Source of the DNA: a bacterium
GTDB taxonomy: Bacteria > Electryoneota > RPQS01
Assembly: GCA_036504735.1 (NCBI GenBank)
Contig: DASXUQ010000017.1
Span: 1 to 33,348 of the forward strand
Reading direction: 5' to 3'
DNA: 33,348 nt
Below, piece after piece: positions 1 to 33,348 of the stretch. Each line of letters starts with the position of its first letter. Within the stretch, counting starts at the first letter, position 1. The notes below the pieces were generated by a model. It was not told the origin of the DNA. It saw only the letters and a program-made list of their open reading frames with translations, and did not search any database. A program made the translations under genes and the position numbers.

Positions 1-95
1 AAGGATGAAGGATGAAGGATGAAGGATGAAGGATGAAGGATGAAGGATGAAGGATGAAGGATGAAGGATGAAGGATGAAGGATGAAGGATGAAGG
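1..95. repeat. Tandem heptamer array (AAGGATG)13
   Basis: Thirteen perfect copies of AAGGATG followed by AAGG. The array starts at the window edge, so it probably extends further left. The 7-nt period is not codon-aligned. Read as RNA, each unit holds ATG directly after AAGG, and each frame closes after five codons (ATG AAG GAT GAA GGA TGA). The array lies in the leader of the transporter gene that starts at 158. A shorter, degenerate copy of the same motif is found at 3016-3049. Confidence 0.95.
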
Positions 96-157
96 AAAGA
101 CTGCTCCACATCCTCTGCATTTTCGCTTTTTCGGATTTTTGCTTTTGAGGTTTTACC

Positions 158-1417
158 GTGCCTGTTGAACAGAATGCCGTTTACCGCCGTGTAAGGACGA
201 CCGTGTGGCTGCCGCTGGGGTTCGTGTACGCGTCCTATTACATGTGCCGCTACAATATCTCCTTTGCTGCGTCCACCATGACCAGGACGTTTGGGTGGAG
301 CAATCAGGAGTGGGGCTGGATCACGGCGGCGGGGTTCTGGCTGTATGCACTGGGGCAGTTTGTCAACGGGCAGATTACCGACCGCGTGGGCGGACGTAAG
401 GCGATTCTGGTGGGAGCCATCGGCACGATTGCCATGAACTGCGCGATGGCGCTGGGCACGGACATCGGAGTGCTGGGCTACTTTGTGGTGATGTGGGGAG
501 CGAACGGTTACTTTCAGGCCTTCGGCGCACCGTCGATTGTCAGCGTGAACGGCAACTGGTTTGCGCTGAGGGAGCGCGGCACTTTCAGCGGGATTTTCGG
601 GATGATGATTCAGCTTGGCCGCTTTGCGATTACGCTGCTGGGCGGCTGGCTGATTGCGACGTCGGATTGGACGACGATCTTTTATGTTCCGGCGGCGATT
701 ACCGCCGTGTTTGCGGTGATTGGCTGGTTTGCGATTCGGGATCATCCCGAAGAGTTCGGCTTCGAACCGCCGGATATGGGAGAACAGGATACAGGCGCGG
801 GCACGCAGCCGCTGGGGATTGCCTACACACTGAAGAAGGTACTTTACAGCCGCGTGTTGTGGATTATCTCTTCGGCGTATTTCTGCACCGGCATTGTGCG
901 GCACGGTTTGGAGCAGTGGTTCCCGAAGTATTTGCAGGAGGTGCAGCATCTCGCGACGGATTCGGCGGCATTTCAGATCCGCGCGCTGGCGATGCCGGTG
1001 GCGGCGACGCTGGGAGCCTTTGCGGCGGGCATGGCATCGGACAAACTGTTTGGTGCGCGGCGCGGGCCGCCGACGGCGATTATGTACTACGCGCAGTTCG
1101 TGCTGCTGATTCTCTTTTACTATACCAGCGGCCCCACGACGGCGGCGGTGCTGCTGATTCTGCTCTCGTTTTTTGTGAATGGCCCGCACAGTCTGCTGGG
1201 CGGCGCGGCGGCGATGGATTTCGGCGGGCGCAAGGCGGCGGGCAGCGCGGCGGGAATGATCGACGCTTTCCAGTACATCGGCGCGGGCATTGCCCAGCCG
1301 GGAATCGGCTATGTGATCGACACGTTTGGCTGGAGCGGCTGGCTGGTGAGCCTTTCGGGGTTTGCTTTGATTGGGGGAGTGCTGATGACGGTGTTGTGGA
1401 ATAAGAGGGCGGGGTAG
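158..1417 (+). CDS. MFS transporter, organophosphate:phosphate antiporter (OPA, GlpT/UhpT-like) family
   Basis: A 419-residue inner-membrane protein of normal MFS length with about 12 hydrophobic segments. A GTG start is chosen because GAGG at 147-150 sits 7 nt upstream. Motif A (GQITDRVGGRKA, residues 71-82) lies in the TM2-TM3 cytoplasmic loop. The segment YYMCRYN around Arg31 matches the TM1 segment of E. coli GlpT that carries the phosphate-binding Arg45. IVRHGLEQW around Arg248 matches the segment carrying GlpT Arg269. Both phosphate-gripping arginines are therefore present, so a phosphorylated or otherwise anionic organic substrate exchanged for phosphate is likely; its identity cannot be read. 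A longer paralogue is encoded at 3806-5473. No clear terminator follows before the accessory cassette. Confidence 0.88.
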   Translation: MPVEQNAVYRRVRTTVWLPLGFVYASYYMCRYNISFAASTMTRTFGWSNQEWGWITAAGFWLYALGQFVNGQITDRVGGRKAILVGAIGTIAMNCAMALGTDIGVLGYFVVMWGANGYFQAFGAPSIVSVNGNWFALRERGTFSGIFGMMIQLGRFAITLLGGWLIATSDWTTIFYVPAAITAVFAVIGWFAIRDHPEEFGFEPPDMGEQDTGAGTQPLGIAYTLKKVLYSRVLWIISSAYFCTGIVRHGLEQWFPKYLQEVQHLATDSAAFQIRALAMPVAATLGAFAAGMASDKLFGARRGPPTAIMYYAQFVLLILFYYTSGPTTAAVLLILLSFFVNGPHSLLGGAAAMDFGGRKAAGSAAGMIDAFQYIGAGIAQPGIGYVIDTFGWSGWLVSLSGFALIGGVLMTVLWNKRAG

Positions 1418-1526
1418 GAGGGATTGCGCATTCAAGCTTCTTTAAAGATACACAACATTGGAAGGTAGAACCAGGCGCAGCAATGAAAATCGTTTGCTGT
1501 GGCCTCACCCAAACAGGAGATTATCA

Positions 1527-2075
1527 ATGACGGACAAACCTAGGAACAAGGAAATCGAAGCCCTTGAGAAATTAGCTGAGGCGTTCGAAAGTCTGGATCC
1601 TGCAGCGGCTCTGCGGGTGGTCAAGTATGTTCTTGACATGAAATCAATCTCGCTCGAGACTTTTGCCTCGCCTCCTCAACAGTCAGCGCACAAATCGCCT
1701 CCGCTGCCCGAGGAAACGCATGTAGACAAGAACAAACAGACTATCCAGAAACCGAGAGCGAACTCAGACATTCGATCGTTTGCGCAAGAGAAGAGTCCGA
1801 AATCTGAGAACGAGCGAGCACTAGTGGTGATGTTCTATCTCTCGGAAGTCCTAACAGGTGAGTCGAAGGTAGACGAGTTCAATGCATCGGTACTGGAACC
1901 ATACTTCAAGCAGGCGAAGCTACCGGTGCCAAAACACCTGAGGCAGGTTCTTGTAAACACCAAGAATGCGGGGTATATTGACCAAGCCTCAGCGGGCCAT
2001 TATAAACTCAACGCGGTTGGCTACAATCTGGTTGAACATAAGCTCCCAGCGAATACTGAGCCAAAATCTAAGTAG
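1527..2075 (+). CDS. Small accessory protein with probable winged-helix DNA-binding domain
   Basis: A 182-residue protein. The frame is open from 1458, but ATG 1527 is preferred because AGGAG (1515-1519) lies 7 nt upstream. Residues 1-40 are a charged helical segment (EIEALEKLAEAFESL). Residues 45-95 look disordered, rich in Pro, Gln and Lys. The last 85 residues form a compact helical domain ending in a typical wing (AGYIDQASAGHYKLNAVGYN). I recall similar C-terminal domains, with a helix-turn-helix core and a closing NFVEHxLP-like motif (here NLVEHKLP), from genes next to phage-defence loci; this is memory, not a search. By hand count of sample lines the gene is about 50 % GC against about 62 % in the flanking transporters, which suggests acquisition. 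It is 41 nt upstream of the next gene and probably co-transcribed with it. Confidence 0.6.
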   Translation: MTDKPRNKEIEALEKLAEAFESLDPAAALRVVKYVLDMKSISLETFASPPQQSAHKSPPLPEETHVDKNKQTIQKPRANSDIRSFAQEKSPKSENERALVVMFYLSEVLTGESKVDEFNASVLEPYFKQAKLPVPKHLRQVLVNTKNAGYIDQASAGHYKLNAVGYNLVEHKLPANTEPKSK

Positions 2076-2116
2076 TTGGTGATCAGTTATGTCATTGACG
2101 AGGAGAGACTGTAACC

Positions 2117-2950
2117 ATGCCAGCAGATTACGACAAAGATTGGCGCTCATTTGTAGACGACTTGACTGGCCTTTGGGTCGACATTAAGAAGATGACCTCC
2201 AGAAATATTAACTCGAAAGAACTCCGAAATCGTGGTCGATCATTGGTCCAGACCTATTTCAGAACAATACGCAGCGATCTTGACGCCATCGGCATCGCAG
2301 ACGAGCTTGCGCAATTCGACAGCGACTTTCAACAGCTACTTGTTTTGACCAATGGACAGAATGCTAGACAAAGCTACTTGAAGTGCTTGAACAGACTAAA
2401 AGTCTGCACGAAGAGCCTTGACGTAAGTCGCGAATTAGCCATCGCCGCAACTATTCGGAAAAGCAAAGCCGACAATGGTGCTCCGATGTCCGGGGCCGAG
2501 GAGGAAATATCGAAGACTCTACACAGGCTCGTGCCTACTGCGGCGCGATGTTATGATCAGGTTGTTGCGGATCTACACGCGACTTCCAGAGTTTCGTGGC
2601 GAGGTACGGCATGTGAAATACGAGAGTGCTTGCGGGAAGTTCTTGACCATTTTGCTCGAGACGAAGACTTAACCGCTCAACCCGGTTTCAAGGTCGAACC
2701 GAACACATCAGGGCCAACAATGAGGCAGAAAGCTGCGTTCATCATGAAATCGAGAGGCGATCCTGATGCTTTGCGTCGACAAATCACTGGGCAGGCACAC
2801 GACATTGATGAGATGTTTGCGAAATTGACTCGAAGTGTCTATGAACGTGGCTCACTCTCCACGCATACAGAATCTACACACGACGACGTGAAGCGGCTCA
2901 AAAGAAATGTGGACGTCGTAATGGTGGAACTGCTTAAGCTGACATTTTAA
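2117..2950 (+). CDS. Possible pPIWI-associating-nuclease-like protein (accessory, putative defence)
   Basis: A 277-residue soluble protein with no signal peptide or membrane segment; GAGGAGAGA at about 2100-2108 serves as the ribosome site. The N-terminal half is helical (DWRSFVDDLTGLW; a helix pair around residues 40-110). The C-terminal half carries the recognisable blocks SWRGTACEIRECLREVLDH, PGFKVEP, PTMRQKAAFIMKSRG and YERGSLSTHT. These recall the Pfam 'predicted pPIWI-associating nuclease' families (pP_pnuc), which were first described next to prokaryotic PIWI genes. No PIWI/Argonaute gene is present here; the only partner is the winged-helix gene 41 nt upstream. Base composition is AT-richer than both flanking genes. 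Catalytic residues are not established by me. Alternative: an uncharacterised abortive-infection-type protein. Confidence 0.55.
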   Translation: MPADYDKDWRSFVDDLTGLWVDIKKMTSRNINSKELRNRGRSLVQTYFRTIRSDLDAIGIADELAQFDSDFQQLLVLTNGQNARQSYLKCLNRLKVCTKSLDVSRELAIAATIRKSKADNGAPMSGAEEEISKTLHRLVPTAARCYDQVVADLHATSRVSWRGTACEIRECLREVLDHFARDEDLTAQPGFKVEPNTSGPTMRQKAAFIMKSRGDPDALRRQITGQAHDIDEMFAKLTRSVYERGSLSTHTESTHDDVKRLKRNVDVVMVELLKLTF

Positions 2951-2954
2951 CGAG

Positions 2955-2975
2955 GGGAGCGCCAGCATCGCTCCC
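2955..2975 (+). terminator. Hairpin after the accessory cassette (weak terminator)
   Basis: A 7-bp GC-rich stem, GGGAGCG (2955-2961) with CGCTCCC (2969-2975), and a 7-nt loop, five nucleotides after the stop codon at 2950. No T-run follows, so it may be an mRNA 3'-end stabiliser rather than an intrinsic terminator. Confidence 0.35.
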
Positions 2976-3015
2976 ATGCGCGACAACACCAGTCGGGAGG
3001 GTGGCGGAGCCGAAT

Positions 3016-3049
3016 AAAGGATGAAGGATGAAGGCGGAGGGATGAAGGA
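3016..3049. repeat. Degenerate GGATGAA repeat
   Basis: AAAGGATGAAGGATGAAGG followed by CGGAGGGATGAAGGAA, the same unit and orientation as the array at 1-95. The two copies bracket the first transporter and the accessory cassette. Confidence 0.75.
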
Positions 3050-3148
3050 ATGCGAAGAAGGCTCGAACCTGAAGAAGGTGGCGGGCCTTTTTTATGCAGA
3101 ACCCCCTTCTGATCCCCCCTTTTTCAAAGGGGGAAGGTCAGATGAAGA

Positions 3149-3176
3149 GCCCGCCAAGGCGGGCGCTACAAGCGCC
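3149..3176. repeat. Palindromic element, double hairpin
   Basis: GCCCGCC (3149-3155) pairs with GGCGGGC (3158-3164) across a 2-nt loop. GGCGCT (3162-3167) pairs with AGCGCC (3171-3176). The two hairpins overlap, so they are mutually exclusive. Confidence 0.6.
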
Positions 3177-3227
3177 TTGCCCCGCTTGTGGTGAGATCTC
3201 GGCTTCGCCGGACCTTCCGGCACTACA

Positions 3228-3340
3228 TTCAGAATGTGGCGGCGCGGAGGCCGCCACCTAATAGGTGCGGTACCTGTCTCCCACTTTCGTCAGAATGTGG
3301 CTTCTTTCAGAATGTGGCGGCGCGGAGGCCGCCACCTAAT
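3228..3340. repeat. REP-like palindromic repeat, two full copies plus a partial
   Basis: A 35-nt element occurs identically at 3228-3262 and 3306-3340. It begins TTCAGAATGTGGCGGC and ends GCCGCCACCTAAT. The core is a perfect 8-bp stem, GTGGCGGC/GCCGCCAC, with loop GCGGAG (3236-3257 in copy 1). A truncated copy (TCAGAATGTGG, 3290-3300) precedes copy 2. No transposase of the RAYT type is present in the window. Confidence 0.85.
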
Positions 3341-3360
3341 CGCACAGGCTTAGACAATCC

Positions 3361-3387
3361 GGGCGGGATGGAACCCGCCGGCTAATC
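3361..3387. repeat. Variant palindromic element
   Basis: GGCGGG (3362-3367), loop ATGGAA, CCCGCC (3374-3379), followed by GGCTAATCGG. The tail CTAATCG is shared with copy 2 of the 35-nt element, so this is probably a diverged member of the same family. Confidence 0.55.
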
Positions 3388-3805
3388 GGTGCGTCTTCCT
3401 TTCTATGCCAGAAACAGAAAACCCCATCGGGATATTACTTCGACGGGGCGAAAGCTCTGTGTGGCTTTTTTTCCGCAGTGACGCACGGCGGTAAACTTTT
3501 GAACGTCACGTCTGATTGTCGTTGCGTGGCGGAGCTTTTTTGCTCTTATAGTCCGCTTGTTGTTGTGCCGTCCTGCTTGAATCTGAGGCACAATATAAGG
3601 GCCGATCTGCTCTAAGTCAACTTGATCAGCGGGAGCACAATCTGGATCGAAGCTATTAGAACTGCATCACGGTGCCGAATTGGGGAGATTCGGCCTCTTA
3701 AACAGGGGAAGAGACGGCCACCGGGTTTGTACTTTGAGCAGGATTTGAGTAACTTGAACACGATTGATCCGGCCCCGGTTTGCTTCCGCTAAAGAGTTTA
3801 ATCCC

Positions 3806-5473
3806 ATGCACTTCGACCGTTCCCACCTGACTCAACCCGGTTTCCGCACGCGGCGCGCTCAGAACTGGGTCTCCCTCGGCCTCCTGTATGCGGCCTATTA
3901 TATGTGCCGCTACAATATTACCATTGCCAATCCCATCCTGCGGGAGACCTTCGGCTGGTCGAAAGAACAGCTCGGAATGATCCTCACGGCGGGTTTCTGG
4001 GTGTATGCCGCCTCGGTGTTTCTGAACGGTCCGATTGCCGACCGCATCGGCGGACGCAAGGCGATTCTGTTCGGCGGGACGTTCGTCATTCTGTTTACGC
4101 TGCTGTTTGGTTTGGCACCCGGCTTCTTTGGTGTGCCCAATGAACTGCGGCAGCTCGGCACGCAGTATGAACCGCTGAAGGCACAGGTGTGGAATCAGCC
4201 CACCGTGATCATGAAGCGCGGCGCAATTTACAAAGGGAACGCGAGCGAGCATGTGGGGGCGGAGGATTCGCTGGCGCTGCTGGCCTCGGGCGTGAAGAGC
4301 GCGGAGATCAAAGACTATTTCCGCGTGCCGACCACTGTTTTGAAGGCCACGCCGCTGAATTCCTTTGAGCGCATTCAGGAATTCCATAAACTGCTGCCCA
4401 AGGATTTGCAGAGCGCCGATCCCGCGCGGGTGGCCATGCTGGAAGCCTTCGGAAAATCGGCGACGTTTCTGCTGTCGATCTTTATTGCGCTGTGGATTTT
4501 CAACTGCTATTTTCAGTCCTTCGGCGCGCTGTCGATTGTCAAGGTTAATGCGGCCTGGTTTCATGTGCGGGAGCGGGGAGTGTTCGGCGGAATTTTCGGA
4601 ATCATGATTCAGGCGGGGCGGCTGGGAATCATGACGCTGGGCGGGATCATTGTCACCATGATGGCCTGGGAATATGTGTTTTTTATTCCGGCGATTGTGC
4701 TGCTGGTGATTCTGATTGTGGGCAAGTTTGCCATTGCCGATGCGCCGGACCGCGCGGGCTATGCCTACCTTGATCCGGGAGACGGCAGCGATCAGGAGAA
4801 GGACGTCAAGGTCGATTACAAATACATCGCCAAGAAGGTGTTCACCAGCCGGGTGATGCTGGTGATTGCGCTGGCGGAATTCTGCACGGGCTTTGTGCGG
4901 CACGGCATCGACCAGTGGTTTCCGAGCTTTATGCGGGAAGTGCACCATGTGGCCTTCACCTCAGCGGCCTTTATGCTGACGGCGGTGGGCATGCCCATCG
5001 GCGCGATTTTAGGCGGACTTTTAGCGGGAACGATGTCCGACAAGGTATTCGGTTCACGGCGCCCTCCGGTGGCGGCGCTGTTCTTCTTTGGGCAGGCTCT
5101 GGCGCTGCTGGGATTGCATTTCAGCCAGAGTTGGGGGCCGATTGCTTCGATCTGGATGTTTATGCTGGTGTCGATGTGTATTCAGGGCACGCACAGTCTG
5201 CTTTCGGGTGTGGCCTCGATGGACTTCGGCGGCAAAAAAGCGGCAGCCTCGGCGGCGGGATTTTTCGACGGCATGCAGTATCTGGCGGGCGGCATTGTGG
5301 GCTTTGGGCTTGGCTGGTTTCTGGACACTTTCGGCTGGGCCAACTGGACATGGGGGATCATCGGCTTCAGCCTGCTGGGCGGCATCCTGATGCTCACGCT
5401 GTGGAATGCGCGTCCCGCCGGACAGCTCTCTTTGGATTTTGCGAAGAAGAAAGCCGCGGTTGTAGAAGAGTAA
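3806..5473 (+). CDS. MFS transporter, OPA (GlpT/UhpT-like) family, with large periplasmic insertion
   Basis: A 555-residue paralogue of the transporter at 158-1417. The frame is open further up (TTG 3764), but ATG 3806 gives the N-terminus that aligns with its paralogue. Shared landmarks are YYMCRYN (Arg35), motif A NGPIADRIGGRKA (residues 74-86), NCYFQSFGA, VRERG and FVRHGIDQWFP (Arg365), so both predicted phosphate-binding arginines are kept. Residues about 105-216 have no counterpart in the paralogue: roughly 112 extra residues between TM3 and TM4, on the periplasmic side by MFS topology. A 20-residue basic C-terminal tail is also extra. The pair probably arose by tandem duplication and was later separated by the accessory cassette. 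Substrate unknown; an anionic organophosphate is the family expectation. Confidence 0.87.
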   Translation: MHFDRSHLTQPGFRTRRAQNWVSLGLLYAAYYMCRYNITIANPILRETFGWSKEQLGMILTAGFWVYAASVFLNGPIADRIGGRKAILFGGTFVILFTLLFGLAPGFFGVPNELRQLGTQYEPLKAQVWNQPTVIMKRGAIYKGNASEHVGAEDSLALLASGVKSAEIKDYFRVPTTVLKATPLNSFERIQEFHKLLPKDLQSADPARVAMLEAFGKSATFLLSIFIALWIFNCYFQSFGALSIVKVNAAWFHVRERGVFGGIFGIMIQAGRLGIMTLGGIIVTMMAWEYVFFIPAIVLLVILIVGKFAIADAPDRAGYAYLDPGDGSDQEKDVKVDYKYIAKKVFTSRVMLVIALAEFCTGFVRHGIDQWFPSFMREVHHVAFTSAAFMLTAVGMPIGAILGGLLAGTMSDKVFGSRRPPVAALFFFGQALALLGLHFSQSWGPIASIWMFMLVSMCIQGTHSLLSGVASMDFGGKKAAASAAGFFDGMQYLAGGIVGFGLGWFLDTFGWANWTWGIIGFSLLGGILMLTLWNARPAGQLSLDFAKKKAAVVEE

Positions 5474-5614
5474 AGTTGGGCTGAGACGTGAGACCAGAGA
5501 CTTGGGCCCATGTTCAGTTGCAACAATAGGCCGGATGCCTGCATCCCATAGAATGAGCGGGTAACCGCAGCCCGCGCGCCGCTGAGGAGAGTCACGGCGC
5601 ATCGCTCCTTGTCG

Positions 5615-5647
5615 CAAAAGGCAGTTCCTTACCGGGGCTGCCTTTTG
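5615..5647 (+). terminator. Hairpin downstream of the second transporter
   Basis: A 10-bp perfect stem, CAAAAGGCAG with CTGCCTTTTG, and a 13-nt loop. The T-run lies inside the stem, so it could act in either direction. It is likely part of the 3' end of the transporter transcript. Confidence 0.5.
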
Positions 5648-5698
5648 TCGGATTCAGACGCTGCCCGGGGCGAGCGCGCCACCGCAGTTTTTACATAG

Positions 5699-5727
5699 GC
5701 GGCCTCCCCACAGGAGGCCGCTTTTTT
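5699..5727 (+). terminator. Rho-independent terminator
   Basis: A 9-bp stem, GCGGCCTCC with GGAGGCCGC, a 5-nt loop, then TTTTTT (5722-5727). It isolates the amidohydrolase gene from upstream transcription. Confidence 0.85.
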
Positions 5728-5782
5728 GCAGGGAAATTGCTATATTAAGCCAAGGTTCTGAGCAACGTGATTAAGGTGGCCC

Positions 5783-6574
5783 ATGCGTATCGGCATCGTT
5801 CAAACGTCCCCGGTTTTTGGCAACAAAGCGGCTAATCGCAAAGAAATTGAAGAGCTGACGGCAGAGGTCCGCGCCGACCTGTGGGTGATGCCCGAACTGG
5901 CTCTCACCGGATATGAGTATCTGGACCGCGAGGAGGCACGGACGCTCTCCGAAGAGGTCCCCGGCGGCGAGACGTGCCAGTGGCTGATACAGTTTTGTGC
6001 GGAGCGGAACTGCCATGCAGTGATTGGACTTGCCGAGCGCAGCCATATGCATGTGTTCAATGCGGCGGTGCTGACTGGACCGGAAGGCGTAGTGGGTCAG
6101 TATCGCAAGCTCCACCTTTTCGACCATGAGAAGAAGGTGTTCGATCCGGGCAATATCCCCTTTACGGTGTTTCCGGTGGGATCGGCGCGGGTCGGATTGA
6201 TGATCTGCTTCGACTGGCGCTTTCCGGAAGCCGCGCGCACCCTGGCGCTGCGCGGCGCGCAGATTATTGCCCATCCTTCCAACCTCGTGATGCCTTACTG
6301 TCAGCATGCGATGGTGACGCGGTCGCTGGAAAATGCCGTGTTCTGTGTGACGGCTAACCGTGTGGGCACCGAGCGCCGCGCGGGACGGTGTCTGACGTTT
6401 ACCGGGCATTCGCAGATTGTCTCCTCGAAGGGAACCGTGCTGGCCGATGCGCCGGGCAATGAGCATGGGGTGGCCGTGGTGGAGATCGATCCCTCCGCGG
6501 CAGACAACAAGCGCGTGACCATGTGGAATGATTTAGTGGGGGACCGGCGGGCGGACTTCTATGAGAAAAACTGA
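5783..6574 (+). CDS. Carbon-nitrogen hydrolase (nitrilase superfamily amidohydrolase)
   Basis: A 263-residue cytoplasmic enzyme of usual family length; it would hydrolyse a C-N bond of an amide or related small substrate. AAGGTGG (5773-5779) precedes ATG 5783. The catalytic triad is visible: Glu38 in MPELALTGY, Lys109 in YRKLHLF and Cys142 in GLMICFDWRFPE. HPSNLVMPYCQ and ENAVFCVTANRVG are further family blocks. The compact form without extra domains fits the omega-amidase / N-carbamoyl-amidase-like branches, but the substrate cannot be assigned. The gene stands alone between terminators at 5699-5727 and 6600-6628, so it is probably transcribed singly. Confidence 0.9.
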   Translation: MRIGIVQTSPVFGNKAANRKEIEELTAEVRADLWVMPELALTGYEYLDREEARTLSEEVPGGETCQWLIQFCAERNCHAVIGLAERSHMHVFNAAVLTGPEGVVGQYRKLHLFDHEKKVFDPGNIPFTVFPVGSARVGLMICFDWRFPEAARTLALRGAQIIAHPSNLVMPYCQHAMVTRSLENAVFCVTANRVGTERRAGRCLTFTGHSQIVSSKGTVLADAPGNEHGVAVVEIDPSAADNKRVTMWNDLVGDRRADFYEKN

Positions 6575-6599
6575 GCGTTGTACGCTGAAAGCTGAATAA

Positions 6600-6628
6600 G
6601 GGCGACCCGTGGGGGCCGCCCTCTTCTT
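6600..6628 (+). terminator. Terminator of the amidohydrolase gene
   Basis: GGGCG/CGCCC outer stem with an inner CCC/GGG (6600-6621), followed by TCTTCTTT. It starts 26 nt after the stop codon; a GCTGAAAGCTGAA repeat stretch (6584-6596) lies between. Confidence 0.7.
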
Positions 6629-6669
6629 TATGCCCAAGGAGTAAGGTCAGGATTTGTTAACGCAGGCAC

Positions 6670-6706
6670 AAAAACACACGCGCCGACCAAAGGGTCGGCG
6701 CGTGTG
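6670..6706 (-). terminator. Strong terminator of the C10 peptidase gene
   Basis: A perfect 14-bp stem, CACACGCGCCGACC (6675-6688) with GGTCGGCGCGTGTG (6693-6706), and a 4-nt loop. On the minus strand the stem is followed by a T-run (plus-strand AAAAA at 6670-6674), as expected for an intrinsic terminator reading leftwards. A second hairpin, CGGGCGC/GCGCCCG, at about 6716-6736 lies between it and the gene end. Confidence 0.85.
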
Positions 6707-6768
6707 GCCTAACGCGGGCGCGGGGGATGCGCCCGTTTTATCTTGCCCCAGCCTGCGGAACCGGGACC

Positions 6769-6797
6769 AGAAGAAAAGGCTGAAAATCTGAAAGGCG
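6769..6797. repeat. Short GCTGAAA-type repeat at the gene 3' end
   Basis: GAAAAGGCTGAAAATCTGAAAGG just beyond the peptidase stop. It is related to the 6584-6596 and 14447-14500 stretches. All three lie directly beyond stop codons and share the same plus-strand orientation even though this gene is on the minus strand. Confidence 0.5.
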
Positions 6798-6799
6798 CT

Positions 6800-8602
6800 C
6801 TACGGCGTGGTTGAAGAGGTGACCGTGTAGTAGCGCAGGTCGAATACGGGATCGGTGGTGTAGGTCGTATCGGACGTGCTGCCGACGAAGGTGGAATAAG
6901 GGCCGCCGGCGGCATCACTGCTGTAGATCCGGTAGTAAGCTGAACCGGTATCATGCCAGGCGAGGCGAAGGCCGTCGCTGACCACCTGTGCGGTGATCTG
7001 TGGCGGTGCGGCGGATTGGGCGGCGAAATTGGCGTCGGAGGTATCACTGATCGCCGGATTCGTGACGCTGCTGATGCGGGCGCGGGCCGCCTGACAGGTA
7101 GGGGCAGTGACCGTCCAGAGGTAGGTGCCGGAATTGGACGTGCTGGCCGTGAGGGTTTCCCAACTTCCCGCAGGATAGTTGCGGTTGAGTTCGATCTTTA
7201 CATTGCCGGTGACATTCTGGGAGGTCCACTGGATAGTGTGCTGCTCTCCGACTTCCAGCACTTCGCCGCCGTTGGGGCAGGTCAGCGTCAGGTCGGACGG
7301 TATCGCGCCTGACGGACGAATATGCCGCACGACATATTCCACGCTGGGGCTGCAGCCGGTCCAGGTGCAATAGAGGTTGTCGACCGTGTACCACGTGGTA
7401 TGCCCGTCATTCCAGCCGTAATTCAGATGGATCTGATTGCCGCCGGAAACACGCCAGCCGTCACAGACGATGGAGTGGGACTGGATGCGGTACTGCATGG
7501 GGCGGCCGATATTCAGATCTTCCTGCAGCATGGTAAACCACGCCGCCGCGGTGCTGTAGGCATTGCGGTATTGAATCTCGATCCCGCCGGCATAGCCGAA
7601 GTAGAGCGGCAGAATGCTGGCGACGGATGCCGTGTTAGCACCCGAGCCGCACACACCATAGTCCATATTCAGCGCCACGCCGACTTCGTAGGACAGTTCG
7701 GCCACGGCGGTCTGCTCTGCCGCCGTTTCGCTGCCGACATAACTGTCGAGCATATTGCCCCAGTCATAGCTGTCACTGTAGGTGGCCGAGAGAGTCGCTC
7801 CCGGGATATTGCTGCCGCAGGACTGGTCGCCGTTCCACGCATAGGAATGCGAGCCTGTGCCCGCGGCGGGATAACCCCAGAAGGCCAGAATCTGCGCGCA
7901 TGCGGTGGCGACACAGCCGACGGCACAGTGGCCTCCGCCCTGTCCGAGTGGGCAGAGATTATTGAAAGGAGCATTCTGATGCCAGCTTGTGGTGACCAGC
8001 GGCTGGATGTCATCGATGCTGTAGCGATGATCGCGGTTGGGGGTCGAGGATTCGGCGCGGCTATTCTGTGCGGCGAGCGATGCGGAAAAGTCGCTGTAGG
8101 ACGCCGTGTAGGCCTGCCACAGCGAGCGATCATGCTCGATCTCGGCGGTGACTGCCGTCCATTCGACGGGCGGCGTCGGAGTGCTCAGGCAACTGCGGAC
8201 CAGACCGATCTTGGCGTGGAGTTCTTCCCGCACCAGAGCGGCAAAGCCGCCTGCATCATTCGGCGAAAATGCGGATTCGGACGAGTAGGCGGTTACCGGC
8301 GGAAGTTCACGGCAGGCAGGCAGAAGGATGTACCCTCCGGACGGCACCGACAGGAAATAGCCGACGACTTCACCCTTTTCGATAATTTCCTTGGCCGAAG
8401 CAGGGTTAAAGTCCGGTGCAGCCTTCCAGCCCCAGTCCATCTCCTGTCCGAGATGCAGCCAGTTGTTTGCCACGGTCACCACGTCGGAGGTCGTTACGGG
8501 CGTCTGGCACTTGGCCTCGCGCGGCGCAGAAAAAATGCAAGCCACAATTCCTGTGGCTATCATTAACCGTTGAAACAAAGTCATCCTTCTCTGTCCAACC
8601 AT
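6800..8602 (-). CDS. Secreted C10-family (streptopain-like) cysteine peptidase
   Basis: A 600-residue secreted protease. The N-terminus has a signal peptide (hydrophobic residues about 9-25). Two starts are possible: M1 (8602), or M7 (8584), where AGAAGG touches the ATG. Residues about 35-190 look like the C10 propeptide. The catalytic domain (about 195-430) shows the nucleophile Cys230 in AVGCVATACAQIL and His376 in SHSIVCDGW, followed by IHLNYGWND, all C10 hallmarks. It is unusually rich in cysteine (217, 226, 235, 262, 318, 380, 412, 417), which suggests disulfides. Residues about 437-527 form an Ig-like Kre9/KNH-type domain (CPNGGEVLEVGE...IQWTS). Residues 533-600 are a fibronectin-III-like module that ends the protein, with no T9SS sorting domain. 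It is divergent from the porin-like gene and is its own transcription unit. Confidence 0.9.
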   Translation of the reverse strand: MVGQRRMTLFQRLMIATGIVACIFSAPREAKCQTPVTTSDVVTVANNWLHLGQEMDWGWKAAPDFNPASAKEIIEKGEVVGYFLSVPSGGYILLPACRELPPVTAYSSESAFSPNDAGGFAALVREELHAKIGLVRSCLSTPTPPVEWTAVTAEIEHDRSLWQAYTASYSDFSASLAAQNSRAESSTPNRDHRYSIDDIQPLVTTSWHQNAPFNNLCPLGQGGGHCAVGCVATACAQILAFWGYPAAGTGSHSYAWNGDQSCGSNIPGATLSATYSDSYDWGNMLDSYVGSETAAEQTAVAELSYEVGVALNMDYGVCGSGANTASVASILPLYFGYAGGIEIQYRNAYSTAAAWFTMLQEDLNIGRPMQYRIQSHSIVCDGWRVSGGNQIHLNYGWNDGHTTWYTVDNLYCTWTGCSPSVEYVVRHIRPSGAIPSDLTLTCPNGGEVLEVGEQHTIQWTSQNVTGNVKIELNRNYPAGSWETLTASTSNSGTYLWTVTAPTCQAARARISSVTNPAISDTSDANFAAQSAAPPQITAQVVSDGLRLAWHDTGSAYYRIYSSDAAGGPYSTFVGSTSDTTYTTDPVFDLRYYTVTSSTTP

Positions 8603-9158
8603 TTCATTTGGCCGGGCATCAGGCCGCCCGAGGCACAGTACGTCTCTGATAGGTATCGCGGCGGCTGAAGCATTTTCATACCGCGAAGTCTTTCACGTCC
8701 TTCGACTGCCGGACAGTCGCGTTGAGTTGCTGTATGCTGTGCTATGGTGCTTATTCTAAGTTAGTCTGTCAGACAAGAAAGTCAAGGATAAAATGGCCCC
8801 TCATCTATTCAATAGACTATGTTCATCCTAATAAACACAAATCGTCATTAGCAATTTTTGTGGAGGAATGCTCACAATCCGCTATAGAGTTGTCCCTGTA
8901 GTTACGCAAAAGATTTGTGTTGACAAGATTCCAAGAGACATCACAGGGTCGCGACTGTCCTGAATCGAGATTCTTGCTCTGAATTGAGTGTCGACGCGTT
9001 GTAATCTGGCCGCCGCAGGTTGCCGGGAATTCACCTGTTCGCGGTGGGGCTCTGGTAAGTTGCTGATTTTATGGTGATCCGCACGGGCACATCGCTTGCC
9101 AATAGAGAGCTGAAGGATTTTCCGAACGGATCATTCGACTCAATGGTGGAAAATAAGC
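8603..9158. other. 556-bp divergent promoter region
   Basis: AT-richer spacer between the divergent peptidase and porin-like genes; no gene is seen. It contains an 11-nt palindrome, GTCTGTCAGAC (8764-8774), close to a TAGAAT-like -10 (plus-strand ATTCTA, 8753-8758) and a TTGACT (plus-strand AGTCAA, 8780-8785) on the minus strand, though the spacing between them is too long for a standard promoter. GGACAGTCGCG (8711-8721) recurs as its exact reverse complement CGCGACTGTCC (8950-8960). TTGACA at 8920-8925 lacks a matching -10. Confidence 0.5.
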
Positions 9159-10358
9159 ATGCGTAACGTTTGCCGTTGGCTTCTCGTTGCGGTGCTGAGT
9201 GGTGCCGAAGGCCTCTTTGCCCAGTCCCCATCCAGCGCGGACAGTTTGAACAAAGTGATTGCCGATCTGAAGATCCGGATGCAGGTCCTCGAAGAGCAGA
9301 TGGCGGGCTTTGAGGATCAGACCCTGATTGCCGGACGGGATGGCGCGGTCTATTTGCCGCGGCGGAAACTGGCCAAGCTCCGGGTGGATCCCGTTTTGGA
9401 GAAGCCTACAGGATTCGAGTCGAAGCTCAATGTCTCCGGATTCATGGACGGCATCTTCACATCCAATCCCGGCAGCAGCCACGAAGGGCATGCCGGATTC
9501 AATCAGATCGAACTGGATTTGTCCCATCCCCTGAATGAGCGCACATCCACCGCGCTCTCGATTTGCTATGCGGATGGCAGCTTCGGAGTGGGTGCGGCGA
9601 CCATCAGCTATACGCTCATCAAAGCGGGAGCAGACGACGGGCATAGAAATAGGCGAGTCACGGGCTGGGATGTCAGCGCCGGACAGTTTGACGTGCCCTT
9701 TGGCCTGGACTATCAGGTGTACAGCTCCATGGCCCGCAAAGCGGTAACCATGCCGGTGGCTGTGGCTGAAACCCATGGTGGCTGGAACGACATCGGAATG
9801 ACGACGACCGTTACGTCACCTTACGGGACGATCAATGGTTACGTGGTTAAGGGATTCGAGTCGCGCCTTTGGCGCGGTGAGGGAGCGGTGCCGGAAGGGC
9901 TTGCTGAAGATGACGAGCGGTGGAGTGTGGTTGCTCCCAGCGTGAGCAGCGGCGTACGCCTGAATATCACCCTGCTGCCAGGGTTGGAAGGTGGCGGCTC
10001 ACTGGCGCACGGCTGGGAAAGTCGGGGCGCGGGAGCGATGAGCATGACCGGACTCCATGTGCAAGACACGTGGAGAAGTCTCTCGGCCAAGGCGGAAGGA
10101 ATTGTACTGCGCAAGGGCGACAAAGCGAGCGCGCAATACTCGCGCGGCGGCTACGCCGAATGGATGCAGCGTGCGGGCCGTGTGTATCTGCTGGAGAGAT
10201 TCGATTATGTGCAGCGGGACAATCAGGCCACACGCCGCTATTACAGCGCAGGTCTGGGGGTTGAAGCCGGTGCGGGAATTGAATGCCGCACCGAATACCG
10301 CTGGAGCCGAACCGCCGGATTGCGGCAACTCTGCGTCCAGATCGCCGGATCGTTCTAA
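9159..10358 (+). CDS. Outer-membrane porin-like protein with N-terminal coiled coil
   Basis: A 399-residue exported protein. GGTGGA (9145-9150) lies 8 nt before the ATG. A signal peptide spans residues about 1-22 (cleavage near LFAQS). Residues 25-50 form a short coiled coil (LNKVIADLKIRMQVLEEQM), as in many trimeric porins. From about residue 88 the sequence alternates in a beta-barrel fashion with repeated aromatic girdle residues (KLNVSGFMDGIF, GFNQIELDLSHPL, SFGVGAATISYTLI, SAGQFDVPFGLDY), and it ends in AGSF with a terminal Phe typical of barrel proteins. The GQFDVPFGL segment recalls phosphate-selective or FmdC-type porins. Substrate unknown. It ends one base before the convergent lipoprotein gene's stop. 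Confidence 0.65.
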   Translation: MRNVCRWLLVAVLSGAEGLFAQSPSSADSLNKVIADLKIRMQVLEEQMAGFEDQTLIAGRDGAVYLPRRKLAKLRVDPVLEKPTGFESKLNVSGFMDGIFTSNPGSSHEGHAGFNQIELDLSHPLNERTSTALSICYADGSFGVGAATISYTLIKAGADDGHRNRRVTGWDVSAGQFDVPFGLDYQVYSSMARKAVTMPVAVAETHGGWNDIGMTTTVTSPYGTINGYVVKGFESRLWRGEGAVPEGLAEDDERWSVVAPSVSSGVRLNITLLPGLEGGGSLAHGWESRGAGAMSMTGLHVQDTWRSLSAKAEGIVLRKGDKASAQYSRGGYAEWMQRAGRVYLLERFDYVQRDNQATRRYYSAGLGVEAGAGIECRTEYRWSRTAGLRQLCVQIAGSF

Positions 10359-10359
10359 A

Positions 10360-10947
10360 TTACCGGGGCGTCACACGAATGCGGTTGCCATTCTTCAGGG
10401 ACGGCAGTTCGCGCAGTCCCGTTGATGCCGGGCCGCGAAGGATTGCGCCGGTCAGAGCATAGTGAGTACTGTCGCACGGGCAGACGAATTCCTTGCCGTG
10501 GACGGTCGCGTTGCAGCCGCCCTGAGCACAGCGGCTGTCCAGCGCATAGAATATTTGGTCTTCGATGTGCGTCAAATAGATGGGCCGGCCCAGCGACGAT
10601 CCCTTGAGGACGACACACGAGCTGTCATCCTGCAGGGTACGGCACTCGTTCAGATCGAGGATCAGGTTGCCGCTATCATCCACCACGTAAGAACAGGTGG
10701 GAGCCCCTGCGTGTTCACGCGCTGTAGGAGGGCGTGGAGAGACCGTGCCGGTCTCGCGTCCCGCCCGTTTGGCGTGATTGCAACCGACGCCGGTACACAG
10801 GCATATCGCTAAAAAAATCAGCGCACAACAGATCCGAAAGAAAAAACGCCGCATTCCTGCCTGATACATATCCCGCCCGCTGTAAGATCCTTTAGCGCAA
10901 TCTAAGGCTTTCACCTTGCTTTTGCAAGAGGAACGCCGTAAATTCAT
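10360..10947 (-). CDS. Lipoprotein with degenerate Rieske-like domain
   Basis: 195 residues from the longest start. ATG 10947 has AGGGA about 9 nt upstream, but M27 (10869) or M32 (10854) would place the hydrophobic segment at the N-terminus as expected for a lipoprotein signal. The lipobox ends TGVGC at Cys56. Residues about 85-195 follow the Rieske ferredoxin plan. Box 1 is C140-A-Q-G-G-C145 where CTHxGC is expected, and box 2 is C156-P-C-D-S-T-H-Y where CPCHGS is expected, followed by GAILRGPASTGLRELP, the usual GPA...LP close. All four cysteines remain, but the histidine ligand is Gln142 in box 1 and Asp159 in box 2. A standard [2Fe-2S] Rieske cluster is therefore unlikely; His162 might substitute. 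Role unknown. Confidence 0.75.
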   Translation of the reverse strand: MNLRRSSCKSKVKALDCAKGSYSGRDMYQAGMRRFFFRICCALIFLAICLCTGVGCNHAKRAGRETGTVSPRPPTAREHAGAPTCSYVVDDSGNLILDLNECRTLQDDSSCVVLKGSSLGRPIYLTHIEDQIFYALDSRCAQGGCNATVHGKEFVCPCDSTHYALTGAILRGPASTGLRELPSLKNGNRIRVTPR

Positions 10948-11216
10948 CTATTACTATCCCTATCCAAGTCTAATAAACAGCCTTGAAGCGAGAGTCTTTG
11001 CTGACGGGCTGGGCGGAATTGTCCAGAATTAGTGTTAACCCCCCGTTTTGTTCCTGCCGCGTGAATTAATCCTTTTTTCCTGTCGGGTGTCAAAGAGTTA
11101 AGGGCCCGTATGGCGGGACTTTCGCATTTTTGCGCGGGATCACTTACGGAAACCTTTCACAAGTTCCCGCGTATTAAAACGGCAAAGCAATTTTTCCTTC
11201 ACCTGAACAGGTTTAC
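10948..11216. other. Divergent spacer upstream of the efflux operon
   Basis: 269 bp with no gene. It should hold promoters for the leftward lipoprotein and the rightward efflux operon. I see no convincing -35/-10 pair. CCTGAACAGGT just before ATG 11217 is a weak ribosome site. Confidence 0.4.
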
Positions 11217-12527
11217 ATGAATCGCTGGGTTATTATCATCATTGCTCTTGTGGTTGTCGGCGCCGGCCTCTATTTCTGGAGATCGTCCGCTGCCCACGCC
11301 AAAGCTGCTACGCCCTATCGCATGGCCGTAGTGGACCGGGGCAATGTACAAACGCAAGTCACGGCTACCGGGACGGTCAGTGCCGTCACCACGGTGCAAG
11401 TCGGATCGCAAGTGTCCGGCACGATCAAGAATCTGTATGTGGACTTCAATTCACCCGTAAAAAAGGGCGAGGTGGTGGCGCGTCTCGATCCGACCTTTTT
11501 GCAGGCGGCGGTGAACGAATCCAATGCCAATAAGGAGCGCGCGCAGGCGACACTGTCGCAGGCGGAGCGGGATATGACGCGCACGCAGGATCTCTTCGAC
11601 AAGAAATTGGCTTCACAGGCGGACTTCGACAACGCGAGGACGGCCGTTGACGTCGCCAAAGCCGGCCTGGCGCAGGCGCAGGCACAGCTCGACCGAGCGA
11701 AGATAAATCTGACCTATGCCGTAATCACGTCGCCGACAGACGGCGTGGTGATCTCGCGCAGCGTGGACGTGGGGCAGACGGTAGCCGCATCGTTGCAGGC
11801 GCCGACGCTGTTTACGATTGCACAGGATCTGCGGGAGATGCAGATTGAGACCGATATTGACGAGGCGGACATCGGCGGACTCAAGGAGGGCATGGAAGCG
11901 ACGTTCACGGTGGACGCCTTTCCCGATCAGACCTTTCAAGGGCAGATTCAGCAGATTCGCTATGCCGCGCAGACCAATTCGGGCGTGGTCACCTATCCGG
12001 TCATCATTTCGGTGTCGAATCCTGATTTGAAACTGCGTCCCGGCATGACGGCGAATGTGACCATCGTCACCGCCGAGCGTGATGACGTGTTGCGCGCGCC
12101 GTCGGTGGCGCTGCGATTCCGTCCCGCGGACGCACCGGCAGCGAAGAAGGACACGATGCGCGCGGTAAGGGATACGACGCGAGCGGTCCGCGACACGACC
12201 CGGGGCGCGATGCGGGACAGCACGGGCGCGGGACGGGGTGCGGGGGGACGCGGCCAGTGGCGGGGGCGGTCAGGCGATCACGCGGGCGATGGTTCGCGCC
12301 GGATGTCGACGCTGTGGGTCAGAGGCAAGGACGGCAAGCCCGAGCCCCGGCAGGTGTCTGCCGGCTTGAATGACGGCAATCATGTGGAAATTATCAGCGG
12401 CCAGATTGCGCCGGGCGATTCGGTGATTGTGGGAACGGTCGGCGGCACAGCGGCGACTAATGCCAACAGCAACCGGATGCCGGGCTTCGGCGGGCCGGGT
12501 ATGGGTGGAGGAGGCCCGCGACGCTGA
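11217..12527 (+). CDS. Periplasmic adaptor of a MacAB-type efflux system (HlyD/MacA family)
   Basis: A 436-residue membrane-fusion protein that would link the inner-membrane ABC transporter to an outer-membrane channel. Residues 4-20 are an N-terminal membrane anchor. Residues 45-90 and 168-202 form the lipoyl (barrel-sandwich) halves (SGTIKNLYVDFNSPVKKGEVV; SPTDGVVISRSVDVGQTV). Residues 95-165 are the coiled-coil hairpin. Residues 205-300 are the beta-barrel domain with RPGMTANVTI. Residues about 304-362 are an odd basic, low-complexity insert (RAVRDTTR twice, then Gly/Arg-rich) before the membrane-proximal domain, and the C-terminus is Gly-rich (GFGGPGMGGGGPRR). Its stop overlaps the ATPase start (TGATG, 12525-12529). 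No TolC-like gene is adjacent. Confidence 0.88.
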   Translation: MNRWVIIIIALVVVGAGLYFWRSSAAHAKAATPYRMAVVDRGNVQTQVTATGTVSAVTTVQVGSQVSGTIKNLYVDFNSPVKKGEVVARLDPTFLQAAVNESNANKERAQATLSQAERDMTRTQDLFDKKLASQADFDNARTAVDVAKAGLAQAQAQLDRAKINLTYAVITSPTDGVVISRSVDVGQTVAASLQAPTLFTIAQDLREMQIETDIDEADIGGLKEGMEATFTVDAFPDQTFQGQIQQIRYAAQTNSGVVTYPVIISVSNPDLKLRPGMTANVTIVTAERDDVLRAPSVALRFRPADAPAAKKDTMRAVRDTTRAVRDTTRGAMRDSTGAGRGAGGRGQWRGRSGDHAGDGSRRMSTLWVRGKDGKPEPRQVSAGLNDGNHVEIISGQIAPGDSVIVGTVGGTAATNANSNRMPGFGGPGMGGGGPRR

Positions 12528-13228
12528 TGGAATCCAACGGCAACTCGGTGATCTCGATCCGCGATATGGTGAAGGTTTACCGTATGGGCGAAACGGAAGT
12601 CCGCGCCTTGGACGGCGTATCGCTGGAAGTGACGCCGGGCGGATTTCTGGCGATTATGGGCGCGTCCGGCAGCGGCAAGTCCACGCTGATGAATATCCTT
12701 GGCTGCCTGGACCGTCCCTCTTCGGGCAAATACTTTTTGAGCGGCGAAGAGGTCTCGCGCCTCTCCCGCAATGCTCTGGCCCGGGTGCGCAACCGATTTA
12801 TCGGCTTCGTGTTTCAGGGATTCAATCTGCTCTCGCGGACGTCGGCTCTGGAAAATGTGGAACTGCCGCTGATTTACAACAGCGAGATCAGCGCGCACGA
12901 GCGGCATGAGCGGGCGAAGGAAGCCTTGACACGGGTAGGTCTGGGCGAGCGGATGGACCATTATCCGTCCCAGCTTTCCGGCGGACAGCAGCAAAGAGTG
13001 GCCATTGCCCGCGCGCTGGTCAACCGCCCGGAACTTCTGCTGGCCGATGAGCCGACGGGAAACCTCGACACCAAGACCAGCATCGAAATCATTGATCTGT
13101 TTCACGCTCTGAATCGTGACGGCATGACGATTGTGCTGATCACGCATGAGCCGGATATCGGCGCTTATGCGCGGCGAAGAATCACCCTTCGCGACGGGCA
13201 GATTGTGAATGACGAAGGGACGGCCTGA
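12527..13228 (+). CDS. ABC transporter ATP-binding protein (MacB/LolD-like)
   Basis: A 233-residue nucleotide-binding subunit that energises the efflux complex from the cytoplasm. Visible elements are Walker [10 protein letters not shown] (45-53), Q-loop Gln97 in FVFQGFN, signature LSGGQQQR (150-157), Walker [13 protein letters not shown] (170-181, catalytic Glu175) and H-loop His207 in LITHEPD. The length and the [10 protein letters not shown] motif are typical of the LolD/MacB/FtsE group. It is a separate polypeptide rather than being fused to the permease as in E. coli MacB. Both ends overlap their neighbours through TGATG, which indicates translational coupling. Confidence 0.95.
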
Positions 13229-14445
13229 TGAATGTACTCTCTCTGATCCGTGTGTCGCTGCGGGCGCTGCTGCGGAACAAAATGCGGTCGATGCTGACCA
13301 TGCTGGGGATTGTGATCGGCGTGGGAGCGGTGATCTCGATGGTGGCGATTACCACCGGTGCGCGCAACAGCGTGCAGGCGCAAATCTCCTCTCTGGGCGA
13401 CAATGTGTTCATGATCTTTTCGGGATCTTTCAGTCAAGGCGGATCGCGCCAGGCCTCGGGCAGCCGCTCCAATCTGACGACCGAAGACGTGGACGCGCTG
13501 GGCGCGCAGTGCCCGGACGTGCGCGCGATTTCTCCGGCGATCCGCCAGGGCGCGCAGTTGGTGTACGCCGATCAGAACTGGGCGACACAGGTGTGGGGCG
13601 TTTCGCCCACCTACACCGACATCCGCAAGTATGACATCGCCAACGGCCGGGGCATGACCGATGCGGACATGCGCGGCGCGGCCAAGGTATGCCTGGTCGG
13701 ACAGACGGTGGTGGACAATCTCTATCAGGGCTCGGACCCGGTGGGGACGACGATCCGCATCCGCCGCCTGCCGTTTGAGGTGGTGGGACGGCTGGCAGCC
13801 AAGGGGCAATCGGCGATGGGGCAGGATCAGGACGACATCGTGCTGATTCCCTTCACCACGGCGGCCAGAATGCAGGGCGGGCAGACGCGCGTGAACATGA
13901 TTCTCGGTTCGGCCACCAGTGGAGCGACGCTGACCTCGGCAGTGGATGAGATGACCGACGTGCTGCGCACACGGCACCATATCGCCCGCAACGAGGATGA
14001 CGATTTTATCATCCGCACACAGGCGGACATTGCCAGCACCGTGGAGTCTTCAGCCAAGACGATGACGATTCTGCTCGGGTCCGTGGCGCTGGTCTCGCTG
14101 CTGGTGGGCGGCATCGGCATTATGAACATTATGCTGGTATCGGTGACCGAGCGCACGCGGGAGATCGGCATCCGCATGTCGGTGGGGGCGCGGGGGCAGG
14201 ACATTCTGTTCCAATTTTTGCTGGAAGCGGTGCTGCTGTCCGCGATCGGCGGCCTGCTGGGAATTGCCCTGGGCAGCGGGGTGTCGGCGGCCATCAGCAA
14301 GTTTGCCGGATGGCCCTCGGACATCTCGCCGGTGATCGCGTTCATTGCGCTGGCCTTCTCCAGTCTCGTGGGCATCTTCTTCGGATTCTATCCGGCCAGA
14401 AAGGCGTCTTTGCTCGACCCGATTGAGGCGCTCAGATACGAGTAA
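13228..14445 (+). CDS. ABC transporter permease (MacB/FtsX-like)
   Basis: A 405-residue inner-membrane permease. It begins with a cytoplasmic amphipathic stretch and TM1 (residues about 20-40, MRSMLTMLGIVIGVGAVISM). A large periplasmic MacB-type domain (about 45-270) follows, then three C-terminal TMs (about 280-305, 330-350, 368-390) of the FtsX domain, with the hallmark ERTREIGIRMSVGARGQDIL and the closing PARKASLLDPIEALRYE. With the two preceding genes it makes a complete split MacA-MacB unit; substrates could be macrolide-like compounds, siderophores, lipopeptides or export signals. The unit ends at the bidirectional terminator 14502-14538. Confidence 0.95.
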   Translation: MNVLSLIRVSLRALLRNKMRSMLTMLGIVIGVGAVISMVAITTGARNSVQAQISSLGDNVFMIFSGSFSQGGSRQASGSRSNLTTEDVDALGAQCPDVRAISPAIRQGAQLVYADQNWATQVWGVSPTYTDIRKYDIANGRGMTDADMRGAAKVCLVGQTVVDNLYQGSDPVGTTIRIRRLPFEVVGRLAAKGQSAMGQDQDDIVLIPFTTAARMQGGQTRVNMILGSATSGATLTSAVDEMTDVLRTRHHIARNEDDDFIIRTQADIASTVESSAKTMTILLGSVALVSLLVGGIGIMNIMLVSVTERTREIGIRMSVGARGQDILFQFLLEAVLLSAIGGLLGIALGSGVSAAISKFAGWPSDISPVIAFIALAFSSLVGIFFGFYPARKASLLDPIEALRYE

Positions 14446-14446
14446 G

Positions 14447-14500
14447 AAAATGCTGAAATGCTGAAAAGCTGAAAGGCTGAAAAGCTGAAAGGCTGAAAAT
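14447..14500. repeat. GCTGAAA-type tandem repeat
   Basis: Starts one base after the permease stop. ATGCTGAA units lead into two copies of a 16-nt unit, AAAAGCTGAAAGGCTG, each built of two related 8-mers. It resembles the other gene-end stretches at 6584-6596 and 6769-6797. Confidence 0.8.
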
Positions 14501-14501
14501 G

Positions 14502-14538
14502 CAGAAAACCCCCGGCCATGTGGCGGGGGTTTTCTGTT
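14502..14538. terminator. Bidirectional terminator between convergent genes
   Basis: A perfect 13-bp stem, CAGAAAACCCCCG (14502-14514) with CGGGGGTTTTCTG (14524-14536), and a 9-nt loop. The A4/T4 tracts lie in the stem arms, so the structure can serve both the plus-strand permease and the minus-strand phosphatase that ends at 14577. Confidence 0.85.
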
Positions 14539-14576
14539 GGAACGGAGAGGATCAGCGGAAGGCCGTGTGGGGATTG

Positions 14577-17297
14577 CTACCCGGTCACCTTCGCCGCCAG
14601 CAAGGTGAAATCATCTTCGAGCAGATCGGAGCCGGTGTACTGAAGAACGCGGCGTTCGAGGTCGTCCAGAATGGCATCGGGCGGATGCGTGGCGTGTTCC
14701 CGCAGCAGAGTGCGGATGCGGTCTTCGCCGAACTCCTCGCTGTGTTCACTCATGGCTTCGCTCACGCCATCCGTGTACATCAGCAGGACGTCGCCCTTTG
14801 ACAGGGGAACCGTGGCCTGATGGTAAGCAAACCCGAGGAATGTGCCCAGCAGCAGGCCTCCGACATCGAGGGCCTCGGTGACGCCGTCCCGCCGCAAGAG
14901 GAGCGGCGGATTGTGGCCGGCATTCACATAGGTAAATTCCATCCGGACCGGGTCGAACATGCCGACGAAGAAGGTGATGAACTGCTCAGGCGGGGTGTTG
15001 CGGTGAATCAGCTCATTGATCCGCGAGACGATGTCCGTCAGCGGAATGCCCATGCCCACGGCGGTGCGCAGCGATGCCTGCAAGTTGGCCATGAGCAGAG
15101 CGGCGCCCGCGCCCTTGCCGGAGACGTCGCCGACGGCGAGCACCGTTTCGCCCGTAGGCAGCGGAATGATGTCATAGTAATCGCCGGCCACTTCGAGGCA
15201 GAAGCGGCAACGGGCGGCAACGTCCAGACCGGGACAGTAGGGAATCTGCCGCGGCAGAAAACCGTGCTGCACGCGCCGCGCCATTGCGAGCTGTTCTTCG
15301 AGCCGTTTCTTGCCCACGTTCTCCTCGAGCAGGCGAATGTTCTCACTGGCAAGCGCCACTTGCGGAGCCAGAGAATCGAGCAGCCGCAGCTCTTCGGCGG
15401 CGTAGTCATCGCGCTCGGTTTTCATGCCGAGGCCCAAAAAGCCGATCAGGCGGGTATGGGCCAGCAGCGGCAGCACCACGGCAATGCGCCGCTGGGCCAG
15501 CCAGTCCGATTCCTCATCGGTGAGCTTCACCCGGGACGTGGCCACGGCCTCGTCCACCATGATCGGCTTACGCTCGCGCTCGAGGCGGTCGGCAAGATCG
15601 CAACCGGCATGGAAGGGGGTATGCTCGAAATCCCGGCAGAGAAACGCGCCGTTTTCCTGTGCCCGGACCAGCGGATAGACGCCTTCTACCATCAGGCCGT
15701 CCTGCAGATGGACCTCCAACTCTCTCCAAAAGGTGCGGGCATCGGTCATCATGTAGGTATGCTGCAGGAAGTCATGGAACAGATCCCGCAATCGCCGCCG
15801 TTCCGGATAGAAGCGGTCGACGATGAATTCCCGTGCTCGCCGTCCTCCCAGCACGAGGCCGAGCGAGACCAGGGTGAGCACCACGCCGCTCCAGACACTG
15901 CCCAACGCCGACGCCTGCCGGGCAAAGGCGCTGCCGGCATAGCCTGCCACGGCGAGCACAACCAGCATGCCCGTCATGGCTATCACATAGCGCGTGCCGC
16001 GCCGCAAGCGGGCTTCCACTTCCAGCAGGCGGTAGCGTCCCAAGGCATAGACATACGACACGGGTGACAGCAGCAGCCCCAGAAAGGAGATATTGACCAC
16101 GACCATTCCGCGCTTCTGGTCGGCAATCAGCCACTCGTGGAAGACCTGCGCCACCAGCATCAGCAGAAACAGCAGCGCCAGCCCCGTGCCGGTTCCCCAG
16201 AGGACAAGGCGGGTCTGGCGTTTTTCGATGCGTTCGGTGGCTTTCCAATGGCGGATGCCGAGGATGATCATCCCGCCGGCGATCTGCGCGGCCAGCATCA
16301 GCAGGGCGATCAGGTTAAGGGGCAGCGCCACTTTCAGAACCACCACCGCGCCGATCGCCGCCAGCAGCAGGGCGGAGGGGACATAGCAAAGGGAATAGGC
16401 GAGGACGGGATGTGCGCGAAGCAGGTGGACGGGCCGCGGGAACTGCAGGGTGAGATTCAGCCAGAACGCGCCGAAGAGGATCGAGAACTGATGCAGGATC
16501 TGCTGCAGGATCGGTTGATAAGGGATCTGGAAAGTCGCCCAGCGGCCGGAGAGCGTCTCGATGCTGCTGATCATGAAGGCCGTCATGGCAAACGAGAACA
16601 GGGCGAGCGCGCGCACTCCCGCCGAATCGGGCCGGGCAAAGAAGGCCCAGAGGGCTACGGACATGAAGAGCAGCGCAATCAGAAAACGCAGGCTCTGCAG
16701 CACGGTCAGCAGCAGAAATTCCGCTGTGGTGGGCAGGCGGAGCATGATTTCGGTGTGCAGCCGTTCCCCATTATGGAGATATTCGAGGGGAATCATCAGT
16801 CCGGGCGGTTGCGGAGAGTCCATGAAGCGGTACCACCGTTCCATGGTCGCGGCGCTGTCCGCCAGTGTGACTAAGGTGTCTCCTTCGGCGGGCACGGATC
16901 CGATGCACTCCGCCGGGTCGGCGTGCTGGAATACGACGATGCCGCCGGATAGAAGCTGTGCGGAACTTTGGCACGTCGCGGCCTGGCGCCAGACGGCGAC
17001 CTTTTCGGCGGCCTGGGTGATGAACAGGAACAGGTAAGCCACCAGTCCCAGTCCAACGACCGCCGTAAACCTTTTGACGAACTGTTTGTGTGCCAAAGGA
17101 GAATCCGATCTACAGAAGGGTAGCCTCAATTTACAAGACGGCGCGGCGAAAAGCAAACGCAGGCACTCACGATTGGGAGTGCCAAGGGCCGCCGAATGTT
17201 GCGCTATGAAATTGATAAAGTAAGGTATAGGTTGCGGACCCTCTACAACCATTCCTGAGCGCGTGCCGGAAGCTTTTCCACGCGGCACTCCGCCCAT
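14577..17297 (-). CDS. Membrane-bound sensor with GAF and SpoIIE-type PP2C phosphatase domains
   Basis: Up to 906 residues. The start is unresolved: M1 (17297) and M16 (17252) lack clear ribosome sites, and the first ~70 residues look non-coding (a 7-bp hairpin lies at 17162-17183), so initiation nearer TM1, for example at a TTG, is possible. TM1 spans residues about 77-95. A short periplasmic, PDZ-like segment (about 100-190) precedes several further TMs (about 192-475). A GAF-like domain occupies about 515-660. The SpoIIE PP2C domain (about 690-906) shows VAGDYYD (703-709), VGDVSGKGAGAALLMA, NAGHNPP, MYTDGVSEA (Asp843) and EDDFTLL, which contain the metal-binding aspartates. It probably dephosphorylates an anti-sigma-factor antagonist or similar partner in a partner-switching pathway; no such partner is adjacent. 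Confidence 0.85.
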   Translation of the reverse strand: MGGVPRGKASGTRSGMVVEGPQPIPYFINFIAQHSAALGTPNRECLRLLFAAPSCKLRLPFCRSDSPLAHKQFVKRFTAVVGLGLVAYLFLFITQAAEKVAVWRQAATCQSSAQLLSGGIVVFQHADPAECIGSVPAEGDTLVTLADSAATMERWYRFMDSPQPPGLMIPLEYLHNGERLHTEIMLRLPTTAEFLLLTVLQSLRFLIALLFMSVALWAFFARPDSAGVRALALFSFAMTAFMISSIETLSGRWATFQIPYQPILQQILHQFSILFGAFWLNLTLQFPRPVHLLRAHPVLAYSLCYVPSALLLAAIGAVVVLKVALPLNLIALLMLAAQIAGGMIILGIRHWKATERIEKRQTRLVLWGTGTGLALLFLLMLVAQVFHEWLIADQKRGMVVVNISFLGLLLSPVSYVYALGRYRLLEVEARLRRGTRYVIAMTGMLVVLAVAGYAGSAFARQASALGSVWSGVVLTLVSLGLVLGGRRAREFIVDRFYPERRRLRDLFHDFLQHTYMMTDARTFWRELEVHLQDGLMVEGVYPLVRAQENGAFLCRDFEHTPFHAGCDLADRLERERKPIMVDEAVATSRVKLTDEESDWLAQRRIAVVLPLLAHTRLIGFLGLGMKTERDDYAAEELRLLDSLAPQVALASENIRLLEENVGKKRLEEQLAMARRVQHGFLPRQIPYCPGLDVAARCRFCLEVAGDYYDIIPLPTGETVLAVGDVSGKGAGAALLMANLQASLRTAVGMGIPLTDIVSRINELIHRNTPPEQFITFFVGMFDPVRMEFTYVNAGHNPPLLLRRDGVTEALDVGGLLLGTFLGFAYHQATVPLSKGDVLLMYTDGVSEAMSEHSEEFGEDRIRTLLREHATHPPDAILDDLERRVLQYTGSDLLEDDFTLLAAKVTG

Positions 17298-17899
17298 GTG
17301 GGCATGGCACAGGCACCCTTAGGCGAGAAGGGACAGATAAGGAAGCGGCAGGAACGCCGGAAGTGTCGGATTCAAGGGGATATAGCCCGGAATCTTCGCC
17401 TAAGGTTTCCTCTCTTTTAGAGCGTACTCAACGTAGGGGTTTTAGGAGACGTAGAAGGGAGCACTTATGTTCAGTAAGAAAGATTTGTTAGGCATAGTTG
17501 GCTCAACTTAGCTGACATATTAAGAGATACTTAGAATAAACAAGATCAATATCCGTGGATAATGGGACGGATCAGAAGTTGACAGGTTAGACATTGTTTG
17601 ATATACTTTTCTCAAAGATGAGGCGACCGGAAACGTTAAGATGACTTAATTTTTTGCTTGACAATGAGATGGGTTCGCATTATTTTAATAGTTGACATCT
17701 TTTGGCACGGTGGCGGGGGTGTTTTGTGAGAGGCGTGCGGTTGGCCTTGCGTACCCCGCAGAGGGGAGAAGCCGGACCGGAGCTTGACACAAGCGGTCTC
17801 GCCGGCAATTGACTTCAAAACAAGGAATGTAATGGACGGGCACTATTGCTGAATGACTGCTTATAGTCGTTGCTAAACCCTTCAAGATTGGAGGACGTT
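17298..17899. other. 602-bp AT-rich divergent promoter and leader region
   Basis: No gene is seen. The first 340 bp are AT-rich with no recognised motif. A strong promoter lies at 17658-17686. Its predicted transcript has a leader of about 205 nt before ATG 17900, containing GCGGGGGT (about 17713-17720), which can pair with ACCCCGC (about 17753-17759), and a further TTGACA (17784-17789) without a -10. The leader matches no riboswitch class I know. Confidence 0.55.
17658..17686 (+). promoter_or_regulatory. Sigma-70-like promoter of the envelope operon
   Basis: TTGACA (17658-17663), an exact 17-nt spacer, then TATTTT (17681-17686) in an AT-rich stretch. The expected start of transcription is about 17693. 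It is the only strong promoter seen before the six-gene run that ends at 29680. Confidence 0.7.
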
Positions 17900-19900
17900 A
17901 TGCTCTCGAGACGTTTCGTGCGTCTAACCGCGGTGTGGGCGCTTGCGTGCGCTGTTGTTCTCATGGCAGGCATGGTGTATGCGCGGGCTCCGCAGAATGC
18001 GGGAGTACAGGACTTGGTGCGTTCGATTCCAAGGCACGGGCATGGAAGCACCTTGGATGAAACGTACGGCCAACTGCGGTATATCAAGACCACCGATTTC
18101 GGCGCGACTTGGTCGAGCCTGCAAACCGCGGGCGATTTTGGAAGCATCACGCTCCGGGTAACCAACCAATATCCGGATTTCCAGACGGTTGTTACGAACG
18201 ACAACAATATCTGCTACGTGCTGATGGATTCCACCACGCATGCCGTGTACTCGGTTACAGGGCCGAACTTTACGCCTGTCGTGGTCATGCAGGAAGGCAA
18301 TAACGACCTTCACAGCGTGGGTGGGACCAATCCGTCCGGCTGGACCAGCGTCGGCAAGACTCCCAACGGCGACCTGTTCGCCATCATCTGGGGGCGCAAC
18401 GCTTCGGGCGCCAACACCTTCTGGGGCGCCAAGTCCACCAATAACGGCGCCTCGTGGGGTACACCCTTCATCGTCGCCAGCACGCCGCAGATCGACTCTA
18501 CGGCCCAATATCCGCATCTTTCGCAGGTGAACAGCGCCACCAACGTGTTCATGATCTTCCAGCAGATCGGCACGAGCGGATATCCCCAATATCTTGGGCG
18601 GATTCCGGTCGCGGGCGGCGCGGCCACCATCACGCAGATTGGCATCTCCGGCGAACCGACCCGTAACTACTATGTCGGCGCCAGCGAGCCCATCGCCTAT
18701 GACGACGTCAACAACTGGCTGATTTGCACGTTCTGGAATCAGGCCGCCTCGGGCGATATCGTCTACTACTCGAGCAACCAGGGACAGAGTTGGTCCTCTT
18801 CCAACATCGCGTCCGCGGTTCGCTATCCCTCCGTCGCCGTAAACACGGCATCCCAAACTCCCTATGTTGTCAGCAATACCGGTCCGCCGGCCCCCGGTGC
18901 GGTCCACCATGCGTGGTTCAGCTTTGACCAGCTCGGCTATGGGGGTGGAAGCTGGGTTGTGCCTCCCCAAAACCTGGCCGACGCTCCCGGTCCGTATGAC
19001 GGCTCGCGTCCGATCCTTTACATCAACGAGATGTACTGGTGGGATGCCAACCGCGGTGTGGCTTCGAACAACATCTGGGGCGCTGTAACGCCGGAAGGTT
19101 TGATCACCGAGCGCTCCACCGACGGTGGCACGACGTGGATCGACCAGACGCAGCAGTGGGATTCCCGTGTCGACAGTATTGCTTCGACCACCGCAACCAT
19201 GAACCAGCTTGCGGGCGGCACCAACGGCGTGGCCTACATCACCACCAGTTTCCGCTATGCTCCGGTGGACACGATGCCGCCGGATATCCAGAACCCCGTG
19301 CTGCTGACTCCGGTCAGTTCCCACGGTCCGTTCGTGGTCAGCGCCGTGATTACGGATCCTTCGGGCATTGGGGCCTCAACGATGAACTACCACTGGGTGC
19401 CGGCGGATGCCGACACCGACCGGGTGCTGCCACAGGACAGTATTGTCGGCGACACCTATTACTACCATATCCCCGATTCGGCCAGCAACGGACACCGCTG
19501 GGCCAATGGCGATACCATCTGGTTCTACGTGGACGCGACGGACAACAACAACAACTACGGCGCGCATTGGATGCAGGCCATTGTTGTCGGTTCGGCGTTC
19601 CTTGGTGTGAGCGATCACCCGATGAACAGCGTCAACAGCTTTGCGCTGCTCGATAACTATCCCAACCCCTTCAACCCCTCGACCCAGATCAGCTTCGACC
19701 TTCCCGCCATGTATCACGTGACGCTGAAGGTGTTCAACAGTTTGGGCCAGCAGGTGGCGACGGTGGTCAACGGCCAACTTTATGAACAAGGCCGGCATAC
19801 GCTCACCTTCGACGGATCCCAGTTAGCCAGCGGCATCTACTTCTACACTCTGTCCGCCGGGCCCTACTTCGCTTCGCACAAGATGGTGCTGCTGAAGTAG
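17900..19900 (+). CDS. Secreted Asp-box (BNR/sialidase-like) propeller protein with T9SS type A sorting domain
   Basis: A 666-residue exported protein. ATG 17900 is preferred over an open frame from 17870 because GGAGG (17890-17894) sits 5 nt upstream. A signal peptide spans 1-29 (cleavage near VYARA). Residues about 50-470 carry four Asp-box motifs (TTDFGATW 64-71; STNNGASW near 180; SSNQGQSW near 292; STDGGTTW near 406), which indicates a sialidase-like beta-propeller. The catalytic arginine triad and Tyr/Glu of true sialidases are not evident, so it may only bind. Residues about 475-570 look Ig-like. Residues 574-666 are a classic C-terminal sorting domain (DNYPNPFNPST, LKVFNSLGQQVATV, LASGIYFYTL, KMVLLK) for type IX secretion and surface attachment. 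Confidence 0.85.
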   Translation: MLSRRFVRLTAVWALACAVVLMAGMVYARAPQNAGVQDLVRSIPRHGHGSTLDETYGQLRYIKTTDFGATWSSLQTAGDFGSITLRVTNQYPDFQTVVTNDNNICYVLMDSTTHAVYSVTGPNFTPVVVMQEGNNDLHSVGGTNPSGWTSVGKTPNGDLFAIIWGRNASGANTFWGAKSTNNGASWGTPFIVASTPQIDSTAQYPHLSQVNSATNVFMIFQQIGTSGYPQYLGRIPVAGGAATITQIGISGEPTRNYYVGASEPIAYDDVNNWLICTFWNQAASGDIVYYSSNQGQSWSSSNIASAVRYPSVAVNTASQTPYVVSNTGPPAPGAVHHAWFSFDQLGYGGGSWVVPPQNLADAPGPYDGSRPILYINEMYWWDANRGVASNNIWGAVTPEGLITERSTDGGTTWIDQTQQWDSRVDSIASTTATMNQLAGGTNGVAYITTSFRYAPVDTMPPDIQNPVLLTPVSSHGPFVVSAVITDPSGIGASTMNYHWVPADADTDRVLPQDSIVGDTYYYHIPDSASNGHRWANGDTIWFYVDATDNNNNYGAHWMQAIVVGSAFLGVSDHPMNSVNSFALLDNYPNPFNPSTQISFDLPAMYHVTLKVFNSLGQQVATVVNGQLYEQGRHTLTFDGSQLASGIYFYTLSAGPYFASHKMVLLK

Positions 19901-19919
19901 TCGCGGATCGATTGCTTTT

Positions 19920-19951
19920 GCCCCGGAGGCGGCGCAGGCCGTCTCCGGGGC
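19920..19951 (+). other. Intercistronic hairpin
   Basis: GCCCCGGAGGCGG pairs with CCGTCTCCGGGGC, a 13-bp stem with one G-U pair and a 6-nt loop, 20 nt after the propeller gene stop and about 90 nt before the receptor gene. No T-run follows. It probably marks an RNA processing or 3'-stabilising element rather than a full terminator, and would allow the first gene to be expressed more highly than the rest. Confidence 0.55.
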
Positions 19952-20037
19952 GAAGCCCTGCCTGCCCTGTGATAATCTCCACGAACTTGTACGATAAGGT
20001 GTGACAAACGGCCCTTGTGAGGGTCCGGAGGTAAACC

Positions 20038-23000
20038 GTGAAACGGATTTTATGGCCACTGCTCGTGGCGATGTCCGTTTGTTGGTCCGCATCGGTGCTG
20101 CTGGCAGCGACCACCGGCAAGATCGCCGGCAAAGTGACGGATGCGGCCACGAATGAAGCGATTCCCAGCGTCAATATCGTGATCGTGAATACCACGACCG
20201 GAGCATCTACCAACGAGAACGGTGAATACTATGTTTTGAACGTTCCCGTGGGCACTTACGAACTCCGGGTGACCGCGCTGGGGTACGAAACGCAGAACAT
20301 CACGGGCGTTCAGGTCCTGGCGGACCAGACGCGTACGGTGAACATCGCCCTCAAGCAGTCGGTGATCCAGGGAGAAGAAGTCACCGTGGAAGCCCAGCGG
20401 GATGTCATCCAGCGCGACGTGGCGACGACCGTGAGATCTGTGACTTCCAACGAAATCACGCAATTGCCCGTGACGACCTACCGGGAAGCGCTGACGCGCG
20501 AAGCGGGTGTGGTCGGCCAGGGCAACAATATCCATATTCGCGGCGGACGTCCCGACGAAGTGCTCTATCTGGTGGACGGCATGCAGGTGCGCGACCCGCA
20601 GTTCAATGTGCGCAGCCTCGACGTCTCCGATCAGTCTATCGGCGAAATGCAGGTGTTGACGGCAGGTTTCAACGCGGAATACGGCGAAGCCCAGTCGGCG
20701 GTGGTCAATTTGATCATCAAGGAAGGTGATCCGGTGTATCACGGCCATGCACAGCAGGTCAATGATTTCCCGGGGCTGTCCGGCTCGCACACCCTGCCGC
20801 AGACCTATGATCCGCAGACGCGCGCGCTGGTGGTGGACCCGACCAATCCTCCCGGGCATAAGATTTCCAATTACCAGGGCTATACGTATTCGGAAGCGTC
20901 GCTCTCCGGGCCGGAACCGATTACGCAGAAACTGCTGCCGCGGCTGGGGATGCGCATTCCGGGCTCCATGTCCTTCTTTGCCTCGGGCGCGGCGTGGGGG
21001 CAGAACACCAACGATAACGGGGTGATGATCAACACCGATTCGTGGTACCGGCATCCGCTGTGGAACCTGGGAAGCTTCGATGTCCGGCGCAATCAGTCCT
21101 ACACCAATTCGGCCATCAAGCTGACGTATGCGCCTCAGCCGAAGTTCAAGTTCAACCTGCTCTGGAACCAGGATCAGAGCTGGGTCAACCCGTACTCGTA
21201 CCGCCTCTCGCGGCGTTTTCCGCAGGACTACACTCCGGAGCAGATCTCCGCGGGCATGCATCAGTTGGCGGCCATTCAGGGGCTGCGATCCGACGCCGGC
21301 TCGTTCGCGCAGAATTTCGGCAAGGATGATGACGGCGACGGACGGGTCGACGAAGAAGCGCTGAACTGGGTGGATGACGACGGCGACGGTCTGATCGACG
21401 AAGACTTGCAGCCGTATTCCTTCAATGCCAACGATGCGGTGCGCACCGATCGCGGCCAAAACCAGCAATTTGCGCTGACCTTCAACCATGCGGTCAATCA
21501 GAAGACCTATTACACGCTGCACTTGAGCGCGTACGATACCCAGCGCTCCCGGCAGGGGCAGAACAAGGCGCCCAGCGGATACGGATTGGCTTCCGAGCCC
21601 TTCACCGATCTGCCGGATGCCACGGGCCGCAAGAACGGGCGCTACGACATCGGCGAGCCGTTTGTGGATCAGAACGGCAACCACATGTGGGATTACAACA
21701 ATCCGACCAATGCCTATCCGAGCGTGGACGGCTTCCACATCGGCGGCACGGGGCTGGTGGGCACCACCGGACAGCTCGTGCCCGACTGGGCGCACTTCTC
21801 CTCGCGCGTCTACTCTTTCAAGGGGGACGTGAGCAGCCAGGTGACGCTCCGCCATCTCGTGAAGGCCGGTCTCGAGTACAACTACTACAACACGGCTACG
21901 CAGGATCTGCCCTATCCGTCGGTGTCTACCAACGGCGGCGGCATCTATACGGACATCTACCGCTACTATCCGTCGGCGGCCGCGGCCTACGTGCAGGACA
22001 AGGCGGAGTTCCGGGACATCATCGTGAACGCCGGACTGCGCATGGACTACTGGGTGATTCCCGGCGACTTCCTCCAGCATCCGTTCGCCCAGCAGGGTGC
22101 GCAGAGCTATATCGATTACATTCCCCCGAAGAAGAGTGGCGAGACCTACCTGTCGCCGCGCCTTGGCATTGCGTACAGTGTGACGGAGAAGGACGTCTTC
22201 CACTTCAACTACGGCTACTTCTACCAGCGTCCCGCGCAGGACTTCTTCTTCACCGGAGTCAACCAGCTTCAGACCGGCGGCACGCCGATCCTCGGCAATC
22301 CCAGTTTGAAGCCGCAGCAGACCATCGCCTACGAGTTGGGCGTGCGGCACCAGTTCGGCGCGGACTTCCTGCTGGATGTCTCGACGTATTACAAAGACAT
22401 CAATAACTGGATCAACACGGCGTCGGAAAACGAGCTGTTCTACGCGCTGTACCGCCGGATCATCGTCGGCTCGAACGCCGCCATCTATTACAACGCGGAC
22501 TATGCGTCGACGCGCGGCATCGAGTTCAACGTCTCCAAGCAGTATGGATCGCATCTGGCGGGACGGTTCACCTACACGCTGGCGTTCGCCAATGGCCGCA
22601 ACTCGTATGACATCGGCTCGCAGGTGACGCGGTCCAACTATTCGCCGCCGCCGCGGGAAACGCCGCTGGCCTGGGATCGCCGCCACCAGCTCGTGTTCAA
22701 CCTTTCCTATGACACTCCGCTGGCGGGCCAGCCGTTTACGACGAAATGGCTGCAGTCGGGCTGGAACGTCAACCTGATATCGCAGGCGCTGTCGGGCCTG
22801 CCGTTCACGCCGACCTATTCCAACGGCTCGGATATCATCGGACAGGAATTTTCGCAGAGAAGCCCGTGGAATTTCCAGACCGACGTCAACGTGACGCGGG
22901 CGTTCAAGCTGGGCGGCCTCGGGTGGAGACTGCTGCTGCAGGTGCGCAACCTGTTTGACAACGTGAATGTGCTGGGCTGGGACATCAACCCGAACACACT

Positions 23001-23142
23001 GGATACATTCTATAATGGCAATCCGGGCTATGTGAACGACCCCGTGTCGCCGAACTTCGGTCAGAATCCCAAGAGCGGGCCGAACCCTGATGCCTACGGC
23101 TTTCGCCGGGAAATCCGGGCCGGCTTAGCCGTAGAGTTTTAA
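20038..23142 (+). CDS. TonB-dependent receptor with N-terminal carboxypeptidase-regulatory-like domain
   Basis: A 1034-residue outer-membrane receptor. The GTG start has GGAGGT (20027-20032) just upstream. A signal peptide spans 1-24. Residues about 26-108 are a carboxypeptidase-D-regulatory-like beta-sandwich (GKIAGKVTDAATNEAIPSV...GEYYVLNVPVGTYELRV). Residues about 113-235 form the plug, with IHIRGGRPDEVLYLVDGMQV. The rest is a 22-strand-type barrel ending AGLAVEF, with terminal Phe. Two calcium-loop-like motifs, DDDGDGRVDE (430-439) and DDDGDGLIDE (446-455), sit in a barrel loop, which is unusual. No obvious TonB box is seen. SusC-like receptors pair with a surface lipoprotein; here the following genes encode a Ca-motif surface protein and lipoproteins rather than SusD. 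Confidence 0.9.
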   Translation: MKRILWPLLVAMSVCWSASVLLAATTGKIAGKVTDAATNEAIPSVNIVIVNTTTGASTNENGEYYVLNVPVGTYELRVTALGYETQNITGVQVLADQTRTVNIALKQSVIQGEEVTVEAQRDVIQRDVATTVRSVTSNEITQLPVTTYREALTREAGVVGQGNNIHIRGGRPDEVLYLVDGMQVRDPQFNVRSLDVSDQSIGEMQVLTAGFNAEYGEAQSAVVNLIIKEGDPVYHGHAQQVNDFPGLSGSHTLPQTYDPQTRALVVDPTNPPGHKISNYQGYTYSEASLSGPEPITQKLLPRLGMRIPGSMSFFASGAAWGQNTNDNGVMINTDSWYRHPLWNLGSFDVRRNQSYTNSAIKLTYAPQPKFKFNLLWNQDQSWVNPYSYRLSRRFPQDYTPEQISAGMHQLAAIQGLRSDAGSFAQNFGKDDDGDGRVDEEALNWVDDDGDGLIDEDLQPYSFNANDAVRTDRGQNQQFALTFNHAVNQKTYYTLHLSAYDTQRSRQGQNKAPSGYGLASEPFTDLPDATGRKNGRYDIGEPFVDQNGNHMWDYNNPTNAYPSVDGFHIGGTGLVGTTGQLVPDWAHFSSRVYSFKGDVSSQVTLRHLVKAGLEYNYYNTATQDLPYPSVSTNGGGIYTDIYRYYPSAAAAYVQDKAEFRDIIVNAGLRMDYWVIPGDFLQHPFAQQGAQSYIDYIPPKKSGETYLSPRLGIAYSVTEKDVFHFNYGYFYQRPAQDFFFTGVNQLQTGGTPILGNPSLKPQQTIAYELGVRHQFGADFLLDVSTYYKDINNWINTASENELFYALYRRIIVGSNAAIYYNADYASTRGIEFNVSKQYGSHLAGRFTYTLAFANGRNSYDIGSQVTRSNYSPPPRETPLAWDRRHQLVFNLSYDTPLAGQPFTTKWLQSGWNVNLISQALSGLPFTPTYSNGSDIIGQEFSQRSPWNFQTDVNVTRAFKLGGLGWRLLLQVRNLFDNVNVLGWDINPNTLDTFYNGNPGYVNDPVSPNFGQNPKSGPNPDAYGFRREIRAGLAVEF

Positions 23143-23157
23143 GGGAAGAAGGCACAT

Positions 23158-25623
23158 ATGAAAGGTACATTCCGCAGACCTTACGGCGCGCTGACCGCAC
23201 TTCTTGCAGTGGGACTGCTTTGCGCCGCGCTGATGGCCCGTACCGTCGTGGACATGACCACCACGGACTCGCGCCCTCCGGCGCCGAGGTTCCTCGATGA
23301 CGGTGGTCAGGGGACCAATATCGGGCGGCCCAACGGCGTGGATCCCAACGCAATCCCGAGCCTGATCGAGCATGATGTGGGCAACGTCCGTACGGCTCTG
23401 TCCAATTCCGGCGCGCTGGGCAATCCCGAGCAGACCACCACCTATCATGGTTGGGAGTGGCCCATCCGGAGCGGGAATAACTTCCTGTTCGGCGCCGGTC
23501 TGTGGGTCGGCGCGGAACTCAACGGAGTCCACCGCGTTTCGACGACTAACGACGGCGATAATGGAACGAACGAATTCTGGAACGAGCATATCGGGACCAT
23601 TCCCGCCTCGCGTCTGAGTATCAATAACGGCGATTGGTTCATCACATCCAAGAGTTTCTCCACGTTCAACGGCAAGGATTACCTCCAGGGGGCGAAAGGC
23701 GCGGATGATGACCGTGACTGGAGCCAGGCTACGGATGATTGGGACCTGAATGGGCGGGCATCGGACAACTGGGATCTGGGCGGCGGCTACATCGGCTTCA
23801 ACGACGACGGCGATGCGTCGACGGATGAGGATAGTGTGGTGGCCGTCAAATTCCACGTCCCGCAGAACATCGACGTCGATGCCGACTCCAACGGTGTCGG
23901 CGGCAAGGTGTGGGATACGGGGCGGAGCGGCGATTACAACCGTGACGGCAACGCCGGCTACGATCCCGAACCGCACGTGGACGAAGATCCCGCGGGCGAC
24001 ATTTCCCACGACCGGATCGACAATGATCACGACGGCCTGGTGGATATGGATGATCCCGATTATGACGGCGACCTGAACGTGGGCTTCCTCGACGACGACA
24101 ACGATGGCCACGATGATGAAGACGGCAACGCCCGCGGCGCCCAGGAATATTTCTGCGCCTACCATGATATTATCGACCTGAACCACGTGCGGCATCCCGA
24201 CGGCGACGGTCACACCCCGCTGAACATCGAAATTCTTCAGCGCTCGTATGCCTTCCCCGAGGCCTATGCCCAGGACTTCATCCTCGTGGATTACCTGATT
24301 CGCAATGTCGGACAGTTGCCGCTGCAGAATGTCTACATCGCCATGTTCGCCGATCCGGATGTCGGAGCGGCGGGCGAGGGCGGCGACCTGGCCTCGGCGC
24401 ACGACGGCAACTTCTACGACACGCTCAAGATCACCGATACCGAAAAGGTGCCGATCATGCTGCAGGGCAAGTTCGGCTTCTGGCACGGCGCGCCCACACC
24501 GGGCGTGTTCGGCATCGAAGTGGTCAAGACGCCGATTTCGCTGGGCGAACTGGATGTGACCTTCCAGAACTATGACCGCCTGACCGGCGGCGACCCGGCG
24601 ACGGATGCCGACAAGTACACGGTCATGACGTCGGGAGTCATTGCCGACACATCGTCAGCGGCGGGAGACAAGCGCATGATGCTGTCGTTCGGCGCGCGTG
24701 GCGGCGGCTTTACGATTCTGCCGGACAGTACGCTGCCGATCACCATCGCGATGATCAGCGGCCGGGATCTGGCCAGCGTGAAGGCTGCGGGACGGTCCGC
24801 CTACAGCATGTACCTGCACGACTTCACCGGCCCGGCGGCGCCCGATGTGCCGCAGTTCACGGTGGATGCCTACGGGACCTTCGCGCGGATCCGCTGGTCG
24901 AACAATTCGGAAGCGTCGGTCGATCCCTTCTACGGCGTGCCGAATTTTGAAGGCTACACCATCGAGCGCTCCACCGACCAGATCAACTGGCAGACCATCG
25001 CGTCCTACGACCTTATCGACACGCTGCCGCCGCCTTTCGAGTGGTCGAATTTCAACCTCGGCATGCCGCGTGACACGCTGTGGCTGGACTCGGCTCACAC
25101 ACATTTCCAGTATTTCTTCATCGACAACAACCTGATTCCGGGGCACACCTACTATTATTCCGTGCGCGCGTTCAGCAAGGGCGCGGCCGGCGCGGGGATT
25201 CTGTCTTCGGGACGCACCGGCAATATTCAGCAGGCGGCCATCGCCCGCACGGCACAGACCGGCGCACCGGCGGATTTGAAGCAGATCTACGTGTTCCCCA
25301 ATCCGTACCGAGGCAGCCATCCGGGCGAATCGGGCGGCCAGGTGAACACGGCGCGGCAGATCACCGAGTATCCGCGCAAACTCTTCTTCATGGGTCTGCC
25401 GGCCAATACGATTCCCGGCCATTGCAAGGTCAAGATCTACTCCCTGGCCGGAGACTTTCTGGCAATGCTGGACCATTACAATGGCACCGAGATGGAGCAG
25501 TGGAACCTGAATACCTTTAATCAGCAGGAAATCGCAAGCGGGATCTACTACTACATCGTCGAGTATACCAAGCCCACCGGCGGGACCGACCGCACTATCG
25601 ACAAATTCGTGGTGATCAAATGA
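23158..25623 (+). CDS. Secreted acidic protein with Ca-binding-type repeats, FN3 module and T9SS-like C-terminus
   Basis: An 821-residue exported protein starting 15 nt after the receptor gene; AAGAAGG precedes the ATG. A signal peptide spans about 1-27. Residues about 215-325 are extremely acidic and carry loops such as NDDGDASTDED (215-225), NDHDGLVDMDDPDYDGD and DDDNDGHDDEDG, resembling thrombospondin-3 or dockerin calcium loops. Residues about 563-686 contain a fibronectin-III-like module (YGTFARIRWSNNSEAS...HTYYYSVRAFSKG). Residues about 710-821 form a sorting-domain-like end (VFPNPYRG, KVKIYSLAGDFLAML, IASGIYYYIVE, KFVVIK). It overlaps the next gene by 4 nt (ATGA). It probably sits on the cell surface with the receptor; ligand unknown. 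Confidence 0.75.
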   Translation: MKGTFRRPYGALTALLAVGLLCAALMARTVVDMTTTDSRPPAPRFLDDGGQGTNIGRPNGVDPNAIPSLIEHDVGNVRTALSNSGALGNPEQTTTYHGWEWPIRSGNNFLFGAGLWVGAELNGVHRVSTTNDGDNGTNEFWNEHIGTIPASRLSINNGDWFITSKSFSTFNGKDYLQGAKGADDDRDWSQATDDWDLNGRASDNWDLGGGYIGFNDDGDASTDEDSVVAVKFHVPQNIDVDADSNGVGGKVWDTGRSGDYNRDGNAGYDPEPHVDEDPAGDISHDRIDNDHDGLVDMDDPDYDGDLNVGFLDDDNDGHDDEDGNARGAQEYFCAYHDIIDLNHVRHPDGDGHTPLNIEILQRSYAFPEAYAQDFILVDYLIRNVGQLPLQNVYIAMFADPDVGAAGEGGDLASAHDGNFYDTLKITDTEKVPIMLQGKFGFWHGAPTPGVFGIEVVKTPISLGELDVTFQNYDRLTGGDPATDADKYTVMTSGVIADTSSAAGDKRMMLSFGARGGGFTILPDSTLPITIAMISGRDLASVKAAGRSAYSMYLHDFTGPAAPDVPQFTVDAYGTFARIRWSNNSEASVDPFYGVPNFEGYTIERSTDQINWQTIASYDLIDTLPPPFEWSNFNLGMPRDTLWLDSAHTHFQYFFIDNNLIPGHTYYYSVRAFSKGAAGAGILSSGRTGNIQQAAIARTAQTGAPADLKQIYVFPNPYRGSHPGESGGQVNTARQITEYPRKLFFMGLPANTIPGHCKVKIYSLAGDFLAMLDHYNGTEMEQWNLNTFNQQEIASGIYYYIVEYTKPTGGTDRTIDKFVVIK

Positions 25624-26723
25624 ACGACACGCGATATACCTCTCCGCCCTTCCGCCCGCGTTGGCGGGCCCGAAGCGCACGCCGGATTCTGGCGGCTGCG
25701 GCCGTGCTCGGCGCCATCAGTCTGTGGGCACTGAACTGGGGATGCAGCGACCCGCGGCATGAGCCGCTGGCGCCCGCCGAACCGGGATACACCGAGACGA
25801 TCAATCTCTGGAACAACACCTCGACGGGTACCGATGGCGTGGCCCCCGCGACGTTCAGCGTGGCGCAGCAATTGGCCACGGTCAATGTTCCCGGCGTCAG
25901 TTCACCCGCGCGGCTGACCGTGGCAACGTACATCCAGCCGGATTGCCAGATCTACCGCCGGTTGCAGATCATGCAGGATTCGGTTCCCTACATCCGCGAC
26001 AGCCTGATTGTCCCGGCCCTGGTGGCCCTGACGAATTTCAAGACTCCGTTGATTGCGGACACGGTGGTCAAAGCGCGGATCGACTCCGTTGAAGCGCAGA
26101 TGCGAGTTCTGACCGGCACCATCGGCGTCGCCGTCAGCACCACCGATTCCCTCACGCAGTTCACCTATCACGGACGGACTACGCAGTGCGACAGCGCGCT
26201 GTACCGGGTCGACATCGCCAATGCGGCATCCGTGGATTCCGCGCTGGCGGCCCTCCGCGCCGGGTTTGCGGCCGTGAATGACACTCTGGCGCAATTGGAA
26301 ATGCAATTCGAAGCCTTTGTGCTGGATACGACGCGGCTGGGTCAGGAACTGGTCTACCTGAATACGCTGCTGGACAATCGGTATATTCTATCCGTGGCAC
26401 TGGACAGCACCAGCACCTTCTACGTTCCGAATGCCGTGTACGTGGATTCGGCGGGCCGCCTCGGCGGTCAGGCGATTTACGCCGCGGCGATTGATTCGGC
26501 GACCGGCTACATCGGGCGGGGCTTTACGCTGCCTCTCGACCGGCTGCCCGCGGCGGATATCTCGCATTTGGGACGTACTTTCGAGGTGAACTGGGCGGTG
26601 TGTTTCCCCGGATCAGACCGGCCATGTCTGAGCCCCGGGCCCCATACCCTCTACGTGCGGATTCCCGGACGGAACGCGCGGGTCACCGGAACCATTGTGC
26701 TTGTCTATGCGCAGAGGACCTAA
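25620..26723 (+). CDS. Predicted lipoprotein of the receptor operon
   Basis: 367 residues, translationally coupled to the preceding gene through ATGA. A basic N-region (RPRWRARSARR) and a hydrophobic segment (23-40) lead to the lipobox LNWGC with Cys42. The mature part has no recognised family. Residues about 100-130 and 150-230 are helical, with heptad-like stretches (DSVEAQMRVLTGTIG; DSALAALRAGFAAVNDTLAQLEMQ). The last 100 residues look like a beta-sandwich (GPHTLYVRIPGRNARVTGTIVLVYA). The position between a receptor/surface-protein pair and a PorV-like barrel suggests a periplasmic or surface accessory subunit of the same complex. Confidence 0.65.
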   Translation: MNDTRYTSPPFRPRWRARSARRILAAAAVLGAISLWALNWGCSDPRHEPLAPAEPGYTETINLWNNTSTGTDGVAPATFSVAQQLATVNVPGVSSPARLTVATYIQPDCQIYRRLQIMQDSVPYIRDSLIVPALVALTNFKTPLIADTVVKARIDSVEAQMRVLTGTIGVAVSTTDSLTQFTYHGRTTQCDSALYRVDIANAASVDSALAALRAGFAAVNDTLAQLEMQFEAFVLDTTRLGQELVYLNTLLDNRYILSVALDSTSTFYVPNAVYVDSAGRLGGQAIYAAAIDSATGYIGRGFTLPLDRLPAADISHLGRTFEVNWAVCFPGSDRPCLSPGPHTLYVRIPGRNARVTGTIVLVYAQRT

Positions 26724-26725
26724 CC

Positions 26726-27793
26726 ATGATTAGTCCGAACCTACTCCGCCGCACCCTCGTGCTTACGCTTGCGGCCGTCTTCGTCCTGTCGCTTCCGGCC
26801 CTCGCGATTACCAAGGTAGGCACCACGTCCATGCAGGTGCTCAAGATCCAGATGGACGTGCGTGGAATTGCCATGGGCAATGCGATGGTTGCTTCGTCCT
26901 ACGACGCGCAGAGCGTGTGGTCCAATCCCGGCGCTCTGGCAGACATGCGGAAAGGCCAGTTTGTGGCCACGCAGATCAACATGCCTGCCAATATCGAGCT
27001 GATGGGCTTCGTGCTGGCGCACCAGTGGGGCGACTACAGCGCCGTCTCGCTGCACGCGATAAACCTCTTTACCAACGATATGATGGAACGCACGTGGGAG
27101 CACCCTGAAGGCACCGGGCGGAAATTCAACGCGTCGGACGTGGCCATCGGCGCCAGTTATGCGCGGCGGCTCACCGACCGGTTCAGCCTCGGCGCCAACG
27201 TGCGGTATCTGCGCAGCGCTCTGGCCGACAACACCTTCAACGGCGTGGCCGTGGATCTGGGCACGCTGTACAAGACCAGCCTGCGCACCCTGCGGCTGGG
27301 CATGTCCATTCAGAACCTTGGCCCCAACGTGCGTTACTCGGGCAGTTTTGCCGATTACCGCAACGCGGTGGTCAACGGCGGCAACATCGTGAACGTCAAG
27401 TACACGAGCGCCAGCCTGCCGGCGCTGTTCCGTCTGGGCGTCGCCTTCGATCCGTTTGTGATGTTCGGCCTGTCTATGGACTCGACCTACAGCGGGGAAT
27501 TGTCCGCTGAAATGAACCACCCCAATGATGCGCGCGAACGCGTGAACCTGGGCGCGGAGGTCGGTTACAAGAATATGTTCTTTATCCGGGCCGGCGGCAA
27601 GTTCGACTATGATGAAGAGAGTTTTGCCGCGGGTTTCGGACTGAAGATCCCGGTGGTGGACGGATACAAAGTGACCTTCGACTACGCGTACGCCTACTTC
27701 GGACGGCTCACACAGGCCGTGCAGAGCAGTCAGTCGGGCTGGGACGCAATTCAGGGTCAGCCGCACCGTCTGGCCATCGGATTCCAATGGTGA
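26726..27793 (+). CDS. PorV/PorQ-family outer-membrane protein
   Basis: A 355-residue barrel protein. The frame is open from 26600, but ATG 26726, 2 nt after the previous stop, gives a proper signal peptide (1-26, ending LPALA). The mature start TKVGTTSMQVLKIQMDVRGIAMGNAMVA and the SVWSNPGALADM motif are the hallmarks of PorV/PorQ (UPF0164) proteins of the FadL superfamily. The rest alternates as beta strands and ends IGFQW with an aromatic residue. In Porphyromonas gingivalis PorV shuttles T9SS cargo to the attachment machinery. Here it lies in one operon with two proteins carrying sorting-type C-termini, so a dedicated secretion or assembly role is plausible. Confidence 0.85.
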   Translation: MISPNLLRRTLVLTLAAVFVLSLPALAITKVGTTSMQVLKIQMDVRGIAMGNAMVASSYDAQSVWSNPGALADMRKGQFVATQINMPANIELMGFVLAHQWGDYSAVSLHAINLFTNDMMERTWEHPEGTGRKFNASDVAIGASYARRLTDRFSLGANVRYLRSALADNTFNGVAVDLGTLYKTSLRTLRLGMSIQNLGPNVRYSGSFADYRNAVVNGGNIVNVKYTSASLPALFRLGVAFDPFVMFGLSMDSTYSGELSAEMNHPNDARERVNLGAEVGYKNMFFIRAGGKFDYDEESFAAGFGLKIPVVDGYKVTFDYAYAYFGRLTQAVQSSQSGWDAIQGQPHRLAIGFQW

Positions 27794-27817
27794 CCTTCAA
27801 GCCGTGAGGACCTCATA

Positions 27818-29680
27818 ATGAAAAGTTTGAAAGCACTACTCATCGTAGCGATCGGACTGAGCACATGGCTTGCAGGTTGCAAAGTCAAGAATCCGGGAAG
27901 CGCGATGGGGAACAATCCACCGACGACGACCTTGTCGGTTGCCCCGCGCGACAGCGCGGTGGTCAATTACTTCATAACGCTGGCCTGGTCGGGCAACGAT
28001 CCGGACGGCAATGTGGCCTTCTATCGGCTGTATGTGGACAGCGTGCAGATCGGCACCACCACGGCCCGGGATACCACACTGGCTTTTTTCTCCCCCCAGG
28101 ACTCCACTCCCACGCTGCACAGTTTTTCGGTGCAGGCCGTGGATGACCAGGGCCTCGCGGATCCGAATCCGCCGCTGCGGCGTTTCTTCACGCTCAACCG
28201 GGCGCCGACCACGACCTTCGGGAGCGTGGGCATTGCGAATCACGACACTCTGGGGACGAATTTCCGGGTCAGCGTAAGGTCGAACTCGCCGCGTCCGTCC
28301 AGCACACAGTACTCCGTCAGTGTGGACAACCAGACGGACTGGTCGGCGTGGACGGCGGATTCGATCTTCGCCTTCGCGTCTCCCGATTTGCTCACCGATC
28401 CGTTCTTTCCGCCGGGAGTCTTCGGGATCTCCAACGCGTCACTGGCGCCGAATCAACAGCATATCATTTATATACGGTCGCAGAATGCCGGTGGCGCGGT
28501 CAGCAACGTTGCCGCAGACACCGTCTATGTGGGGTCCGGCCCGGCGTTCCAGCCCGTCATGGATCCCACCCTGTCGGCCACGTATGGAGGGAATGCCTTT
28601 TATCCGGACGGATCCGAGTATTATGTCCAAGCCACCGGACAGACGGTCAGCATCGGCTTTGTTGCCCATGCCCCGTACAAAGGCGAGATCAATGCTTACC
28701 GTTACCGTACCGGACAGTTTACCGGCGGTGACGTTTCGTGGAACAACTGGAGCAATTGGCAAACTCGCACGACGATCGACACGACGGACCTGCTGCCGGG
28801 CGACTACCCGTTCCAGTTTATGGCCCGTGATCTTTCCAATGACTTCACGGACACCCTGACCTACGTCGTTCACCTTGTCCAGCAGGTTTTGTCGGACAGT
28901 GTGATTATTGCGGCGGACACGCGGAACGGAAACGGCACGCAGGGTCAGCCGACGCAAAATCAGGTCAACACTTTCTACGCGTCGATTCTGGACGCGGGCA
29001 ACGTGACCAAGCACCGGGTGGTACAGGTAACGGTGGACGCCGCGAATCCCGATCTGTCCCGCCAGAACCGTACCTATCTCTCGCCTTACGACGTGCGCAA
29101 TGCCGGACTGGTGCTGTGGCACATGGACGATCCGGGCACGGCGGACACGACCGTCGGAAACGCGCGCCAGCGGATCCTCAATGACTACACGGCCAAAGGC
29201 GGCCGAATAATCCTGTCCGGCTGGAACATTCTGGCAAAATTTCAGGAAGATCCGGGCGACACGGTGGCTTTCAGCGCCGCATCGTATGCCACCACACGGC
29301 TGAAGATCTTCTCCGGCTGGCGGACGGGATCGCGCCCGAACGTTGTGGGAATGGACGGTGCAAATGGCTTCCCGGGTGTGCGTTTCGACTCCACGAAGGT
29401 TAGCTCCCGGTTGGCCGGAAAACTGCCCAACTGCTGGACGTTTGATGTGCAGGGCCAGGACATCGTGACCGGCCTCATGGCCGTGTCCGATTCGACGTCC
29501 AACCCCCGCTATCACCGGCCGTCGGCGTACATTTACAACCTGAGCTTCCGCATTGCCGTGTATGGGGTTCCGCTCTATTTCTGTTTTGACAGCGACGTGC
29601 AGAACCTCTTCTACAACCCGAATGATCCGACGCATAGCGTGCTGACGATCATGACACAAGGTCTGCAACCGGCCATGTGA
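27818..29680 (+). CDS. Lipoprotein with Ig/FN3-like modules and possible GATase-like domain
   Basis: 620 residues; GTGAGGA (27804-27810) precedes ATG 27818. The lipobox LAGC places the lipidated Cys at 21. Residues about 33-125 are an FN3/Ig-like module (TTTLSVAPRDSAVVNYFIT...WSGNDPDGNVAFYRLYVD), and residues about 130-350 hold further Ig-like repeats including YPFQFMARDLSNDFTDTLTY. Residues about 360-620 look like an alpha/beta domain (DSVIIAADTRNG, NAGLVLWHMDD, LNDYTAKGGRIILSGWNIL), a pattern seen in secreted class-I glutamine-amidotransferase-like or ThuA-like domains; no Cys-His-Glu triad is evident, so binding rather than catalysis is likely. It is the last gene before the terminator at 29706-29739. 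Confidence 0.65.
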   Translation: MKSLKALLIVAIGLSTWLAGCKVKNPGSAMGNNPPTTTLSVAPRDSAVVNYFITLAWSGNDPDGNVAFYRLYVDSVQIGTTTARDTTLAFFSPQDSTPTLHSFSVQAVDDQGLADPNPPLRRFFTLNRAPTTTFGSVGIANHDTLGTNFRVSVRSNSPRPSSTQYSVSVDNQTDWSAWTADSIFAFASPDLLTDPFFPPGVFGISNASLAPNQQHIIYIRSQNAGGAVSNVAADTVYVGSGPAFQPVMDPTLSATYGGNAFYPDGSEYYVQATGQTVSIGFVAHAPYKGEINAYRYRTGQFTGGDVSWNNWSNWQTRTTIDTTDLLPGDYPFQFMARDLSNDFTDTLTYVVHLVQQVLSDSVIIAADTRNGNGTQGQPTQNQVNTFYASILDAGNVTKHRVVQVTVDAANPDLSRQNRTYLSPYDVRNAGLVLWHMDDPGTADTTVGNARQRILNDYTAKGGRIILSGWNILAKFQEDPGDTVAFSAASYATTRLKIFSGWRTGSRPNVVGMDGANGFPGVRFDSTKVSSRLAGKLPNCWTFDVQGQDIVTGLMAVSDSTSNPRYHRPSAYIYNLSFRIAVYGVPLYFCFDSDVQNLFYNPNDPTHSVLTIMTQGLQPAM

Positions 29681-29705
29681 GGCTGAATCAGAGGCAATTT
29701 TCTCA

Positions 29706-29739
29706 AGAACCCGCAGGAACATGGCGGGTTCTGTTTTTT
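29706..29739 (+). terminator. Rho-independent terminator of the envelope operon
   Basis: A 9-bp stem, AGAACCCGC (29706-29714) with GCGGGTTCT (29724-29732), a 9-nt loop, then GTTTTTT. It closes the run of six genes that began at 17900. Confidence 0.88.
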
Positions 29740-29823
29740 AGACAGATGAGTCGTAAGTATAACCGATTGATAATTAAGCATCGTGACCCACCGATGCAAA
29801 CCGTATCCGCGAAACTGCACTCT

Positions 29824-29852
29824 TTGCAATTGTAGAGTGCCTTATGTATATT
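29824..29852 (+). promoter_or_regulatory. Sigma-70-like promoter of the last gene
   Basis: TTGCAA (29824-29829), an exact 17-nt spacer, TATATT (29847-29852), then a T-rich stretch. The expected transcript start is about 29859, giving a leader of about 90 nt with a GCCTT...AAGGC stem (29862-29881). Confidence 0.65.
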
Positions 29853-29946
29853 TTTTTGTCGGCCTTAGGATAGCCGAAGGCATAACATTTGCAGCATCAC
29901 GCATTGAACAAGGCGGGACCTTGGGCTGAAACTAAAAGGAGAACGT

Positions 29947-32900
29947 ATGAAGACGGTTGTTCGAAATGTTGTGATCCTCGCACTGTGTATTCTGGCGTTG
30001 ACCACCCTTGCGGCGGCGGCGGACCAGGCGGGATCACACATGATTACGCGCCAGCACAACGGCGCTGCGGAATCGTGGATCCAGACCGTGGATCCGGCGG
30101 TTCCTTGGACATTGAACGCCACGGCTTACCCCGGTCATGCCGGTGGACGCCGCGCGCTCGATGAGACGGGGCAGATGCTGTGGGAAACTTCTCATCCCAC
30201 AGGCCTGATGGACAACGTGGCGTTATCCGATGACGGATCCGTCGTGGCCATTGGCGTGACTCTTAACGAGTTTCAATTGCAGGTATACGACGGCGTAAGC
30301 GGCTCGATGGTCTACAGCAAGGCCGGAGTCGACGGTGCGGGATCCGTGGCCGTGTCCGGCGCGGGTGACGTTATTGCCTATGCCAATGGGCATTCTTTGT
30401 ACCTGATGTCGGCAACGGATTCCGTGCCGATCTGGACCGCGGACATGGGCACGCAGGCGCTGGCGGTGGTCGGCATGTCGCGTCAGGGCGATCACATTGT
30501 CGCCTGCGAAGCGCAGACCACCCAGAATCAGGACAGCGTCCGCGTTTGGGCTTTCGAGCGGGCGTCCTCCACGCCGCTCTGGACGCACGCGTTCCCGATC
30601 GCCGCGGTTGGCGGCTGGTACGGCGTGAGGTTCTCCAGCGATGGATCCCGCGTCGTAGTGACGGGAAATGCGCGGATCTGGGTGTACGACCCGACCTCCG
30701 GCGCGCTGGTCTGGACAGTGGAAGCGAACAATACCCAGTATCCGGCAGAAATTTCCGGCAATGGCCGTGTGATTACGACCGGCAGCAACGGCGGCACGTT
30801 CCGCGTGTTTGGCTGGGATACGGGTGCAAACACCTACGTGATGCTGTTCCGCTATGCCTTTACGGGCGGTTCGTCCAACTGGGCGACGGCATCGGCCGTG
30901 TCCGGTGACGGCTCGACCGTGGCTTGCGGTTCGCTGCAGTTCATCGGCGCCGGTTATGCCGGTTACGTGGCCGTGTTTGACACCTACGGCGGGGGCATAC
31001 CGATTTATCTGTCGCCGACAATGTATGACCTCGTCGCCGATGTCGCGATTTCCGACGACGGTCTGACGATTGCGGCTTCCTCTTGGGGCGATTTCGCCAA
31101 TCCGGCGAACCCCAATATTCTGGTGATGGACAAGTACAATCCGACTCCGTTCTTCAGCTATGCGCATCCGGGATCTCCCAATGCCATCGCGATCAATCCG
31201 ACCGGAACGCGCGTCGTTGCGGGCGGCAAGGCTGTGCACAACCGCCAGTTCGGCAACGGCGGCCATGCCTACCTGTTCTCGGCGGATCTTGAAGGCGGCA
31301 CGGTGACGGGTACGGTGACGGTCAACCATTCGCCGGTCTCTGCCGGTGTTATCGTGGAAGCCGTGGGCCAGCACCGCATGGCGCTGACCAACGATGCGGG
31401 CGAGTACTACATTTATAACGTTCCCGCCGGAACCCACACGATCTCGGCGCACAAGCTGGGCTTCACCAGCGCGACGGTCTCGGACGTGGTGGTGACGGAT
31501 GGCGGCACGGTCGCTGACATAAACTTCACGCTGGATACCGTCGGCGTGGCTCCGGCCAACCTCTCGGCGTCGCAGGCGCAGCTTACCAGCGTCCACCTCG
31601 CATGGAATCCGATGACGCTGCGCGGACACCAGCAGCGCGATTTCGATCATCGTCTGGCTGTCGGCGACGAGCCGCTGGACCCGACCCGCGGACCGGTGGC
31701 TTCGGCCAAGTCCGGCCCGAAAAACGCCACCAAGAGCGGCTGGCAGAATGCCCGCCATTCCGCACTGGATGACGCTCTGGACGAACCGGACTCGATCCGC
31801 GTCTGGCGCGGCACGACACAGGGTGGACCGTATGTCCCCGTAGCGACCATTGATGGCGCCTCCGTTGCCTACGACGACAGCTTCCACGTGTTCCCCACGA
31901 TCAACTACTATTATGTGACGACCGCGATCTACCCCACCGGGGAGAGCGTCTATTCCAACGAAGCACAGGGCCGTCTTGACGCGTCCTATCTCGTGTACAA
32001 TCCCACAGTCCCCCCGCTGACCACGGCCGTGACCTTTGACGGTGTGCTGTCCCCGAACGAATGGGCGGATGCCATTCGCATCGACGCGTCGGACGTCTTC
32101 GGTTATGACGGTCCCAATCCGCCGCACTCGGTCTACCTCTATATGAAGTACGACGACACGACGGACAAGCTGCTCATCGCCTGCGAAGACCACAACCAGG
32201 CCACGCTGGATGACGGCGAAGGCTTTGGTATCTATGTGGACGACGACAACAACAACGCCTGGAGCTACAACAACGTCGGCTCCGAAGGCAACTACTGGGC
32301 CTACTATTACAGCTCGGGCGCGACGCTGCGTTATCGTTCGCTCTCCGGTGGCCCCTACGGCTCCAACTACTACGTGTTCCCGAACCCGCAGATCGGTTTC
32401 TCCGCGGCGGCCGGCTATGTAACCGGTGAAGTGGCGATCCCCATGGGATTCCATCAGCCCTATGAAATCGCGCTGTACGGCCCGAACCGGACGGCAGGTA
32501 TCGGTTTCTTCATCACCAATCGTCAGGGCGGCGGCACATTGTTCGACGGCTGGTGGCCGCAGAATATGCCGACCGTCGTATCGAACCCGGATTACTTCGG
32601 CAACTGCTCGATTCAGGCGACTCTGTTTGTTCCGCCGGTTCCGCCGAGCGCTATCAGCGTTGCAGCGTCCGGCCCGAACCTGCGCATTTCCTGGACCGAT
32701 CCGACGACGGGCATTGACAGCCTTCCGCTGCACCAGCAGCTCGACGGCGTCAATATCTACCGCAACGGCGAGTTCCTCGACGTGGTAGCTCCCGGAACGC
32801 AAACCTACCTCGACGCGGACGTCGTGTTCGGCGCGTGGTATGAGTATTCGCTGGCGGGCTTCATTCCCGAAGCCGACAGCAGCTTCGTCGGACCGCATTC

Positions 32901-33348
32901 GCTGCCCGTGGGCGGCTTTGCCGGCACCGAGCCTCCGGCCATCCAGAATCTCGTGCAGGATGACGGCGTGTTCGACACGTGGACCTACGTGACGTATCCC
33001 GATGACGGCAACCGCATGGGTGAGAAGTTCGGCATGCCGGCCACTCACTCCAAGGTGTACACCATCGAACTCTACTTCAACAACACTCATCCCATCGGCG
33101 TCGGCATCAATTCCAACGATGCCAGCATTCCGGGCGATGCGCTGGCCGGACCGTACACGATTACGCCTCCGGTGGCCAACCAGTTCTTCACGTTCCACAT
33201 TCCGGGTCTCGATCAGCCTACCGTTCAGTCCCTCGATTCCTTCTGGGTGACGCTGAACTGGCAGCCCGATTCTCCGCTCGATCCGTATATGGGCGTGGAC
33301 AACACGCAGCCGATTCAGGGCCAGAGCTACTACTACACGAACACATCC
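29947..33348 (+). CDS. Large secreted multidomain protein, 3' end outside the window
   Basis: The frame is open for 1134 codons without a stop and runs off the right edge. AAGGAG (29936-29941) lies 5 nt before the ATG. A signal peptide spans 1-24 (ending TTLAAAA). Residues about 60-445 resemble a PQQ/WD-like beta-propeller with recurring VALSDDGS, VAVSGAGD and VAISDDGL strands. Residues about 452-533 are a carboxypeptidase-regulatory-like domain (GEYYIYNVPAGTHTISAHKLGF). Residues 534-680 are an FN3 module interrupted by a ~56-residue basic, Pro/Ala/Asp-rich insert (559-614). Residues about 693-894 resemble a CBM9/DOMON-like sandwich (FDGVLSPNEWADAIRID...GEGFGIYVDDDNNNAW). Residues about 898-994 are another FN3 module. 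A T9SS sorting domain is expected beyond the window. A 991-codon antisense frame inside it is a shadow. Confidence 0.82.
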   Translation, partial: MKTVVRNVVILALCILALTTLAAAADQAGSHMITRQHNGAAESWIQTVDPAVPWTLNATAYPGHAGGRRALDETGQMLWETSHPTGLMDNVALSDDGSVVAIGVTLNEFQLQVYDGVSGSMVYSKAGVDGAGSVAVSGAGDVIAYANGHSLYLMSATDSVPIWTADMGTQALAVVGMSRQGDHIVACEAQTTQNQDSVRVWAFERASSTPLWTHAFPIAAVGGWYGVRFSSDGSRVVVTGNARIWVYDPTSGALVWTVEANNTQYPAEISGNGRVITTGSNGGTFRVFGWDTGANTYVMLFRYAFTGGSSNWATASAVSGDGSTVACGSLQFIGAGYAGYVAVFDTYGGGIPIYLSPTMYDLVADVAISDDGLTIAASSWGDFANPANPNILVMDKYNPTPFFSYAHPGSPNAIAINPTGTRVVAGGKAVHNRQFGNGGHAYLFSADLEGGTVTGTVTVNHSPVSAGVIVEAVGQHRMALTNDAGEYYIYNVPAGTHTISAHKLGFTSATVSDVVVTDGGTVADINFTLDTVGVAPANLSASQAQLTSVHLAWNPMTLRGHQQRDFDHRLAVGDEPLDPTRGPVASAKSGPKNATKSGWQNARHSALDDALDEPDSIRVWRGTTQGGPYVPVATIDGASVAYDDSFHVFPTINYYYVTTAIYPTGESVYSNEAQGRLDASYLVYNPTVPPLTTAVTFDGVLSPNEWADAIRIDASDVFGYDGPNPPHSVYLYMKYDDTTDKLLIACEDHNQATLDDGEGFGIYVDDDNNNAWSYNNVGSEGNYWAYYYSSGATLRYRSLSGGPYGSNYYVFPNPQIGFSAAAGYVTGEVAIPMGFHQPYEIALYGPNRTAGIGFFITNRQGGGTLFDGWWPQNMPTVVSNPDYFGNCSIQATLFVPPVPPSAISVAASGPNLRISWTDPTTGIDSLPLHQQLDGVNIYRNGEFLDVVAPGTQTYLDADVVFGAWYEYSLAGFIPEADSSFVGPHSLPVGGFAGTEPPAIQNLVQDDGVFDTWTYVTYPDDGNRMGEKFGMPATHSKVYTIELYFNNTHPIGVGINSNDASIPGDALAGPYTITPPVANQFFTFHIPGLDQPTVQSLDSFWVTLNWQPDSPLDPYMGVDNTQPIQGQSYYYTNTS

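What the first reader, a model, noticed from the sequence alone, without database searches (positions are those of the whole stretch)
1527..2950. AT-richer two-gene cassette with a winged-helix protein and a pPIWI-associating-nuclease-like protein, without PIWI
Both genes are near 50 % GC by hand count of sample lines, against about 62 % in the flanking genes. They sit between two paralogous transporters and are followed by a palindrome-rich spacer. The second protein carries blocks (SWRGTACEIRECLREVLDH, PTMRQKAAFIMKSRG, YERGSLSTHT) that I recall from the 'predicted pPIWI-associating nuclease' families; the first has a winged-helix-like C-terminus of a kind I associate with defence loci. No Argonaute/PIWI, helicase or methylase is nearby. 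If the pair is conserved elsewhere it may be a minimal stand-alone defence or toxin-regulator module.
Basis: partly seen in the sequence, partly recalled or inferred. Interest (0 to 1): 0.72.

Follow-up and report, generated by a model that had tools for sequence, protein, structure and literature searches.

The report
Winged-helix-led two-gene conflict cassette
A small foreign two-gene unit has landed between two transporter genes; its first gene belongs to an uncatalogued family of winged-helix proteins that sits in front of many different defence or toxin-type enzymes in other bacteria, here in front of a predicted nuclease, so it looks like a plug-in anti-phage or toxin module.

Summary
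Observation confirmed. ORF1 (1527-2075) and ORF2 (2117-2950) have 49% GC and low GC3, against about 60% GC and GC3 about 0.74 in neighbouring genes. ORF2 is a true match to Pfam PF18165 pP_pnuc_1 (E 2.4e-9). ORF1 is a helical hairpin, disordered linker and winged helix. The cassette is an insertion: sister genomes have the flanking transporters 49 or 423 bp apart.

Interpretation partly upheld. 'Without PIWI' is normal: no sampled pP_pnuc_1 gene has an annotated PIWI neighbour. The exact pair was not found elsewhere. However, ORF1 belongs to a family absent from Pfam, NCBIfam, PADLOC and PHROGs, whose members head tight operons with at least five effector kinds: HEPN proteins, ParA + RelA/SpoT, class III cyclases, DUF3800, and pP_pnuc_1 here. 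The host genome carries two more such operons. Partner type does not follow the ORF1 tree, so effectors have been exchanged.

Best reading: a toxin-antitoxin-like or abortive-infection module, ORF1 the regulator/neutraliser/sensor, ORF2 the nuclease-type effector; like Panacea (DUF4065) in logic, but another fold family. Toxicity, nuclease activity and anti-phage function are untested. New variant of a known kind.

The parts
158..1417 (+). Flanking MFS transporter T1 (left edge of the insertion)
   Evidence: Pfam MFS_1; 71-80% identical orthologues in sister genomes
1512..1526 (+). Ribosome-binding site (AGGAG) and spacer before ORF1
   Evidence: read from the sequence
1527..2075 (+). ORF1, 182 aa: N-terminal helical hairpin (aa 5-38), disordered linker (45-78), winged-helix domain (80-174); uncatalogued regulator/neutraliser/sensor family
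   Evidence: AF2 on a 4-sequence alignment and Foldseek; no family hit in Pfam, NCBIfam, PADLOC or PHROGs; relatives by profile
2117..2950 (+). ORF2, 277 aa: helical N-terminal half plus C-terminal pP_pnuc_1 domain (aa 145-254), predicted nuclease-type effector
   Evidence: PF18165 E 2.4e-9, PADLOC Aga_Nuclease E 4.4e-6
3223..3340 (.). Palindromic REP-like repeats in the spacer after the cassette (copies 3223-3262 and 3301-3340)
3764..5473 (+). Flanking MFS transporter T2 (right edge of the insertion)
   Evidence: Pfam MFS_1; follows T1 by 49 bp in G029 and 423 bp in G035

Best explanation
A horizontally acquired two-gene conflict module (toxin-antitoxin-like or abortive-infection type). ORF2 is the effector: an all-helical pP_pnuc_1 protein, predicted to be an RNase-type nuclease. 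ORF1 is the cognate 5' partner, a hairpin + winged-helix protein that represses the operon and/or holds the effector inactive, and releases it on a trigger such as phage infection. ORF1 belongs to a family that has repeatedly exchanged effectors (HEPN proteins, RelA/SpoT synthetase with ParA, class III cyclase, DUF3800, pP_pnuc_1). Shown: the insertion, the composition, the domain identities and the recurring pairing of the ORF1 family with different effectors. Inferred: neutralisation or sensing by ORF1, catalysis by ORF2, and the anti-phage role.
For: ORF2 is PF18165 above cut-off. ORF1's family heads 14 operon-like loci (gaps of -4 to +45 bp in the 11 measured): the window; five with ParA + RelA/SpoT (G000:C15, G035, G191, G689, an IMG/VR contig); G000:C9 with DUF3800; G333 and G749 with cyclases; G091, G802, Devosia, G731 and Woeseiaceae with HEPN-type proteins. 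Partners resemble defence families: PD-T7-3 and Csx1/Csm6 for HEPN-B, PycC for a cyclase. Homology across classes is supported: a profile of three HEPN-paired proteins hits ORF1 at 3e-17, the DUF3800-paired protein at 5e-8 and RelA/SpoT-paired ones at 1e-7 to 2e-3, best of 3000 shuffles 0.075. HEPN-A partners, homologous at 3e-24, go with ORF1-type proteins from two different clades, one grouping with the RelA/SpoT-paired set at 97/95 support, which indicates partner exchange. The insertion site is empty in G029 and G035. From the literature: RelA/SpoT toxins and a nucleotide cyclase are also partners of the Panacea antitoxin (PMC8832971).
Against: Pairing with pP_pnuc_1 was seen only here (n = 1). 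Some ORF1 relatives sit alone, several in housekeeping surroundings (G077, G222, G354, G158, G801, G773), so the fold alone does not imply a conflict role. The cyclase-paired members join the family only weakly (0.008 to 5e-5). HEPN kinship of pP_pnuc_1 is only suggestive, and the histidine kept by the ten other aligned pP_pnuc_1 proteins aligns with a tyrosine in ORF2 unless a nearby 'STH' is used. No function was assayed.
Confidence: 0.58

Rival explanations
1. ORF1 is not an antitoxin but the infection sensor/adaptor of a defence system: its winged helix binds a phage nucleic acid or protein and switches on whichever effector it is coupled to.
For: The same family precedes effectors with no common fold; partners resemble Pycsar cyclase, PD-T7-3 and Csm6; the winged helix resembles Z-nucleic-acid-binding Zalpha domains, TM 0.70 normalised to the target, though that is generic for the fold.
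Against: Gene order, small size and tight spacing fit an antitoxin or operon regulator equally well; no trigger known.
Confidence: 0.25
2. ORF2 is a stand-alone defence effector, like most pP_pnuc_1 genes, and ORF1 is only an autoregulator or a chance neighbour.
For: None of the ten other pP_pnuc_1 loci examined shows an ORF1-type gene beside it.
Against: Both genes share the same foreign composition and lie together in a site that is empty in sister genomes; ORF1's kin are regularly followed by effectors.
Confidence: 0.12
3. A decayed remnant: ORF2 has lost its active residue and the pair persists as an inactive relic.
For: ORF2 has the lowest Pfam score of the pP_pnuc_1 members scored here and may lack the conserved histidine; one related effector (G091) is broken by a nonsense codon at a conserved arginine.
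Against: Both frames are intact with good ribosome sites; the conserved LRE motif and the PT of PTRRAR remain.
Confidence: 0.1

Closest known systems
Pfam PF18165 pP_pnuc_1 ('predicted pPIWI-associating nuclease'); PADLOC Aga_Nuclease
   Same: ORF2's C-terminal 110 residues match over almost the whole profile, above the curated cut-off; helical N-terminal extension as in most plasmid members
   Different: lowest-scoring member sampled; no pP_pnuc_2 half (present in an Agrobacterium member); no PIWI; preceded by a winged-helix gene
Panacea (DUF4065) hyperpromiscuous antitoxin systems, PanAT (PMC8832971; NetFlax PMC10440598)
   Same: one small protein family, usually the 5' gene, paired with unrelated toxins including RelA/SpoT synthetases and a nucleotide cyclase
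   Different: no DUF4065; ORF1 family is hairpin + winged helix with no Pfam, NCBIfam, PADLOC or PHROGs model; neutralisation not demonstrated; some members head three-gene operons
HEPN toxin/effector systems (PMC3710099), PD-T7-3, Csm6/Csx1
   Same: among the commonest partner classes of the ORF1 family; RNxxxH motifs; pP_pnuc_1 shares a similar R/E ... H layout
   Different: ORF2 itself hits no HEPN model; profile similarity to DUF4145 is weak
pPIWI-RE three-gene system (PMC3702460)
   Same: one of the PIWI systems behind the Pfam name (the link to this exact domain is from memory, not checked)
   Different: that system has REase + DinG helicase + PIWI; none was found here

Membership tests
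Pfam PF18165 pP_pnuc_1 | profile match above the gathering score | tested here: met
   37.4 bits against 26.3
Pfam PF18165 pP_pnuc_1 | LRE motif, A(P/x)DE, PTRRAR and the (N)xGTH histidine shared by members | tested here: inconclusive
   LRE, A.DE and PT...R kept; histidine position ambiguous (Y, or nearby STH)
pPIWI/Argonaute system | PIWI-domain partner gene | tested here: not met
   none among ten scanned window genes; whole genome not scanned for PIWI
Type II toxin-antitoxin system | compact two-gene operon, small regulator first | tested here: met
   182 + 277 aa, 41 bp gap, same strand
Type II toxin-antitoxin system | toxin arrests growth and is neutralised by direct binding of the antitoxin | not testable with these tools
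   needs expression and pull-down assays
Panacea/PanAT | DUF4065 domain in the antitoxin | tested here: not met
   ORF1 and kin have no Pfam hit
Panacea/PanAT | one family paired with many unrelated toxins (hyperpromiscuity) | tested here: met
   by gene neighbourhood only: five partner kinds in 14 loci; partner type does not follow the tree
HEPN superfamily (for ORF2) | Rx4-6H motif and detectable profile similarity | tested here: inconclusive
   hhalign to DUF4145 score 18.6-24.9 against permuted null 9.9 +/- 1.7, P 0.002-0.025, depends on alignment; AF2 of ORF2 too poor, pLDDT 46
Winged helix (for ORF1) | three helices with a C-terminal beta-hairpin wing | tested here: met
   AF2 pLDDT about 90 for the domain; Foldseek matches include many winged-helix domains with probability above 0.9, but best E 0.03

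The most novel reading that the evidence does not exclude
ORF1 defines an unrecognised, widely scattered hub family of bacterial immunity: one hairpin + winged-helix protein that can be coupled to HEPN proteins, alarmone synthetase + ParA, nucleotide cyclases, DUF3800 and pP_pnuc_1 effectors, acting as a common neutraliser or sensor. The winged-helix + ParA + RelA/SpoT trio is a new defence-system candidate in its own right.
Probability: 0.5. Interest if true: 0.78.

Novelty: new variant of a known kind. Interest (0 to 1): 0.6.

Why it matters
Few protein families are known that can partner many unrelated toxins; Panacea is the model case. A second, structurally different family with overlapping effector classes, detectable by profile but absent from current family libraries, would expose a set of candidate defence operons that present annotation pipelines miss. 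It would also make testable how one small fold can control enzymes with nothing in common, and it would give the poorly understood pP_pnuc_1 family a partner through which its activity can be studied.

Tried and rejected
Single-protein scans of viral and genome contigs, plasmids and phages for ORF2 and ORF1 found no close relative, so distant profiles were needed. PDB sequence searches gave only chance matches. A first hhalign run used wrong strands and was discarded. A chance PycTM hit of ORF2 (E 0.011) is below cut-off and was ignored. The promoter scan of the cassette was no richer than shuffles, and no operator-like repeat lies before ORF1. Considered and rejected: a PIWI-dependent system (no PIWI found) and a lineage-fixed housekeeping pair (empty site in sisters, sporadic presence). 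A literature search for a winged-helix + ParA + RelA/SpoT defence system found nothing, which does not prove it is undescribed.

Full report
WHAT IS THERE. Two co-directional genes lie at 1527-2075 and 2117-2950, each with a clear AGGAG ribosome site, 41 bp apart. Their GC is 0.49 and GC3 0.55 and 0.51. The other real genes in the window have GC 0.58-0.63 and GC3 mostly 0.64-0.82. They stand between two paralogous MFS transporters.

INSERTION. In sister genome G029 the two transporters are 49 bp apart and followed by a nitrilase, as in the window. In G035 they are 423 bp apart. In G036 a different gene (783 aa) sits between them. PF18165 was found in 1 of 39 genomes of the host phylum and 4 of 386 sampled genomes. 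The cassette is therefore a sporadic, foreign-looking insertion.

ORF2. It matches PF18165 pP_pnuc_1 at 37.4 bits, over the curated cut-off of 26.3, in residues 145-254; PADLOC calls the region Aga_Nuclease. Other members were found in three distant genomes and on plasmids of Phaeobacter, Leptolyngbya, Leptospira, Sphingobium, Dinoroseobacter, Bradyrhizobium and Agrobacterium. No ORF1-type gene is beside them, several lie beside restriction-modification, ABC-three-component or reverse-transcriptase genes, and none has an annotated Argonaute/PIWI neighbour. The absence of PIWI is thus ordinary. The Agrobacterium member is the only one of those scanned that also has pP_pnuc_2. Nearly all share an LRE-type motif, PTRRAR and a histidine in (N)xGTH. 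ORF2 keeps LRE and PT...R, but its histidine position is ambiguous. A layout of R/E then H recalls HEPN RNases. Profile comparison with DUF4145 (a HEPN family, PMC3710099) exceeds a column-permuted null, but P is only 0.002-0.025 depending on the alignment, so kinship is suggestive, not shown. The single-sequence AF2 model is too poor to use.

ORF1. It has no hit in Pfam, NCBIfam, PADLOC or PHROGs. AF2 on a four-sequence alignment gives a helical hairpin (5-38), a disordered linker and a confident winged helix (80-174); Foldseek's top matches include many winged-helix domains, none at E below 0.03. Profile searches found relatives in 12 of 386 genomes, including two more loci in the host genome, and others in Devosia nitrariae, a Woeseiaceae MAG, an IMG/VR contig and further genomes.

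PARTNERS. The gene directly downstream of ORF1-type genes, on the same strand (gaps -4 to +45 bp where measured), is: ParA ATPase then RelA/SpoT synthetase in G000:C15, G035, G191, G689 and the IMG/VR contig; DUF3800 in G000:C9; class III cyclase in G333 and G749; HEPN-A in G091 and G802; HEPN-B (RNGCGH, RNTCAH) in Devosia and G731; a small winged-helix-like protein plus a DUF4145-like protein in Woeseiaceae; pP_pnuc_1 in the window. HEPN-A and HEPN-B are my labels; HEPN-B rests on the RNxxxH motif and PADLOC matches, HEPN-A on the motif alone. PADLOC finds the HEPN-B partners PD-T7-3-like and one also Csx1/Csm6-like, and one cyclase PycC-like.

IS IT ONE FAMILY? A profile of three HEPN-paired proteins hits ORF1 at 3e-17, the DUF3800-paired protein at 5e-8 and RelA/SpoT-paired ones at 1e-7 to 2e-3, against 0.075 for the best of 3000 shuffles. 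The RelA/SpoT-paired profile hits ORF1 at 5e-6. The cyclase-paired members are borderline. In the tree, G802 (HEPN-A partner) groups with the RelA/SpoT-paired clade at 97/95, while G091 (also HEPN-A; the two partners homologous at 3e-24) groups with Devosia and Woeseiaceae at 90/88. Partners have therefore probably been exchanged. Deep placement of ORF1 itself is unresolved, and G802 is a long branch.

HOW IT LIKELY WORKS. Most likely a toxin-antitoxin-like or abortive-infection module: ORF2 a nuclease-type effector, ORF1 a 5' repressor/neutraliser or sensor. The logic matches Panacea, an antitoxin domain paired with many toxins including RelA/SpoT enzymes and a cyclase (PMC8832971, PMC10440598), but ORF1 lacks DUF4065. 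Shown: insertion, composition, domains, recurring pairings. Inferred: toxicity, neutralisation, catalysis and defence.

LIMITS. The ORF1-pP_pnuc_1 pairing is seen once. Several ORF1 relatives stand alone (G077, G222, G354, G158, G801, G773). The whole host genome was not scanned for PIWI. Gene calls in relatives are mechanical ORFs. No experiment was possible.

Noticed in passing
G000:C15, L034:6016-8295 (host genome); also L015, L036, L050, L085: Recurring three-gene operon winged-helix protein + ParA-type ATPase + RelA/SpoT synthetase, genes overlapping or nearly so; no matching defence system in PADLOC. Candidate new toxin/defence system.
   Followed up: partly
G000:C9, L035:7158-8983 (host genome): Protein with two tandem winged-helix-type domains overlapping a DUF3800 gene by 4 bp.
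   Followed up: partly
L039:758-1887 and L087:4307-5417: Winged-helix gene directly followed by a class III nucleotide cyclase, one with a PycC-like match; possible Pycsar-like module.
   Followed up: partly
L012:10269-11030 (G091): HEPN-like effector beside an ORF1 relative is broken by an in-frame TGA at the position of an arginine just before its NNRGVGH motif, while the ORF1 relative is intact; an AbiEi/AbiEii-like pair appears to lie a few kb upstream (by eye, no profile search).
   Followed up: partly
window 3223-3340: REP-like palindromes (GGCGGCGCGGAGGCCGCCAC) with conserved flanks downstream of the cassette; not found in the other host-genome stretches fetched.
   Followed up: partly
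L037:7465-8013 and L040:8690-9169: A single winged-helix relative next to an MgtE-like gene in two genomes of one family, so part of the family may be a housekeeping protein.
   Followed up: no
L112:2078-4429 (G036): A different 783-aa gene occupies the same inter-transporter site in a sister genome, so this junction may be a recurrent insertion site.
   Followed up: no
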